Origin: Methylotenera sp.
GTDB lineage: Bacteria > Pseudomonadota > Gammaproteobacteria > Burkholderiales > Methylophilaceae
Length of the DNA stretch: 64,000 nucleotides
Assembly (NCBI RefSeq): GCF_030684185.1
Contig: NZ_JAUXOY010000010.1
Coordinates: 1 to 64,000, forward strand
Direction of reading: 5' to 3'
Part shown: piece after piece, positions 1 to 64,000 of the stretch
Layout of the letters: each line of letters opens with the position of its first letter
How positions within the stretch are numbered: the stretch's first letter is position 1
Program-made: the position numbers and the translations under genes
The notes under the pieces: generated by a model
Databases searched by the model: none
What the model saw: the letters and a program-made list of their open reading frames with translations, nothing else
What the model was told of the DNA's origin: nothing

Positions 1-137
1 CATCATGCCACCATCATTCAGTGTGAAGGAGGCAGCTACCGAAGAAAATCATCTATGCAAAAACAGTAGTAAAAATCTCAGCGTCAACTAGACAAGATAA
101 TTGTCGCTGAACTGGACAAGATAGTTGACGCGCTACA
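1..137 (-). mobile_element. Probable end of an insertion sequence (IS21-like)
   Basis: Read on the minus strand, the sequence from about 137 downward begins TGTAG and carries two near-identical 18-bp units (plus-strand 86-103 and 110-127, two mismatches, 24-bp period). Short repeats behind a TGT terminus are typical of IS21-family ends. The junction coincides with the point where the sulfate-binding protein reading frame to the right stops matching its family. No transposase is visible because the element would continue off the left edge. The family assignment is inference; it could be another IS type. Confidence 0.4.
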
Positions 138-671
138 AGCTTTAGTTTCGTCGCCGCCTTTTTTAATTACATAACCCCATGCGGCTAAATAGCTGTATTT
201 ACCATTGCCAGAAGTTTTTGGGTTGGGTATGACCACTGCTATGCCAGGCTTAACTAAATCATCCCAGTCTTTAATCTGCTTAGGGTTGCCTTTGCGTACC
301 AAAAATACTGTTGTTGAACTCGTTGGCGAACTGGCGTAAGGCAGTCGTTTTTGCCAATCTTTAGGAATCAGTTTTGCACGGGTATACAGAATATCAATGT
401 CTGGCGATTGGTTCATGGTAATGATGTCAGCTTCAAGGCCATCGGACACTGACCGCGCTTGCTTACTGGAGCCGCCATGAGATTGGTTGATGGTAACGGT
501 TGCACCAGTTTTTTCTTTCCAATACTTTACAAATGCGCCATTAAAGTCTTTATAAAACTCTCGAGTCACATCGTATGAAACGTTGAGCAAACTATTTTCA
601 GCCGCTATACTTAAAGATGAATATGCAGTTGAAGCAATCAATAAACTGATAAGAAGTGATTTTTTGAACAT
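84..671 (-). pseudogene. sbp: Truncated sulfate/thiosulfate-binding protein
   Basis: This is the N-terminal half of a periplasmic sulfate-binding protein of the Sbp/CysP family. It has a signal peptide ending about SIAAEN and the family motifs NVSYD, NQSHGGS and VRKGNPKQIKDW. It aligns closely with the intact 336-aa Sbp encoded at 7501-8511, but the match ends near residue 178 (KKGGDETKA). The last ~16 residues are translated from repeat sequence of the probable IS end. The C-terminal lobe, needed to close around sulfate, is missing, so the product should not work. It looks like one of two Sbp paralogues destroyed by insertion. Confidence 0.85.
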
Positions 672-888
672 CTGAATAACCTTGTGTTGTAAATTTTAAT
701 ACAGGCACTTTAATCAACAATTAAAATAATGTAAAAGAATTATAAATAATATGTATATTCTAAATTTACATATGAATAAATCTGCTTGCATGCAATCTTT
801 TTTGTGGTGTATATTGGAAATAAGAAATTAGTTGGAATGAAGTTTGTTACAATCACTATTAATTAAAGAATATTTACCTAGTTAGCAG

Positions 889-940
889 GTGCTGACCGGA
901 CAACCGGAAGCCAGCGTGTCGAGAGACCGCTGGCTTTTTG
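889..940 (+). terminator. Two-hairpin leader/terminator upstream of the encapsulin operon
   Basis: A small hairpin CCGG-ACAA-CCGG (896-907) is followed at once by a long stem AGCCAGCG/CGCTGGCT (909-935). The long stem contains an inner GTC-GAGA-GAC with a GNRA tetraloop and ends in a short T run (935-939). It sits 45 bp before the epsC start, and the only gene to its left points the other way, so it is not a normal gene-end terminator. It could be an attenuator in the operon leader or the end of a small RNA. I could not match it to a named riboswitch class. Confidence 0.6.
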
Positions 941-984
941 CATTTTTAAATCACTGAAAATATTAAGCAATAAAAGTAAAACTG

Positions 985-2031
985 ATGAAAATAAATCAAC
1001 ATCATCTTATTGAAGACGCTGTTGCGTCTGCAATAACAAGCGATTTAGGCATTAGCCAAATTGTGACGCAGTTACGCAACCTGCGGCTGTCTTCATTAGA
1101 AATGAGAAGGCGGCGTGATAAGCCGCCCAAGCTACCGTCACGCAAAGCATTGCAAGGCGTGGTAGAGGGCTTGGCTGCAGCGCTGTTTCCTAATCGCTTG
1201 GGCTTGCCAGACTTAAAAGATGAAGGCATTGATTATTTTGTCGGGCATACGCTTGATGTGGCTTTGCGTGAACTTATTGCGCAAGTGAAGTTGGAGCTAA
1301 ACTTTGTTGCAGACACTTATAATCAGTTAAGTAAAAATCAGCTAAACCAAAATCAGTCATTGAGCGACATCATCAAGTCGCCTATTGATATAGTCCGCGA
1401 GTTTGCAAAACAATTGCCTACCGTACGCCTGTTACTTGATACCGACATTAAGGCCGCTTTTGAGGGTGATCCTGCGGCCAGAAGTGTAGATGAAGTGTTG
1501 GTGTGTTATCCAGGTATTTTGGCGACGATTTATTATCGGCTAGCGCATGTGTTGCACGGCTTAGGTTTGTCTCTTATCGCACGCATGATGACCGAGCTTG
1601 CACATTCTGCAACGGGGATTGATATTCACCCGGGCGCTGTCATTGACGAGAGTTTTTTTATCGACCACGGTACAGGTGTGGTGATAGGCGAAACCGCCAT
1701 TATAGGTAAACATGTGCGCATCTATCAGGCTGTCACGCTTGGCGCTAAACGATTTCCAACCGATGAAGACGGGCACCTGATTAAAGGCAATGCACGCCAC
1801 CCGATTGTTGAAGATGATGTCGTTATATATGCTGGTGCTACGGTACTTGGACGTATTACGATTGGCCGCAGCTCATCCATTGGTGGCAATGTATGGCTCA
1901 CGCGTAGCGTGCCTGAAGGCAGCAATATCACGCAGGCACAAACATTGGCCGCGCCTATAGACTCAAGCTCACATCACAAAAATTCGACAGAAGCTGGTAA
2001 ACAAGCCAGCGAAATTCAGCCACATCATTAG
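985..2031 (+). CDS. epsC: Serine O-acetyltransferase, EpsC/SrpH type
   Basis: Cytoplasmic enzyme that acetylates L-serine with acetyl-CoA to O-acetylserine, the acceptor for sulfide in cysteine synthesis. The long N-terminal helical region (about 1-170, with FPNRLGLPD) is typical of the EpsC/SrpH subgroup rather than short CysE. The left-handed beta-helix of hexapeptide repeats follows from about 205 (IDIHPGAVIDES), with the catalytic DHGTGVVIGE segment (Asp227-His228) and GNARHPIVEDDVVIYAGAT. Length 348 aa fits the subgroup. It is the first gene of the encapsulin operon, 82 bp before the shell gene, an arrangement also known for the sulfur-regulated srpH-srpI genes of cyanobacteria. Expression may depend on the hairpin leader just upstream. 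Confidence 0.9.
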   Translation: MKINQHHLIEDAVASAITSDLGISQIVTQLRNLRLSSLEMRRRRDKPPKLPSRKALQGVVEGLAAALFPNRLGLPDLKDEGIDYFVGHTLDVALRELIAQVKLELNFVADTYNQLSKNQLNQNQSLSDIIKSPIDIVREFAKQLPTVRLLLDTDIKAAFEGDPAARSVDEVLVCYPGILATIYYRLAHVLHGLGLSLIARMMTELAHSATGIDIHPGAVIDESFFIDHGTGVVIGETAIIGKHVRIYQAVTLGAKRFPTDEDGHLIKGNARHPIVEDDVVIYAGATVLGRITIGRSSSIGGNVWLTRSVPEGSNITQAQTLAAPIDSSSHHKNSTEAGKQASEIQPHH

Positions 2032-2113
2032 CATCAATATTTTTTAAGATGTATTTTTTAAACCCTACTTTTTAACCAATAAATTCAACCAGAAAACTTA
2101 CTAGGAGATTTAC

Positions 2114-3028
2114 ATGACAGACATTAACCATCAAACCGCATTGAGCGACGTCGCCGCACGGACGCTATCCAATGCCACCAAAACGGTGCCGATGCTCAGC
2201 ACAATTACACCGCGCTGGTTGGTACATTTATTACAATGGGTTCCTGTTGAAGCTGGTATCTATCGTGTAAATAAAGCAAAAGACCCAAACGCGATTGAAG
2301 TAGATTGTTCTGCTAAAGATGAGCGTGAGTTGCCAGCGACATTTGTGGATTATGAGGAATGGGGTCGTGAGTATGTACTGAATGCTGTAAACACAGTGGT
2401 AGATGTACACACACGTGTTTCGGATCTTTATAGCAGCCCGCATAACCAAATCAAAGAGCAATTGCGCTTATCTATTGAAACGGTAAAAGAGCGCCAAGAA
2501 AGCGAATTGATTAACAATAAAGAATACGGCTTACTTAATAATATCGCTGACGCTCAAAAAGTAAAATCACGAACGGGCGCACCAACACCAGATGATTTGG
2601 ATGAATTGCTGACCAAAGTTTGGAAAGAACCAGCTTTCTTCCTGGCCCACCCACAAGCCATTGCTGCATTCGGTCGTGAATGTACTCGCCGCGGCGTACC
2701 ACCGCCAACTGTAGCCTTGTTTGGCTCACAATTTATCACATGGCGCGGTGTTCCGATTATCCCTTGCGATAAATTAAAGGTGACTAAAGGCAAAACTAAT
2801 ATCTTGCTTTTACGCACAGGTGAAAGCCGTCAAGGCGTGGTTGGTTTGTATCAGCCAAACTTGCCGGGCCAACAAAGCATGGGCTTGTCTGTACGCTTTA
2901 TGGGTATCAACCACAAAGCCATTGCATCCTATTTAGTATCGCTCTATTGCTCTCTTGCTGTATTAACGGATGACGCTATTGCTGTGCTGGAAAATGTTGA
3001 TGTAGGCAACTACTATGAGTACAAATAA
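2114..3028 (+). CDS. srpI: Family 2A encapsulin shell protein
   Basis: Capsid-like (HK97-fold) protein that self-assembles into a protein nanocompartment. The N-arm TPRWLVHLLQWVPVEAGIYRVNK, the RQESELINNKEYGLLNN stretch and KVWKEPAFFLAHPQAIAAFGRECTRRGVPPPTV are hallmarks of family 2 shells. There is no cyclic-nucleotide-binding domain inserted, which points to subfamily 2A rather than 2B. Length 304 aa is normal. It has the strongest Shine-Dalgarno sequence of the operon (AGGAG, 2103-2107), fitting a shell made in excess of cargo. The cargo gene starts inside its last codons. Family 2A shells are known to package cysteine desulfurase; sulfur storage has been proposed for the compartment. Confidence 0.93.
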   Translation: MTDINHQTALSDVAARTLSNATKTVPMLSTITPRWLVHLLQWVPVEAGIYRVNKAKDPNAIEVDCSAKDERELPATFVDYEEWGREYVLNAVNTVVDVHTRVSDLYSSPHNQIKEQLRLSIETVKERQESELINNKEYGLLNNIADAQKVKSRTGAPTPDDLDELLTKVWKEPAFFLAHPQAIAAFGRECTRRGVPPPTVALFGSQFITWRGVPIIPCDKLKVTKGKTNILLLRTGESRQGVVGLYQPNLPGQQSMGLSVRFMGINHKAIASYLVSLYCSLAVLTDDAIAVLENVDVGNYYEYK

Positions 3029-4892
3029 ACCATTTTCATCTGGTTTGGGCGATTTGTCTTCTTTTGAGCCAGAGGCATTGTTAGGCGCGCTGCCAGGTGA
3101 ACATCCGCGCATGGCAGCAGTCTTAGCGCTGGGTAGGCAGGCCAGTGAGACTGGGCATTTGGATGTGGCAGAGCTAAGCCGTATTGCCAATGAAATTTAT
3201 GCAGAAGGCTTTCCTGCAAGTTCTCCATTTTCTAGGCAAGATGACTTTCCGTCAAATGCATCGTTATCGCACATTGCCCATGATTCTGTTTTGCCAAGTT
3301 TAGGTACGCCAAAAAGCCCCTTAGAAATGCCAACGCCCTCGATTTTTTCGGGTGTGCCTAGCTTTGCATTTACTAAGCCAGACTTTGCAAATATTGAAGC
3401 CTTACAACTACGGCATTTGCCAGGCATTACAAGCGCATTACCTTTAACTGGTGATTTGGATGTAGAGCAGCTTTTAGGTGGATTGGATGTACCCTATCAA
3501 TCAGAATTGAATCAATTACTAGGTGGATCATCTAGCGGCCATGCTGGCATTACCAGTGCCTGCTCTGGTAATTCTGCAAGCAATGCGAGCGCTAGTCCAT
3601 ATTATTTTTTACAGGACTCGCCGTTTAATCAAACCGCGCCATTGCCAGCGGCCGCCCATCCGCCATTTGATGCTAACTTAGTGCGTAAAGATTTTCCAAT
3701 TTTGCGCGAACTGGTCAATGGACGGCCACTCATATGGTTTGATAATGCAGCCACGACGCAAAAACCGCAGGCAGTGATTGATAGAATTGCTTACTTTTAT
3801 CAGCATGAAAATTCAAATATCCACCGTGCGGCACATGAACTTGCTGCGCGTGCGACAGATGCTTACGAAGAAGCGCGCGAAACAGTACGTCGTTTTATCA
3901 ATGCGCCTTCGGTCGATAACATTATATTTGTGCGCGGCACGACTGAAGCAATTAACCTGGTAGCAAAAACCTGGGGTAAAAAGCATATTGGTGAAGGTGA
4001 CGAAATTTTAATTTCACACCTCGAGCATCACGCTAATATCGTGCCTTGGCAGCAATTGTGCCAAGAAACAGGAGCAAAACTCAAAGTTGCCCCTGTGGAC
4101 GATAGCGGCCAGGTATTGCTGTCTGAATACCAAAAGCTACTTACTTCACGTGTTAAATTGGTCTCGTTTACGCAAGTTTCAAATGCGCTCGGTACAGTGA
4201 CGCCTGCTGCAGAGATGATACAAATGGCGCATCGTGCTGGTGCTAAAGTATTACTGGATGGCGCGCAGTCGGTGTCACACATGCGCTCAGACGTGCAGGC
4301 TTTAGATGCAGACTTTTTTGTGTTTTCAGGTCATAAGGTATTTGGTCCAACTGGTATTGGCGCGCTTTATGGTAAGCAGGAATTACTGGCTGATATGCCC
4401 GCATGGCAAGGTGGCGGCAATATGATTCAAGATGTGACGTTTGATAAAACCGTCTATCATGAAGCGCCCTCAAAGTTTGAAGCCGGTACGGGAAATATCG
4501 CCGATGCTGTGGGTATGGGTGCGGCTTTAGAGTATGTAGAGCGCATAGGGATTGATAACATTGCGCGCTATGAGCATGAGTTGCTAGAGTATGCAACGGC
4601 AGCGATGCAAAAAGTGCCAGGCTTGCACTTGGTGGGTATCGCTAAAGAAAAAGCCAGCGTATTATCTTTCACTCTTGATGGTTATAAGAGTGAAGAAGTT
4701 GGCGCGGCACTTAACCAGGAAGGTATTGCGGTACGTTCAGGCCATCATTGTGCACAGCCTATTTTGCGTCGTTTTGGCTTGGAAACAACCGTGAGACCCT
4801 CACTGGCTTTTTATAATACCCCGGCAGAAGTCGATGTGATGGTGAATGCTTTATTGCGTTTAACCTCACACAAAACACCTAGCGGGCTATAA
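3015..4892 (+). CDS. Encapsulin cargo cysteine desulfurase (SufS-like, N-terminal extension)
   Basis: PLP enzyme that removes sulfur from L-cysteine, giving alanine and an enzyme persulfide. The SufS-type catalytic domain begins near residue 215 (HPPFDANLVRKDFPIL). It has HLEHHANIVPW, the PLP lysine in SGHKVFGPTG (Lys441) and the catalytic cysteine in RSGHHCAQP (Cys579). Residues 1-214 are low-complexity, rich in Ser, Pro and Gly, with repeated Leu-Leu-Gly-Gly motifs; in this family such extensions direct loading into family 2A encapsulins. At 625 aa it is about 215 residues longer than free SufS. Its ATG lies 14 bp inside the shell gene in another frame, so the two are translationally coupled. 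Confidence 0.92.
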   Translation: MSTNKPFSSGLGDLSSFEPEALLGALPGEHPRMAAVLALGRQASETGHLDVAELSRIANEIYAEGFPASSPFSRQDDFPSNASLSHIAHDSVLPSLGTPKSPLEMPTPSIFSGVPSFAFTKPDFANIEALQLRHLPGITSALPLTGDLDVEQLLGGLDVPYQSELNQLLGGSSSGHAGITSACSGNSASNASASPYYFLQDSPFNQTAPLPAAAHPPFDANLVRKDFPILRELVNGRPLIWFDNAATTQKPQAVIDRIAYFYQHENSNIHRAAHELAARATDAYEEARETVRRFINAPSVDNIIFVRGTTEAINLVAKTWGKKHIGEGDEILISHLEHHANIVPWQQLCQETGAKLKVAPVDDSGQVLLSEYQKLLTSRVKLVSFTQVSNALGTVTPAAEMIQMAHRAGAKVLLDGAQSVSHMRSDVQALDADFFVFSGHKVFGPTGIGALYGKQELLADMPAWQGGGNMIQDVTFDKTVYHEAPSKFEAGTGNIADAVGMGAALEYVERIGIDNIARYEHELLEYATAAMQKVPGLHLVGIAKEKASVLSFTLDGYKSEEVGAALNQEGIAVRSGHHCAQPILRRFGLETTVRPSLAFYNTPAEVDVMVNALLRLTSHKTPSGL

Positions 4893-4897
4893 GTAGT

Positions 4898-4935
4898 ATA
4901 AAAAAATCCAGCGCCTGTACGTTAAATACAGGTGC
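4898..4935 (-). terminator. Rho-independent terminator of metY
   Basis: A 9-bp stem GCGCCTGTA/TACAGGTGC (4911-4935, one G-T pair, 7-nt loop). On the minus strand it is followed by TGGATTTTTTT. It ends the metY transcript and lies in the 145-bp gap between convergent genes, so it may also slow read-through from the encapsulin operon. Confidence 0.7.
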
Positions 4936-5037
4936 CGGAATGAGCTAGGGAGATAACACCGCTTTGTTTTAAGTGTTAAGCGGCCACCACTTTTTCTTAA
5001 CTTTCCAATAATTGCAATTTTGTTATACCTGTATCAG

Positions 5038-6309
5038 TTACACTTGCGCTAGCGCCTGCTCCAGATCTTCAATAATGTCTTCTACGTTTTCAATCCCTAC
5101 CGATAACCGAACCATATCTTCACTCACGCCCGCTTTTTTAAGTTCTTCAGCATTCAGTTGACGATGCGTGGTGGTGGCTGGGTGACAGGCCAGGCTTTTT
5201 GTATCGCCTATATTGACCAAGCGTGTAATGAGTTTAAGCGCATCAATAAAACGCGTGCCGCCCTGTAAGCCATGTTCTACACCAAAGGTTAATATGCCTG
5301 ATGCTTTGCCACTTAAGTATTTGTGCACCAATCCGTGTTCTGGGTGGTCAATTAAGCCTGCGTATTTAACCCATTTCACTTTGTCGTGTTGTTTTAAATA
5401 TTGCGCAACGCGTAACGCATTGTCACTGTGGCGTTCTATGCGCAAGGCCAAGGTTTCCAGCCCTTGCAGAATGAGAAAAGTATTAAACGGGCTGAGTGCT
5501 GCGCCAGTATTGCGTAATGGCACAACCCGTGCACGGGCAATATAAGCTGCTGCGCCTAGCGCTTCCACATAATTAACGCCATGATAACTAGGGTCAGGTG
5601 TATTAAGGGTTGGGAAGCGCGCTTTGTGTTCACCCCAAGGGAATTTGCCACTATCAATAATAATGCCGCCAATCGAGTTGCCGTGGCCACCGATGTATTT
5701 GGTAAGTGAATGCACCACAATATCCGCACCGTGCTCAAACGGGCGATGCAAAATCGGTGTTGCAACCGTGTTGTCTACCACTACAGGCACGCCATGACGA
5801 TGTGCAATTGCGCTAATCGCTTCAATATCTACAATGTTGCCTAACGGATTTCCTATGGATTCAGTAAAAACCAGCTTGGTTTTGTTATCAATAAGTTTTT
5901 CAAGCGCGGCAGGGTCGTGATAATCAAAAAAGCGTACTTCAATGCCTTGTTTAGGCAGGGTGTGAGCAAATAAATTATATGTGCCACCATACAACGTTGA
6001 AATTGCCACAATGTTATCGCCAGCCTCGGCGATAGTTTGTATGGCATAGGTAATGGCCGCCATGCCAGAAGCTACCGCCAGTGCGCCGATGCCGCCTTCC
6101 AATTGCGCCAGTCTTTGCTCAAGCACTGAAGTTGTCGGGTTCATAATGCGCGTGTAGATATTACCTTGTACTTTCAGGTCAAATAAATCCGCCCCATGCT
6201 GGGTGCTATCAAATGCGTACGAAGTGGTTTGATAGATAGGCACCGCAACCGCTTTGGTTGTCGAGTCCGGGCTGTAACCCGCGTGTATGGCTAATGTTTC
6301 TAGTTTCAT
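5038..6309 (-). CDS. metY: O-acetylhomoserine sulfhydrylase
   Basis: Cys/Met-metabolism PLP enzyme that condenses O-acetylhomoserine with sulfide to give homocysteine, i.e. direct sulfhydrylation in methionine synthesis. It shows the family start ETLAIHAGY, the PLP-phosphate region YTRIMNPTT and the Schiff-base lysine in [11 protein letters not shown] (Lys204). Length 423 aa and the insert around GVNYVEALG separate it from the shorter MetB/MetC/MetZ proteins. It is convergent with the encapsulin operon and lies 37 bp downstream of the peroxiredoxin gene, probably in one transcript. MetY enzymes sometimes also use O-acetylserine, which would link it to the neighbouring serine acetyltransferase; that is inference. 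Confidence 0.9.
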
Positions 6310-6346
6310 TATGATCCCTGATGTATTCAGTAAATTGTTTGAAAGT

Positions 6347-6988
6347 TTATTTGTTCGGTTGAGGTGTAAATCTTAAATAAGGCTTTATTGATCTAAATCC
6401 TTTTGGAAACTTGCTGATTAACACATTTGGGTCAGTGATTGAAGGCAGAATCACCACATCGTCGCCATCTTTCCAATTTGCTGGCGTGGCAACGCTGTGA
6501 TACTCGGTTAATTGCAATGAATCAATCACACGCAGAATCTCGTTAAAATTGCGCCCAGTGCTGGCTGGGTAAGTTAATATGAGTCGTATCTTTTTGTTAG
6601 GGTCTATCACATGCACAGAGCGCACCGTGTTTGTGGTGCTGGCATTCGGGTGAATCAAGTCATATAGTACGGAAACTTTTCTATTCGCATCTTCTAATAT
6701 AGGAAAATTAACAACAGTCGATTGCGTTTCGTTAATGTCTTTAATCCAGCCTAGGTGAGAAGCTACCGAGTCTACCGATAGTGCAATGGCTTTGACATTA
6801 CGTTTTTTAAATTCATTAGCCAATCTTGCTGTGACACCAAGCTCTGTGGTGCAAACTGGCGTAAAGTCGGCAGGGTGAGAGAATAATATCCCCCAGCTAT
6901 TTCCCAGCCAGCTATGAAAGCCAATAACGCCAATGCTTGATTCCTGAATAAAGTCAGGTGCAGTATCACCTAATCGCAGTGTGGCCAT
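6347..6988 (-). CDS. 1-Cys peroxiredoxin (Prx6 type)
   Basis: Thiol peroxidase of the AhpC/TSA superfamily that reduces peroxides. The peroxidatic cysteine is Cys46 in DFTPVCTTELG. There is no CxxC and no clear resolving cysteine. The long C-terminal extension (213 aa total, DDVVILPSITDPNV and GFRSIKPYLRFTP) is characteristic of the Prx6 group. It is upstream of metY on the same strand with a 37-bp gap. Peroxiredoxins of this type are often induced with sulfur-starvation genes because sulfonate and thiol metabolism generate oxidants; that role here is inferred from context. Confidence 0.88.
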   Translation of the reverse strand: MATLRLGDTAPDFIQESSIGVIGFHSWLGNSWGILFSHPADFTPVCTTELGVTARLANEFKKRNVKAIALSVDSVASHLGWIKDINETQSTVVNFPILEDANRKVSVLYDLIHPNASTTNTVRSVHVIDPNKKIRLILTYPASTGRNFNEILRVIDSLQLTEYHSVATPANWKDGDDVVILPSITDPNVLISKFPKGFRSIKPYLRFTPQPNK

Positions 6989-7062
6989 TTGCTAAATCCT
7001 TAAGTGCTAAATTTGCCCATACTGTTGACAGGGCAATTGAATGAAAGTGTATTGCAGAAAAA

Positions 7063-7407
7063 TTAATGCAGTGAATTTGAGTAAGCAATCGATGAGTGTT
7101 CACAATCACTCTCCAATTCAAAATCAGAGCCAGATTTTACTAGGCGATTGTGTAATGCCGTTGCGCCGTTAGGCGTATAAATCACTTTGATGCCGCGCCT
7201 GATGGCGCTTCTTTTTATTTTATGGGTAATGGAGTGGCTAATCCAATTGGTGATTAGCACGATGATTTTGGTGTCTAGCGGAATCACTTTGTTGCTGTCG
7301 CCAGATTTACGGCCTGACCAATGGTTGATCTGATCAACTCCATGATTGTTGAGTACTTGTTTGATGCCATCAATCTGGTCACCACCTACAATTAAAACTG
7401 AACTCAT
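7063..7407 (-). CDS. DUF2325 domain protein
   Basis: A 114-aa cytoplasmic protein that opens with a short Rossmann-like segment, VLIVGGDQIDGIKQVLNNHGV. WSGRKSGD and the ending of the DUF2325 family (KIIVLITNWISHS, RRGIKVIYTPNG) follow. The function of the family is not established; members often lie next to metal, redox or sulfur genes. It lies between the intact sbp and the peroxiredoxin gene, all on the minus strand, and is likely part of the same sulfur-responsive group. No catalytic residues can be assigned. Confidence 0.8.
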   Translation of the reverse strand: MSSVLIVGGDQIDGIKQVLNNHGVDQINHWSGRKSGDSNKVIPLDTKIIVLITNWISHSITHKIKRSAIRRGIKVIYTPNGATALHNRLVKSGSDFELESDCEHSSIAYSNSLH

Positions 7408-7500
7408 GGTAAGAGCCTCCTGTTAAGATGCAGCGCCAGATTTTGTCTAGCGCTGCGTCCGTATTAAACAACTAATTTAATAAATTAAATAACTATATAA

Positions 7501-8511
7501 TTATTTTTGATAGATCTGGTCGAATGTACCGCCATCAGAAAAGTGTGTTTTTTGCGCTTTTTGCCAACCGCCAAATACGTCATCAATTTTAATCAAGTTC
7601 ACTTTTGGAAATTGGCTGGCATATTTTTCAGCATATTTAGGGTTAGTTGGACGATAGTAATGTTTACCAGCAAGATCTTGGCCTTCTTCAGAGTAGAGAT
7701 ACTCTAAATAAGCTTGCGATACTTCACGGGTTTTACGCTTATCAACAGTTTTGTCGATAATAGTCACTGGTGGTTCAGCAAGGATAGATAATGAAGGCAC
7801 AATGATTTCAAATTTATCCGGACCTAACTCTTTTAAAGCCAGAAACGCTTCGTTTTCCCAAGAGATGAACACGTCACCAATGCCACGTTCTACGAAAGTG
7901 GTGGTAGATCCACGTGCGCCAGAGTCAAGCACAGGCACATTGTTAAATAATTTTTTAACAAAATCTTTTGCTTTAGCATCATCGTTATTGTTATGTTTCA
8001 ACGCATACGCCCAGGCAGCCAAGTAGTTCCAGCGTGCACCGCCCGATGTCTTAGGGTTAGGCGTAATCACAGAAACTCCCGGTTTAATTAAGTCATCCCA
8101 GTCTTTGATTTTCTTTGGGTTGCCTTTACGCACCAGCAATACAATGGTTGAAGTGTATGGCGAGCTGTTATTGCCTAAACGTGTTTGCCAGTTCTTTGGA
8201 ATCAATTTGGCTTTTTCGTGAATCGCATCAATATCGTAAGCCAAAGCAAGCGTTACAACATCTGCTGGCAAGCCATCAATCACTGAGCGCGCTTGTTTAC
8301 CTGCGCCGCCATGCGACTGTTTGATGGTAACTTTATCGCCCGTTTTCGCTAACCAGTATTTAGCAAAAGCGGCATTAAATTCCGTGTAAAGCTCACGGGT
8401 TGGGTCGTAAGAAACGTTTAGAATTTCAACGTCTTTTGCAATAGCTGATATCGGAGCCGTTGCGCCAAACACTGCTGAAAGCAATGCAATGGCTAAAAGT
8501 GTTTTTTTCAT
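7501..8511 (-). CDS. sbp: Periplasmic sulfate-binding protein
   Basis: Substrate-binding protein for the sulfate/thiosulfate ABC importer (CysTWA partners, not in this window). It has a signal peptide ([23 protein letters not shown]), then [28 protein letters not shown] and [16 protein letters not shown]. The glycine- and serine-rich ligand contact [14 protein letters not shown] and a complete C-terminal lobe ending [10 protein letters not shown] are present. At 336 aa it is full length. It is the functional paralogue of the truncated copy at 84-671. Divergence between the two is at the level of paralogues rather than a recent duplication. It is followed by DUF2325 and preceded by a porin gene, consistent with a sulfate-uptake set. 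Confidence 0.92.
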
Positions 8512-8654
8512 GTGTAATCCTTAATTAATTGAATGCTGTGAAACTTTTAATCGATATTCAGTGAAAATATTTCATTTTCTTTCACGTTAAATCTTTTCTG
8601 CTTTTTTCATCCCTTAGCTAAAAAGTCTAGTAAGGAATGAGTTGGTTGCTTTGT

Positions 8655-10226
8655 TTAGAAGGCTACTTGGAATCGAGCTAACAATGCGTTCTCACTTTCG
8701 CGGTCACGAATATTTGAACCTGAGCCGTTTACGGCTGTAGTGCCTACACCTGCACCGCCGTCAAAATTGGTATGCGAGTAATTCAATGCAATTTTTGCGT
8801 TGCTATTTAAGTACCAATTCACGCCTGCCACCCAAGATTTGGCTGATTTAGCACTGGTTGATAAGTCAGCGTATGCTCCAGTAAATAATGAGCCAGCAGG
8901 ATTTTTGAAGGTGTCGTCATCTAAGTTAATTTCACTGTAACGCGCCACTAACTCCCAAGCACCCCAGCCGCCTTTGTCTAAATCAAAGTCACTCTTTGGC
9001 TTAACGCCTTTGAATGAAGCATCTTCACCAGTGATGAGGTATGAAGTCGCAATTTGCCAAGCGTCGTGATTAAGCTTTTTGTTGCTGCCAGCGGTAAATG
9101 CTGTATTAGTCCCGGCACCACCAGCTGCTGGTGAACCGCCCGTTGTTAAGCTTACGTCTTGGCTTACACGTGCGTATTCTGCAATCACACCAAAAGGACC
9201 ATTGTAGAAATTAGCTTGTGGTGACACACGGAAGCGTTTCCCGTCAGCAACGGCAGCTGAACTGTATCTAAAGAAAGTTTGCTGACCATCTGAAACATAA
9301 CTCGGCAAGCCATTGCGGGTCGCGTCTGCTGAAGAGGTGTCAGTAAAGTTTAAGTTCTTTTCGCCAGTAAAGTCTGTATAAGTAGCACCAATACCAAAAC
9401 CTAAACCCGCCAGTGCAGAAGTCGAATCATTGAACGGTGTAGCAAATAAACGTGCTGTGTATTCGCGCTCCCCGTTATATTCTGTACCTGTACTTATATT
9501 GCCGCCATCATTCACACCATTCACAATACCCACACCATAGTTAAGTTTATTACCTAATACATCACCTGAAATAGTTACCCCTAAATCGCGGTTTGGCAGA
9601 ATAGCGTTAGTCACATAGCTACGCTCTATAAATTTGATGTCGCCACCACCTTGCAGACGCTCAAGACCGACAATACTCTTTTGTTTACCCGCACGAATTT
9701 TAAATGCCGGGTTTAAATTCGCTTCTATATAAGCATCGACAGCTGAAGCACTGCCGCCTGCAAATTCAGGTGTGAAGCGGAAGCCATATTTACCCACTTT
9801 ACCTTCAATGGTTGGACGTACGCGGCGAAGTAAAGAAGTGTCTTCGGCGTCATGAAAGCCGTTAGCATCAAGGTCGCCAGCTCGCTGATTAGAGCGATTA
9901 CGCACATCATTAGCCCCGTCAAAATAATGGCGATGATCTGCTTGCACTAACCCTCTAAACTTAATTTCGTTTTTGCCATCCGCTGAGCCAAATGAAAAGC
10001 CGCTGCTGCTAGCTTTTACTACTGGTGTTTCTTTTTTTGCTTTTGCAGCATCTTCTTCGCCAATTTCGCCTTTGCGCGCCAGTATTTTAACTTGCTGGCT
10101 AAGTTCTTGTACCAAACCGCGCAGCTCTTCAAGCTCTTTGCTGTCGTTAGCACTTGCGGTGATTGGCAGTGAAATAATGCCGCTGGCTAGCAGCACAGTG
10201 GCGAATTTTGTAAATTTGAATTGCAT
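8655..10226 (-). CDS. OprO/OprP-type outer-membrane porin
   Basis: Outer-membrane beta-barrel of 523 aa. It has a signal peptide (cleavage near ITASAND), a short N-terminal coiled coil (KELEELRGLVQELSQQVKILARK), then EIKFRGLVQADHRHYFDG and RRVRPTIEGKVGKYGFRFTPEF, typical of the phosphate-selective porin O/P family. It ends in phenylalanine (LLARFQVAF), the usual barrel-assembly signal. It lies 143 bp upstream of sbp on the same strand, with the yezD-like gene before it, so its substrate is more likely sulfate or sulfonates than phosphate. That specificity is inference from the neighbours. Confidence 0.85.
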   Translation of the reverse strand: MQFKFTKFATVLLASGIISLPITASANDSKELEELRGLVQELSQQVKILARKGEIGEEDAAKAKKETPVVKASSSGFSFGSADGKNEIKFRGLVQADHRHYFDGANDVRNRSNQRAGDLDANGFHDAEDTSLLRRVRPTIEGKVGKYGFRFTPEFAGGSASAVDAYIEANLNPAFKIRAGKQKSIVGLERLQGGGDIKFIERSYVTNAILPNRDLGVTISGDVLGNKLNYGVGIVNGVNDGGNISTGTEYNGEREYTARLFATPFNDSTSALAGLGFGIGATYTDFTGEKNLNFTDTSSADATRNGLPSYVSDGQQTFFRYSSAAVADGKRFRVSPQANFYNGPFGVIAEYARVSQDVSLTTGGSPAAGGAGTNTAFTAGSNKKLNHDAWQIATSYLITGEDASFKGVKPKSDFDLDKGGWGAWELVARYSEINLDDDTFKNPAGSLFTGAYADLSTSAKSAKSWVAGVNWYLNSNAKIALNYSHTNFDGGAGVGTTAVNGSGSNIRDRESENALLARFQVAF

Positions 10227-10292
10227 GTGTATCTCCCGATGAAAGCTTCCAGCCTACTGGTCAGCTCATGTATTAAAGATTTTAAGAATCTC

Positions 10293-10547
10293 TTATTTAA
10301 CCGCTGCTTTAGCAGTAGGCACAGATCTGGCATTGTCTTGAGTAAACCTAAGTTTTTCCCGCTTTTCAATTTGTGTTACACGTCCTTCATGCAGCACGAT
10401 TTCAACCGAGCCAAAACCAGAGCCATGTTTAAGCTCTTCCACAGCACGCAGAATCTCTTGCGAAAAATCACGATTATTTTCTGATGCGTTTCGGCTTGAG
10501 TTCTGAACACTCGAGTTGTGAAGATTAGTACTCTGAATAACTGACAT
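10293..10547 (-). CDS. YezD-family small protein
   Basis: An 84-aa protein. A polar, Ser/Asn-rich N-terminus leads into EILRAVEELKHGSGFGSVEIVLHEGRVTQIEKREKLRF, which is the YezD (DUF2292) domain. Members are very often found with sulfate-uptake genes, and the function is unknown. It is first in a minus-strand run yezD-porin-sbp-DUF2325-prx-metY, and may be the promoter-proximal gene of a sulfur-starvation operon. Confidence 0.8.
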   Translation of the reverse strand: MSVIQSTNLHNSSVQNSSRNASENNRDFSQEILRAVEELKHGSGFGSVEIVLHEGRVTQIEKREKLRFTQDNARSVPTAKAAVK

Positions 10548-10854
10548 GGCTTATCTCAAATCTGTTTAACAAATATCAAGGCATGCACTATAAAAGCTTT
10601 TTTTAACAATTAAAAAGAATTGTTTTTTATAAATTTATAACTAAAACGAATATAGAGGGATATTTGAATGATTAGTCCGGCATTGGCGCGATATTTAAGT
10701 TAAAGGCAACTTTTTATACGTAGTGTTTCCAATTCATTGAATTGATAGGTATAATGCTATGAGAATTTTTCGATGGGCTTTGTGCCCATTTTTTGTTTCT
10801 GCAACTTACGCAAACGATTGCGGGGCTGCAGCAGAGGAATAGGGTTGAGTAAAC
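10548..10854. promoter_or_regulatory. Divergent control region: yezD (-) and rimP (+)
   Basis: This 307-bp AT-rich gap separates the sulfur block from the nusA operon. For rimP a TATAAT (10750-10755) lies 17 bp after a weak TTCCAA. For the minus-strand genes no clear -35/-10 pair or CysB site can be asserted by eye. A leader hairpin (listed separately) sits between the rimP promoter and the start codon. Confidence 0.5.
10773..10795 (+). terminator. rimP leader attenuator hairpin
   Basis: Stem ATGGGC/GCCCAT (10773-10778 with 10784-10789, 5-nt loop) followed by TTTTTT, about 20 nt after the expected start of transcription and 60 nt before rimP. An intrinsic terminator in the leader of a nusA operon fits autoregulation by NusA; that mechanism is inference. 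Confidence 0.6.
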
Positions 10855-11346
10855 ATGCAAGATTTGCATACGTTGATAGAGAAATCGGTAAGCCAGTTAG
10901 GCTATGAACTTGTTGATTTAGAGATTTCTAATCGAGGCAAATTGTTGCGCGTTTTCATTGACAAGCTAAACCCTGCGGATATTAAAGATAGCGTTAACAT
11001 TGATGATTGCTCTTTGGTAAGTAATCAGCTGGGTAACTTGCTGGCGGTTGAAAATGATATTGATTACGACCGCCTGGAGGTTTCATCTCCGGGGATGGAT
11101 CGGGTATTAAAAAAAGAAGCGGACTTTATCCGTTTTATTGGTGAACGTGCCACGGTTAAGTTGCGTGTGCCTGTCATTGAGTTGGTAGTGAGCGCTAAAG
11201 GTAAAGAAGAAAAAGTAACAAAAAAGAACTTTTTAGGCTTGATACGTGGTGTGGAAGCTGACGAGTTGTTGCTGGAGTGTGAGGGTGTTATCAATAAGAT
11301 TACACTTGCCAACATTGATAAGTCGCGCTTAAGCCCGGTTTTTTAA
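10855..11346 (+). CDS. rimP: Ribosome maturation factor RimP
   Basis: Cytoplasmic factor needed to mature the 30S subunit. Conserved features: LIEKSVSQLGYELVDLEI, RVFIDK, the CSLVSNQLGNLL segment and YDRLEVSSPGMDRVLKKEADFIRFIGE, followed by the SH3-like C-domain (FLGLIRGVEADELLLE). Length 163 aa is normal; an insertion-like KGKEEKVTKK loop sits in the C-domain. It is first in the conserved rimP-nusA-infB-rbfA-truB-rpsO-pnp order. Confidence 0.95.
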   Translation: MQDLHTLIEKSVSQLGYELVDLEISNRGKLLRVFIDKLNPADIKDSVNIDDCSLVSNQLGNLLAVENDIDYDRLEVSSPGMDRVLKKEADFIRFIGERATVKLRVPVIELVVSAKGKEEKVTKKNFLGLIRGVEADELLLECEGVINKITLANIDKSRLSPVF

Positions 11347-11429
11347 AGCGAAAATTTAAAATATAGTTTTTTAATATTAAGAATTTAATGAAATAAAGCA
11401 GTTAATCTGCAATTTATAGTCGGAGATAG

Positions 11430-12899
11430 ATGATGAGTCGTGAAATTTTATTATTGGTAGATGCATTGGCGCATGAAAAAAATGTGAGTAAAGAGGTAAT
11501 CTTTACTGCGCTTGAGCTTGCCTTGGCGTCAGCCACCAAGAAAAAACATCATGATGATGCCGATATTCGCGTATCTATCGATCGTGAAACTGGTGATTAT
11601 GAAACATTCAGGCGCTGGCACTATGTAGATTATGATTTGCTGGAAAACTCGGCTTATCAAATCGATGAAGAGAGTGAGCATGCTAAAGGCTTGAATATTG
11701 GTGATTATTACGAAGAGCCGTTAGAAAGTATCGAGTTCGGTCGTATTGGCGCACAAGCTGCTAAACAAGTGATTTTACAAAAAGTACGCGAAGCTGAGCG
11801 CGAGCAAATTCTGGAAGACTTTTTAGCGCGTGATGAAAAGCTGGTCACAGGCGTGATTAAGCGCATGGAAAAAGGTAATGCGATTATTGAAGTGGGTCGT
11901 ATTGAGTCTTTATTGCCACGTGAGCAAATGATTCCAAAGGAAAACTTGCGTGTGGGTGACCGTGTGCGTGCTTATTTGTCACGTATCGAACGTGGTGGCC
12001 GTGGTCCGCAGTTAATATTGTCTAGAATCACGCCTGATTTCTTAGTGCGATTATTTGAATTAGAAGTACCGGAAATTGAAGAAGGTTTGTTAGAGATACG
12101 TGCGGCGGCTCGTGATCCTGGTTTGCGTTCAAAAATCGCTGTTAAATCAAATGACCAGCGTATTGATCCGGTGGGCACCTGTGTTGGTATGCGCGGCTCA
12201 CGCGTTCAGGCGGTAACTGGCGAACTGGCTGGCGAGCGCGTGGATATCGTGTTGTGGAGCATGGAGCCTGCACAGTTTGTGATTAACGCAATGTCGCCTG
12301 CAGAAGTTTCCAGCATTATGGTGGATGAAGATGCGCACAGTATGGATGTGGTCGTGGACGAAGAGCAGTTGGCATTAGCTATCGGCCGTAATGGTCAGAA
12401 TGTGCGCTTAGCTTCAGAACTAACCGGCTGGACATTAAATATCTTAACGGTAGACCAGGCGGCACAGAAAAACCAGGACGAGTTTGCTGGTGTGAGTCAG
12501 TTATTCATGGAAAAACTGGATGTGGATGCAGAAGTTGCTGAAATTCTGGTGCAAGAAGGCTTTAGTACATTGGAAGAAATTGCTTATGTGCCTCTGGCTG
12601 AGATGAACGAAATCGAGGCGTTTGATGAAGATACCATTGAAGAGCTACGTAAGCGCGCGCGTGCAGCATTGTTAACAGAGGCGATTGCCAAAGAAGAAAA
12701 AGTTGAAGAAGCTGCTGAAGATTTGCTGGCTATGGAAGGTATGGATGATGCAACTGCAAATCTGTTGGCTGCAAAAGGCGTGGCTACTATGGATGATTTA
12801 GCTGAGTTGGCCGTGGATGAGTTGGTAGAGCTTACTCAAATGGATGCGGAACGTGCAAAAACGTTGATTATGACTGCGCGCGCACCTTGGTTTAAATAA
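11430..12899 (+). CDS. nusA: Transcription termination/antitermination factor NusA
   Basis: RNA-polymerase-associated factor for pausing, termination and antitermination. The N-terminal RNAP-binding domain (1-125) is followed by an S1 domain (about 133-200, [18 protein letters not shown]), two KH domains (about 200-345, [19 protein letters not shown] and [14 protein letters not shown]) and two C-terminal acidic repeats (about 360-415 and 440-485). The two acidic repeats are the proteobacterial form. Two ATGs in a row open the frame. Its stop codon lies inside a 15-bp tandem repeat. Confidence 0.96.
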
Positions 12900-12929
12900 G
12901 GCTGGTTTAAATAAGGCTGGTTTAAATAT
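12887..12929 (+). repeat. 15-bp tandem repeat at the nusA stop codon
   Basis: About 2.9 copies of CTGGTTTAAATAAGG run from the last nusA codons through the stop into the spacer. The first copy encodes Trp-Phe-Lys-stop. The repeat duplicates the stop codon, so slippage would not change the protein. It is a local duplication, not a CRISPR or transposon. Confidence 0.85.
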
Positions 12930-13037
12930 CAGTGATTTAAAAAAAGTTTAAATCAACAGAGTTTAGAATAGCGCAATACAAGAAATAAGCTGTAAAGCTA
13001 GGCAATAAAGCTTAGGAAAGAATACTGGAGCAACAAG

Positions 13038-15746
13038 ATGGCACAAACAACCGTAGAACAATTTGCTGGCGAATTAAAGCTACCAACAGCACTGCTATTA
13101 GAGCAGCTAAATAGTGCTGGCGTGCATAAATCAACAGCTGAAGATCATTTGAGTGAAAGTGATAAAACAGCATTGTTGGAACATTTACGCAAAGAGCACG
13201 GTACGCTTGCGCCAAAAAATAAAATTACCTTGACGCGTAAATCAAGCACAGAAATCAAAAAAACTGACAACACGGGCAGAGCGCGCACTATTCAAGTCGA
13301 GGTGCGTAAGAAACGTGTTATTGAACAGCGCGATGAGCAGGATTTGGTTGAGAATACAGAAACCCCGCCAGTTTTAGTTGAGCAGGAGGTTGAGACGCTA
13401 ATTGAGAGCGTTGTGCCAGTTGAGGTTGCCGTTGAGGCGCCGCCAGCCGTTGTTGAAGTGGCAGAGGTGACTGTAGAGACTAAAGAAGTTGAGGCATTGC
13501 CGGAAGTTGCCGAGCCAGTCGTCGTTGAAAAACCTGTAGTAGTGGAAGTGGTAAAAACGATTAGCCGTAAAGATTTATTGGGCGAAGAGGAAATTGCCCT
13601 GCGTGAGCGCGAAGCTAAGCGTCATTCAGCGTTGGCAGCGATGCAAGCAGAAGATAAGCGTAAAAAAGAAGAAATGGCTCAACGCCGTCTAGATGAAGAG
13701 GCTAGAAAGCTTGCTGAAGCGGAAGCTGCGAAAGTAAAAGCTGCAAAATTATCTGAAGGCACTTTGCATAAGCCGGTTGCTAAAGAAGGTGTAGCAAAAC
13801 CGGTAGCAAAAGAAGCGAAAAAAGGTAAAAGCAATAATAAAGAGTGGACAGATGCAGAGAACAAAAAACGTGGTTTAAAAACACGCGGTGATATTACAGC
13901 GGGTAAACCAGGCTGGCGCGCGCCTAAAGGCAAGCATAGACATCAGGATGATGATGCACAGCATGCATTTAATGCACCTACAGAAGCCATTGTGTATGAA
14001 GTATTAGTGCCGGAAACAATTACCGTAGCTGAGCTGGCTCATAAAATGGCGGTTAAATCAGGTGAAGTGATTAAAACGCTGATGGGCATGGGCATGATGG
14101 TGACGATTAACCAAGTACTAGACCAGGAAACTGCAATTATTATTGTAGAAGAAATGGGTCATAAAGCTAAGGCTGCGGCACCGAACGATCCTGATGCATT
14201 TGTAGAAGAAGTCGAACACGCAGCTGCAATCATGGAAGCGCGCCCACCTGTAGTGACAGTGATGGGTCACGTTGACCATGGTAAAACTTCGCTACTTGAC
14301 TATATTCGTCGTAGTCGCGTGGCTTCAGGCGAAGCGGGTGGTATTACCCAGCATATTGGCGCTTACCACGTAGAAACGCCACGCGGTATGGTGACGTTTT
14401 TGGACACGCCAGGCCATGAAGCCTTTACTGCCATGCGTGCACGTGGTGCAAAAGCAACCGATGTGGTAATTCTGGTGGTTTCTGCCGACGATGGCGTGAT
14501 GCCACAGACCATTGAAGCGATTCACCACGCCAAAGCGGCGGGTGTGCCGCTGGTTGTTGCCATCAATAAAATTGATAAGCCTGGTGCTGAGCCTGAACGT
14601 GTAAAAATGGAGCTGGTAGCGCAAGAAGTGGTGCCAGAAGACTTTGGTGGCGAAGTGATGTTCAGGGAAGTTTCAGCTAAGACAGGTAAAGGTATTGATG
14701 AGCTGTTAGAAGCCGTGCTTCTGCAAGCGGAAATATTAGAACTGCAAGCGCCTAAAAATACCCCGGCAAAAGGCTTGGTGATTGAAGGTCGTTTAGATAA
14801 GGGTCGCGGCCCGGTAGCAACTATATTAGTCACGTCTGGTACATTAAAACGTGGCGACATGATACTTGCAGGCACTACTTTCGGTAAAGTGCGCGCGATG
14901 CTGGATGAGTCTGGTAAAGAGATTCAAGAAGCTGGTCCATCAATACCAGTGGAAATTCAAGGTTTGTCTGACGTGCCAAGTGCTGGTGAAGAAGTAATCG
15001 TGCTAAATGATGAGCGTAAAGCACGTGAAATTGCCAACTTCCGTCAAGGTAAATTCCGTGATGTGAAGTTAGCTAAACAGCAAGCTGCAAAACTTGAAAA
15101 TATGTTTGACCAAATGGGTGATGGCGCATCACAACAAACCTTAGGTCTAATCATTAAATCTGACGTACAAGGTTCATATGAAGCGTTGGCTACCAGTCTA
15201 CAAAAGCTGTCTACTGCTGAAGTTAAAGTTAACATCATTCACACAGGTGTAGGTGCAATCAGTGAGTCTGATGTGAATCTGGCAGCGGCATCTAAGGCTG
15301 TGTTGATTGGCTTTAATGTGCGTGCTGATTCTGGTGCGCGTAAACTGATTGAAAGCTTGGGCATTGATGTGCGTTACTACAACATTATTTATGAAGCTGT
15401 TGATGAGATTAAAGCTGCGCTTGGTGGCATGTTGGCACCAGAGCAAAAAGAAAGCATGATCGGTACTGTTGAGATTCGTGAAGTATTCCGTATTTCTAAA
15501 GTAGGCGCGATTGCTGGTTGTTATGTGCAAGATGGTATGATTAAGCGTAACTCAAGAGTACGTGTATTACGCAACAATGTGATTATTCATACTGGTGAGC
15601 TGGATTCGCTCAAGCGCTTTAAAGATGATGTAAAAGAAGTGAAAAATAACTTTGAATGCGGATTGTCTCTGAAGAACTTTAACGATATTGAAGTGGGTGA
15701 TATTTTAGAAGTGTATGAGATTGTAGAAGTGGCGCGTACTCTGTAA
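13038..15746 (+). CDS. infB: Translation initiation factor IF-2
   Basis: GTPase that places initiator tRNA on the ribosome. An IF2_N domain ([29 protein letters not shown]) is followed by a long Glu/Val/Lys-rich linker (about 85-310), a second IF2_N-type segment (about 320-370), the G domain with GHVDHGKT (410-417), DTPGHEAF and NKIDKPGA, and the C1/C2 fMet-tRNA-binding domains. Length 902 aa is usual for a betaproteobacterium. Its stop overlaps the rbfA start (TAATG), so the two are coupled. Several internal starts in the linker could yield short isoforms as in E. coli; this was not tested. Confidence 0.97.
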
Positions 15747-16108
15747 TGGCTAAAGAGTTCTCTCGAAGTCACCGCGTGGCGGAACAAATGCAGCGCGAGC
15801 TTGCAGACTTGCTACAGTTTGAGGTTAAAGATCCGCGTGTTGGCATGGTCACTGTGACTGCTGTAGAAGTCACTGGCGACATGGCACACGCCAAGATTTT
15901 CTACAGCGCAGCAAAGGCGAGCGAAAGCATGCAGCAAGGTTTAGAAAAGTCAGCTGGCTTTTTACGCACACAACTGGCTAAACGCATGTTGCTACGCACT
16001 GTTCCGCAGTTACATTTTGTGTATGATGCTTCAATAGATAATGGCATGATGATGTCAAAATTGATTGATGAAGCGTTAGCCACAAATCCTGATAAGTCCA
16101 AAAAATAA
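15746..16108 (+). CDS. rbfA: 30S ribosome-binding factor A
   Basis: Small KH-like protein that assists late 16S rRNA 5'-end maturation and cold adaptation. FSRSHRVAEQMQRELADLLQFEVKDPRVGMVTVT is the family signature, and LRTQLAKRMLLRTVPQLHFVYD forms the conserved second half. Length 120 aa is normal. The start ATG overlaps the infB stop by one base. Confidence 0.96.
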   Translation: MAKEFSRSHRVAEQMQRELADLLQFEVKDPRVGMVTVTAVEVTGDMAHAKIFYSAAKASESMQQGLEKSAGFLRTQLAKRMLLRTVPQLHFVYDASIDNGMMMSKLIDEALATNPDKSKK

Positions 16109-16139
16109 CTTTAACTTCTAGCTATAAGAAGCCAGTTTC

Positions 16140-17048
16140 TTGCAGTTCAAAAGACCAAAAAAAAATATTAATGGCGTATTGCTACTTGATAAGCCGCTCG
16201 GCTTTTCTAGTAATCAGGCATTGCAAAAAATAAAGTGGCTATATCAAGCTGCTAAAGCAGGCCACACAGGCACACTAGACCCATTGGCAACAGGTTTGCT
16301 GCCGCTTTGTTTTGGTGAGGCTACCAAATTTGCTCACTATTTAACTGATGCAGATAAAACCTATTTCGCAACATTGAAGTTAGGTGAGACTACCAATACA
16401 GGTGATGCAGAAGGTGAAGTTTTATCAACACAACCCGTCAATGTAAGTCAGGCGCAATTTGCAGAAGTATGCCGGCAGTTTGTTGGCAAAATCAGCCAAA
16501 TTCCTCCTATGTATTCAGCGTTAAAGCATGAAGGAAAGGCGCTGTATGAATATGCACGTGCCGGAGTAGAGATTGAACGTAAAGAGCGCTTCATTACCAT
16601 CCACAGTATTACGCTAAATTCTTTTGAACAAGATGTGGCATCTATCACAGTGACTTGCACAAAAGGCACGTATATAAGGACGTTGGCCGAAGATATTGGC
16701 AAAAAACTTGGTTGCGGCGCGCATTTAATTGGTTTGCGTAGAACGCAGACTGCCAATTATCAAATCGCACAAAGCATCACTTTAGAGCAATTTGAAGCAA
16801 TGTCTGAAGCGCAACGGATAGCTGCTTTACTTCCGCCAGACAGCGCAGTGTTGGCTCTTCCAGCCATGACATTGGATGAAGATAGCACTTTTTATTTGCA
16901 ACGAGGGCAGGCTGTGTGGCAAAGCGGCGCAATTCCACAAGGTTTAATAAGATTGTATAGCGAGAATCAAGTTTTTTTAGGGCTAGGTGAGCAGCAAAGT
17001 GACGGCAAAATCGCGCCGAAACGCTTGATTGTTGATAAAGACGGGTGA
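16140..17048 (+). CDS. truB: tRNA pseudouridine(55) synthase
   Basis: Makes pseudouridine 55 in the T-loop of tRNAs. NGVLLLDKPLGFSSNQALQ is motif I, and GHTGTLDPLATGLLPLCFGEATKF carries the catalytic Asp47. KGTYIRTLAEDIG and the C-terminal PUA-like part follow. Length 302 aa is normal. The frame opens at TTG: no in-frame ATG lies between the rbfA end and the conserved NGVLLLDKP motif, so a TTG start is the best choice. It lies 31 bp after rbfA in the same operon. Confidence 0.94.
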   Translation: MQFKRPKKNINGVLLLDKPLGFSSNQALQKIKWLYQAAKAGHTGTLDPLATGLLPLCFGEATKFAHYLTDADKTYFATLKLGETTNTGDAEGEVLSTQPVNVSQAQFAEVCRQFVGKISQIPPMYSALKHEGKALYEYARAGVEIERKERFITIHSITLNSFEQDVASITVTCTKGTYIRTLAEDIGKKLGCGAHLIGLRRTQTANYQIAQSITLEQFEAMSEAQRIAALLPPDSAVLALPAMTLDEDSTFYLQRGQAVWQSGAIPQGLIRLYSENQVFLGLGEQQSDGKIAPKRLIVDKDG

Positions 17049-17183
17049 ACGTCAGGCTAATAATGCAAATAGTGTAAAAAGTCATTGATAAATCATTGAT
17101 TTATCATTAAAATGCGCAGTTCATGTAAATGAATGTCTTGGTGGGTTTTCTGCTTAGGCATTGACGCTAATTAAGGAAAAAAA

Positions 17184-17453
17184 ATGGCAATTACAGCTGT
17201 AGATACCGCAAAAATCGTTAAAGAATATCAACGTGCTCCAAATGATACCGCTAGCCCAGAAGTGCAGGTTGCGCTTTTAACTAGCCGCATTACCTACTTA
17301 ACTGAGCATTTTAAATCTAACAAAAAAGATAATCACTCACGTCGTGGTTTGTTAGCATTAGTAAGTCAACGTCGTAGTTTGCTAGATTATTTAAAACGTA
17401 AAGATTCAAGTCGCTATCAAACATTGATTGAGCGTTTGAGCTTACGTAAGTAA
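17184..17453 (+). CDS. rpsO: 30S ribosomal protein S15
   Basis: Primary-binding ribosomal protein contacting 16S rRNA helices 20-22. Full 89 aa with the family blocks [42 protein letters not shown] and [16 protein letters not shown]. The AAGGAAAAAAA upstream gives a good ribosome site. It is separated from pnp by two hairpins. Confidence 0.98.
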
Positions 17454-17506
17454 TTTTTATAAAAGTGACTTCTTGTTAATATTAAGTTCGCTTTTGTAAT
17501 TATAAG

Positions 17507-17543
17507 AAAAGCCGATTGCATGGTGATATGCGTCGGCTTTTTT
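17507..17543 (+). terminator. Terminator after rpsO
   Basis: Stem AAGCCGA/TCGGCTT (17509-17515 with 17533-17539) with an inner GCAT/ATGC pairing, followed by six T. It would partly separate the rpsO transcript from pnp. Confidence 0.75.
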
Positions 17544-17603
17544 CATGGCTAAAATATAAAGCCAAAAAATATCACAGTAATTTTTAGTCATTGAGATAAA
17601 ACT

Positions 17604-17635
17604 AGCTGTTATTGGGTAGTGAATAACAGCTTTTT
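17604..17635 (+). promoter_or_regulatory. pnp leader hairpin
   Basis: A perfect 10-bp stem AGCTGTTATT/AATAACAGCT with an 8-nt loop and a T run ends 22 bp before pnp. It could be an attenuator or the duplex that RNase III cleaves so that PNPase can autoregulate, as known for E. coli pnp. The role is inferred from position. Confidence 0.6.
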
Positions 17636-17656
17636 GATAAGATAAAGGAAAAAATA

Positions 17657-19786
17657 ATGTTTAATAAAGTTACAAAAAGTATTCAATACGGTGCGCATAC
17701 GCTCACCCTTGAAACAGGTGAAATCTCACGTCAGGCAGACGCTGCAGTGATGGTGAGTTATGGCGATACTGTTGTGTTAGTTGCGGTAACAAGTAAAAGT
17801 GAAGTAAAAGCAGGCCAGGATTTCTTTCCATTGACTGTAGATTACATGGAAAAAACCTATGCCGCAGGTAAAATTCCTGGTGGTTTCTTTAAGCGTGAAG
17901 GCCGTCCTTCAGAAAAAGAAACATTAACAAGTCGTTTAATTGACCGTCCATTACGCCCTCTATTTCCAGAAGCGTTCTACAATGAAGTGCAAGTAGTAGC
18001 AACTGTGTTGTCGTCAGACCCTGAAATTGATGCGGATATTCCGGCGATTATTGGTGCTTCTGCAGCCATGTCTTTATCTGGCATTCCATTTTTCGGCCCA
18101 TTAGGCGCAGCGCGTGTAGGCTACATCAATGAGGAATATGTACTTAACCCAACAAAAGCTCAATTAGCAGAAACTGAGTTGGATTTAGTAGTAGCTGCCA
18201 CTGAAACAGCTGTGATGATGGTGGAATCTGAAGCTAAAGAGCTTTCAGAAGAAATCATGCTAGGTGCTGTAGTGTATGGTCACGAGCAAATGCAAGCAGT
18301 CATTAAATTGATTGGCGAGTTAACTGCTGAAGCAGGTAAAGACGCTTGGGATTGGGTTGCACCTGAGCCAGATACTGCACTAATTGAAAAAGTAGCTGGT
18401 TTAGCTGCTGCTGATATCAACGCTGCATTCCAAATTAAAGCCAAAGGTGCACGTTCAGCTAAGCTGGAAGAAATTACAAATCGCGTATTGAGCGAGTTGA
18501 TTACTGAAGAAACTTCTACTACAGAAGCGAACAAAATTAAAACTGAAATCTTTAATTTAGAAGCTAAAACTGTGCGTAGCCAAATTTTAAATGGCGAACC
18601 ACGTATTGATGGTCGTGACACCCGTACTGTTCGTCCAATTAGCATCCGCACAGGCGTATTGCCACGCACACATGGCTCTGCATTGTTCACACGTGGTGAA
18701 ACGCAAGCTTTAGTGGTTGCAACATTAGGTACAGGCCGAGATGAACAAGTGATTGATGCGCTACAAGGCGAGTTTAAAGACCGCTTTATGCTGCATTACA
18801 ATATGCCTCCGTACGCGACTGGTGAAACTGGTCGCGTGGGTACACCTAAACGCCGTGAAATTGGCCATGGTCGATTGGCAAAACGTGCGCTAATCGCAGC
18901 ATTGCCAGATCAAGAAGATTTTGATTACACGATGCGCGTGGTTTCTGAAATTACAGAATCTAACGGCTCTAGTTCAATGGCTTCAGTATGTGGTGGCTGC
19001 TTAGCCCTAATAGACGCAGGCGTGCCGATGAAAAACCACGTGGCTGGTATTGCCATGGGCTTGATTAAAGAAGGCAACCGCGTTGCGGTGCTGACTGACA
19101 TTTTAGGTGATGAAGATCATCTAGGTGACATGGACTTTAAAGTAGCAGGTACAGAAGATGGTATTACAGCACTGCAAATGGACATCAAAATCACAGGTAT
19201 TACTGCACAAATTATGCAGGTGGCATTAGCACAAGCTAAAGAAGGCCGTACGCACATTTTAGGTATCATGAAAACGGCAATGAGCACGGCTAACACTGAA
19301 ATGTCAGCCTTTGCACCACGTATTATCGTGATGAAAATTAACCCTGAAAAAATTCGTGATGTAATTGGTAAAGGTGGCGCAGTGATTCGTGCGCTCACTG
19401 AAGAAACTGGCACAAGCATTGATATTACTGAAGACGGTACAGTGAAAATTGCTTGCACTAGCTCAGAACAAGGCGCTGAAGCACAACGTCGTATTGCTGA
19501 GATTACAGCGGAAGTTGAAATTGGTAATGTGTATGAAGGTACTGTGCTTAAGTTACTTGATTTTGGTGCGATTGTATCGCTGATTCCAGGTAAAGATGGC
19601 CTGTTGCACATTTCTCAAATCGCGCATCAACGTGTAAATGCGGTGAGTGATTTCTTAAAAGAAGGTGATGTTGTGAAAGTGAAAGTTGTAGAAGCTGATG
19701 AAAAAGGCCGTGTGCGTTTAAGTATGAAGGCTTTGATTGAAGCGCCTGTAGCTGAAGCGAAAGCAGAAACAGAAGCAGACGAATAA
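17657..19786 (+). CDS. pnp: Polynucleotide phosphorylase
   Basis: Trimeric 3'-5' phosphorolytic exoribonuclease of the RNA degradosome. Two RNase PH-like domains (about 1-225 and 310-540) flank an all-helical linker. [22 protein letters not shown] and the catalytic second PH domain ([30 protein letters not shown]) are intact. A KH domain ([27 protein letters not shown]) and an S1 domain ([20 protein letters not shown]) follow. Length 709 aa is normal. It ends with a strong terminator, closing the operon. Confidence 0.97.
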
Positions 19787-19810
19787 GCTGTACAAAGGTA
19801 AGTAATAAAA

Positions 19811-19838
19811 AAAGCCCGCGAAAGCGGGTTTTTTTTAT
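19811..19838 (+). terminator. Terminator after pnp
   Basis: Stem AAGCCCGC/GCGGGTTT closed by a GAAA tetraloop and followed by eight T. Classic intrinsic terminator. Confidence 0.92.
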
Positions 19839-20115
19839 AAAAATTCTAGCGTTCACAATGAAGTATTCATTTCAATTCTTCAGACATCGGCATTAATTTA
19901 TATTTTAGTGACACATCTGCAAACATAAACATTACCCGATAGTAGCAGCCCATATCTTCACAAAAAGCGTGATAAACCTCAATTAAATATTAGTATTTAA
20001 TCATTCTGGTTGAGATTTAGCTAAAGTATGCTGAAAGTCTACATTTGGGTTTTTATATGATAGATGTATAAAAATCATTAAGGAGTTTGATTATTTGTAA
20101 CAGAACTGCAGAATT

Positions 20116-20140
20116 ATTTCGTCAATAGGGTTGACGAAAT
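20116..20140 (+). promoter_or_regulatory. Palindrome upstream of the sigma54 promoter; candidate activator site
   Basis: ATTTCGTCAA-TAGGG-TTGACGAAAT is a perfect 10-bp dyad centred about 150 bp before the predicted transcription start of the sigma54 promoter. That is the usual distance for an NtrC-type enhancer site. It has no T run, so it is not a terminator. Binding by the regulator encoded at 22240 is inference. The rest of the gap 19840-20250 shows no gene or other clear site. Confidence 0.5.
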
Positions 20141-20251
20141 ATCAACACTTTACACTAGGTTCGCAACACAAGTTTATGGTTTAATTTTGGCATGAAAATT
20201 TTTATACTTGATAATCAATAGGTTAAATAAATTTTTTGTAGTAAAAAACTT

Positions 20252-20267
20252 TGGCACGCACATTGCA
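20252..20267 (+). promoter_or_regulatory. Sigma54 (RpoN) promoter
   Basis: TGGCACGCACATTGCA matches the sigma54 consensus TGGCACG-N4-TTGCA at every fixed position, with GG and GC separated by 10 bp. It lies about 180 bp before the FimV-like gene and should drive the pilus/secretion cluster together with the sigma54 activator encoded two genes in. Confidence 0.88.
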
Positions 20268-20434
20268 TTTCAGTAGTCATAATTGCCACTTTGAAATGAA
20301 TGAAATGATAAATTTTTTAAATCAAGAATCACAATTGAATTATATGTCTATTGTAAATCTGCTCAACATAACAATATTCCAAAGAGCCGAGAAAGCAACT
20401 GATGGATATGATTTAAATGTGTCGATTGTAAGTG

Positions 20435-22027
20435 ATGAAATTTACCAGAGTTTATAGTCAAATTATCTATAAAGGTTTTGTAGTGCGACTCTATCCAAAT
20501 TTTACGTTCGCGTTTCTGATTGCTTTGCAGAGTAACTCTCTGTTAGCGCAATCAGCAAATCAAGAAACGCCTACATTCGATGAAATTTTATTGCTTACAC
20601 CTGAGCAACCGGATCAGCATGTGCAGAGCCAGGTAGCCATTACATGGCCAGTATTGCCAGGGGAAAGTGTTAAAGAATTGGCGGCTTTATTTTATCCAAA
20701 AAATAAAAAAATGCAGCACCGGTTTATTGTAAAAACACTGCAGTTAAGTCAAGAGATTCACCCAAACCTAGACCCCGCGACTGCCTCGAACAATGCAAAT
20801 TTAATCGTTATTCCTAATATCAAGTACCTAGGGAAGAATAGCGGTTCCATTGACTCTGCGCCCTTAAAAAATAAAATTAGTGGAAGTCAAGACAAGCCAA
20901 AGTTAATTGCAAGCTATGGAATTAAGGATGATGTAAAGGTTGAAGTCAGCTCAAAATTACAGTCAATTTACGATAACTTGGTAAAAAGGAACGCCCTTTT
21001 TAAACAAGGGTTAGACGAACTTAATATTAAGTTAGCTAACTTAACGCCAAAACTTGCGGCACTTAAAGTTGAACTGATACGTTTTTTTGACCTTGCTTTG
21101 TCTGTAGCTGAGTCTAAGAATAAACCTGTTAAGCAAAAACAAGATGCTCAGTTACAAAGTAACCTGCCATTACAACCCATTACACAGAATCAGGCTGCGA
21201 GTTCTACCCAAACCCAAGCCGACATTTCACCGCCAGTAAAGGTGGCATCAACTCCCACAGACAAGTCAGAACCTATTTCGTGGAATATATGGATATTGAT
21301 TTCGTCACTAATTTTAGTGATTGGCTTGCCTTTGGCGATTTACGGTCGTAGAAAACTGAAAAACATTCAGCCTGCCACTGTGCCTGATTCAGATGGGCTT
21401 GAGGTAAAATCAGCAATCGAACAGGGATATTCGGCTGAACAGAGCTCTGTCACAGATGAAGTGACGGACACTCGAGTAACTGAGGGCGAGTTCTCAGGAA
21501 GTATTCCAGAGGTAGAACCAGAAGTCAGTATTGATTTGGAAAAGAAAGAAGAGGTTGAGCAAGTTCTGGAACAAGCTAAAATTTACATCAATTTAAATCG
21601 CTTTAAAGAAGCGATGATGCTGTTAAGAACTCAAATTCAGGAAACGCCTAAGGCTGCTTTAAAACACTGGTTTTGTTTATTGGATCTGTATCGAAAGAGC
21701 AATCAAAAAGAAGATTTTTTAAATAATGCAAAACAGTTGCATGAAAGTTTTAACATCATGATGCCGCAGTGGGAAAAAACTGCATTTCCTAGCTTGGCCG
21801 CCTCCAGCTTAGAGGAGTTGCCACATATTGTTGAGAGGTTAACCATGCTTTGGACGGCTGAGAGTAAAGTTACAGATAATATGGTTGAAACAAAAGCGTA
21901 TTTAGACGAACTATTAATGGATAATCGAAGTACTGAGCGCATTGGTTTTGGCATAGAGGTATTTCAAGAGATTATGCTATTGAGAGATATGTTAGATGTC
22001 CGTCTTAAATTAGCACTTGATGATTAG
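20435..22027 (+). CDS. FimV-like membrane protein with TPR domain
   Basis: Inner-membrane protein of about 530 aa. A hydrophobic N-terminal signal (FTFAFLIALQSNSLLAQ) leads into a periplasmic region beginning with a LysM-like stretch (ITWPVLPGESVKELAALFYPKN). A helical segment (about 180-230) is followed by a transmembrane helix near 285-305 (WNIWILISSLILVIGLPLAIYG) and an acidic cytoplasmic tail. The tail has TPR-like helices (EQVLEQAKIYINLNRFKEAMMLLRTQI), the FimV C-terminal architecture. FimV proteins organise type IV pilus and secretion machinery at the pole. The track start is GTG; an ATG follows at 20435, and a GTG at 20483 preceded by AAAGG would give a cleaner signal peptide. Confidence 0.75.
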   Translation: MKFTRVYSQIIYKGFVVRLYPNFTFAFLIALQSNSLLAQSANQETPTFDEILLLTPEQPDQHVQSQVAITWPVLPGESVKELAALFYPKNKKMQHRFIVKTLQLSQEIHPNLDPATASNNANLIVIPNIKYLGKNSGSIDSAPLKNKISGSQDKPKLIASYGIKDDVKVEVSSKLQSIYDNLVKRNALFKQGLDELNIKLANLTPKLAALKVELIRFFDLALSVAESKNKPVKQKQDAQLQSNLPLQPITQNQAASSTQTQADISPPVKVASTPTDKSEPISWNIWILISSLILVIGLPLAIYGRRKLKNIQPATVPDSDGLEVKSAIEQGYSAEQSSVTDEVTDTRVTEGEFSGSIPEVEPEVSIDLEKKEEVEQVLEQAKIYINLNRFKEAMMLLRTQIQETPKAALKHWFCLLDLYRKSNQKEDFLNNAKQLHESFNIMMPQWEKTAFPSLAASSLEELPHIVERLTMLWTAESKVTDNMVETKAYLDELLMDNRSTERIGFGIEVFQEIMLLRDMLDVRLKLALDD

Positions 22028-22176
22028 CGCCTGAAATTGCATTATATAAGACTCAATAGTAGTTACAGGCTCGATAATTGCAATATTTTTACATTCAGAT
22101 TGCGATCGCTTGGTCGCGAGAATGAGCCCCATCATACTTAAATTTTAAAATTCCTACAGCAAACTAATTGATACAT

Positions 22177-22195
22177 ATAGCCTTTCAGGCTATAG
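22177..22195 (+). repeat. Hairpin between the FimV-like gene and the regulator
   Basis: TATAGCC/GGCTATA with a 5-nt loop, no T run. It lies in the 212-bp gap before the regulator and may be an mRNA processing or stability element. Confidence 0.4.
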
Positions 22196-22239
22196 TGGTG
22201 CTGATTAATGAAGTTATAAAATTTTTTGTAAAGGTCTAA

Positions 22240-23667
22240 TTGATGGCGGCTCTTCGTCCCGTTTTAATGGTTATTGATGACGATCCTTTAATTACGGATA
22301 CGCTACATTTTGTATTAAGTAAACATTTTGAAGTATGTGTGGCTGAATCGTATACGCAGCTGAAAAGTTTACTGCAACAGCTGGATGGTCTACCTGCATT
22401 GGCTTTGGTCGACTTGGGATTGCCCCCTTCGCCGCATACGCCAGAAGAAGGCTTCAAAGTAATCAGCGCACTTCTGGCACATTCGCCCACCATTAAAATA
22501 CATGTATTGTCTGGTCAAAGCGATGATGCCAACGTTAAGCGGGCATTGACTTTAGGCGCAGTAGATTTTATTGCTAAGCCTTGTGATGTTGAAAAACTTA
22601 AAGACATGTTGCTGCAGTCGCTTAAAGTGCAAGATGTTGAGCTAAATGAAATCAAAGCGGAACAAGAGTTTGATGGTTTGCTTGGGGATAGCTTGCCCAT
22701 GCAAGCCTTGCGTATGCAAATTACTCAGTTTGCAGATTCGCCTTTTCCCGTGCTGATTGAAGGTGAGTCGGGTAGTGGCAAAGAATTGGTTGCAGGTAGC
22801 TTCCATCACGCTAGTAAGCGTGTATTGCATCCCTATTTATCGGTCAATTGTGCTGCAATCTCTCCATTATTGGCTGAATCTATATTGTTCGGCCACACCA
22901 AAGGTGCATTTACTGGCGCTATCGCTGCACATGCGGGTTATTTTGAAGACGCAAGTGAAGGTACTTTGTTTTTAGATGAAATAGGTGAATTGCCTTTAGA
23001 GTTACAGGCCAAGTTGTTACGCGTGCTAGAGAATGGTGAATACCAGCGTATTGGTGAAACACAAACCCGTAAGAGTCGGGCTCGTATTGTTGCGGCTACA
23101 AATCGTGATTTGCGTGCAGAGGTGCGTGCTGGCAAATTCAGATCTGATTTATATCATCGGTTAAGTGTGTTTGCAGTTCACGTGCCTCCAGTAAGAGACT
23201 TGGGTGAAGATAAGCATTTGTTACGAGATCATTTCACTGAGTTTTACGCTAAACAGATTGGGCAAGCACCGTTTGTATTGGATGCGGCGGCAAATGCACG
23301 CTGGCTGGATTATGCTTTTCCAGGCAATGTGCGTGAACTGAGAAATATTGTGATACGTTTAATCGCAAAGTACTCAGGTAAAACTGTAACAGCCAATCAG
23401 TTGATTGCCGAATTTGATTTATCCGAACCAGAAAACAAAGACGAGTCATTAAACTTTAATGATGCAAGCGGCATGACTGCACAAGCGCAACGTCACTTGC
23501 AACGACAAGCCAATGTGAGTTTAGATGCAGTGCTAAAAACCTGGGAACGCGCTTATATAGAGGCCGCAATGCAGATGACGCATGGTAATTTAAGCCAGGC
23601 GGCGAAGCTGCTCAATGTGAACCGCACAACCTTGTATAGCCGCATGAGTACTATAGAAGAAACCTAG
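22240..23667 (+). CDS. Sigma54-dependent response regulator (NtrC family)
   Basis: Transcription activator with a receiver domain (about 1-130, phospho-acceptor Asp57 in ALVDLGLP, acidic pocket IDDD at 11-14, Lys in FIAKP). The AAA+ sigma54-interaction domain has Walker A GESGSGKE (175-182), the sigma54-contact loop GAFTGA (222-227) and Walker B GTLFLDEIGELPL. A Fis-type helix-turn-helix closes the protein (GNLSQAAKLLNVNRTTLYSRM). Length 475 aa is typical. No histidine kinase gene lies nearby, so the phosphodonor is unknown. The PEP-CTERM regulator PrsR has a similar layout, but the genes around it are pilus/secretion type and no PEP-CTERM gene is visible. Confidence 0.9.
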   Translation: MMAALRPVLMVIDDDPLITDTLHFVLSKHFEVCVAESYTQLKSLLQQLDGLPALALVDLGLPPSPHTPEEGFKVISALLAHSPTIKIHVLSGQSDDANVKRALTLGAVDFIAKPCDVEKLKDMLLQSLKVQDVELNEIKAEQEFDGLLGDSLPMQALRMQITQFADSPFPVLIEGESGSGKELVAGSFHHASKRVLHPYLSVNCAAISPLLAESILFGHTKGAFTGAIAAHAGYFEDASEGTLFLDEIGELPLELQAKLLRVLENGEYQRIGETQTRKSRARIVAATNRDLRAEVRAGKFRSDLYHRLSVFAVHVPPVRDLGEDKHLLRDHFTEFYAKQIGQAPFVLDAAANARWLDYAFPGNVRELRNIVIRLIAKYSGKTVTANQLIAEFDLSEPENKDESLNFNDASGMTAQAQRHLQRQANVSLDAVLKTWERAYIEAAMQMTHGNLSQAAKLLNVNRTTLYSRMSTIEET

Positions 23668-23699
23668 ACAATAGTACCAATAATAGCAACGGAAAAAAA

Positions 23700-25166
23700 T
23701 TGTATTACCCTCACTTTGGCCTAAAAGAGCCGCCATTCAAAATCACCCCGAATACAGACTTTTTCTTTTCGGGCGGCAATCGGGGTGCAGTGCTGGATGC
23801 ACTTGTTTACGCCATTACCAATGGTGAAGGTATTATTAAAGTGGTGGGTGAGGTAGGCAGCGGCAAAACCATGCTTTGCCGGATGTTGCAAACGATATTG
23901 CCCGAAAAAATAGAAAGCATTTACCTTGCCAACCCAAGCGTAGCGCCAGAAGACGTATTGCACGCCATTGCTTTTGAGCTGCAACTCAAGTTACCAAAAA
24001 ATGCCGACCGGCTAAAAGTCATGCAGGTGCTGCAAGCGCATTTACTAAATCGCCATGCAGAAGGCCGTCAAGTGGTGATTTTTGTGGAAGAAGCACAAGG
24101 CATGCCATTGGCAACGCTAGAAGAAATTCGGCTGCTATCAAATTTAGAGACCAAACAAGACAAATTACTGCAAATCGTACTATTTGGCCAACCCGAGCTT
24201 GACGCTAATTTAAGTGAAACGCATATTCGTCAACTGCGTGAGCGCATCACGCATAGCTTTCATTTAGAACCTTTGGGCACTAAAGACATAGGTGAGTATT
24301 TAATATTGCGTTTGCGTACAGCGGGCTACCATGGGCCGCATCTGTTCTCTGATGCGGCCATCAAAAAACTATCCAGCGCAGCAGAGGGCTTGGCGCGGCG
24401 CGTGAATATTTTGGCAGATAAGTCTTTACTGGCTGCTTTTGCTGACAATGTGCATCAAGTCACGCCAAAACATGTAAAAGCCGCGATACAAGATAGCGAA
24501 TTTGGCCGTAAAACTACTAACTATAAGCAATATTTTATTGGGACAATCCTGTTAATTGCACTCTTGGCTGCATTCATTGGCTATGGGTGGTGGCAATATC
24601 AACATCAGCCAAAAATCACGGCCAAGGCGAGTGCAAGCCAATCTGAAAATATAGCTGCTAAAACTAACGAACTAATAATTAATGACGCAAAAACAGTGGC
24701 GGTGGCATCGCCAATTGCCAAGGTTGATGGTATACAAACTCCCGCTAAAGCGATTGCTAACCCTGTTGAAAAAACTATTGATGCCAAACAATCGCTGGCC
24801 AAGCTATCATTAATAGATAAGCGGTTGGAAGTAACCCAAAATCTATTAGCTAGCGCGCAACCGAGTACCATCACTCTGCAGATTAAATCCTTACCAACGG
24901 ATGCCAAGTTAAGCGGAGAACAAAAGAAGGACGAACAATTAAAAGCCGAACTTGAGAGGCTTAGTCAGCAGCTAGAAATTGACAATATTTATTTGTATCG
25001 AAAAATGCAGAGTGGCGTAATGTATACCGTGATTTTGTATGGCGACTTTACTCAACGTAGCGATGCACTTGCTGCATTGAAAAACCTCCCGGAGCCGATT
25101 AAAAATAGTCGACCATATTTAAGAACTTTTGCCGGGATAAGTAGAGATATTGAGCAAACGCAATAA
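23700..25166 (+). CDS. ExeA/MshM-like AAA ATPase
   Basis: Membrane-anchored AAA ATPase of the GspA/ExeA/MshM group. The opening MYYPHFGLKEPPFKITPNTDFFF is the family signature. Walker A is GEVGSGKT (50-57) and Walker B VVIFVEEAQ. A transmembrane helix follows near 281-300 (YFIGTILLIALLAAFIGYGWW), then a periplasmic part of about 190 aa with a C-terminal SPOR-like stretch (YTVILYGDFTQRSDALAALKNLP). Such proteins help insert the secretin through peptidoglycan. The frame opens at TTG with GGA nine bases upstream; the family signature begins directly after it, so this start is favoured. The secretin gene follows. Confidence 0.87.
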   Translation: MYYPHFGLKEPPFKITPNTDFFFSGGNRGAVLDALVYAITNGEGIIKVVGEVGSGKTMLCRMLQTILPEKIESIYLANPSVAPEDVLHAIAFELQLKLPKNADRLKVMQVLQAHLLNRHAEGRQVVIFVEEAQGMPLATLEEIRLLSNLETKQDKLLQIVLFGQPELDANLSETHIRQLRERITHSFHLEPLGTKDIGEYLILRLRTAGYHGPHLFSDAAIKKLSSAAEGLARRVNILADKSLLAAFADNVHQVTPKHVKAAIQDSEFGRKTTNYKQYFIGTILLIALLAAFIGYGWWQYQHQPKITAKASASQSENIAAKTNELIINDAKTVAVASPIAKVDGIQTPAKAIANPVEKTIDAKQSLAKLSLIDKRLEVTQNLLASAQPSTITLQIKSLPTDAKLSGEQKKDEQLKAELERLSQQLEIDNIYLYRKMQSGVMYTVILYGDFTQRSDALAALKNLPEPIKNSRPYLRTFAGISRDIEQTQ

Positions 25167-25287
25167 ATAAAGCTTGTAACTTATTGTAAACATTTAATAT
25201 TCTGTGCATATTTCTTGCATTTTTTGAGTTATGATGCAAAATATACAAAAAATGTAATTTAAGCAATAAGTTGGGGGTTAATAGATT

Positions 25288-27156
25288 GTGTCAAACAACA
25301 AACAAATATTAGGTCATTTATGCTTGATGCTTGTATTAGGTATGTCTGCGTGTGCACACCAATCTAAAATACAGCCTTCAAAAGGCCACATAGATGGACA
25401 AAATACGGCTACGCCTCAATCGACAGCGCAATTAGCTACAGATAACTCATCCAAATCCCCGGCTGCATCATCAAACATTCCAAAGCCTGTAGTTAACAAC
25501 ACCTACTTGCCTCCACCCAAACCCCAAGCCAAGGCGCAGCTTTACAGCATCGTTGTTTACGATACGCCTGTAAAAGAGGTGCTCTTTGCCATTGCACGCG
25601 ATAGCAAGTTAAATGTGGATATTCATCCGTCCATTCAAGGTCGTGTGACTTTGAATGCGGTTGACCAAACATTGCCAGCTATCTTAGAGCGTTTGTCTAA
25701 GCAGGTAGATTTAACCTATAAAATTCAGAATAATGTGTTGACTGTTACTCCTGATCAGCCTGTATTGCGAACCTACGCGGTAGATTATGTGAACATGTCG
25801 CGCGACACCGCAGGATTCATTGGCGCAGCCGCGGAAATATCAAGTACAGGTCAAGGTGCGCTAGACGCTGCGGGCAGTGCTGGTGGGTCAAGTAATAGTT
25901 CGCGTACATCGGTTACCAGTGAATCTAAAAGTCACTTTTGGGAAACATTAGAAAAAAATATAAAAGATATATTGGCTGAAACTGATAAAGAGGTAATTGT
26001 TGCCAGAACCAATAGCTTGTCTGCAACTAATCAAAAAAGTGCCAATAATACACAGTCAGCCAAAAAGGCAGATTCTGATGTAATCAATGCTACTACGCTA
26101 GAGAAAGAAAAGGCGGACGCAAAAAATGAATATAAAACATTGTTTGCAGGAACGGTAATTGTTAACCGCGAGGCTGGAATTATTAATGTGCGGGCGACGA
26201 ACAAGCAGCACGAAAAAGTTCAGGAATTTTTAGATAAAGTGATGGGTAGTGCTAAGCGCCAAGTATTAATAGAAGCAACTATTGTCGAGGTAAGGTTGAA
26301 TGATAGTTATCAGGCTGGCATTGATTGGTCCAGAATAGCTGGCTCAAATGGGGGACTTTCGTTTAACCAACAATTGGGATCAAAAACAACAGTAAACCCT
26401 ATTTCTGGCTTACTTACAACAAGTGCTAACGCATTCGGGGTTAAACCTGCTGCAGGTTTTGTCGCAGCATACGTTAATCCTACAAGTATGTTTGGCAATA
26501 TTGCAGCCTCTATCAACTTGCTTGAGCAATTCGGTAAAACAGCAGTGCTCTCTAGCCCTAAATTAATGGTGCTGAATAACCAAACTGCGGTGCTTAAAGT
26601 GGTGGATAATTTAGTTTACTTTACGGTGAAGTCGCAGCAGTCACAGGCTGCAGTTGGTGGTGGAGTTCTCTCAACAGTAGAAACAACTGCGCATACGGTA
26701 CCAGTGGGTGTGGTAATGACTGTGACCCCCCAAATCAACAATACAGGTAATGTTAATATCAATGTGCGTCCTACCGTTTCGCGGGTGCTTAGCTACAAGG
26801 CTGATCCTAATCCAAGTCTAAAAACTGGAACGGAAAGCTTGATTCCAGAAATTCAAGTAAGAGAAATGGAATCGATGCTGCAAATCGCTAGTGGTAACAC
26901 AGCGGTACTGGGTGGTTTGATGCAAGATGAGGTGCTTAACAATACCGATAAAGTGCCAGGTGTCTCTAAAGTGCCGGTAGTGGGTAAAGTATTTACTGGT
27001 AAAAATGATGCCAGCCGAAAAACTGAGTTAGTGATTTTCTTGCGACCTACAGTGATTACAAGCGCTAGTTTAGAAAGTGATGAACTGTCTAGCTACAAAC
27101 AATACCTCCCCTCTCAGGCTATTGAGAGAGCGCTAGAAGCTGAAAATGAAAGGTAA
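25288..27156 (+). CDS. mshL: MshL-like secretin
   Basis: Outer-membrane secretin forming the exit channel of an MSHA-like pilus or type II-like system. The GTG start is followed by a lipoprotein signal with Cys22 in LGMSACAHQ. A secretin N-domain (about 90-150, VVYDTPVKEVLFAIARDSKLNVDI) and an NTERM/N1-like region precede the conserved secretin core (ATIVEVRLNDSYQAGIDWSRI, VLSSPKLMVLNNQTAVLKVVDNLVYFTV, VPVGVVMTVTPQI, TAVLGGLMQDE, KTELVIFLRPTVI). Length 622 aa is usual. The Ser/Gly stretch near 195-215 is flexible. It is nine bases upstream of mshN. Confidence 0.92.
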   Translation: MSNNKQILGHLCLMLVLGMSACAHQSKIQPSKGHIDGQNTATPQSTAQLATDNSSKSPAASSNIPKPVVNNTYLPPPKPQAKAQLYSIVVYDTPVKEVLFAIARDSKLNVDIHPSIQGRVTLNAVDQTLPAILERLSKQVDLTYKIQNNVLTVTPDQPVLRTYAVDYVNMSRDTAGFIGAAAEISSTGQGALDAAGSAGGSSNSSRTSVTSESKSHFWETLEKNIKDILAETDKEVIVARTNSLSATNQKSANNTQSAKKADSDVINATTLEKEKADAKNEYKTLFAGTVIVNREAGIINVRATNKQHEKVQEFLDKVMGSAKRQVLIEATIVEVRLNDSYQAGIDWSRIAGSNGGLSFNQQLGSKTTVNPISGLLTTSANAFGVKPAAGFVAAYVNPTSMFGNIAASINLLEQFGKTAVLSSPKLMVLNNQTAVLKVVDNLVYFTVKSQQSQAAVGGGVLSTVETTAHTVPVGVVMTVTPQINNTGNVNINVRPTVSRVLSYKADPNPSLKTGTESLIPEIQVREMESMLQIASGNTAVLGGLMQDEVLNNTDKVPGVSKVPVVGKVFTGKNDASRKTELVIFLRPTVITSASLESDELSSYKQYLPSQAIERALEAENER

Positions 27157-27164
27157 ACTTTTAT

Positions 27165-28730
27165 ATGAGTTTACTCATTAAAGCATTAGATCATTTAGAT
27201 AAAAACAAGCAGGCAGAAAAAGACAAAAAGCAAACGGGTGACTACGTGGCTGATGCGGCTTTAATGCTGGAACTGGTGCCTGTTGATGCGGAAAATGCCG
27301 TTGAAACTTCACAAGCCATTGGTGACAGTGCTGCAGTAAGTGAGCCAGTAAAAAGTAATTTAATTGAAAATGGACTTGTTGATAAGCACATTTCTTTAGA
27401 AGAAGAGGCGGGCTTAACGGGCGCGACTTTTTCAGCTAATCAATATGCCAAACCAAAGCCAGGCAGCGCTAAGGACTCAAGTAAATCAAGCGCGCAATCT
27501 GGTACAGTGCCGTCCAGCACTGAAAAAAACGCGCCACTAGAAACTGCATCAGTGCCGAATGCTAAAAATAAGGCCGCTACCGCCACATTACTTCCCGTGT
27601 TTCAAACCCCTACAGTAGAACTTAATCAAAAAGCGGCGGCAAAAGTGTTTGTTGCTAATCAAGAGGTTAAGGAGCCGAGTTCAAAATTCACGCTTATCAT
27701 TTTGGGTGTTGTAGGTGCCTTATTGGTTTGGCTGGGCATGCAGGGTTATGGCTACATTAAAATTTTAGCTGCGCCAGATGTAGTGGTTGTAAAACCTAGT
27801 CTGCCTATACAGACTCAGGCGGCAAATGACACATCTGTAGCTGAATCTATAGAGTTGCCAGTTGAAGTCGCTACGGCAAATCAGGTGGTTCTAGTTCAAG
27901 AAATTCCATCGTCAAAAGAGGGCGCTAGCGCAATAGCCGGTTTTGATAGTAAAACGGATAAGTCGGCATTTAATAGTAAATCGGCTCAAAAGCCTGATGT
28001 TGTTGATGATGTGATTGAGGTTGAGCCTAACAAGTTGCGGTCTAAAAAAACAAGCAGCAATAATGTTGAAAATTATGCAGATAGCGAAGTTTCTTTTAAT
28101 GCTGAGGAACATAGCAATACAAAAAGTAAACCATTGACGCTGATTGCTAAGGCGCAATCACCAGGTGTGGACCCTACATTGCTTGCGGCTTACCAAGCAT
28201 TTACTCGTGGTGAAGATTCACTTGCACAGCAGAAATATAGACAAGTATTACAGCAAGATATACGTAACGTTGATGCATTATTGGGCATGGCTGCAATTGC
28301 ACAGCGGCAAGGCCGTGATGCAGATGCCCAAGGGTGGTATCAAAAAGTATTGGAGATTGAACCAAGAAACACCATTGCGCAGTCGGCCATGGTCAACGCA
28401 AGGGCTAATACAGATGTTGTTGGAACAGAAAGCCGCATTAAGAGCATGATAGCCCAGCAGCCTGAAGGTACAAATTTGCATGCCGCGCTAGGTAACCTGT
28501 ATGCCGAGCAGGGCCAGTGGCCTTCAGCACAAGAGGCTTATTTTAATGCCAGCCGACTTGCGCCTAATAACGCAGACTATGCATTTAATCTGGCGATTAG
28601 TTTAGATCAAATGGGTAAGTCCAGCCTTGCCTTAAAACAATATCAACGCGCCTTAGACTTGCTCAATAAATCTGGTGGTTCTAGCCCGGATAGAGTGCAA
28701 TTAGAGGCGAGAATTCGTGAACTTCAATAA
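27165..28730 (+). CDS. mshN: MshN-like TPR membrane protein
   Basis: Bitopic inner-membrane protein. A cytoplasmic N-terminus begins MSLLIKALDHLDKNKQAEKDKK, the motif shared with MshN/GspB-like proteins. One transmembrane helix lies near 176-198 (FTLIILGVVGALLVWLGMQGYGYI). A low-complexity periplasmic spacer then precedes four or so TPRs from about 335 (DPTLLAAYQAFTRGEDSLAQQKYRQVL) to the end. It likely works with the upstream ATPase to place the secretin. Length 521 aa. Confidence 0.82.
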   Translation: MSLLIKALDHLDKNKQAEKDKKQTGDYVADAALMLELVPVDAENAVETSQAIGDSAAVSEPVKSNLIENGLVDKHISLEEEAGLTGATFSANQYAKPKPGSAKDSSKSSAQSGTVPSSTEKNAPLETASVPNAKNKAATATLLPVFQTPTVELNQKAAAKVFVANQEVKEPSSKFTLIILGVVGALLVWLGMQGYGYIKILAAPDVVVVKPSLPIQTQAANDTSVAESIELPVEVATANQVVLVQEIPSSKEGASAIAGFDSKTDKSAFNSKSAQKPDVVDDVIEVEPNKLRSKKTSSNNVENYADSEVSFNAEEHSNTKSKPLTLIAKAQSPGVDPTLLAAYQAFTRGEDSLAQQKYRQVLQQDIRNVDALLGMAAIAQRQGRDADAQGWYQKVLEIEPRNTIAQSAMVNARANTDVVGTESRIKSMIAQQPEGTNLHAALGNLYAEQGQWPSAQEAYFNASRLAPNNADYAFNLAISLDQMGKSSLALKQYQRALDLLNKSGGSSPDRVQLEARIRELQ

Positions 28731-28792
28731 TTTTTTGACTGAAATAATTAGAACAATGGCATTAACAACACTGACAACAGTAGGTTCATACA

Positions 28793-30499
28793 ATGGCTGA
28801 GCAACGGCGTAAACCTCGCTTAGGCGAGTTGATGGTGCAACAAGGGCTGATCAGTCAAGATCAGCTTCGTATTGCGCTTACCGAGCAAGAGCATAGTGAC
28901 TTGCCCTTGGGCCGTCAGTTAGTGCTTTTAGGCTTTGTTACAGAGGTTATGGTGCGTGATGTCGTTGCGGATACGATAGGTTACGACAGCATCGATTTAT
29001 CTACCATCGTGGCTGATGTAGATGCCTTGAAATTAGTACCACAAGATTTTTCTCGCCGTTATCATTTGCTGCCAGTGGCCTATGAAGAAGCCACTAAAAC
29101 ATTGGTGGTTGCCATGGCTGATATGTTCAATGTGGTGGCACTTGATCAGTTACGTGCAATGCTGGGTGGGCGTATTCAAATTAGGCCATTGCTGGCGGCT
29201 GAGGCACAGCTTGAGGAATATATCGACCATTTTTACGGATATGAATTATCTGTTGATGGCATTTTGCGTGAAATTGAAACGGGTGAAATTGATTACAATA
29301 GTTTAAGCGCTGAGGGTGAAGAGTATACGCAACCAGTAGTGCGTCTAGTAGGCGCGCTATTGATGGATGCTGTTAAACGCGGCGCATCTGATATTCACTT
29401 TGAACCAGAATATGCGTTTTTGCGCATACGCTACCGAATCGACGGCGTGTTGCACCAAGTACGTAGCTTGCATAAAAGCTATTGGGGCGGCGTGGTTGTG
29501 CGCCTTAAGGTGTTAAGCGGCTTAGATATTGCAGAAACGCGCGCCCCACAAGATGGCCGTTTGAGCATGAATTTATGTGGCCGCCCGATTGATTTTCGGG
29601 TGTCTAGCCATCCAACCATCAACGGTGAAAATATAGTATTGCGCGTGCTGGATAGGGAAAAATCCATCATTCCAATGGAACGTATGGGTTTGCGCCAAAA
29701 TACTTTAGATGAGCTGCGTATGATGATGACACGCCCTGAAGGCATTGTGATTGTCACAGGGCCAACTGGAAGCGGTAAAACAACAACACTGTACTCACTT
29801 CTGTCATACCGAAATACTGAAGCCGTCAATATTATGACATTGGAAGACCCTGTGGAATATCCAGTTTCCATGATGCGTCAAACCTCGGTGGCCGAGGTTA
29901 ACAAAGTTGATTTTGCCAACGGTATACGGTCTATTATGCGACAAGACCCTGACATTATTTTAGTGGGTGAGGTGCGTGATGAAGACACCGCGACCATGGC
30001 TTTCCGCGCGGCGATGACGGGACATCAGGTCTTTACAACACTCCATACCAACTCAGCATTAGGTGTTTTTCCGCGATTATCAGACATCGGTATTTTGCCG
30101 GACATTATGGCGGGCAATATTATTGGCGTGGTGGCACAGCGTTTGGTACGTGTTTTATGCCCACATTGCAAAGTGCCGCATGATTTGGATGATCTGGAAC
30201 GCAAGATTTTACGCCTCAAGCCAAGTGACAAGACTAAAGTTTTTAAACCCAAAGGTTGCAAGCAATGCAATCAAAACGGCTATCGTGGGCGTATGGCGAT
30301 TATAGAATTGCTGCGCATCGATAGTGATTTTGATTCGTTGATTTCACGCAAAGCACATTTGGATGAGCTGCAAAAATTGGCGCTAGATAAAGGCTTTGTT
30401 ACGTTGGCCGAGGATGGCGTGCGCCGAATTCTAGAAGGGTATACCAGCTTGGCCGAAGTGATGCGTGTGATAGACCTGACAAGTCGCTTAAACTCCTAG
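28793..30499 (+). CDS. mshE: MshE/GspE-type assembly ATPase with c-di-GMP-binding N-domain
   Basis: Cytoplasmic hexameric ATPase that powers pilus or pseudopilus extension. The N-terminal MshEN domain holds RLGELMVQQGLI (9-20) and, 23 residues on, LGRQLVLLGFV, which fit the published c-di-GMP-binding pattern. The C-domain has Walker A GPTGSGKT (323-330), the Asp and His boxes (LVGEVRDEDTA, TGHQVFTTLHTNS) and a tetracysteine zinc site (CPHC and CKQC). Length 568 aa. A GGDEF cyclase gene lies 16 kb away in the same window. Confidence 0.93.
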   Translation: MAEQRRKPRLGELMVQQGLISQDQLRIALTEQEHSDLPLGRQLVLLGFVTEVMVRDVVADTIGYDSIDLSTIVADVDALKLVPQDFSRRYHLLPVAYEEATKTLVVAMADMFNVVALDQLRAMLGGRIQIRPLLAAEAQLEEYIDHFYGYELSVDGILREIETGEIDYNSLSAEGEEYTQPVVRLVGALLMDAVKRGASDIHFEPEYAFLRIRYRIDGVLHQVRSLHKSYWGGVVVRLKVLSGLDIAETRAPQDGRLSMNLCGRPIDFRVSSHPTINGENIVLRVLDREKSIIPMERMGLRQNTLDELRMMMTRPEGIVIVTGPTGSGKTTTLYSLLSYRNTEAVNIMTLEDPVEYPVSMMRQTSVAEVNKVDFANGIRSIMRQDPDIILVGEVRDEDTATMAFRAAMTGHQVFTTLHTNSALGVFPRLSDIGILPDIMAGNIIGVVAQRLVRVLCPHCKVPHDLDDLERKILRLKPSDKTKVFKPKGCKQCNQNGYRGRMAIIELLRIDSDFDSLISRKAHLDELQKLALDKGFVTLAEDGVRRILEGYTSLAEVMRVIDLTSRLNS

Positions 30500-30505
30500 A
30501 GCAAA

Positions 30506-31711
30506 ATGCCTTCATTTAATTACAAAGCCATTGATCAATTAGGCCGCCCGGCGATGGGGCAGATAGATGCGCTTAATGAAGTGGATTTGGAAATTCGCTT
30601 AGAGCGGATGGGCTTGGATTTAATTACTTATCGCGCTGCAGCAAAATCCACCAGCTTGTTTAATCGCAATAAGGTGACCAATCAAGATTTGGTCATGTTC
30701 TGCTTTCAAATTGAACAGTTAAGTAGCGCTGGCGTGCCACTTTTAGAGTGCTTAAATGATCTGCGTGAAGGTAGTAACAATCCATATTTTCAAAAAGTTT
30801 TAGGTGCAGTGAGCGCAGAGGTAGAAGGCGGGAAAATGCTCTCACAAGCACTGGCAGAGCACCCCAACGTTTTTAGTGAGGTTTTTGTAAGCCTGGTTAA
30901 CGCAGGTGAGCAGACAGGGCAATTGCCAGTAGTATTTAATAACTTGTTTAATACCATTCGCTGGCAAGATGAACTGATGTCGCAAGCTAAAAAATTATTG
31001 GCGTATCCAGCATTTGTTGCGGTTGTAGTGTTTGGTGCGGTGGCATTTTTAATGAGTTATCTGGTGCCACAAATGGCCTCATTCCTGCGGAATATGGGTC
31101 AAGAGTTACCCTTGAATACAAAGATTTTAATTGCTTTGTCGAATGGTTTTGTTGATTATTGGTGGCTAATAATAGGCCTACCCATTTTAATAGTCATCGG
31201 CCTTGCTGCTGTAATTCAGGCTAATCCAATAGCACGATATCGGTTTGATAGATTCAAACTGAATTTCCCGTATACAGGGCCAATTTTGCATAAAATCATT
31301 ATGGCGCGCTTTGCCCGTTATTTTGCGTTAATGTATCAAACAGGCATTCCGATTTTAGATGCGATTAAAATTTGTGAAAAAATTGTAGGTAACCGTGTTG
31401 TTGCAGATGCGCTAAGCCGAGTGCATGCACAAATAAGCGCAGGCGAATCTATGTCTGAGAGCTTTCGTAATGCGGGTTTGTTTCCGCAACTGGTTGTCCG
31501 TATGGTTAAAGTGGGTGAAAGCACTGGCGCGCTAGATAAATCATTGCTTAATGTCAGTTATTTTTATGACCGCGATGTAAATGATTCCATGCAGCACTTG
31601 CTTAAAATGATAGAGCCGGCACTCACAGTCTTATTAGGGTTGATACTTGGATTTATTATGTATTCGGTATTAGGCCCTGTTTACGATTCATTCAGCAAGC
31701 TTAAAATCTAA
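30506..31711 (+). CDS. mshG: MshG/GspF-type platform protein
   Basis: Polytopic inner-membrane platform protein of type II secretion/type IV pilus systems. It contains two T2SSF domains (about 65-190 and 270-390) with three membrane helices (LLAYPAFVAVVVFGAVAFLMSYLVP, WWLIIGLPILIVIGLAAVI, LTVLLGLILGFIMYSVLGPVYD). The family motif VSAEVEGGKMLSQALAEHPNVFSEVFVSLVNAGEQTG is present in both halves in diverged form. Length 401 aa is standard. It begins six bases after mshE. Confidence 0.94.
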   Translation: MPSFNYKAIDQLGRPAMGQIDALNEVDLEIRLERMGLDLITYRAAAKSTSLFNRNKVTNQDLVMFCFQIEQLSSAGVPLLECLNDLREGSNNPYFQKVLGAVSAEVEGGKMLSQALAEHPNVFSEVFVSLVNAGEQTGQLPVVFNNLFNTIRWQDELMSQAKKLLAYPAFVAVVVFGAVAFLMSYLVPQMASFLRNMGQELPLNTKILIALSNGFVDYWWLIIGLPILIVIGLAAVIQANPIARYRFDRFKLNFPYTGPILHKIIMARFARYFALMYQTGIPILDAIKICEKIVGNRVVADALSRVHAQISAGESMSESFRNAGLFPQLVVRMVKVGESTGALDKSLLNVSYFYDRDVNDSMQHLLKMIEPALTVLLGLILGFIMYSVLGPVYDSFSKLKI

Positions 31712-31854
31712 AGGGCACTTCTATCAATGCAAATTCCGTTACCACACTGCGTTACTCACAAAAAATTACTCCTTACATATCAAACATATGCGGCGTTGCA
31801 ATTTTTTGTTCGCGCCTTGTTTGGTTTGGAAATTTGCATTGATAGAAGCACCCT
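31712..31854. repeat. 143-bp inverted-repeat element (MITE-like)
   Basis: Left arm 31712-31737 and right arm 31828-31854 are 26-27 bp inverted repeats differing at a few bases, both reading CTTCTATCAATGCAAATT at the core. Internally, ACAAAAAATT and AATTTTTTGT pair as well. There is no coding capacity. It fills the only sizeable gap inside the pilus operon. A palindrome-ended, non-coding unit of this length is what a miniature transposable element looks like. Confidence 0.7.
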
Positions 31855-31879
31855 AAATGGCAAATAATTTAAATTCAAT

Positions 31880-33496
31880 ATGATGAAGAGCCGCCCCAAT
31901 AAATTAGTGTTATGTGCCACTTCCCAAAGTTTGTTGGCTGGGCTTTGGCACGCAGGCAAGTTACAGGCCAGCCAAGCTTTTAACAATGACGCTGCCGGGC
32001 ATGAAGAATTTGCAGAATTTTTGCGGCAATACCCAGCCACGCCAGTGTATTTAATAGCGGACGCAGTTGAAGAGGATTACCGACTTGAAAGCGTGCCGCA
32101 TACCACGGGCGCTGCAAAGAACGAACTTATCACGCGCAAGCTCAATCAGTTTTATCGGGGTCTGGAATATCGCACAGCTCACTTTGTTAATCGTGAGCTA
32201 GATAAGCGCAAAGACGATAAATACTTATTTGTTGCGTTGAATAATGCCGAATTTTTACATGATTGGGTCAAAGTAATTCAGGATGTTAAGGTGCAGTTAG
32301 TCGGCATCTATTTGTTGCCTATGCTCAGCCAGGTGCTAGTGAAGCAGTTAAAGTTAATGGCGCCACATATCTTGCTATGTGAAAAGCTATCTTCCGGGTT
32401 ACGTCAAACTTATTTGCATAATGGCCGGTTACGCATGAGTCGCCTGGTGCCGAATGTACCAAAAGCAGCAAACCAATTAGGCTATTTCTATTTAGTCGAA
32501 ACAGAAAAAACGCGGCTCTATTTAATCAGCAAGCGATTTATTACCAGAGAAACTCCCCTAAATTTGGTATTGGCAAGCATAGATGGCTCAACGCAGCATA
32601 TTAGCCAGGGCATCAGTCAGGAGCAGGGTATTGAGTGTTCAGATGTAAATTTGAGTCAGTTTGCAAAAACCCTGAATCTGCCTGCAAAATTAATAGAGCA
32701 AATGCCGGAGTTATTGCACATGCAGCTTCTGGCAAGTGGTCACGCGGTTGATAACCTTGCGCCAGAAACGCTGACTAAAGAATATAATTTTGGCAAACTA
32801 AAACAGACTATCAAGATGGCTACTTTAGGATTAGGTATGCTAGGTTTATTTGCGGCGGGTGCGGTTTTTTATCAGGGCTTAAGTTACCAATCTGCACTAA
32901 AAGAAGCAACACAAGACACCATGCTGCAACAACGCCGTTATGAAGAGGCCGCTAAAAACTTCCCTGTGACCACAATAGGCGCAGAGGACTTAAAAGCTGC
33001 AGTTGAGTTAGATAAAACAATCGCGCTTTATCCAAAATCACCCAGGCGTATGATGCAAGTAGTCAGCGCCGCATTAGAGCAAATGCCGGAAGTGCAATTA
33101 GATAGAATGCATTGGGCATTAACTAACGACATCAATATTGCAGATAACGATACGCTAATCACAATCCCCGCCGCTAGCGTGCAAGCCAGCGCTATGTTTA
33201 CAGCAGAAGCAACAAAATTATATGAACTGGCCTATGTTACTGCGGAAATTTCCGGCTTTACTGGGGATTATAGAAGTGCGCTAGGCACAGTAAATAAGTT
33301 TGTTGGGAAATTAAAAGCTGACCAAAATGTAGCGCTTGTTGAAGTGTTACAAGAGCCGGTGAATGTAAGTTCTTTTGTGAATTTGCAGGGTAGCACAACC
33401 GATGAACAATCCACCCAAACGCAACCCGCTTTATTTAAGCTTAAAGTCATACTTAAAGCACCTGATGCAGCTCAAGAAGTCGCAGAGGTGAAATAG
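31880..33496 (+). CDS. GspL/PilM-PilN-like assembly protein (MshI-like)
   Basis: A 538-aa bitopic protein. A cytoplasmic domain of about 305 residues (LITRKLNQFYRGLEYRTAHFVNRELD, HDWVKVIQDVKVQLVGIYLLPML) resembles the actin-like part of GspL/PilM/MshI. A transmembrane helix lies near 314-333 (MATLGLGMLGLFAAGAVFYQG). A periplasmic part opens with a coiled coil and ends in a ferredoxin-like fold (LYELAYVTAEISGFTGDYRSALGTVNKFVGKL). It therefore combines what PilM and PilN do as separate proteins. It is followed after two bases by the PilO-like gene, its expected partner. Sequence divergence is high; the assignment leans on architecture and position. Confidence 0.72.
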   Translation: MMKSRPNKLVLCATSQSLLAGLWHAGKLQASQAFNNDAAGHEEFAEFLRQYPATPVYLIADAVEEDYRLESVPHTTGAAKNELITRKLNQFYRGLEYRTAHFVNRELDKRKDDKYLFVALNNAEFLHDWVKVIQDVKVQLVGIYLLPMLSQVLVKQLKLMAPHILLCEKLSSGLRQTYLHNGRLRMSRLVPNVPKAANQLGYFYLVETEKTRLYLISKRFITRETPLNLVLASIDGSTQHISQGISQEQGIECSDVNLSQFAKTLNLPAKLIEQMPELLHMQLLASGHAVDNLAPETLTKEYNFGKLKQTIKMATLGLGMLGLFAAGAVFYQGLSYQSALKEATQDTMLQQRRYEEAAKNFPVTTIGAEDLKAAVELDKTIALYPKSPRRMMQVVSAALEQMPEVQLDRMHWALTNDINIADNDTLITIPAASVQASAMFTAEATKLYELAYVTAEISGFTGDYRSALGTVNKFVGKLKADQNVALVEVLQEPVNVSSFVNLQGSTTDEQSTQTQPALFKLKVILKAPDAAQEVAEVK

Positions 33497-33498
33497 CG

Positions 33499-34128
33499 AT
33501 GAAATTAGACAAGCAAGACTGGCGTAAACTGCAAACCACTTTAATCGTTTTAGTGGCGGTGGTTATAGTGGCTTTAGTGTTAATTGCCTTAGCGCAAAAC
33601 TACAGTGTCCAGCAAGAGCAAGCTATGCAAGCGCAGCAAAACTTGCTTAATTCAGCCAAGCAACGCTATCAATCTTCTGGTATAGAAAAGGCAACTATTG
33701 CTGAATATTTACCGCAATATCAAGCGCTTATCAATAAAGGTCTTGTAGGGGAAGAGCGGCGACTAGAGTGGGTGGATGAACTGCGAACACAACACAAAAA
33801 TAACAAATTATTTAGTATTAAATACAGCATTGGCCTGCAAGAGGCGTATAAACCAAGCTTTGCACCTAATCTCGGCGGGTTTGTATTGAACCGGTCTGAC
33901 ATGACGCTGGACCTTGATATGCTGCATGAAGAGGATATACTGCAATTAACTGAAGCGTTAAGTAGAAAAAACAAAGAGGTTTTTATGCTGCGTGATTGTG
34001 AAATTACCAGACTAAATGCTGGCGGAAATCTAAGTAACCAGTTAATCGCAAACCTGCATGCAAAATGCGAGCTGGATTGGCTAACCCTGCGTGAGCCAGC
34101 TCCAATTCAAGTGATTACAACACCATGA
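33499..34128 (+). CDS. PilO/MshJ-like inner-membrane protein
   Basis: A 209-aa bitopic protein with one N-terminal helix (LIVLVAVVIVALVLIALAQ, about 14-32), a coiled-coil stretch (QQEQAMQAQQNLLNSAKQRYQ) and a ferredoxin-like periplasmic domain (MTLDLDMLHEEDILQLTEALSRK). This is the PilO/GspM/MshJ layout. It should pair with the GspL-like protein encoded just before it. It overlaps the next gene by four bases. Confidence 0.7.
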   Translation: MKLDKQDWRKLQTTLIVLVAVVIVALVLIALAQNYSVQQEQAMQAQQNLLNSAKQRYQSSGIEKATIAEYLPQYQALINKGLVGEERRLEWVDELRTQHKNNKLFSIKYSIGLQEAYKPSFAPNLGGFVLNRSDMTLDLDMLHEEDILQLTEALSRKNKEVFMLRDCEITRLNAGGNLSNQLIANLHAKCELDWLTLREPAPIQVITTP

Positions 34129-34688
34129 TGAGCATTATCCGACTATCATACAAAGTACTCACGCGCATATTTATTGGCTTGTGTCTTGGTGCATTAGCGA
34201 CACAGGCGCAAGCAGAAGCAAATGAAAAACTTGGCCGGCTCTTTAGTAAACCTAATGAGCGCAGCAACCTAAATGTAATCAGGCAGAATCAGAAGCTAAA
34301 AGTGATTAGCGCACAAGAAGCACAACAGCCAGAAGCTGTATTGAATGCTGAACCCGCTAAGTTGCCAGAGCCGATTACCCTGCAAGGTTATGTTAAGCGC
34401 AATGATGGCCAAAAAAATACGCTATGGATCAACGGCCGCACAGTGCAAGAAGATAGCACGGTTGATAGTGTAAAAATCGGACGGCTTAATCAGCGTGGTT
34501 TTTCAAAAAAAGACGCCAGTACAGAGGGCGTAGACATCAAGATACCTGCAAATGGTAAACATATTCGACTGAAAGCCGGGCAAATGTACGAACCTGAAAA
34601 TAATCAAATTTATGAAATGCAGGTTGTGGAAAAAGCGAAAAGACTCAGTTTAGAACGAAGTGGAACGATAGACGATTACGCAGAATAG
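34125..34688 (+). CDS. MshK/PilP/GspC-like periplasmic protein
   Basis: A 187-aa protein with a signal peptide (FIGLCLGALATQAQAEA) and then a disordered linker. The small beta domain ITLQGYVKRNDGQKNTLWINGRTVQ ... KIPANGKHIRLKAGQMYEP resembles the homology region of MshK/PilP/GspC that links the inner-membrane complex to the secretin. It overlaps the PilO-like gene by ATGA. Confidence 0.65.
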   Translation: MMSIIRLSYKVLTRIFIGLCLGALATQAQAEANEKLGRLFSKPNERSNLNVIRQNQKLKVISAQEAQQPEAVLNAEPAKLPEPITLQGYVKRNDGQKNTLWINGRTVQEDSTVDSVKIGRLNQRGFSKKDASTEGVDIKIPANGKHIRLKAGQMYEPENNQIYEMQVVEKAKRLSLERSGTIDDYAE

Positions 34689-34700
34689 CGTTTCATAGCG

Positions 34701-36425
34701 ATGGCACATCAATATAACTATTCATCTCAAGCTAATTCCAGGCTTCGTCAAGGGGGAGCAGTACTCATCCTGATGGCGTTTATATTAGGACTGGGTGCGG
34801 CAGCATATTTACTCAAAGCTTATAACGCGGACGCCGCAAAAGCCAAGCAGGATGAAAAAACTTATCAGGCACTTGGTGCGGCAAAGCAAGCTTTACTTGC
34901 TTGGGCAGTGAGTCATCCAAATACACCAGGGCTAATGCCCTACCCGGATAGGAATGGTGATGGCAATTATGATGGTAATAGCGACTGTTATACGGGGGTG
35001 TTCCAATACGGTTTCTTGTTAGGGCAATTACCAACTGTCGGTCAAACAAATCCATGTGTAACCCCGCAAACTGGGTTGGGTGGCGATTGGCGAGACAGTC
35101 AAGGCAACCGCTTGTGGTATGCGGTTTCAAGAAATCTGGTGCATGATTACGAGCATTCTGAAAGCCCAGTTATAAATCCAGGGATGAATAACCCACCACA
35201 TGCAGTTACGCCTTATTTAAGGCAGGGAGGTATACAATCTTATCCATGGCTAAAAGTTCTAGATAGAAATGGTAATTTAGTATCTGATAGAGTCGCTGCA
35301 GTAATTCTCGCTCCAGGTAGTCCAATTGGTGGGCAAAATAGGTCGGCTTTTGCACCAAATGCTAGTGAATACCTTGATAGCTTCCAAAAAGGAGCCGCTA
35401 TTTACAATAACAGGGCTTATGCCACAGCCGATGAAGATTTCGTGATTGGTGAAGATAGTAGTAATGTGCCGGCGAGTGATTTAACTTTTGTTCAACCTTA
35501 TCAATTTAATGACAAATTAGTTTATATAACTATTGATGAACTAATGGCGACGATAGAAAAACGCGTAGGCAGAGAGGTCGGAACCCAGTTAAAAGATTAT
35601 TATGTAGCAAGTAATGCGATAATCGCAAACCGTTTTTATCCTTATGCGGCGATTATGGGAGGCAATAAAAATTACAGCTGTGTTGTTGGCAAACTTGCGG
35701 GTGCTTTGCCCGTTGCGGCATCACATAGTTCGTCATGCTCATATACAGGAATTTCTGCGACTTCTAGCACGTCGAGTTGTAGTTTTGCTGAAGTTGAGGC
35801 GGTTATTTTTACTAAAACGAGTTTAAACTTTACTTATCGTGCTGGAGCTTGTCAGTTTAGTGGAAAAATTTGTACTTGCAGTGGAGCTGGTACGTGCACA
35901 AGAGCTACGCAACAGTTTATTTGTGATGCGGCAGGCGAATGCTCAGCAAATGTTGCTGGGAGTTATCAATTTACAGGTGGTGGGTTCGATAGCGTAACAG
36001 GTAAGTGTTCAACAAGTTGTGGCTCTGATATTTCCTGTTCTGGCACAGGCGGTGGAATGTTTACGCATAGTAGTTGCACTGACGCACCTTTTAATGACGT
36101 TACAACAAACTCCATACTACCAATATGGTTTACTGATAATTTATGGCAAGATTATGTTTATTACGCAGCTCAAAGAGGAGTTTCACCTACCTTATCAGCA
36201 GGCGGAATAAATGGAATTACAGCACTTACAGTTACTACGGGGTATTCAATAGCAATAGTTCCATTTGCTTCGAAAGGTAGTGCTCAGGTTCGGTTGTCTT
36301 GTAATTTAAGTGATCATATGGATACAAATGTTAATGCAACAGGCGACGCAACAAATATATATGAGCTAACCAATAAACCTCGAAGTCGAAATTACAATGA
36401 CCAAATATTTGTAGTGTCACCATGA
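34701..36425 (+). CDS. Large pseudopilin-like protein with a cysteine-rich insert
   Basis: A 574-aa protein. A short cytoplasmic head (SRLRQGGAVLILMAFILGLG) leads into a hydrophobic helix of GspK/PilX type, but there is no clear G|xxxxE prepilin motif. An ectodomain follows with APGSPIGGQNR and a Ca-like DRNGDGNYDGNSD loop (about 77-89). Residues about 320-460 are a Ser/Thr/Gly-rich module with 13 cysteines in short CxC and CxxxC spacings, unlike the rest of the protein. It overlaps the next pilin gene by four bases. It may be a minor tip pilin or adhesin; the insert is unrecognised. Confidence 0.62.
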   Translation: MAHQYNYSSQANSRLRQGGAVLILMAFILGLGAAAYLLKAYNADAAKAKQDEKTYQALGAAKQALLAWAVSHPNTPGLMPYPDRNGDGNYDGNSDCYTGVFQYGFLLGQLPTVGQTNPCVTPQTGLGGDWRDSQGNRLWYAVSRNLVHDYEHSESPVINPGMNNPPHAVTPYLRQGGIQSYPWLKVLDRNGNLVSDRVAAVILAPGSPIGGQNRSAFAPNASEYLDSFQKGAAIYNNRAYATADEDFVIGEDSSNVPASDLTFVQPYQFNDKLVYITIDELMATIEKRVGREVGTQLKDYYVASNAIIANRFYPYAAIMGGNKNYSCVVGKLAGALPVAASHSSSCSYTGISATSSTSSCSFAEVEAVIFTKTSLNFTYRAGACQFSGKICTCSGAGTCTRATQQFICDAAGECSANVAGSYQFTGGGFDSVTGKCSTSCGSDISCSGTGGGMFTHSSCTDAPFNDVTTNSILPIWFTDNLWQDYVYYAAQRGVSPTLSAGGINGITALTVTTGYSIAIVPFASKGSAQVRLSCNLSDHMDTNVNATGDATNIYELTNKPRSRNYNDQIFVVSP

Positions 36426-37186
36426 AGAATAAAACGACCTTTTCTAGTTTAGAGCGCGGCTTTTCTTTGTTAGAGATGGCTGTGGTGCTAGTCATTCTAG
36501 GCTTTGTGCTTGGTGCATTGTTGTTGCCATTACAAGCGCAACGTAATCAGCTTTTTCAATCTCAAACAGAAAATACACTAGAAATTGCAAAAAAAGCATT
36601 GTTAGGCTATGCACAGTCACAAGGACGTCTGCCTTGCCCTGCAACTGCAACTGGCGAGTTGGATACTGGAAGCCAAGGGTACGCTAACCCTACGGGCGGC
36701 GGGGCTTGTATTCTACCCCCAGGTTCCATCCGATATCTACCTGCGGCAACTTTAGGCATACAGCCAACTGACACCAATGGTTTTGCATTAGACGCATGGG
36801 GAAATCGCATCCGTTATGCAGTTACACAATCAGAAAATGGCGGCACAGCAACACCTGATTTTACGACAACAAATGATATGAACACGGTTGGCATCACAGC
36901 TTTGCAGCCAGATATTAGAGTATGCGCATATTCAACTGCGGCAAACTGTACTGCCACAATTAACTTAGTGGATAATGCAGTCGCAGTCATTTACTCGCTA
37001 GGGCCAACGGGTAAACTCGCATCGGGCGGTGCGGATGAAAATGAAAATTTAAATATAGGAAATGTTTTTGTTGGCCATGAGCCTCGCAGTGCAAATGACC
37101 CTAATGGTGAGTTCGATCACATAGTGACTTGGATTTCTCCCTACGTACTTTACAACGCGATGATTGAAGCTGGGCAGTTACACTAA
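36422..37186 (+). CDS. Type IV pilin-like/pseudopilin protein
   Basis: A 254-aa protein with a class-III prepilin signal: a short basic leader, cleavage after Gly in RGFSLLEMAVVLVILGFVLG, and the conserved Glu at mature position 5. The ectodomain shows LPCPATATGELDTGS, LDAWGNRIRYAV and a C-terminal NGEFDHIVTWISPYVLYNAMIEAG seen in MshO/PulG-like minor pilins of this type of cluster. It is the last gene of the run and the only clear prepilin with an intact motif. No prepilin peptidase is in the window. Confidence 0.78.
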   Translation: MKNKTTFSSLERGFSLLEMAVVLVILGFVLGALLLPLQAQRNQLFQSQTENTLEIAKKALLGYAQSQGRLPCPATATGELDTGSQGYANPTGGGACILPPGSIRYLPAATLGIQPTDTNGFALDAWGNRIRYAVTQSENGGTATPDFTTTNDMNTVGITALQPDIRVCAYSTAANCTATINLVDNAVAVIYSLGPTGKLASGGADENENLNIGNVFVGHEPRSANDPNGEFDHIVTWISPYVLYNAMIEAGQLH

Positions 37187-37192
37187 ATACAT

Positions 37193-37939
37193 ATGAACGA
37201 CAATCAGCTCCTCCGCTACAGCCGCCATATCCTGTTGCCTCAAATCAGCTACGAAGGTCAGGAGAAGCTTGTTAACAGCCATGCGCTCATTGTGGGAGCT
37301 GGTGGTTTGGGCTCGCCAGTGGCTTTGTATCTGGCCGCAGCCGGGGTGGGAACGCTCACTATTTGCGATTTTGATGTGGTTGATTTAACTAATTTACAGC
37401 GTCAAATTATTCATACCACGCAGAGCGTCGGCATCAATAAAGCGGTTTCAGCCCAACAAACCATTTATGAAATTAACCCTGAAGTTGCAGTAAAAACAAT
37501 TCAGCAAAAATCTACCGAAGATGAGTTTGTCGGATTGGTTGCAGAAGCGGATGTAGTGATTGATTGCAGTGACAATTTTGCCACGCGCTATACATTGAAC
37601 AGGCTGTGCGTTAGGCTGAAAAAGCCGCTGGTTTCAGGTGCTGCAATTGGGTTTGAAGGGCAAATTACTGTGTACGATATGCGCTCAAGTACTAGTCCGT
37701 GTTACCACTGCTTGTTTCCAGATAATGGCGAAGATACAGATTTGCGCTGCGCTACCAATGGCGTATTTGCGCCCTTGGTGGGCATGATAGGCACTACGCA
37801 AGCGGCTGAAGCTTTGAAACTGTTAATGGGGATTGGAGAGAGTTTGCAAGGGCGATTGTTGTTGCTAGATGCACTTGCGATGGAGTGGCGAACAATCAAG
37901 CTTCGTCGTGACTCAGCGTGTATTGTATGTGGTATTTAA
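37193..37939 (+). CDS. moeB: Molybdopterin-synthase adenylyltransferase / ThiF-like
   Basis: E1-like enzyme that adenylates the C-terminal glycine of a ubiquitin-like sulfur carrier (MoaD or ThiS). The nucleotide-binding GAGGLGSPVALYLAAAGVG, DFDVVDLTNLQRQ with the catalytic Asp/Arg set, and the zinc cysteines CYHC and CIVC are present. Length 248 aa matches MoeB/ThiF/HesA without a rhodanese domain. It could act for thiamine, molybdopterin, or both. It starts six bases after the pilin gene but is functionally unrelated. Confidence 0.88.
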   Translation: MNDNQLLRYSRHILLPQISYEGQEKLVNSHALIVGAGGLGSPVALYLAAAGVGTLTICDFDVVDLTNLQRQIIHTTQSVGINKAVSAQQTIYEINPEVAVKTIQQKSTEDEFVGLVAEADVVIDCSDNFATRYTLNRLCVRLKKPLVSGAAIGFEGQITVYDMRSSTSPCYHCLFPDNGEDTDLRCATNGVFAPLVGMIGTTQAAEALKLLMGIGESLQGRLLLLDALAMEWRTIKLRRDSACIVCGI

Positions 37940-37940
37940 G

Positions 37941-38398
37941 ATTCCTTCCCCTTTTAGGGGGAAGGTTAGGATGGGGGTGTAACAGCGTTTCTAACTAATT
38001 TTTTGATAGTGCATTATAAATTCTTTCAAGTACACCCTCAGCGTTCTGTAGCACCTCGTTATTCCAAAAACGCAAAACCTTCCATCCTTGAGCTTCTAAC
38101 CATGCTGTGCGTTCGCTGTCTTGGTTTTGCATTTCGCTATGCTGACCACCATCGACCTCAATTGCCAATTTTTCTTCAATACAGACAAAGTCTAAAATAT
38201 ATTTTCCAGCGGGATGTTGGCGTCTGAATTTAAGACCTAGCACTTGGCGCATTCTCAAATATTGCCATAAGTGTAATTCGGCCACAGTCATTTCACTGCG
38301 TAATTTACGTGAAAAACTTTTGGTATTAGGTGGAGTTCTGAGCATAGTTAAAGATTGCACCCCCATCCCAGCCTTCCCCCTAAAAAGGGGAAGGAATT
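37941..38398. mobile_element. DUF559 gene bounded by long inverted repeats
   Basis: Left arm 37941-37980 and right arm 38358-38398 are inverted copies of about 40 bp, with four or so mismatches. Each arm is itself a hairpin (CCTTCCCC/GGGGGAAGG) followed by GATGGGGGTG. They enclose exactly one gene. The left arm begins two bases after the moeB stop and the right arm ends seven bases before the stop of the convergent stomatin gene. The arms can also serve both genes as terminators. Confidence 0.75.
37995..38366 (-). CDS. DUF559 (Vsr-like) endonuclease-domain protein
   Basis: A protein of about 115-123 aa of the DUF559 family, related to very-short-patch repair and PD-(D/E)xK nucleases. FRRQHPAGKYILDFVCIEEKLAIEVDGGQH carries the putative metal ligands Asp, Glu and Asp, and WLEAQGWKVLRFWNNEVLQN is the usual ending. 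The listed start lies inside the right inverted repeat; an ATG at 38345 (MLRTPPNTKSFSR) is a more natural start. The biochemical role of the family is not settled; homing or repair activity is possible. Confidence 0.85.
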   Translation of the reverse strand: MGVQSLTMLRTPPNTKSFSRKLRSEMTVAELHLWQYLRMRQVLGLKFRRQHPAGKYILDFVCIEEKLAIEVDGGQHSEMQNQDSERTAWLEAQGWKVLRFWNNEVLQNAEGVLERIYNALSKN

Positions 38399-38404
38399 AA
38401 ACGC

Positions 38405-39247
38405 CTACTTTCCGCCCACCAAGCTTTTAACCGCACCCACTAAATCACCTGGCATCATGACAATTTTGCTATTTTCAGAGACTGATATTTTTTGCAAGGC
38501 CGTAATGTAGCGATCGCCCAATAAGAACATAGCGGATGCGTTATTTTCTTTTACCGCTTCGGTAATAAATTTAATCGATTCAGCAGATGCTTTTGCAGCC
38601 ACCATTTGTGCTTCTGCATCTTTTCGTGCGGCTTCTAGACGTGCTTCTGCGTTCAAAATAAGCGATTGCTTGGCACCTTCAGCTTCGGTTACTACAGCCA
38701 CACGTTCGCGCTCCGCCGCGGCTTGTCTTTCCATCGCTTCTTGCATGTTGTGCGAGGGTTTGATGTCTTGAATTTCTACTGATTTAACCGTTAAACCCCA
38801 GTCTAGCGCCTCGTCAGCAATGGCGATTTTTAGCTCAGCCTTAATGCGGTCACGTGAGGTAAGCGCTTGGTTTAAGTCCATACCGCCAATAATCGAACGT
38901 AAGCTGGTTTGCACCATGTTACGCATGGCTTCGCGGAAGTTTTCAATGCCATACACAGCGCGTTCAATATTGCTTACTTTAATAAATGCAATTGCGTTGG
39001 CTAAAATCACTGCGTTGTCACGCGTAATCACCTCTTGCTCTGGCACATCTAAAATAATATCTTTGGTGGTGACTTTGTAGGTGACTTTGGTGAATAGCGG
39101 ATTAATGACATGCAGGCCAGGTGAAAGGACGCCAGCAAACTTACCTAGTCGCTCCACGACCCATTCCTCGCCTTGCGGCACAATGCGGATGCCTTTAAAG
39201 GCAAGAATAACCGCAACAATGACTAAAATACCTGATAACTCGAACAT
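38405..39247 (-). CDS. SPFH/stomatin-like membrane protein (QmcA type)
   Basis: A 280-aa protein with one N-terminal helix (LSGILVIVAVILAFKGI) and an SPFH/band-7 domain (VPQGEEWVVERLGKFAGVLSPGLHVINPLF to about 200). A C-terminal helical region follows (ERERVAVVTEAEGAKQSLILNAEARLEAARKDAEAQ) that drives oligomerisation. It pairs with the NfeD-like gene upstream on the same strand, as qmcA and ybbJ do in E. coli. These pairs organise membrane microdomains and quality control. Confidence 0.9.
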   Translation of the reverse strand: MFELSGILVIVAVILAFKGIRIVPQGEEWVVERLGKFAGVLSPGLHVINPLFTKVTYKVTTKDIILDVPEQEVITRDNAVILANAIAFIKVSNIERAVYGIENFREAMRNMVQTSLRSIIGGMDLNQALTSRDRIKAELKIAIADEALDWGLTVKSVEIQDIKPSHNMQEAMERQAAAERERVAVVTEAEGAKQSLILNAEARLEAARKDAEAQMVAAKASAESIKFITEAVKENNASAMFLLGDRYITALQKISVSENSKIVMMPGDLVGAVKSLVGGK

Positions 39248-39335
39248 GGTGATTTACCCTTCAGTAAAATTGAATAATTGAATATAAAAAAATAAGTTAA
39301 TTGAGAAATAAAACTCTATGAAGTAAAACTAAAGC

Positions 39336-39779
39336 TTAGTGCGCCTTAACGCGCAGCGAGTTACCTTCTACCGCAACCACCACGGCTTGTGTCCCGGGCT
39401 CAAGGGTTTTATTGCATACTGCAACCCATTCACGGCTACCCATCAAGCCTTGGGTAAATTGAATGCGCCCATTTTGTGTTGAGCTTACTGCCTCAATGAT
39501 GACACCAACACGGCCGATTTCTTCGCCCTGTGCCTGCCCAACGCGTGAATCAGTACTGGTTTTTTTGTAATAAGTGCGCCATATAAACAAAGAGCCGATT
39601 GAGAGTATGGAAAATAAAAATAACTGTATCGCAATGTTCATGTCAGGCATCAGCCAGGTCAATACAGCTAAAATTATGGCGGCCACGCCAAACCACATTA
39701 CATAAAAAGTGGTTGTTACCATTTCTACCGCAAGTAATATTAAGCCTATTGTGCCCCAAATCCACATTGTTTCAATCAT
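39336..39779 (-). CDS. NfeD-like membrane protein
   Basis: A short NfeD (147 aa). Three to four hydrophobic helices (GTIGLILLAVEMVTTTFYVMWFGVAAIILAVL, IQLFLFSILSIGSLFIW) are followed by an OB-fold domain (GRVGVIIEAVSSTQNGRIQFTQGLMGSREW ... AVVVAVEGNSLRVK). It lacks the ClpP-like protease domain of long NfeD. It is the first gene of an operon with the stomatin-like partner. Confidence 0.87.
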   Translation of the reverse strand: MIETMWIWGTIGLILLAVEMVTTTFYVMWFGVAAIILAVLTWLMPDMNIAIQLFLFSILSIGSLFIWRTYYKKTSTDSRVGQAQGEEIGRVGVIIEAVSSTQNGRIQFTQGLMGSREWVAVCNKTLEPGTQAVVVAVEGNSLRVKAH

Positions 39780-39924
39780 GTTTTTCCTTAACTGGCTTAC
39801 ATCAATTTAATTGTTTATTATTACATAGGATTTACGTAATTTTAGATAAAAACTTATGGGAAAATAGCACATATACTCATAGCTAAAAAATAGTACACTA
39901 ACATAAACTTGTTGGAATTATTGC

Positions 39925-41154
39925 ATGAAGCCTGCACAAAAACTCACCATTCCCCACGACCGTAATGAACGCTTGCATTATATTAAGCGCGTTTTTTCGA
40001 CGGCTACGGGCCCTGATTTGACTGGTGACTGGGTAGGCGGCCGCCTGAGCGGGCTTAAAAAACTCCACAGTATTGATGTGGCAGCCTATGCAAGAAACCG
40101 TAACTTTTTAAATGGCGCTGTCACGCACTTGTCACCCTATTTGCGTCATGGCTGTTTAACATTAAATGAAACGTTTGAGCTTATCAAAAAACAATTCGCC
40201 TCTGCTGCGGATAAGCTTTTGTATGAGCTTGCCTGGCGGGATTACTGGCGGCAAGTATGGTATGCAGAAGGTAACGCCATTTATAGTGAAATGGAGCCGC
40301 CTAAAGTAGCCATCGGCCATATGCCTTTGGCTAACGACATTATGCAGGGCAAAACAGGCTTGCCTTGTATGGATGGCTTCATTAACGATTTGCTTACGAC
40401 TGGTTATGTGCATAATCACGCGCGCATGTGGCTTGCAAGCTATATAGTCCATCATAGAAAAACTGACTGGCGCGCAGCGGCAGATTGGTTTGAAGCAAAT
40501 TTGATTGATGGTGATATCGCAAGTAATCACCTTTCCTGGCAATGGGTGGCCTCTACGTTTAGCTCAAAACCTTATTTTTTTAATAAAGAAAATCTTAGCC
40601 GTTATACGGGTGAAAAGTATTGTGCACAATGTCAGGCAAAATGCCCTTTTGACGCGGATTACGAAACTTTAAACGATAGGTTGTTTAACCATACGCTAGT
40701 GCCGGTTGCAAAAAAATATGAATTAAACCCGATTCCTAAAAAAGCCGTTTCCGGCTTCCCCGCAATGGCGGTGTTTGTGCATGATGAAATGCTTTCTGCC
40801 GCACATGCTTTACTTCAGCAACCGTTTCCTAAAATTTTTGTGTTTGACCCTTTGATACATGGCACTTGGTCGCTTAATCGTATGCAGTTCATTGCTGATT
40901 GTTTAAGTGAAATGGAGAACGTGGAAGTGTGGTTTGGCGATACTTATAGTGTGCTAATGAGTCGAAATGTGGGGTCGGTTATTACGCAAGATACCCCCAA
41001 TCTAAAAATTAAAGAGTTATTGGCGCCATTTTTACCAAAATGGCAGCCAGTAGCTAAATTTGTCAATGTAGAAATTAGCGACAAACGCTTAAAACGTTTT
41101 TCACGTTACTGGGAAAAGGTGGGACCGTTAGTGTTGGGCGATGCCCATAATTAA
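39925..41154 (+). CDS. Photolyase/cryptochrome-like protein with reversed domain order
   Basis: A 409-aa protein. The FAD-binding domain of the cryptochrome/photolyase family comes first (about 25-230: NFLNGAVTHLSPYLRHG, YELAWRDYWRQVWY, GLPCMDGFINDLLTTGYVHNHARMWLASY, SNHLSWQWVASTFSSKPYFFN). A YCAQCQAKCPF motif (Cys233, 236, 240) follows. The second half (about 270-390: AVFVHDEMLSAAHALLQQ, KIFVFDPLIHGTWSLNRMQFIADCL, NVEVWFGDTYSVL) looks like the antenna-binding alpha/beta domain that is normally N-terminal. Whether it repairs DNA or senses light cannot be told. Confidence 0.78.
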   Translation: MKPAQKLTIPHDRNERLHYIKRVFSTATGPDLTGDWVGGRLSGLKKLHSIDVAAYARNRNFLNGAVTHLSPYLRHGCLTLNETFELIKKQFASAADKLLYELAWRDYWRQVWYAEGNAIYSEMEPPKVAIGHMPLANDIMQGKTGLPCMDGFINDLLTTGYVHNHARMWLASYIVHHRKTDWRAAADWFEANLIDGDIASNHLSWQWVASTFSSKPYFFNKENLSRYTGEKYCAQCQAKCPFDADYETLNDRLFNHTLVPVAKKYELNPIPKKAVSGFPAMAVFVHDEMLSAAHALLQQPFPKIFVFDPLIHGTWSLNRMQFIADCLSEMENVEVWFGDTYSVLMSRNVGSVITQDTPNLKIKELLAPFLPKWQPVAKFVNVEISDKRLKRFSRYWEKVGPLVLGDAHN

Positions 41155-41212
41155 GCAGCATAAGTTACAGCAATCTGAAGAAAAATAAATTGGTGATAAA
41201 AGGGAGTGCAAG

Positions 41213-41773
41213 ATGATATTTTGGCTAATCATAGCGGTAATCGCAGTGTATTTAATTATTACCTATAATAGTTTGGTTAATATTAAACACAATGTTGCCA
41301 AGGCATGGGCAAATGTTGATGTTTTACTCAAACAGCGCCATGAAGAGTTGCCAAAGTTAATTGATACTTGTAAGCAATATATGAAGCATGAACAAGAAAC
41401 CTTGGAAAAAGTGACCCAAGCACGCTCTCGAGTTTCAGATGCGCGAGAATCACATGATGTTGCAGCTTTGGGTGTCGCTGAAAGTGCATTAAGAAGTGGT
41501 TTGGGTCAGTTGTTTGCGGTAGCTGAGTCGTATCCTGAACTTAAGGCCAATGAGCAGTTTTTACATCTACAGTCGCGTATCAGCGGTCTAGAAAACGCCA
41601 TAGCTGACAGGCGTGAGTTTTATAACGACAGCGTGAATATCAATAACGTCCGAATCGAACAGTTCCCAGATGTATTGATTGCCAAAATTTTTAACTTTAA
41701 AGCCAGTGATTTGTTGAAATTTGCGAGTGAGGAATTAAGAGACGTTGATATTGGCCAGCGTTTTAACAGCTAG
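41213..41773 (+). CDS. lemA: LemA family protein
   Basis: A 186-aa protein with an N-terminal membrane helix (MIFWLIIAVIAVYLIITYN) and a long helical bundle (NIKHNVAKAWANVDVLLKQRHEELPKLIDTCKQYMKHE, LKANEQFLHLQSRISGLENAIADRREFYND, FPDVLIAKIFNF). These are the LemA blocks. The molecular function of the family is unknown. It is five bases from the GIDE-domain gene, an association common for LemA, suggesting a membrane complex. Confidence 0.93.
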   Translation: MIFWLIIAVIAVYLIITYNSLVNIKHNVAKAWANVDVLLKQRHEELPKLIDTCKQYMKHEQETLEKVTQARSRVSDARESHDVAALGVAESALRSGLGQLFAVAESYPELKANEQFLHLQSRISGLENAIADRREFYNDSVNINNVRIEQFPDVLIAKIFNFKASDLLKFASEELRDVDIGQRFNS

Positions 41774-41778
41774 GCCTG

Positions 41779-42669
41779 GTGATGTTAAGTGGCGTGCGGG
41801 CTCATTATATTGAGGCGATTACTTCTGCCAGTTACTTGGGAATACTTGCATTTGTTTTGTATTCTCAAAATCAAAGCTCGGCGGTCATCTCCTTAGTATT
41901 AGTGGCTGCTATCAGTTTGTTTGCCTGGGCATCTACATATAAGCGTGTTCGCGCCATTGCTGACATTGCGACATCCCGTATAGGTTCGGCAGCGCAAGGC
42001 TACGTTGAGTTATATGGCCGCGCAAGTGTCGATGCAGATAATCTCATTAAAAGCCCGCTTAGCGGTATGTCGTGTATCTGGTTTCGTTATTGGGTCTACA
42101 CCAAGGGAAGTGGTGACCGTGAGTGGCGTGAAACGGCTAAAGGCGTTAGCCATAGCACCTTTGAAATCAAAGACGGCACAGGAAGCTCAGTGGTTGACCC
42201 TGATGATGCTGAAGTGCTGTTTCCTGACAGGCGCGTCAGTTATCAAGGCAACTATAAGCATGTAGAAGAGATGCTCTTTGCGGGTGGTTCAATTTACGTG
42301 TTAGGTGAATTCTCTACTATTGGTGGCGCAAATTCAGTGTTGAGCGTGAAAGAAGATGTGAGCGCCTTGCTTACCGAATGGAAGAATGACCCAGTTCAAC
42401 TTAAAAAACGTTTTGATCTGGATGGAAACGGTGAAATTGATCTGCAGGAATGGGAGCTGGCGCGCCGCGTGGCTATTCGTGAAGTAGAGAAACAGCACCG
42501 TGCAATACGCGCTGAAACAGGCGTTCACATCATGCGGGCACCGCGAGATGGTCGATTGTTTTTGATTTCCAGCATGTCGCCGCAAAAACTCAGGCAACGT
42601 TATCAACTCTGGAGTTACTTTCATTTAGCAGTATTGATTGTGACAATCGGAGCTTTTTTCTGGCTCTAA
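41779..42669 (+). CDS. GIDE-domain membrane protein with an EF-hand-like loop
   Basis: A 296-aa protein. N-terminal helices (YLGILAFVLYSQN, AVISLVLVAAISLFAWAS) lead into the GIDE/BAM domain (GYVELYGRASVDADNLIKSPLSGMSCIWFRYWVYTKG ... FEIKDGTGSSVVDPDDAEVL). An EF-hand-like calcium loop (FDLDGNGEIDLQEWELAR, about 214-231) sits between GIDE and the last helix (SYFHLAVLIVTIGAFFWL). No RING finger is present, so the eukaryotic ligase name does not apply. It forms a two-gene unit with lemA. Confidence 0.8.
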   Translation: MMLSGVRAHYIEAITSASYLGILAFVLYSQNQSSAVISLVLVAAISLFAWASTYKRVRAIADIATSRIGSAAQGYVELYGRASVDADNLIKSPLSGMSCIWFRYWVYTKGSGDREWRETAKGVSHSTFEIKDGTGSSVVDPDDAEVLFPDRRVSYQGNYKHVEEMLFAGGSIYVLGEFSTIGGANSVLSVKEDVSALLTEWKNDPVQLKKRFDLDGNGEIDLQEWELARRVAIREVEKQHRAIRAETGVHIMRAPRDGRLFLISSMSPQKLRQRYQLWSYFHLAVLIVTIGAFFWL

Positions 42670-42702
42670 AAAAACTACAATAGGCTGTGTTAAAATTGCA
42701 TC

Positions 42703-45567
42703 ATGAAAAATGATACGCAAAACTCAGAACACGCTCTTAATAAATCTTTTGACCCTAAAACCATTGAAAGCAAATGGTACGAATTTTGGGAGAGCAAAGG
42801 TTATTATGCCGCCGGGTTAAGCCAACCTACAGAATTAAATCCAGAAGTAAAAGATAACTTCTGCATATTACTGCCACCCCCTAATGTCACAGGCACCTTG
42901 CACATGGGGCACGGATTTAACCAAACGCTGATGGATGCGCTTACACGTTACCACCGCATGCGCGGCGATAATACGCTATGGCAACCGGGTACAGACCATG
43001 CCGGTATTGCCACGCAGATAGTTGTGGAACGCCAATTAGACGCGCAAGGCGTGAGCCGCCATGACTTAGGCCGTGAGAAGTTTCTGGAAAAAGTCTGGGA
43101 ATGGAAAGAATACTCAGGCGGCACCATTACCAAACAAATGCGCCGTTTAGGCACCTCACCAGACTGGTCACGTGAGCGCTTTACGATGGATGAAGGTTTG
43201 AATAAAACCGTTACTGAGACCTTTGTGCGCCTGTATAACGAAGGCCTAATCTATCGCGGTAAACGTCTAGTTAATTGGGATGTGAAGTTAGGCACGGCTG
43301 TATCTGACTTGGAAGTGGTACAAGAGGAGGAAGATGGTTCGATGTGGCACATCAACTATCCGCTTGCCGATGAGCTAGGTCATTTGACTGTTGCTACAAC
43401 ACGTCCAGAAACCATGCTGGGCGACGTGGCGGTGATGGTGCATCCTGATGATGAGCGTTACAAACACCTCATTGGCCAGAACGTCAAATTACCACTTTGT
43501 GACCGTGAAATTCCGATTATTGCTGATGACTATGTAGATAAAGAATTTGGTACTGGTGTGGTAAAAGTCACACCCGCACACGATTTTAACGACTATGCGG
43601 TAGGTCAGCGTCACCAATTGCCGATGATAGAGATTTTGTCGTTAGCAGGGTTGGTGAATGAGAATGCACCGGAAAAATACCGGGGTTTAACTACCATTGC
43701 TGCACGTAAGCTAGTGGTGGCTGATTTAGAAGCCGAAGGTTATTTAGTTAAAACCGATAAACACAAACTTAAAGTGCCTAGAGGCGACCGCACGGGCGTG
43801 ATTATTGAACCTATGCTGACAGACCAGTGGTTTGTCGCCATGAGTAAACCAGCAGCAGATGGTAAATCTATTACACAAAAAGCGTTGGATGTGGTGGCGA
43901 GCGGTGAGATTAAATTCTACCCGGAAAACTGGGTGAATACTTATAATCAGTGGCTGAATAATATTCAAGACTGGTGTATTTCACGCCAATTATGGTGGGG
44001 GCATCAAATCCCTGCTTGGTATTCAGAAAGTGGTAAAGTTTATGTGGCTATTGATGAAGCGCAAGCAAAAGCCCTCGCCGCAAAAGATGGCTACACTGGC
44101 AATTTGAAGCGTGATGATGATGTTTTGGATACTTGGTATTCATCTGCACTATGGCCATTCTCGACGCTAGATTGGACAGGGGACGAAGCCAAAGACGGCG
44201 CCAATATTGCCTTACAGCAATATCTGCCTTCCAGCGTACTGGTGACAGGGTTTGACATCATTTTCTTCTGGGTAGCGCGTATGGTGATGATGACCACACA
44301 CATCACAGGCAAAATCCCCTTTAAACATGTGTATGTACATGGCTTGATTCGTGACGCCGAAGGCCAGAAGATGAGTAAATCTAAAGGCAACGTGCTAGAC
44401 CCGATTGATTTGATTGACGGCATTGGGCTAGACGATTTAATTAAAAAGCGCACCACGGGCTTAATGAACCCCAAAGATGCGGAGAAAATCGAAAAGCGCA
44501 CGCGCAAAGAATTTCCTGAGGGCATTAACGCTTACGGAACAGATGCCTTACGCTTTACCTTTGCAGCTCTCGCTTCACCTGGGCGTGACATCAAATTTGA
44601 TTTGCAACGTTGTGATGGCTACCGTAATTTCTGCAATAAACTATGGAATGCCACGCGTTTTGTGCTGATGAATACACAAAAAGAAGATGGAAGTCCTCAT
44701 GACAATGGCTTTGATGCTGCAAGCTGCGGTGAGGGTGGCCGTAAGTTTAGCCAAGCCGACCGTTGGATTGTGAGCATTCTGCAACGCACCGAAGCTGAGG
44801 TAGAAAAAGCATTTGAAGACTACCGTTTTGACTTGGCTGCAAAAGCCATTTACGAATTTGTGTGGGATGAATACTGTGACTGGTATTTAGAACTGGCTAA
44901 AGTGCAGATTCAAAATGGTGATGATGCGGAAAAACGTGCAACGCGCCGAACATTGCTTCGCGTGCTTGAGACTATTCTGCGTTTAGCACACCCGATTATG
45001 CCGTTTATTACCGAAGAGATTTGGCAAACCATTGCGCCAATGACTGAGAAGCACGGCGCCAGCATCATGCTCGAAGCTTACCCAAGCGCACAGGCTGATA
45101 AGCTGGATGAGGTCGCTGAAGCCTGGGTGGCGCAACTAAAGCAAATGATAGATGCCTGCCGTAGCCTGCGCGGCGAAATGAGCATTTCACCAGCCGCACG
45201 CGTACCTTTAATCGCTTCAGGCAATGCTGAAAAATTAGCCATTTATGCGCCGTACTTGAAAGCTTTGGCTAAGTTAGAAGATGTAACGATTGTGGCTGAA
45301 TTGCCTGAAGCCGATGCGCCAGTGATGCTGGTGGATGATTTTAAACTGATGTTAAAAGTTGAGATTGATGTCGCGGTTGAAAAAGAACGTCTAGGAAAAG
45401 AAATTGCCAGGCTGGAAGGCGAAATTGCCAAGGCAAACGGCAAGCTTAATAACGAAAGTTTTGTCGCGCGTGCACCAGCAGCAGTCGTTGAACAAGAGAA
45501 AGCGCGAGTGGCAGAATTTAGTAGCAGTTTAGAAAAGTTGCAAAGCCAGCTAGCCAAGTTGAGTTAA
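42703..45567 (+). CDS. valS: Valyl-tRNA synthetase
   Basis: Class I aminoacyl-tRNA synthetase that charges tRNA-Val and edits threonine. The HIGH motif appears as GTLHMGHGF, the KMSKS motif as [12 protein letters not shown]. The CP1 editing domain (about 190-340, [17 protein letters not shown]), the anticodon-binding domain and the C-terminal coiled coil ([34 protein letters not shown]) are all present. Length 954 aa is normal. It ends at a shared bidirectional terminator. Confidence 0.97.
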
Positions 45568-45606
45568 ATTAAGATAACGTTAGTTGAATCAGATGACCTA
45601 GCAGAA

Positions 45607-45643
45607 AACAAAAAGGCGCTTTCATGAAGCGCCTTTTTGTTTG
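45607..45643. terminator. Bidirectional terminator between valS and the dsrE-type gene
   Basis: AAAAAGGCGCTT/AAGCGCCTTTTT with a four-base loop, flanked by A and T runs on both sides, so it can end valS (+) and the rhodanese-tusA-dsrE operon (-). Confidence 0.93.
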
Positions 45644-45663
45644 GTAAATGTAGTAGTTTAAAT

Positions 45664-46131
45664 TTAAATAAACAGATTAACGTTCGACTCGCCAGCAAAT
45701 TCAAAAAAAGTCGCTGCGCCGCCATATTCAATGCCATCAATAAAGTCGGCAGGTTTAAAGTCAAACAAATCTACCGTCATTTGGCAGGCAATTAGTTTAA
45801 CGCCACTTTCCAAACAAGCAGTGCGCAAGTCTTCGATGGAGGCTACGCCTTTATCTGCAATTTTCTGTTTCATCATCATGGTGGCCATGCTTTCCATGCC
45901 GGGTAACATCTGCACAAAATTTGGCGTGGGGACTGGCATCGGCATGGCTGGGTTGCCTAGCGGAGATACTTTTAAATCGCCCAAGTCTTTTTTCAGCAAG
46001 GTTAAACCATAAAAAGTGAAGAAGATTTGCACTTCATAATCCAGTGCAGCGGCTGTTGACGCTAATATAAATGGCGGATAAGCCCAGTCAAGCGAGCCTT
46101 TAGATGCAATTAAAGCGAGTTTTTTAGCCAA
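45664..46131 (-). CDS. DsrE-family sulfurtransferase (DsrE2/DsrE3 type)
   Basis: A 155-aa protein of the DsrE/DsrF superfamily: KKLALIASKGSLDWAYPPFILASTAAALDYEVQIFFTFYGL, a Met/Pro-rich middle, and LIACQMTVDLFDF holding the likely persulfide-carrying Cys116 (Cys106 also lies nearby). DsrE2/E3 proteins receive or hold sulfane sulfur handed over by TusA. It is last in a three-gene minus-strand operon after tusA (23-bp gap). Which DsrE subtype it is was not tested. Confidence 0.85.
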   Translation of the reverse strand: MAKKLALIASKGSLDWAYPPFILASTAAALDYEVQIFFTFYGLTLLKKDLGDLKVSPLGNPAMPMPVPTPNFVQMLPGMESMATMMMKQKIADKGVASIEDLRTACLESGVKLIACQMTVDLFDFKPADFIDGIEYGGAATFFEFAGESNVNLFI

Positions 46132-46154
46132 TTTGTGTTTTAGCTAAACTCAGT

Positions 46155-46388
46155 TTAGCTACTGCGTTTTTTGATGTAAAAAGTGAATGTGCTGTCATCC
46201 TGATCAAGCTGTAAAAGCTCGTGACCAGTTTGAACGCAAAATGCATTAAAGTCTTTTACTGAACCCGGGTCAGTTGAGATTACTTTTAATACTTGTGTGC
46301 TTGCAATTTCACTTAAACCTTTTTTGCAGCGCAAAATAGGTAATGGGCAGTTTAAGCCCGTTGCATCTACTTCTTTGTCGAATTCCAT
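46155..46388 (-). CDS. tusA: TusA-family sulfur carrier
   Basis: A 77-aa sulfur-relay protein with the CPxP motif ATGLNCPLPILRCKKGL; Cys14 carries the persulfide. Its start overlaps the stop of the rhodanese gene by one base (TAATG), so the two are coupled. In bacteria with Rhd-TusA-DsrE sets, the rhodanese loads TusA and TusA exchanges with DsrE. It could serve tRNA thiolation, molybdopterin or sulfur oxidation. Confidence 0.9.
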   Translation of the reverse strand: MEFDKEVDATGLNCPLPILRCKKGLSEIASTQVLKVISTDPGSVKDFNAFCVQTGHELLQLDQDDSTFTFYIKKRSS

Positions 46389-46726
46389 TATTTCTTATTC
46401 CCTTCATCTTTTGCTACAAATGGATGGCCAGCTTTGGCCCAAGCCAAAACGCCACCAATTAAGTTGTATACATTTTTACAGCCTTTGCTAGAAGAAAAAG
46501 CAGCCGCATGTGCTGAACGAGCGCCACTATGGCAGTAGAAAACCACGTTTTCCGCCTTTGTTAGCTGGTCATATTTTAAGGGCAGCAATGCCAAAGGAAT
46601 ATGTATCGCACCTGAAATAATGCCGCGTGCGACTTCGTCATCATTGCGAACATCTACCAATAACATGGGCTTAGTGGCCATCATGTCGGATAATTCGCTT
46701 GTTTCAATTTCAATATATGTACTCAT
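46388..46726 (-). CDS. Single-domain rhodanese
   Basis: A 112-aa sulfurtransferase with the active-site loop CHSGARS (Cys65). The CH2A motif (LLVDVRNDDEVARGIISGAIHIPL) and the usual C-terminal YNLIGGVLAWAKAGHPF are present. It takes sulfane sulfur, for example from thiosulfate or a cysteine desulfurase persulfide, and passes it on, here most likely to the TusA encoded next. It is first in the operon. Confidence 0.92.
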   Translation of the reverse strand: MSTYIEIETSELSDMMATKPMLLVDVRNDDEVARGIISGAIHIPLALLPLKYDQLTKAENVVFYCHSGARSAHAAAFSSSKGCKNVYNLIGGVLAWAKAGHPFVAKDEGNKK

Positions 46727-46778
46727 TAACGTGTGCCAAATTTAACCAAAACAAATGATAGCAATTTTGAGGGGTAAC

Positions 46779-46823
46779 CGCACTAACAATGTAGCGTCAA
46801 GGAGGCGCTACATTGTTAGTGCG
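46779..46823. repeat. Perfect 18-bp inverted repeat in the rhodanese/GGDEF gap
   Basis: CGCACTAACAATGTAGCG and its exact complement enclose a 9-nt loop TCAAGGAGG. There is no T run on either side. The rest of the 320-bp gap (46727-47067) shows no gene. It may be a short palindromic repeat element or a structured RNA whose loop looks like a Shine-Dalgarno sequence. Confidence 0.75.
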
Positions 46824-47067
46824 AGGCCAAATTATATTGGGTTTGATTGGACTAACTTCTCTTTGAATTATCTTGGCTCGAACTTCAGTTCAAGATCATC
46901 AATCAAATTTTGGTATGGTAAATCCTGCCAACTTAAATAGTTAACTTAGCATTTGAAGCAAGAATATGTTGCTAATCTTCAAATTGACATAATAGAGAAA
47001 TGGTTATTATTGTATTCACATTACATAATGTAACAACTCACTACGTAGATTGAGTATTGGCAAAAAT

Positions 47068-48897
47068 ATGGAACAAAAAATGACCCCTTTAGATCTGGCG
47101 CGCCAGACTTTGATGCAGCTTTCAAAAAGCCAGAGTCCGCCAACGCCTGAAAACTTTCGTCGCGTATATGATGAGATTTCCGGAGTTAAGTCTGTCGATC
47201 ATTCTGTAATGCTGAGCAAAACACTGGATAAAGTGTTGCATGACATGGGTAAGGAAGCGCCCAAATACCTGGCGGTGGCACAAAAAATTTCTACTTCGGT
47301 TAAAAAACTGGATGTTGAAAGTTTAGAAAGTCAATTGCGTAGCTTACTTCCAACAGGGGCTAGCGATATGCAAGGTGTTAATTGGGCAACGCTTTTACGT
47401 TACCTGTTAAAACAATTAGATGTAAACCATAGCGGAATCACTTTAAGCAGAAAAAAAGAGGGCTTGAATCGGGTCATTATCAATTTTGCAAGTGACCCCA
47501 TTCAGCTTGGGCAAAAGATTCAAGCGCTAGCCACCTCTTGGGGAGAAGGTCATGAGGTGACCCTGTCCGCTGATAATATCCCGGATGAAACCACTTTGCC
47601 TGAAATCTCATTAGTACCAGATGACGCGCAATCAACGTCAGAGGGGAAACTTCAAACTCAACAAGCTGTAACTGATGACTGTCAACTTAAACTTGCCATT
47701 TGCTGGCGTGACTTGTTGATTAGAACTATTACCTTGGTGGTACTGCCGCAGTTTGCAGATATTCCAGCAGCGTCTGGAAGAATTGAAGCACTGATCAAAC
47801 GTGCACAAGCGTCCAATACGGCAGAAGAAGTTAATGCCCTAAGTGAGGCATTAAAATCAACCTTGCTTAGAGCTGAGATGCAAACGGATTCACAGCATCG
47901 TATGCAGGATTCTCTGGTACAAATGCTACGATTATTGGTTTCAAGCATGGGCGAGCTGACCGTAGAAGATAAATGGCTGCACGGGCAGATTGCCATTGTT
48001 CAGGATATTATTTCAAAACCACTTAATTTAGATACTGTTTACAATGCAGAAAGCAGTCTTAAAGAGCTGATTTTTAAGCAGTCTAATATCAAGCCAGGGC
48101 TCCTTGCAGCAAAAGAAACCCTAAAAGGCATGATGAGTACCTTTGTAAGCGGCTTGGCAGACATTACAGAAAGTACCGGCACTTATCAGGTCAAGATTAG
48201 TGATTACCAAGAGCAAATTTCTGCGACTGAAGATATTGCCCAGCTTAACGCCATACTGCAAAGTTTAGTGGGCGACATTCACACCATGAATGCTGAAGCA
48301 CAGCATTCTCAGGCGGCTTTTCTTGAAACACAGAAAAAAGTGGAAGAAGCTGAAAAGCAAATCAATGAACTGACGACTAAGCTTGATTATATTAGTGAAG
48401 TCGCGCATGAGGACTTTTTAACAGGCGCATTAAATAGACGAGGCATGGATGATGCAATAGAAAGGGAGTTTAGTCGTGCTGATAGGCATAACTCGCCATT
48501 ATCGCTGGCAATGATAGACATTGATCATTTTAAGAAAATCAACGACACCATGGGCCATTCAACAGGCGATGTAGCACTAGCACACTTGGCAAAAGTGGTT
48601 AAAAGTGTGCTGCGCAGTACTGATGTGTTGGCTAGATATGGTGGCGAAGAGTTCGTTATCCTGTTGCCGGGCTCTAAGCAGGCAGATGCAGTCAATGTCA
48701 TTATAGGTGTGCAACGTGATCTGACTAAAAACTTTTTTATGCATAATAGCGAGCGCGTGCTCATTACGTTTAGTGCAGGGGTTTCAGAGCGCCTCACAGG
48801 TGAAAGTATTGATGCGGTATTGCCACGTGCCGATGCCGCACTATACTTGGCCAAGCAGACTGGTCGAAACCGCGTTGTCGGTGCGCCGCCACCTTAA
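47068..48897 (+). CDS. Diguanylate cyclase (GGDEF)
   Basis: Makes cyclic di-GMP from two GTP. The C-terminal GGDEF domain (about 450-605) has DFLTGALNRRGMD, DIDHFKKINDTMGHSTGD, the active-site GGEEF (525-529) and an inhibitory-site RSTD (516-519) five residues before it, so product feedback is expected. The first ~440 residues are a long helical input region with no membrane segment, starting MTPLDLARQTLMQLSKSQSPPTPENFRRVYDEI. The track opens at TTG 47050; ATG 47068 or 47080 is more likely. The MshE N-domain in this window is a plausible target of its product. Confidence 0.9.
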   Translation: MEQKMTPLDLARQTLMQLSKSQSPPTPENFRRVYDEISGVKSVDHSVMLSKTLDKVLHDMGKEAPKYLAVAQKISTSVKKLDVESLESQLRSLLPTGASDMQGVNWATLLRYLLKQLDVNHSGITLSRKKEGLNRVIINFASDPIQLGQKIQALATSWGEGHEVTLSADNIPDETTLPEISLVPDDAQSTSEGKLQTQQAVTDDCQLKLAICWRDLLIRTITLVVLPQFADIPAASGRIEALIKRAQASNTAEEVNALSEALKSTLLRAEMQTDSQHRMQDSLVQMLRLLVSSMGELTVEDKWLHGQIAIVQDIISKPLNLDTVYNAESSLKELIFKQSNIKPGLLAAKETLKGMMSTFVSGLADITESTGTYQVKISDYQEQISATEDIAQLNAILQSLVGDIHTMNAEAQHSQAAFLETQKKVEEAEKQINELTTKLDYISEVAHEDFLTGALNRRGMDDAIEREFSRADRHNSPLSLAMIDIDHFKKINDTMGHSTGDVALAHLAKVVKSVLRSTDVLARYGGEEFVILLPGSKQADAVNVIIGVQRDLTKNFFMHNSERVLITFSAGVSERLTGESIDAVLPRADAALYLAKQTGRNRVVGAPPP

Positions 48898-48921
48898 TCC
48901 CAGATTTTCCATTAGGATTTT

Positions 48922-49929
48922 TCAAGGCGTAAAAACAGGGCTGAACGTGACGGGCAAGTTGAAGGACTTTGACTTATCCCAGACGCCTTCGAACCACTGA
49001 CGTTGGCGCATGGCGACCGCTAGTCGTAGCACGTCTTTTCTTCCCTCTGTACCAATATAGCCCGCCTTGGCAAACAGCTTCAAGCGTAAAGTGTTGAGCG
49101 TATGCTGCACATTTTTACCACCACTGATGAGGCTATGCCTGAGCGCTACTTGTCTAAACAAGCTCATGAAGTTATAGGCCAGCATCACCATGGTTAAGCA
49201 CGCCTGCGTTGCCCAAAACTCTTTCAGACAGAAACTGTCTGCCACAAAGTCATATTTCAATTCTTTGATGCGATTCTCGCAATCTGCACGTCCCCGATAA
49301 GTACGCCACACTTCCTGAGCTGGCAAGGTGGTGTTGGTCACCAGTGCGCCAAAGCGGTACTGCCCAATCGTTGGATCATCGGCAAACAAAGAGAGTGTCT
49401 TGCCTTTGGGGTTGACCCGTTTGTTGATGTGTTGCCTGATACCCACTACGGTCCGCGGATGTGGCCAACTGGGCGCTTGATACTGCACGCTCACTAAGTC
49501 AATTCCATCGTCGATGGTCCACCAACCCTGCGCACCTACCAATGCGCGCTGTAATGGCTGGTTAAGACGCAAGGCAATGATGTGTGAAGTATTCTGTGCT
49601 TCAAGTTTGTAGAGAAAGACGTTGTCGCTAAAGCTGCTATCAGCGCGTAGCAGGCCAATGCGTTTGCCTGCAAGATTCGTGAGCGTGCTGTCCAGAAAGG
49701 CACCCACGTTATTGGCGCTGGCGGTATTGCCTGGGCGTAGCCAGCAATTGGCAATCATGCAAATATCGACCACAAACGCCATCAGCGGATGATGCGAGAC
49801 GCGCCCGGGCTTGCTCGGGTTGTAGCCACGTGCGCTACCTTCTTGTACACCGTAGCGGGTCATGACCGTGGAATCAAGGTCCAGCGTCAGACCATCAACA
49901 CCTAATTGTTGAAATTGCCATTGGTACAA
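48922..49929 (-). pseudogene. Truncated IS1380-family transposase
   Basis: C-terminal 335 aa of a DDE transposase of IS1380 type. LTLDLDSTVMTRYG, LLRADSSFSDN and YRGRADCENRIKELKYDF give the catalytic Asp, Asp and Glu, and LRLAVAMRQRQWFEGVW is the usual ending. The full enzyme is about 100 residues longer; its N-terminus is replaced at about 49925 by unrelated AAA+ coding sequence on the other strand. The right IS end is therefore deleted. The left end should lie between 48898 and 48921 but no repeat can be assigned. Confidence 0.88.
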
Positions 49930-50432
49930 CGGCTAACCCGATTATTCTGTTAGACGAGATCGATAAACTATCTGGCGACTCTCGCTACAGTGGTTTTGGG
50001 CCACTATACCAATTACTGGATCGCGAAAGCTCATGTAACTTCAGAGATGAGGCGGTGGACCTCGAGATGAATTGTAGTTATGTGAGCTGGGTTGCCACGG
50101 CTAACCATGATGCTGCGATCCCTGAAGCCATTATCTCAAGATTCACAGTCATTGAGGTAGAGGCTCCAAGTGCTGATCAGATGGTGAACGTCATTCAGTC
50201 TATATACTCTGACATTCTGCATGATAACCGCGATATCTGGGGCAGCCATTTTGTACCTGAAGTTAGCGATAGCATGATCGAGGCTTTGGATAACCAGGGA
50301 CCACGTGAAATCGTGAAGATGATTATGGCAGCCATGGGTAGGACGGCAAAGAGTAGGAAAGAGGCTGTCTATGTTTTGGAAGGTGGGGATTTCAAGGATT
50401 TTAAGAAACCTGTTAGAAGGATTGGGTTTTAG
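49923..50432 (+). pseudogene. 3' fragment of a Lon-like AAA+ ATPase gene
   Basis: An open frame runs in from the IS junction without a start codon; the listed GTG at 50055 is internal. The 169 residues contain Walker B (IILLDEIDKLSGDSRYSG), the sensor-1 region (YVSWVATANHDAAIPEAIISRF) and the small helical subdomain to the end. Walker A and everything before it are lost. It is what remains of an AAA+ gene after an IS1380-associated deletion. The original family, Lon-like or another large AAA+ protein, is uncertain. Confidence 0.78.
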
Positions 50433-50480
50433 TTTAGCATAAAACTTGCCCAACAATAATTGATATGTATAATACACACT

Positions 50481-50663
50481 ATGACCAGTAAAGAAGTAAT
50501 TAAAAAACTAACGGATGATGGATGGGTGTTGAGGGGCATCAAAGGCTCTCACCATATTTATACGCATCAATACAAAAGTGGTCATATTAGCGTTCCACAT
50601 CCTAAAAAAGATCTAGGAATTGGTTTGGTTAAAAAGTTACTTAAATTAGCTGGTTTAGATTAA
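50481..50663 (+). CDS. hicA: HicA-type mRNA interferase toxin
   Basis: Small dsRBD-like toxin of about 60 aa. MTSKEVIKKLTDDGWVLRGIKGSHHIYTH holds the catalytic His in GSHHIY (24/25), then VPHPKKDLGIGLVKKLLKLAGL. The track start (50460) adds seven residues not found in the family; ATG 50481 is right. The cognate antitoxin gene follows after ten bases. It sits in the decayed accessory patch next to tRNA-Phe. Confidence 0.9.
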   Translation: MTSKEVIKKLTDDGWVLRGIKGSHHIYTHQYKSGHISVPHPKKDLGIGLVKKLLKLAGLD

Positions 50664-50673
50664 AAGGTTAAAT

Positions 50674-51072
50674 ATGAAATATCCAATTGCAATTGAGCTT
50701 GGTGATGATACTCACGCTTTTAGCGTGATTGTGCCTGACTTGGAAGGCTGCTTTTCTGCGGGCGACACTATGGAAGATGCGATAGATAACGCAAAAGAAG
50801 CGATAGAATTATGGTTAGAGACGGTCATTGATGATGGCGGCTCTGTACCCGTTGCGCAAGAAATTTCTATTCATCAAAAAAATGCTGATTATCAGAATCT
50901 AGTTTGGGCGATTGTGCCAGTTGACTTAGCAAGTTTAAGCGACAAGGTTGAGAGAGTTAACATTACCCTGCCTGCAAGAGTTTTACGCAGAATTGATGCT
51001 GATGCTAAAGCGATGGGTGAAAGTAGAAGCGGTTATATAGCAAGAAAAGCACTTGAATTACACGTGGCTTAG
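50674..51072 (+). CDS. hicB: HicB-type antitoxin
   Basis: A 132-aa antitoxin and repressor. The degenerate RNase H-like HicB domain (KYPIAIELGDDTHAFSVIVPDLEGCFSAGDTMEDAIDNAKEAIELWLE) is followed by a ribbon-helix-helix DNA-binding domain (RVNITLPARVLRRIDADAKAMGESRSGYIARKALE). The pair is intact and likely autoregulated from upstream of hicA. Toxin-first order is the usual hicAB arrangement. Confidence 0.92.
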   Translation: MKYPIAIELGDDTHAFSVIVPDLEGCFSAGDTMEDAIDNAKEAIELWLETVIDDGGSVPVAQEISIHQKNADYQNLVWAIVPVDLASLSDKVERVNITLPARVLRRIDADAKAMGESRSGYIARKALELHVA

Positions 51073-51375
51073 CGCACAACGCTTGTTGTCTGTAGTAAAT
51101 CATCACGGGCTTAAAATCTTAGGATAGTATTGAGTATCAATTACTCCCCCGATTGCTTCGGCATAAGGACGCGAAGCTGCCGAAAGGTGGCTTCAGCATT
51201 TTAGGGTTAGATACATAAAAACACAAAGGCGCTTAATTGCGCTTTTATTTTTGAATATTTCTACAACACTGTGTTACATCCATTAGCCCAGCCATTAGCC
51301 CAGCTAGATTTTTAGGCGTAAAAAAACGACTTAGAGTTTTATCTGCAAGTCGTTGATTTGTATGAGTTTTATTAC
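51073..51375. other. Non-coding gap between hicB and tRNA-Phe
   Basis: It holds a hairpin with a GAAA loop (51173-51194, GAAGCTGCC/GGTGGCTTC with two G-T pairs). A terminator-like hairpin follows (51225-51252, AAAGGCGC/GCGCTTTT then ATTTTT). Near 51280-51303 the unit CCATTAGCCCAG is repeated twice in tandem. No integrase or second copy of the tRNA end is visible. Confidence 0.6.
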
Positions 51376-51451
51376 TGGTGGCCGGGACGGGAATCGAACC
51401 TGTGACACGCGGATTTTCAATCCGCTGCTCTACCGACTGAGCTACCCGGCC
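51376..51451 (-). tRNA. tRNA-Phe (GAA)
   Basis: On the minus strand: 76 nt beginning GGCCGGGTAGCTCAGTCGG and ending with an encoded CCA. The anticodon loop TTGAAAA gives anticodon GAA. T-arm GGTTCGATTCC is standard. The acceptor stem GGCCGGG pairs with CCCGGCC. The ORF 51245-51478 simply reads through it. Confidence 0.97.
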
Positions 51452-51672
51452 ATACTGCTTATTTTTACTTGTTAACATCGGTAAATGTTTACAAGTCGCG
51501 CATTATAGCAAACTTCCCGAGAGTTTGACAAAAATAATACAAACAAAATAAATAAAGTAAGACCAATTTTATTTGATTAATAAAATGCCTGACTTTGATT
51601 TACGTTTAAGTATATGTACTCATGTAAAATCTTAACCTAGAAAATATTAGCTAAGAAACTTGATGTATATAG

Positions 51673-52710
51673 ATGAAATTTAATATCGTTCAGCCAAGTC
51701 AGATAGTCAAAACTGCGCTTGAAAATAAAATTAACAATAAAACTAAACCGTTGGGTGCGTTAGGCATGCTGGAGTCGGTTGCCCTGCAAATCGGCTTGAT
51801 TCAACAAACGCTAACACCTCAGTTGGTTAATCCTACTATGTTGGTATTTGCTGGCGATCACGGCGTTGTAAATGCGGGTGTCAGCCCATATCCTCAAGCG
51901 GTTACCGCCCAGATGGTGCTGAATTTTTTGCAGGGCGGTGCGGCTATCAATGTATTCTCAGCACAAAATAATATTCATTTACAAGTGATAGATAGTGGTG
52001 TGAATTATCAATTTTCACCCAATTCAAATTTAATTGACGCCAAAATCGCGATGGGTACACATAATTTTCTGTACGAACCAGCGATGACTTTAGCACAGTG
52101 TGAGCAATCGCTTACTTGTGGTTCAGGCGTTGTTAATACAATGGTTGCTAAAGGTTGTAATGTATTCGGATTTGGTGAGATGGGCATCGGCAATACCTCA
52201 TCTGCGAGTTGTTTGATGAGTATATTGTGTTATTTTCCTATTGAGCAATGTGTAGGGCGCGGCACGGGTTTGGATGATGCAGGTTTGCTGCATAAAACCA
52301 ATATTTTGGCACAAGCCATTGCGCATCATGAGTTAAATAACAATGATGTAATGCAAGTGTTAGCTACCTTTGGCGGGTTTGAAATAGCGATGATGGTAGG
52401 CGCAATGTTGCAAGCAGCCGAGAGGCAATGTATTTTGTTAATTGATGGTTTTATTACCACTTCGGCGCTATTGGTTGCAGCTAAAATACAGCCGGATATT
52501 TTACATTATTGTGTATTTACGCATTGTTCGGGTGAATCTGGCCATAAAAAAATGCTGGATTATTTGAAGGTTAAGCCATTGCTGAATATGGATTTGCGCT
52601 TGGGTGAAGGCACGGGTGCAGCGCTGGCTTATCCATTAGTGCTTGCTGCAGTTAATTTTATAAATCAAATGGCCTCGTTTGAATCAGCAAGTGTTTCACA
52701 AAAAATATGA
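51673..52710 (+). CDS. cobT: Nicotinate-nucleotide-dimethylbenzimidazole phosphoribosyltransferase
   Basis: Activates the lower ligand of cobalamin as alpha-ribazole phosphate. NKTKPLGALGMLESVALQIG, VFAGDHGVVNAGVSPYPQAVTAQMV, GFGEMGIGNTSSAS and the C-terminal LRLGEGTGAALAYPLVLAA with the catalytic Glu are all seen. Length 345 aa is normal. It overlaps cobS by ATGA and starts the cobT-cobS-cobC operon. Confidence 0.95.
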   Translation: MKFNIVQPSQIVKTALENKINNKTKPLGALGMLESVALQIGLIQQTLTPQLVNPTMLVFAGDHGVVNAGVSPYPQAVTAQMVLNFLQGGAAINVFSAQNNIHLQVIDSGVNYQFSPNSNLIDAKIAMGTHNFLYEPAMTLAQCEQSLTCGSGVVNTMVAKGCNVFGFGEMGIGNTSSASCLMSILCYFPIEQCVGRGTGLDDAGLLHKTNILAQAIAHHELNNNDVMQVLATFGGFEIAMMVGAMLQAAERQCILLIDGFITTSALLVAAKIQPDILHYCVFTHCSGESGHKKMLDYLKVKPLLNMDLRLGEGTGAALAYPLVLAAVNFINQMASFESASVSQKI

Positions 52711-53477
52711 AATTCACACTTCAAAATCAATGGCACTATTTTTTGACTGCGGTAATGTTCTTTACCCGCATTCCTATTCATTTTAATCATTTTGATGAAG
52801 CTGACCTGAATAAAGCAACACGGTTTTTTCCTTTAGTTGGTATCTTGGTTGGTGCTATAGGCGCTTTGGTGTTTTGGTTAAGTGACATCTTATTGCCCTT
52901 AGAAGTGGCACTTTTATTGAGCATGGCATCTACAATTTTACTCACAGGCGCGTTCCACGAGGACGGGTTAACCGACGCGGTAGATGGCTTGGGCGGAGGC
53001 TGGACTCGTGAGCAGGTGCTCACTATCATGGTGGATTCACGCATTGGTAGTTATGGTGCAACTGGCCTGGTACTGGTATTGCTTACCAAATATCAGGCGC
53101 TCAGCTACCAGTCTGCGGTTTTTATCCCAGCTTCAATGATAGCTGGCCACTCGCTTAGCCGTTTGTGTGCAGTATTGGTAATGTTTACGCAAAGTTACGT
53201 GAAGGCAGAGGGTAAATCTAAACCGCTAGCTACGCAGTTAAATGTCAAAGAGCTCATTATCGCCACTATTTTTGGTTTGTTGCCGATGGCATTTTTAGAT
53301 ATAAAATTCTTGGCTGCACTTGTGCCAGTTGCCATTGTTTGGCTGTGGTTTAGTGCAAAAACTAAAGCACGTATTGGCGGCTACACTGGCGATTGCTTAG
53401 GGGCCATGCAGCAACTAACAGAGATAGCCTTTTATGTCGGCTTGCTGGCAAGTACAGCCTTGTTTTTAAAACTATAA
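52707..53477 (+). CDS. cobS: Adenosylcobinamide-GDP ribazoletransferase
   Basis: Polytopic inner-membrane enzyme that joins adenosylcobinamide-GDP to alpha-ribazole (phosphate), completing the cobalamin nucleotide loop. FFTRIPIHFNHFDEADLNKATRFFPLVGILVGAIG and the metal-binding AFHEDGLTDAVDGLGGG are diagnostic. Length 256 aa is normal. It starts on the last bases of cobT and ends just before cobC. Confidence 0.95.
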   Translation: MKFTLQNQWHYFLTAVMFFTRIPIHFNHFDEADLNKATRFFPLVGILVGAIGALVFWLSDILLPLEVALLLSMASTILLTGAFHEDGLTDAVDGLGGGWTREQVLTIMVDSRIGSYGATGLVLVLLTKYQALSYQSAVFIPASMIAGHSLSRLCAVLVMFTQSYVKAEGKSKPLATQLNVKELIIATIFGLLPMAFLDIKFLAALVPVAIVWLWFSAKTKARIGGYTGDCLGAMQQLTEIAFYVGLLASTALFLKL

Positions 53478-53485
53478 ATTGCATT

Positions 53486-54076
53486 ATGAAACTCACGTTA
53501 GTTCGCCATACTTCTTTAAATATCGCACCGAGTATCTGTTACGGACAAAGTGATGTCGAAGTTTCTGACAAGTTTGACGATGAACGGCAGAAGCTGCAAA
53601 TCAAGCTGGCATCATTTAGGTTTGATGCAATTTATACGAGCCCATTACAGCGCTGTCATAAGCTTGCACAGGCGTTGTGTGCGGATGAACGCTTGGGTTT
53701 TACTGGGGCAGATATTCAGTATGATGCACGTTTAAGCGAGCTGCATTTTGGTGATTGGGAAATGAGCCCGTGGGATGCCATTCCGCGGGCAATCTTTGAT
53801 AATTGGGCGAATGATTATGCCAATCTAGCCCCGCCCAATGGCGAAACGTTCTCTCAACTACGCGCGCGTGCTAAAAGCTTTGTGGAGGATGTAAGTAGCC
53901 ACTCACAAGAAAAAAATCTATTGGTTGTAACGCATGGCGGCCTGATTCGCACTCTAATTGCCGAGGTGTTAAATATGCCCTTAAAGCGCTTGTTTAGAAT
54001 CACCATTGACCATGCAAGCGTGACGCAATTGGAGTTTAAGGGTGAAGTACCAAAAGTTAATTTTATGAATTTATAG
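53486..54076 (+). CDS. cobC: Alpha-ribazole phosphatase-like histidine phosphatase
   Basis: Histidine phosphatase superfamily member with the phospho-His motif LTLVRHTS, SPLQRCHKLAQAL, HFGDWEM and VVTHGGLIRTLIAEV (second His). In a cob operon it should dephosphorylate alpha-ribazole phosphate or adenosylcobalamin phosphate. The track start at 53393 overlaps cobS; ATG 53486 gives the usual N-terminus and 196 aa. Confidence 0.88.
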   Translation: MKLTLVRHTSLNIAPSICYGQSDVEVSDKFDDERQKLQIKLASFRFDAIYTSPLQRCHKLAQALCADERLGFTGADIQYDARLSELHFGDWEMSPWDAIPRAIFDNWANDYANLAPPNGETFSQLRARAKSFVEDVSSHSQEKNLLVVTHGGLIRTLIAEVLNMPLKRLFRITIDHASVTQLEFKGEVPKVNFMNL

Positions 54077-54087
54077 TGATATAAACA

Positions 54088-54615
54088 CTATTTAAGTTTA
54101 ATTGGTAAACCCGCTGCAATAAAAGTCACATTTTTAGCTACAGTTGCTACGGCCTGATTGAGTCTGCCTTGTTCATCCTGAAATTGGCGGTTAATTTCAC
54201 CGAGTGGCACAATTCCCATACCTACTTCGTTACTTACTAAGATGATTCTGCCAGAGAATGTTGGTAGCAGCAGTAAGAATTGGTCTCGCTCTAATTGCCA
54301 GCTACTGTCCTTTGGCGGATTGCAGTCAGGGCATATCCACTGCGCCAGCCATAAGGTCAGGCAGTCCACAATCAAGTATTGATTGCTTGCAGCCAAGTCT
54401 GCAAGTGTTTGTGTAAGGTGGTGCGGCTCCTCTACCAGCATCCAGTGAACAGGACGCCTATTTTTATGATGTTGTATACGCGCTTTAAATTCATCATCAT
54501 AGACTTGAGCGGTGGCTATATAAGTTACTGGCAGGTTACTCTCATTGGCTAGTTTTTCAGCATAAACGCTTTTACCAGAACGTGCGCCGCCTAATATTAG
54601 TGTGATGTTGTTCAT
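54088..54615 (-). CDS. cobU: Adenosylcobinamide kinase / guanylyltransferase
   Basis: Bifunctional nucleotide-loop enzyme. P-loop LILGGARSGKSVYAE (9-16), YIATAQVYDDEFKARIQHHKNRRP with the guanylylated His, LIVDCLTLWLAQW and VSNEVGMGIVPLGEINRQFQDEQGRLNQ are present. Length 175 aa. It converges with cobC and lies beyond the btuM terminator, so it has its own transcription start or relies on read-through. Confidence 0.95.
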   Translation of the reverse strand: MNNITLILGGARSGKSVYAEKLANESNLPVTYIATAQVYDDEFKARIQHHKNRRPVHWMLVEEPHHLTQTLADLAASNQYLIVDCLTLWLAQWICPDCNPPKDSSWQLERDQFLLLLPTFSGRIILVSNEVGMGIVPLGEINRQFQDEQGRLNQAVATVAKNVTFIAAGLPIKLK

Positions 54616-54651
54616 TATAGCCTCGTGTAAATAGCACTATAAAATGTGCGT

Positions 54652-54685
54652 AAAAAAACCGCGTTAGAAATTAAATCTAACGCGG
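54652..54685 (-). terminator. Terminator of the btuB-btuM operon
   Basis: Perfect 10-bp stem CCGCGTTAGA/TCTAACGCGG. On the minus strand it is followed by TTTTTTTA. It lies between btuM and cobU. Confidence 0.88.
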
Positions 54686-54707
54686 CTCTATCAAAAATTA
54701 AAACCAA

Positions 54708-55289
54708 TTATGCGACGTTGTTAGTGTGTGATTTAACAAAATCTAGTTTTGGTAAAGTTTTAGCCAAAGCCCAAAAAGCCACCAAATACATCGCAGTGAA
54801 AGCCATGTAACTTGGCAAATAATTCCAGCCATATTGCATGGTTTCAATTAAGCCGTTATTTGGGAAGCGGCCTGAAAATAAATAATAAGTTTGCGTAGAA
54901 ATTACAAACGCTAGAAATGTTGCAACTAAGCCAGCAAGTGCAAATTTAAGTGCATCTAAGCTATTTGCTTGTTTGCTTAACCACAAGCCCGCAAGCCACA
55001 TCACCGCGTAAGTCGGCAACATGCCCCAGTACCCATCAGTCAGGCAGAATGCCTGAAAGCTATCAATTGCAGCGGCACCAAAATCAATGGCAGTGGCCAG
55101 CACCACGAACAATGCAAACCATGCCGCTTTTCTTAAATACAAACCACCGATTAACAGCAAAGCTAAACTTGCATCTGGCAGTGAAACGCTGGTTAGCACA
55201 TGGCTACCGCGTGTCAATAGCATGAAGAACGCAATTGCAGTTGCAATCAATAGCGGTTTGGTATAAGTCGTTTTGTTGGATTCTTCCAT
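54708..55289 (-). CDS. btuM: BtuM-like cobalamin importer (solitary ECF S-component type)
   Basis: An inner-membrane protein of 193 aa with about six helices (IATAIAFFMLLTRGSHV, LPDASLALLLIGGLYLRKAAWFALFVVLATAIDFGA, LPTYAVMWLAGLWLSK, FALAGLVATFLAFVIST, SYMAFTAMYLVAFWAL). An invariant-looking cysteine precedes the third segment (FCLTDGYWGMLP, Cys82), close to where BtuM proteins have the Cys that binds the cobalt of B12. The start was moved from the track to ATG 55289 because GGAG lies seven bases before it. It lies directly downstream of btuB and its riboswitch, as expected for B12 uptake. Confidence 0.72.
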   Translation of the reverse strand: MEESNKTTYTKPLLIATAIAFFMLLTRGSHVLTSVSLPDASLALLLIGGLYLRKAAWFALFVVLATAIDFGAAAIDSFQAFCLTDGYWGMLPTYAVMWLAGLWLSKQANSLDALKFALAGLVATFLAFVISTQTYYLFSGRFPNNGLIETMQYGWNYLPSYMAFTAMYLVAFWALAKTLPKLDFVKSHTNNVA

Positions 55290-55367
55290 TTTTTTCTCCA
55301 TTACAAAGCTTGCTATGTACTTAATTAAAACGTAAGGGTGCATCATAACATTTTTACACCCTTTAGA

Positions 55368-57236
55368 TTATTCTGGCTGATAACGAATATTGACAAATAA
55401 ATTAGCTCCTGGCGTGTTGTAGGCCTCACCACCAAAATCTAAAGCAAGTGCATATTCTTTATCTAAAATATTATTGGCACGTGCTTGCACTGACCAGTCT
55501 TTAGCGAATTTATAGTCTACTGTGGCATTGAGCAATACGTAGCCACCTAGAGATTTGCTATTCGTTGAATTATTGTAGCGAATAGATGATGCAATGGTTT
55601 CCGCCCCAAACCGCCAATCACCCAGTGTGTAATTGGCATAGAGGCTAGCATGTCGATTAGCACGGCGCACCAATAACTTATCGAGTTTTTCGTCTTTAGG
55701 TGACTGAATATCAATGCTGCCGCCCATATTTAGATTGTCAAAGTGTTGATTGGCGCTCAAGCTTAAGCCATCGATGCGTGCTTTGTTGATGTTCATGACA
55801 TTAAAAGCATCGTCATAACCAATTAAATCTCTCACTTTTTGGTGATATATCGTGGCAGATGCAGAGGTGTTATCCGCTTGGTAACGTAAACTCGCCTCAA
55901 TATTGCGTGATAGCTCAGGTTTTAAGTTTGGGTTACCAAAAAAGGGGTAATACAAATCATTAAAAGTAGGGGCTTTAAAAGCCGTGCCATAACTGCCAGT
56001 GATGCGCCAATTCGGGTTGATTTTATAACCATAACCTAAGCTGCCAGTGTTATGGCTACCAAATTGTGAGTTGCTGTCATGGCGAGCGCTAAGTTGCAAT
56101 GAATGCGCATCGTAATTGAGTAAGTAACTGGCCACAAAGCCATCATTATCTCGCTCTGCAACCGTATAGCTGACGCTTGAGTTTACATTTTGATTTAAAT
56201 TATCGTAAAGCAAGGTTAGCGTCCCAATCGGTAATTTAAAATCATTTTGCCAGCTTAATTGAAATTGTCTTGTTTTATAAAAGTCACCACCAGTAACGCT
56301 ACCAAAATCAAATGTTCTACTTTCATCCACACCTTCACCAATGCGTACTTTTGATAGCCAAAAATCCGTAAATTGATTGTTGCTAAACACTGAAAAACTG
56401 TATTGTTTAGAATCCGTTTTACTATCAAATTTTTGAGTAATACATTCAAAAGTGACAGGGTCAGAAGTAGGACAACTGTTATCAAAATGTACACGTCCAT
56501 CGCTATGTAAAAGTTGCAAGCCAATTTCATGTCCCACTTCAATTTGATGCGAAACTTTGCCAGAGAAAGCTAAATTTCGGTAAGTGTCTTTATCGTTATA
56601 GTCTTTGTTTTTGGTGTTAATTGCTGAAAAGCTATTGGTATCCAAGCTAGAAACATTTAAAGCAAAGCTTGTATCGCCCACGCTGCCGCTTACGCCAGCA
56701 TTTGCGCGTTTGGTATTGTATGAACCATAACCTACGTTTCCGTTAAATTTAACCGCTCCTTCACCTTTTTTAGTGAAGATTTGTATCACACCGCCAATCG
56801 CATCTTGCCCATATAGGGTAGATGCTGGACCGCGTAAAATTTCTATTTTTTCAATTTGACCAAGTGGCAAGTTTTCAAAGGCAGTAGTTCCTAAAGTAGC
56901 TGAATCCACACGCATGCCATCAATCAGCACCACAACATGGCTTGTATTAGTGCCGCGAATAAAAACGCCAGAAGCCGTGCCAGCACCCCCGCTGCTGCTT
57001 ATTTCAATACCAGCTTGGTGCGCTAGTAATTCAACTAAAGTTGATTGACCTGCACGTTTAATTTCTTCTTGATCAATTACCGTGACATCGGCAATTACAC
57101 TTTCGCGTGTTTGTGGGACACGTGAAGCAGTGACAACAACATCATCCAAGTTGATATCTTCAGCAGCAAAAGTAGGCGTAGTAAAAGCCAAGCCTATCAG
57201 GCTGGCAGACATAAGTTTTATTCTGGATTTTTTCAT
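55368..57236 (-). CDS. btuB: TonB-dependent cobalamin receptor BtuB
   Basis: Outer-membrane gated barrel for B12. A signal peptide (LMSASLIGLAFTTPTFAAE) precedes a TonB box (DDVVVTASR). The plug domain (QTRESVIADVTVIDQEEIKRAGQSTLVELLAHQAGIEI ... LRGPASTLYGQDAIGGVIQIFTKKG) and a 22-strand-size barrel ending NLFVNIRYQPE follow. The start is ATG 57236, with AGGG before it, rather than the track start 57257. The riboswitch upstream supports cobalamin as substrate. Confidence 0.93.
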   Translation of the reverse strand: MKKSRIKLMSASLIGLAFTTPTFAAEDINLDDVVVTASRVPQTRESVIADVTVIDQEEIKRAGQSTLVELLAHQAGIEISSSGGAGTASGVFIRGTNTSHVVVLIDGMRVDSATLGTTAFENLPLGQIEKIEILRGPASTLYGQDAIGGVIQIFTKKGEGAVKFNGNVGYGSYNTKRANAGVSGSVGDTSFALNVSSLDTNSFSAINTKNKDYNDKDTYRNLAFSGKVSHQIEVGHEIGLQLLHSDGRVHFDNSCPTSDPVTFECITQKFDSKTDSKQYSFSVFSNNQFTDFWLSKVRIGEGVDESRTFDFGSVTGGDFYKTRQFQLSWQNDFKLPIGTLTLLYDNLNQNVNSSVSYTVAERDNDGFVASYLLNYDAHSLQLSARHDSNSQFGSHNTGSLGYGYKINPNWRITGSYGTAFKAPTFNDLYYPFFGNPNLKPELSRNIEASLRYQADNTSASATIYHQKVRDLIGYDDAFNVMNINKARIDGLSLSANQHFDNLNMGGSIDIQSPKDEKLDKLLVRRANRHASLYANYTLGDWRFGAETIASSIRYNNSTNSKSLGGYVLLNATVDYKFAKDWSVQARANNILDKEYALALDFGGEAYNTPGANLFVNIRYQPE

Positions 57237-57451
57237 TGTATTTTCCCTAACCCGCACGCGACCCCGCGTGTAGATTCTTAGAGACTTAATTTTTTAAGAT
57301 TTAGCTTAAGTCTTGTTTGTAAATCTAGGGGACACAGAAGAATGCAATAAAAAAGAAAGCGCGGTACGAAAGTACAATACATAAAGCGCAGCCTTTGTTT
57401 ACCGTCACCCCGCGGTATTTCCTAGCGTGCCTTAACATAAGGCGTTGTTTT

Positions 57452-57710
57452 TAGGCCGGTCTCCGGGCTTGCGAGCGTTGGTGTTTAAACTAAAAATAGT
57501 TTTAAAACCCACTGGTTAGCGCCTTCCCAAGTCTCACCTTTTTCTAAGGTTTAACTCAGTGGCATATTGCAAAACCATTTGAATAAATCAAAAGCTCACT
57601 TACCGTTGCGGGGGCAGCATAGGACTAGTTAATGCTTTATTGGCTAAAGCGGTAACGCACCTATTTCCCAGTTTCACCTTGTTTGTAGAAAACAAACTTG
57701 GCACCTAACA
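57452..57710 (-). promoter_or_regulatory. Cobalamin riboswitch
   Basis: On the minus strand the leader contains GGTGAAACTGGGAAATAGGTGCG, then the B12 box region CTATGCTGCCCCCGCAACGGTAAG, GGTGAGACTTGGGAAGGCGC and the closing GCAAGCCCGGAGACCGGCC. These are in the order of the cobalamin (B12-box) aptamer. It lies about 215 nt before btuB, and CCTTAACATAAGG just downstream may be part of the expression platform. It should repress btuB-btuM when B12 is plentiful. Confidence 0.95.
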
Positions 57711-57847
57711 ACAAGTGCGAATTATAGCGGTTATTTTTAGGACTAAATGAAATTTTTTGCAGGACAATTTTTATAACATATTGTAATACTTTGAAAAATA
57801 CGCGTTAGCTATTGACTACAATCAATTTTTTCAATTATAGTGGTCAC

Positions 57848-58036
57848 ATGGATGCGGACTTAAAAGCGTTAGAAGAAAAATTATCTGGCTTAATTTCATT
57901 GTGTAGTGATTTACGCAGTGAAAACGCACAGTTACGCCATGATTTAAATGCTACGCAAAATGATGCTGCGTTATTAAAAGCCAATATGGCGCAAGCCAGC
58001 GAGCGCATTGAGGCTTTAATTGAGCATCTGCCCTAA
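57848..58036 (+). CDS. ZapB-like small coiled-coil protein (TIGR02449 type)
   Basis: A 62-aa coiled coil (MDADLKALEEKLSGLISLCSDLRSENAQLRHDLNATQNDAALLKANMAQASERIEALIEHLP). Small proteins of this kind sit directly upstream of zapA in many proteobacteria and are thought to act in cell division. The track start at 57812 adds 12 unconserved residues; ATG 57848 begins the coiled coil. Confidence 0.75.
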   Translation: MDADLKALEEKLSGLISLCSDLRSENAQLRHDLNATQNDAALLKANMAQASERIEALIEHLP

Positions 58037-58068
58037 TGGTTATATCTAGTCCAGATTGAGTAAAAACA

Positions 58069-58362
58069 ATGAGCGAAATTAAAGGCGTTGATGTCAATAT
58101 CATGGGGCGGGATTTTACGGTATCCTGTACCGATGAAGAGCGCCCGGGATTAATTAACGCAGTTAATTTTTTAGACAAAAAAATGCGCGATATTCGCGAT
58201 AGCGGCAAAATCATTGGTGTTGAGCGTATCGCAATTATGGCGGCACTTAATTTGGCGCATGAGCTTTTAAATAGTAAAAGCGGTAATGTCGATGTTGGTG
58301 ACTTCAAACGTAGAATTACGAACATGCAAGATCAAATTGATAAAGTGTGTGCAATAAAATAA
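58069..58362 (+). CDS. zapA: Cell division protein ZapA
   Basis: A 97-aa FtsZ-ring stabiliser. VDVNIMGRDFTVSCTDEERPGLINAVNFLDKKMRDIRDSGKIIGVERIAIMAALNLAHELL is the ZapA globular domain, followed by a short coiled coil. 6S RNA lies next, the standard zapA-ssrS order. Confidence 0.92.
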   Translation: MSEIKGVDVNIMGRDFTVSCTDEERPGLINAVNFLDKKMRDIRDSGKIIGVERIAIMAALNLAHELLNSKSGNVDVGDFKRRITNMQDQIDKVCAIK

Positions 58363-58461
58363 ATTTTTAAAATGTCATCAAAGTGCCAATTAAAAATAGT
58401 AGAATCATCTCAATCGCTTCAGGTTTTTAGGCGAAAAATAAAAATCCCAGTTTTAAAGTTT

Positions 58462-58677
58462 GTTCTCTGCGGTGCGGTTTAAGCTAATAATTCCTTGAAC
58501 TAGTTTATAGCATCGGTTTTGGTCATTCGAGTTGTTGTGTGCGCGCCCCCTTTAATCCTTCTTGGGTTGGGTGTTCTTTTAAGAACCTCTTGGCGGGTGT
58601 ACCTAATGCGCTCTAGGCTGTTACCACTTGAGCCTTTTTGGTTCAGGATGCTGGCTTAGGCTATATCCGTGGAGAAC
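58462..58677 (+). ncRNA. ssrS: 6S RNA
   Basis: Downstream of zapA. The closing stem GTTCTC (58462-58467) pairs with GAGAAC (58672-58677) and continues with GCGG/CCGT. The long irregular hairpin contains CTTGAGCCTTTTTGGTTCAGG in its 3' half, as in known 6S RNAs. 6S RNA mimics an open promoter and sequesters sigma70 RNA polymerase. At about 216 nt it is somewhat longer than the 180-190 nt typical of gammaproteobacteria. The exact ends are estimates. Confidence 0.87.
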
Positions 58678-58717
58678 TCCCCGTTCCATTCCGTATTAAA
58701 ATTGATACGTTGTCTGA

Positions 58718-59089
58718 TTATCTCAATTCGTGATACTTCAAATCAGCCAGGCTCACAATTTCCAAACATTTTGCATGGCAGGCTTCCAGTATTACTGGTG
58801 GTGCAAAGCCTGCTTCTGAAGCTTCAAGCCAGCGTGCCGCGCACACGCACCAGCGGTCGCCCGCTTTCAGGCCGTCAAAGCCATATTCAGGATGTGGCGT
58901 GCTTAAATCGTTACCCCTTGAGATTGAAAATGCTAAAAATTCATCAGTCATTTGCGCGCAAACGGTGTGGCTACCCGCGTCATTAGGGCCAGTTTCACAG
59001 CAACCATTACGCATAAAACCCGTGAGTGGGTTCATGCTGCATACTTGCAATGCTGTACCAAGTACGTTTCTCTCTTGTTGTTTTGCCAT
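58718..59089 (-). CDS. DUF2237 family protein
   Basis: A 123-aa protein: NVLGTALQVCSMNPLTGFMRNGCCETGPNDAGSHTVCAQMTDEFLAFSISRGNDLSTP ... WCVCAARWLEASEAG. This is the DUF2237 family, with conserved cysteines CCETG and CVCAARW that suggest a metal or structural role. Function unknown. It is divergent from the EVE gene and overlapped only by shadow frames. Confidence 0.88.
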   Translation of the reverse strand: MAKQQERNVLGTALQVCSMNPLTGFMRNGCCETGPNDAGSHTVCAQMTDEFLAFSISRGNDLSTPHPEYGFDGLKAGDRWCVCAARWLEASEAGFAPPVILEACHAKCLEIVSLADLKYHELR

Positions 59090-59162
59090 TTCTAACCCTC
59101 TACTTAGAATTATTTATAGATTATCATACGGTTTAATGTTGAATTTAGAAAAGGTAAAAAAT

Positions 59163-59624
59163 ATGCGTTACTGGCTAATGAAGTCTGAGCCTACAGATGT
59201 CTCGATTGATGATTTAGCAGATTTTCCGAATCAATCTGTGGATTGGTATGGCATTCGTAATTACCAGGCACGCAATTTTATGCGTGATCAAATGAAAGTG
59301 GGCGATGGTGTGTTTTTTTACCACTCAAATTGCGATGTACCAGGCATTGCCGGTATCGCAGAGGTCAGTAAGTTAGCGTATCCAGACCGATTGCAGTTTA
59401 TAAAAGGTCATAAATATTACGATGAAAAAGCTACACCGGAGAATCCACGCTGGCTTAATGTTGATGTAAAGCTGGTGCGTAAAACACGCTTGCTTAGCCT
59501 AAAAGAGTTGCGTGAATATCCTGAGTTAGTCAACATGCGAATATTGCAACGTGGTAACCGTTTGTCGATTACGCCCGTAGACCCAAAGGAATGGGAGTTC
59601 ATTTTGGGTCGACTTGAAATATAA
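59163..59624 (+). CDS. EVE domain protein
   Basis: A 153-aa PUA-like protein of the EVE family (Thyn1-like): MRYWLMKSEPTDVSIDDLADFPNQSVDWYGIRNYQARNFMRDQMKVGDGVFFYHSNCDVPGIAGIAEV. EVE domains bind modified bases in DNA or RNA. The track starts 264 bp earlier and runs across the divergent DUF2237 gene; the ATG at 59163 is correct by family length. Confidence 0.92.
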   Translation: MRYWLMKSEPTDVSIDDLADFPNQSVDWYGIRNYQARNFMRDQMKVGDGVFFYHSNCDVPGIAGIAEVSKLAYPDRLQFIKGHKYYDEKATPENPRWLNVDVKLVRKTRLLSLKELREYPELVNMRILQRGNRLSITPVDPKEWEFILGRLEI

Positions 59625-59688
59625 AACATCCATAAAAAATGGGATTTTATTCTAGGATAATTAAATATTATCAAGGTGGAGTAATAGA

Positions 59689-59713
59689 AAAAGCCCCGAA
59701 ATTCGGGGCTTTT
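59689..59713. terminator. Bidirectional terminator
   Basis: AAAAGCCCCGAA/TTCGGGGCTTTT with a one-base centre; usable by the EVE gene (+) and the beta-propeller gene (-). Confidence 0.9.
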
Positions 59714-59729
59714 CATAATTCGTTACAAA

Positions 59730-60800
59730 TTACTTAATTGCGGTATCTAAGCTACCCATACTTTTAGGGTAAGTCACTACACCCCAAGGTAATTTTTTAT
59801 TTTCAATTTGTTGTGTTACTTCCAGCTTTTCTGAGTCAATCAAAAAAATTGCATCTGATTTACCGCAAGCCAGCAAAATTTCTTTGTCATCTGGAGTAAA
59901 TGTAAAGTGCCAGCAGCGATTGCCTGTAGGGATGTCCTTAATCTTCTCATAAGTTTTTGCGTTGTAAACTTCTAATGTTTTGGCTTTATTGGCTGCTACA
60001 AAAATGCGCTCGCCCTTGCGGTCATAGGCAATGCCATAAGGCGTGGCGCCAGTATCAACTGTACGTAAAACCTTAAAGTTTTTATTCATCACCATAAACT
60101 TGTTGCCGTACTCTAGCGTAGCTAGGTAGGTTTTACCGTCGGGTGATACTTTAATGCCACGTGGTCTGTCGCCATATTGATGGGTTTTAATGGTTTTAAG
60201 CAGTTTTCCCGTTTTAATATTGTGAACAGTGACGGTGTTGTCCGCTTCGTTTGTGATAACCAGTTGCTTACCATCTTTGCTAAACTCAATGCCTTCAGTT
60301 TCTGGGCCGCCGGTAATTTCACGAATTTTTTTGCCTAGTTTCAAATCAATAATGCCAATACGCGCAGGCTCTTTGTCATCGTCGTCATCTTCTTTTGCGG
60401 CTGCCAAAGCTTCAGCAGAACCTGGTGTAGGAGGAGGGCCACCTTTTGCGCTTGGCTCATAAGATACAAAGGCAAAATTTCCACGAATTCGAACAAACTC
60501 AGGATTTTGACCGACTTTAATTTGATTCAAAACCTCGCCTGTTGCTGTATCAATAATCGAAACACTGCCATTTTCACGCGTGGCAACCACTAATAGTTTT
60601 CCGTCATCGCTTACTGCCAGTCCTCTTGGGCCCTCAGCCTTTACGTCTATGGTGCCAGTAGACTTTAATGTATTTAAGTCAATCACAGACACGCCGCCAT
60701 CTTGATTGGAAACATACGCTTTACCGCGGTCTTCCGCGTTAGCGTTCATACCAACAGTCATGCTGACCAATGCGGCAGCTACCAAATGCGTTAACTTCAT
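59730..60800 (-). CDS. Periplasmic YVTN-type beta-propeller protein
   Basis: A 356-aa exported protein. After a signal peptide (MTVGMNANAE) come about seven YVTN-like blades (AYVSNQDGGVSVIDLNTLK, GLAVSDDGKLLVVATRENGSVSIIDTATGEVL, QLVITNEADNTVTVHNIKTGKLL, RIFVAANKAKTLEVYNAKTYE). Between blades two and three lies an acidic insert (AAAKEDDDDDKEPAR, about 135-150). Related propellers occur with PQQ-linked oxidation genes in methylotrophs; no such gene is in this window, so the role is open. Confidence 0.8.
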   Translation of the reverse strand: MKLTHLVAAALVSMTVGMNANAEDRGKAYVSNQDGGVSVIDLNTLKSTGTIDVKAEGPRGLAVSDDGKLLVVATRENGSVSIIDTATGEVLNQIKVGQNPEFVRIRGNFAFVSYEPSAKGGPPPTPGSAEALAAAKEDDDDDKEPARIGIIDLKLGKKIREITGGPETEGIEFSKDGKQLVITNEADNTVTVHNIKTGKLLKTIKTHQYGDRPRGIKVSPDGKTYLATLEYGNKFMVMNKNFKVLRTVDTGATPYGIAYDRKGERIFVAANKAKTLEVYNAKTYEKIKDIPTGNRCWHFTFTPDDKEILLACGKSDAIFLIDSEKLEVTQQIENKKLPWGVVTYPKSMGSLDTAIK

Positions 60801-60979
60801 GCTTTATTTCTCCTTAGGGATGATTGTTGCTGCTTCATTTTCTGTTGTTTGGGCATGCTAAATAAATTTAGGTTCAATTCGTTGCACTCGTCGTAATGAG
60901 TGGTAAAGGTTAAGCAAAAATCATACTCATATTTTAGTCTATGAAAATCATATGGTTGGGTTTGATAGCATAATAATTT

Positions 60980-61017
60980 TGGCTGTATATAACCACCAAC
61001 CTGGTTGTATACAGCCA
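60980..61017. repeat. Long hairpin at the ilvA 3' end
   Basis: TGGCTGTATATAACCA and TGGTTGTATACAGCCA form a 16-bp stem with one G-T pair and a six-base loop, two bases from the ilvA stop. There is no T run, so it may protect the mRNA 3' end rather than terminate. Confidence 0.65.
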
Positions 61018-61019
61018 AT

Positions 61020-62543
61020 TTAACCTAAAAATAGTTTATAAGCAGGGTTATGTGTTTCATCCCAGTGTGGGTAGCCCAAATTTTGCAAAAATTCTGCAAA
61101 TTCAGTTTGTTCATTCGGAGGCACCTGCATACCAACCAGTACGCGGCCAAAATCGGCACCGTGATTGCGATAGTGGAACAAGCTGATATTCCAGTCGTGC
61201 CCCATTGTGTCTAAAAACTTCATGAGTGCACCAGGTTTTTCAGGAAACTCGAATCTAAATACCACTTCGTTTTCTGCTTGAGGCGCATGTCCGCCTACCA
61301 AGTGGCGTAAATGTAATTTCGCCACTTCATTATCAGTTAAATCAAGTGCGGGTAAGCCTTGGGCTATTAAATCGGCCACTAGATTGGCAGATTCATTAGG
61401 GTCGGCAATTGCTACGCCTACAAAAATATGCGCTTCTTTAGGGTCAGAATAACGGTAATTGAATTCGGTAATATTACGGTCACCCAGCAAACGGCAAAAC
61501 GTTTTAAACGCGCCTGGTTTTTCAGGAATCGTCACCGCTAATACCGCCTCACGTTTTTCACCGATTTCTGCGCGCTCAGCAATAAATCGTAAACGGTCGA
61601 AGTTCATATTTGCGCCAGAGGCAATGCCCACTAGCGTTTTTCCGCTTAAATTGTTGCGCTTGGCATATTCTTTAAGGCCGGCAGTAGCCAGTGCGCCAGC
61701 GGGCTCTAAAATGCTGCGGGTATCTTCGAATACGTCTTTAATCGCAGCGCAAATAGCGTCGTTATCCACCACAATCATTTCATCTACATATTGTTGTGAT
61801 AGTGCAAAAGTATGCTCGCCAACTTGCTTAACAGCAGCGCCGTCGGCAAATAAGCCAACTTGGTCTAGCATCACGCGCTTGCCTTGTTTGAGTGATTCTG
61901 TCATGGCTTCGGCATCTTTTGCTTCAACGCCGATGATTTTAATTTCCGGGCGCACGGCTTTTACGTAGGCGGCAATGCCTGCTAGTAAACCACCACCGCC
62001 TACGCAGCAGAATATCGCCTCGATTGGCTCAGGGTGAGCATTCAGAATTTCAAGCGCAATCGTACCTTGCCCCGCAATCACATCGGGGTCATCGTATGGA
62101 TGCACAAACGTCAGTTGTTCAGATTTTTCTAGTTCAAGCGCTTTTACATAAGCATCAGAATAACTATCGCCAAACAATACCACCTCAGCACCGCGGGCTT
62201 TCACTGCATTAATTTTAATAAGCGGCGTCGTTGTAGGCATAACAATGACAGCTCTACAGCCTAATTTTTGTGCGCTCATTGCCACGCCTTGCGCATGGTT
62301 ACCCGCGCTCGCCGCAATCACTCCACGTTTTAATGTGTCGGTAGGCAGGCTTGCCATTTTGTTATATGCACCACGCAGTTTGAATGAGAATACGGGTTGC
62401 ATATCCTCACGCTTTAGCAACACACGGTTGTTGATGCGGGCAGATAAATTGGGCTGAAATTCTAGTGGCGTTATTTTTGCCACATCGTAAACATGTGAAT
62501 GCTCTATTTTTTCGCGGTAATTGATAGTTGTGTTTTTAGACAT
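61020..62543 (-). CDS. ilvA: Threonine ammonia-lyase, biosynthetic
   Basis: PLP enzyme converting threonine to 2-oxobutanoate, the first step to isoleucine. Catalytic PLP Lys55 in FSFKLRGAYN, then AASAGNHAQGVA, the glycine loop CVGGGGLLAG and EPAGALATAGLKEY. The C-terminal half (about 330-507) carries two ACT-like regulatory domains (AVTIPEKPGAFKTFCRLLGDRNITEFNYRY and FRFEFPEKPGALMKFLDTMGHDWNISLFHYRNHG) that give isoleucine/valine control. Length 507 aa is the biosynthetic form. It is divergent from rpiA with a 104-bp promoter gap. Confidence 0.96.
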   Translation of the reverse strand: MSKNTTINYREKIEHSHVYDVAKITPLEFQPNLSARINNRVLLKREDMQPVFSFKLRGAYNKMASLPTDTLKRGVIAASAGNHAQGVAMSAQKLGCRAVIVMPTTTPLIKINAVKARGAEVVLFGDSYSDAYVKALELEKSEQLTFVHPYDDPDVIAGQGTIALEILNAHPEPIEAIFCCVGGGGLLAGIAAYVKAVRPEIKIIGVEAKDAEAMTESLKQGKRVMLDQVGLFADGAAVKQVGEHTFALSQQYVDEMIVVDNDAICAAIKDVFEDTRSILEPAGALATAGLKEYAKRNNLSGKTLVGIASGANMNFDRLRFIAERAEIGEKREAVLAVTIPEKPGAFKTFCRLLGDRNITEFNYRYSDPKEAHIFVGVAIADPNESANLVADLIAQGLPALDLTDNEVAKLHLRHLVGGHAPQAENEVVFRFEFPEKPGALMKFLDTMGHDWNISLFHYRNHGADFGRVLVGMQVPPNEQTEFAEFLQNLGYPHWDETHNPAYKLFLG

Positions 62544-62647
62544 GCAATGTTCTTAACGTAGGTTTTTAAAAATGCCTGAGCGGTGTATTATGTTGTATTA
62601 GATTAAGTTTTTCATATTATAAAGAATTTGTAGAGGAATTAGGCAAA

Positions 62648-63322
62648 ATGCTAGGAAACGAAAAAAAGTTATCACAAGACGAATTAAAACAACAAGTCGC
62701 TAAAGCAGCGGTTGAATATGTAAAAGAAGGCATCATCGGTGTGGGCACAGGCTCAACTGCCAACTTCTTTATTGAAGAACTGGCAAAAGTAAAACACAAA
62801 ATTGAAGGCGCGGTTGCCAGTAGTGAAGCCACAGCACAACGTTTACGCGCTCATGGCATTGAAGTGTTTGATTTGAATAACATCGACGGCATGGATATTT
62901 ATGTGGATGGCGCCGATGAAATTACCGAACATCTTCACATGCTAAAAGGCGGCGGCGGTGCATTAACCCGTGAAAAAATCGTGGCAGCAGTGGCTAAAAC
63001 ATTCATTTGTATTTGTGATGAAACTAAATACGTACCAACACTAGGCAAATTCCCACTACCAGTAGAAGTGCTGCCAATGGCGCGCAGTTATGTAGCACGC
63101 GAGTTAGTGAAATTAGGCGGCCAGCCATCATTACGTAACTTCACCACTGATAACGGCAACGTGATTATCGATGTACATGGCTTGAATATTACCGACCCAG
63201 TGGCGATGGAAGCGAAAATCAACCAAATTGTCGGTGTGGTGACTAATGGTTTATTCGCGGCACGCCCAGCCAATGTGTTGTTGCTGGCTACTGCGGATGG
63301 TGTGAAGACTTACAAGAAGTAA
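62648..63322 (+). CDS. rpiA: Ribose-5-phosphate isomerase A
   Basis: Interconverts ribose 5-phosphate and ribulose 5-phosphate. [37 protein letters not shown] and [13 protein letters not shown] are the RpiA signatures. Length 224 aa. In ribulose-monophosphate methylotrophs this step also feeds regeneration of the C1 acceptor. The GAGG ribosome site lies close upstream. Confidence 0.96.
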
Positions 63323-63342
63323 ATTCATAAACTGAATGTTTG

Positions 63343-63374
63343 GGTGTATAACCACAGGTTGTACACCTTTTTTA
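63343..63374 (+). terminator. Terminator after rpiA
   Basis: GGTGTATAACC/GGTTGTACACC (one G-T pair), loop ACA, followed by TTTTTT. Confidence 0.88.
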
Positions 63375-63456
63375 TTGCGGTGCGCAAATACAAATCTACA
63401 CTAGCTTCACTTCGGATCATCGAGACTAGGCTGCTTGAATGATGGATTAGCCATTT

Positions 63457-64000
63457 TTATGCTACTTGACCAAGAATAGAGCTTAGAAAGGTAGAGCCGC
63501 TTTTTGTTGTGAGTAGCCAGCCAAGGGTAAAACAATTAGCAATAACTGTAGTCCAAAAAACAGTTTGGAACTCTTCTTTCTTTGATTTATGGAGCAACGT
63601 TTTTTGTGCGAGTAATGCTCCAGGCCAACCTCCAGCCAAACCAAATAAATGCAAAGTACTCTCTTTGGTTCTCCAGCGATTATTTTGGGCCGCTGATTTG
63701 TCTATTGCATAGGCAAGGAAAGTAATAGTGCTTGCCGCCAAGTACACGCCAATTAGAGCTAATGGGAGCAGTCCTATTAACGCCAACAATGCTAAAAAAA
63801 CACAAAATAGAATCGAAAAACTGGTGGCAAGTGAGCTGATTTTATTTGGGGCACTAGAAGACGCAGGCTCTCCTGCAAACCGAATATTTTTTGCACAGAA
63901 TCGACGTTTCTCATCGGTTGCAAGCTCATAGGTGATTAAATCACCGTCAATCGGTCTAGATGAGCTGTTAGAAAAAGCCTTTATATGCACAAATGCTTTT
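63457..64000 (-). CDS. Cold-shock domain plus DUF1294 membrane protein (partial)
   Basis: The frame runs off the right edge; the listed Met at 63990 is an internal GTG (AFVHIKAFSN). The visible part opens with the last strands of a cold-shock nucleic-acid-binding domain (FVHIKAF ... GDLITYELATDEKRRFCAKNI). A linker, two hydrophobic helices (FSILFCVFLALLALIGLLPLALIGVYLAAS) and the DUF1294 block (AIDKSAAQNNRWRTKESTLHLFGLAGGWPGALLAQKTLLHKSKKEEFQ) follow. This fusion is common in proteobacteria; function unknown. Confidence 0.88.
   Translation of the reverse strand, partial: KAFVHIKAFSNSSSRPIDGDLITYELATDEKRRFCAKNIRFAGEPASSSAPNKISSLATSFSILFCVFLALLALIGLLPLALIGVYLAASTITFLAYAIDKSAAQNNRWRTKESTLHLFGLAGGWPGALLAQKTLLHKSKKEEFQTVFWTTVIANCFTLGWLLTTKSGSTFLSSILGQVA

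Follow-up and report, generated by a model that had tools for sequence, protein, structure and literature searches.

The stretch analysed here, the window, comprises the first 64,000 nucleotides of contig NZ_JAUXOY010000010.1 of a Methylotenera sp. assembly. At positions 37,941 to 38,398, a small gene for a DUF559 protein lies between two inverted, hairpin-forming arms, and the unit fits between two convergent host genes. A first-pass annotation made from the letters alone had described this layout, and it was confirmed. The arms form a longer inverted repeat of 35 nt with 89% identity (37948-37982 / 38355-38389) and a shorter one of 21 nt with 90% identity (37941-37961 / 38377-38397), each of the two arms folds separately into a hairpin, and both contain GGATGGGGGTG, the common tail that had been noticed earlier. 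The features are as follows.

37193..37939, + strand: moeB-type ThiF-family gene, host flank, convergent, stop at 37939
37941..37982, + strand: left arm (triplex motif), tail directed at the gene
37944-37951, + strand: pyrimidine (Py) stem of left arm, CCTTCCCC
37952-37957, + strand: loop of left arm
37958-37965, + strand: purine (Pu) stem of left arm, GGGGAAGG
37966-37968, + strand: linker of left arm, TTA
37969-37978, + strand: third-strand tail of left arm, GGATGGGG(GT), directed at the gene
37995..38366, - strand: DUF559 open reading frame (PD-(D/E)XK, Vsr/homing-endonuclease-like), 123 aa counted from the first ATG
38355..38398, - strand: right arm (triplex motif), tail directed at the gene
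38394-38387, - strand: Py stem of right arm
38379-38372, - strand: Pu stem of right arm
38371-38369, - strand: linker of right arm, CTG
38368-38361, - strand: tail of right arm, GGATGGGG, directed at the gene
38405..39247, - strand: SPFH/Band_7 protein gene, host flank, convergent, stop at 38405

The earlier observation that the gene starts within one arm is probably wrong. The first ATG called (38364-38366) falls in the right-arm tail, and alignment of relatives places the start at the next Met (38345), just beyond the arm. This Met is probably the true start, and the start inside the arm is likely an artefact of the ORF caller.

The arms and the enzyme

Each arm consists of a Py/Pu hairpin, three bases and a purine-rich, G-rich tail. 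The window tail, GGATGGGGG / GGATGGGG, reads as the mirror of the purine stem GGGGAAGG, in which each A is faced by A or T, and each arm is therefore a potential intrastrand triplex, a feature absent from the first-pass annotation. Both arms thus combine the Py/Pu hairpin and mirroring third strand of the published PIT/TM repeat, and we assign them, from this layout, to that repeat and to the purine-motif class of intrastrand triplexes. A triplex-motif (TM) scanner that was blind to the gene returned two matches in the window, which were the two arms, inverted and with tails inward, and the arm-core pattern occurs at only these 2 places in 64 kb, where 0 were expected (none in shuffles). Among 116 arms picked without any tail criterion, tails fitted their own stems better (5.81 of 8) than did tails swapped between loci (5.23; permuted maximum, 5.46). 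Triplex formation in vitro has been reported for the TM_ECO single strand, while others did not see a stable triplex in vivo (PMC4666352). Such repeats have been reported in more than 260 genomes, and Holder et al. (2015) counted 23 TM copies in E. coli K-12, ten of which form five inverted pairs; they linked the motif to instability and found no link of TM repeats to mobile elements (PMC4666352).

The ORF between the arms matched DUF559 (PF04480) with 148.8 bits, against a curated cut-off of 20.6 (E 6e-44, Pfam profile search). The DUF559 family is large and has no established biological role. Residues E29, D58, E69, D71 and H75 were invariant in 12 diverse members, and dN/dS ratios of 0.02-0.23 indicate purifying selection. 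The AlphaFold model of the window protein is of modest confidence (pLDDT 70.6), yet it matches a solved homologue: the fold matches were, in order, the gonococcal DUF559 structure 3hrl, the homing endonuclease I-Bth0305I (3r3p), which is the closest fold of known function, and Vsr (1cw0). The fold and the conserved acidic residues place the protein among the PD-(D/E)XK enzymes, with catalysis predicted. In profile searches the gene matched only DUF559/MTES_1575, with no match to an HUH tyrosine transposase (TnpA-REP), and the unit contained no DDE or other known transposase domain. A local search found no cognate cytosine methyltransferase near the unit, whose neighbours are the moeB and SPFH/NfeD genes. 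The Caulobacter DUF559 protein VsrA reportedly acts in a Vsr-like manner and triggers a DNA damage response upon loss of a cytosine methyltransferase (PMC12907096).

Association of DUF559 genes with triplex motifs

The scan for arms at other DUF559 loci used a scanner that allowed longer linkers, with a threshold of 14. At least one arm-like motif was found beside 99 of 113 strong loci from several phyla, on both sides in 56, whereas control ORFs from the same order (n=459) had motifs on both sides in 0 cases, on one side in 6 and on none in 453. The background was 2 TMs in 400 kb. The numbers of loci with motifs on two, one or no sides were as follows.

Genus: 9, 1 and 1
Order: 15, 13 and 1
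Phylum: 12, 12 and 4
Phylum of genome G171: 12, 14 and 4
Plasmid and phage records: 4, 1 and 4

At about half of the loci, an arm was detectable on one side only or on none, and the arm scan detected no arm at some, among them a Geobacillus plasmid and a human-gut phage record. Within the genus, stand-alone DUF559 genes were flanked by such arms. The first-pass annotation had staked its suggestion on arms occurring at other DUF559 genes, and they flank most of them; by this comparison, gene and arms are associated in several phyla.

Not counted among the 113 strong loci are L025-L027, three large proteins with weak partial matches; these were the only armless ones among fused DUF559 genes. Fused genes were considered as an armless control and rejected, the strong ones being in-frame cassettes with a long-linker arm class; each of the strong embedded copies in the genus (n=6) had at least one arm. 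The second DUF559 gene of the window's genome (L002, C10:411733-415044) lies in frame within a Type ISP restriction-modification enzyme, between perfect inverted arms of 29 nt of the long-linker class (CCCCTTC..GAAGGGG, about 14 nt, GGGGTAG). In most Proteobacteria the arms face inward, but outward-facing arms are frequent in Deinococcus and in the phylum of G171. At L141, L146, L150 and L160, which belong to other phyla, the tails are directed away from the gene, opposite to those of the window.

Arm distance and nuclease distance were correlated (Mantel r 0.48), with 0 of 2000 permutations as high. The correlation was 0.49 for pairs from different taxon groups, and permutation within groups likewise gave no value as high. 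In addition, two Methylotenera-type genomes carry two DUF559 clades each, every clade with its own arm class. By comparison, arm and protein thus co-vary.

TM copy number was also related to the gene. Outside the units, the median was 5.5 TMs in the 10 genus genomes with a stand-alone DUF559 gene (range, 1-12) and 0 in the 42 without one, of which 31 had none (p 1.5e-6, kinship ignored); with only genomes at least 90% complete, p was 3e-5, again ignoring kinship. Two genomes contradict a strict rule: G040, an incomplete assembly with 23 TMs, and G022, whose contig stops inside an arm. The genus contained 23 solo inward TM pairs without a gene, 13 of them with a spacer of 27-29 nt, and the spacer was about 26-27 nt in 3 of 4 E. 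coli pairs examined. Their layout is the autonomous/non-autonomous one of REPIN and RAYT. Rhizobial RIME repeats may perhaps be such miniature pairs.

E. coli K-12 contains both a DUF559 gene, ycjD (so annotated), and 23 TMs. The ycjD gene adjoins the published TM_ECO 9 (1351204-1351239), and its end falls within an arm-like remnant. TMs are also kept by E. coli strains that lack ycjD. Since gene and repeats, compared across many bacteria, come and go together, a widespread orphan repeat family appears to have a partner enzyme.

Gain, loss and exchange of cassettes

The first-pass annotation proposed that nuclease and arms move as a unit and that empty sites should be sought. Such sites were found. 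Between moeB and the SPFH gene, some relatives have only a short, empty gap, others a single hairpin without a tail, and others a cassette. The cassette is turned opposite ways even in L018 and L016, close relatives whose proteins are 87% identical. A second site, a single orthologous intergenic hot site in 30 relatives from a genus of the same phylum, was found in these states:

Empty, 18-37 bp: 7 genomes
Lone hairpin: 1 genome
Miniature TM pair: 10 genomes
DUF559 cassette type 1: 3 genomes
DUF559 cassette type 2: 7 genomes
Others: 2 genomes

On the tree of the flanking genes, DUF559 presence changed at least 10 times by gain or loss, and well-supported sister species differed in it. Between L236 and L268, whose flanks are 95-97% identical, the change starts within the arm. 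In L287, an inverted element of another kind, 213 bp long (CCATCTCCCCCTCAAGGGGGGAGAT), occupies the hot site and may represent an additional arm class. Genome G439 carries two cassette copies that are 85.5% identical over 490 bp, end at the arms and have unrelated flanks. A search of the moeB site, the hot site and E. coli for target-site duplications yielded no clean one.

At alx-sstT in E. coli, K-12 has a TM pair where other strains have a single hairpin, and the change is bounded by CCCTCTCCC; ordinary deletion between palindromes could also produce a single-hairpin state. At fabI-sapF (L099, L188), ycjD and a TM occupy the position where other phylogroups have the eef efflux operon, and there is therefore no simple empty site there. 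Loss of eef was inferred at least twice by a published study (PMC12817139).

Cassettes were also found in frame inside many different coding genes: LeuRS (two sites), MetH, RecG, HsdR, asparagine synthetase, a DNA methylase and a Type ISP restriction enzyme. The second LeuRS site is empty in L130, whereas L132 has a solo TM there and L150 the complete unit. A domain search found no intein domain in the embedded units. The asparagine synthetase genes of L078 and L080 carry an in-frame DUF559 cassette together with tandem TM units of 41-bp period, and such tandem units recur at a second place in the same gene.

These comparisons show gain, loss, exchange and inversion of cassettes, with breaks that fall at the arms or within them, and the sites concerned may instead hold paired gene-less TMs or a single hairpin. 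Nuclease and arms thus appear to move as a unit, as had been proposed.

As a separate observation, the window's genome contains four near-identical MITE-like elements of ~150 bp that enclose a TM pair (L005-L008, on contigs C8, C10, C10 and C28). Their 19-bp ends, AACCCAGATTTTCCATTAG, also occur at the breakpoint of an interrupted DUF559 copy in the relative L021. A TM pair has apparently been taken up by an IS/MITE family.

Interpretation and relation to known systems

We consider it probable (about 0.68) that the unit at 37941-38398 represents a mobile cassette of wide occurrence, made up of a TM arm, a DUF559 gene and an inverted TM arm, in which the arms act as sites of recognition and landing and as ends for recombination. 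It is best read as a selfish, homing-like nuclease cassette that has given rise to non-autonomous TM derivatives; it would be analogous to RAYT/REPIN but built on an unrelated enzyme. Arm-protein co-variation and the fold favour an action of DUF559 on the TM repeats. The nuclease would cut or nick TM or hairpin DNA, probably when it is single-stranded or extruded, and, as in homing, repair from another TM-flanked copy would then introduce either the cassette or a miniature lacking the gene. Loss would occur by recombination or deletion between the palindromic hairpins, so that one hairpin remains, and ectopic sites may be hairpins that were present beforehand. In-frame insertions would survive because the arms and the gene are open in one frame.

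Alternatively, DUF559 might act like a RAYT, on the folded single-stranded arm during replication, and copy the unit or TM pairs elsewhere; the arms would then be true transposon ends and not homing targets. The hairpin with a conserved tail, the inverted pairs with near-constant spacer, the single-copy enzyme genes, the new sites in unrelated genes and the duplicate at an unrelated site are all consistent with this. However, PD-(D/E)XK enzymes have, to our knowledge, no covalent strand-transfer intermediate, the nearest functional fold is that of a homing endonuclease, and repeated cassette replacement at one site with breaks in the arm is expected of recombination. We therefore regard RAYT-like copying as unlikely. 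Slightly less likely still, the TM repeats could be recombination hot spots moved by another agent, and DUF559 could be a nuclease of defence, mismatch repair or restriction that is carried along between these repeats. The VsrA report, the link of TMs to instability (PMC4666352) and the location of some cassettes within restriction genes agree with such a passenger role, but no other cargo was seen in that role, the same small gene lies between the arms in several phyla, arm and protein co-vary within a genome and between groups, and TMs are fewer where stand-alone DUF559 is absent. It is very improbable that the arms merely serve a resident gene as bidirectional terminators or some other kind of local regulatory hairpin, a reading that their hairpin potential and position between convergent genes might suggest, because the same arms lie in frame inside coding genes and turn over at sites, which refutes a terminator or RNA explanation as the main reading; moreover, the terminator search found no terminator-like site at the arms, the Rfam search gave no match, and earlier work on PIT motifs, as cited in PMC4666352, recorded no promoter or terminator activity.

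A mobile, homing-like cassette would give an explanation both to TM repeats, which are common and tied to genome instability without a known agent, and to DUF559. A broader proposal stands about an even chance. Here the cassettes would form a new and very widespread class of mobile element, whose Vsr/homing-type PD-(D/E)XK nuclease would recognise hairpin arms able to form triplexes and would carry both its own gene and gene-less TM pairs from one hairpin site to another, also in frame in essential genes. If true, the PIT/TM repeats of E. coli, Neisseria and cyanobacteria would be explained by it. The link between TMs and DUF559 would also add a system in which nuclease and repeats have converged on RAYT/REPIN, and a way in which housekeeping enzymes acquire in-frame insertions. 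The link is testable in E. coli K-12, where ycjD and the TMs occur together. TM/PIT repeats are known from E. coli and cyanobacteria, and within the open-access literature searched, which showed no link between the DUF559/COG2852 family and triplex repeats, their spread has not previously been tied to a gene.

The arms share with the PIT/TM_ECO repeats (Hoyne, Maher; Holder et al. 2015, PMC4666352) the Py stem, the Pu stem, the mirror-like third strand and the frequent inverted pairs; those were published as orphan repeats, whereas here they are the arms of a nuclease cassette. Vsr belongs to the same superfamily and is matched by fold, and VsrA carries DUF559 and is linked to DNA damage, but Vsr repairs T:G mismatches left by a cytosine methyltransferase and the window gene lies in repeats with no methyltransferase nearby. 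Unlike insertion sequences and MITEs, the unit has no transposase domain, and neither the moeB site nor the hot site shows a constant target duplication. Rickettsia palindromic elements are likewise kept in frame within essential genes but, unlike the DUF559 cassettes, are not known to encode a nuclease. With homing endonucleases, especially I-Bth0305I (EDxHD/Vsr-like), the cassette shares a small nuclease, for which this is the best fold match of known function, and defined sites, such as the moeB and hot sites, that are empty in relatives. It differs in lying outside any intron or intein, the window unit being intergenic and neither a self-splicing element nor a free-standing phage gene, and in having its own palindromic arms, many different sites and gene-less miniatures. 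The closest parallel in layout is REP/REPIN with RAYT (TnpA-REP), which shares hairpin-plus-tail units, inverted pairs with fixed spacer, dispersed gene-less copies (here the 23 solo pairs of the genus) and one flanked enzyme gene; the window cassette differs in encoding a PD-(D/E)XK nuclease instead of an HUH tyrosine transposase, in having arms with a G-rich triplex tail instead of a GTAG-type tag, and in belonging to a family whose members also lie in frame inside housekeeping genes.
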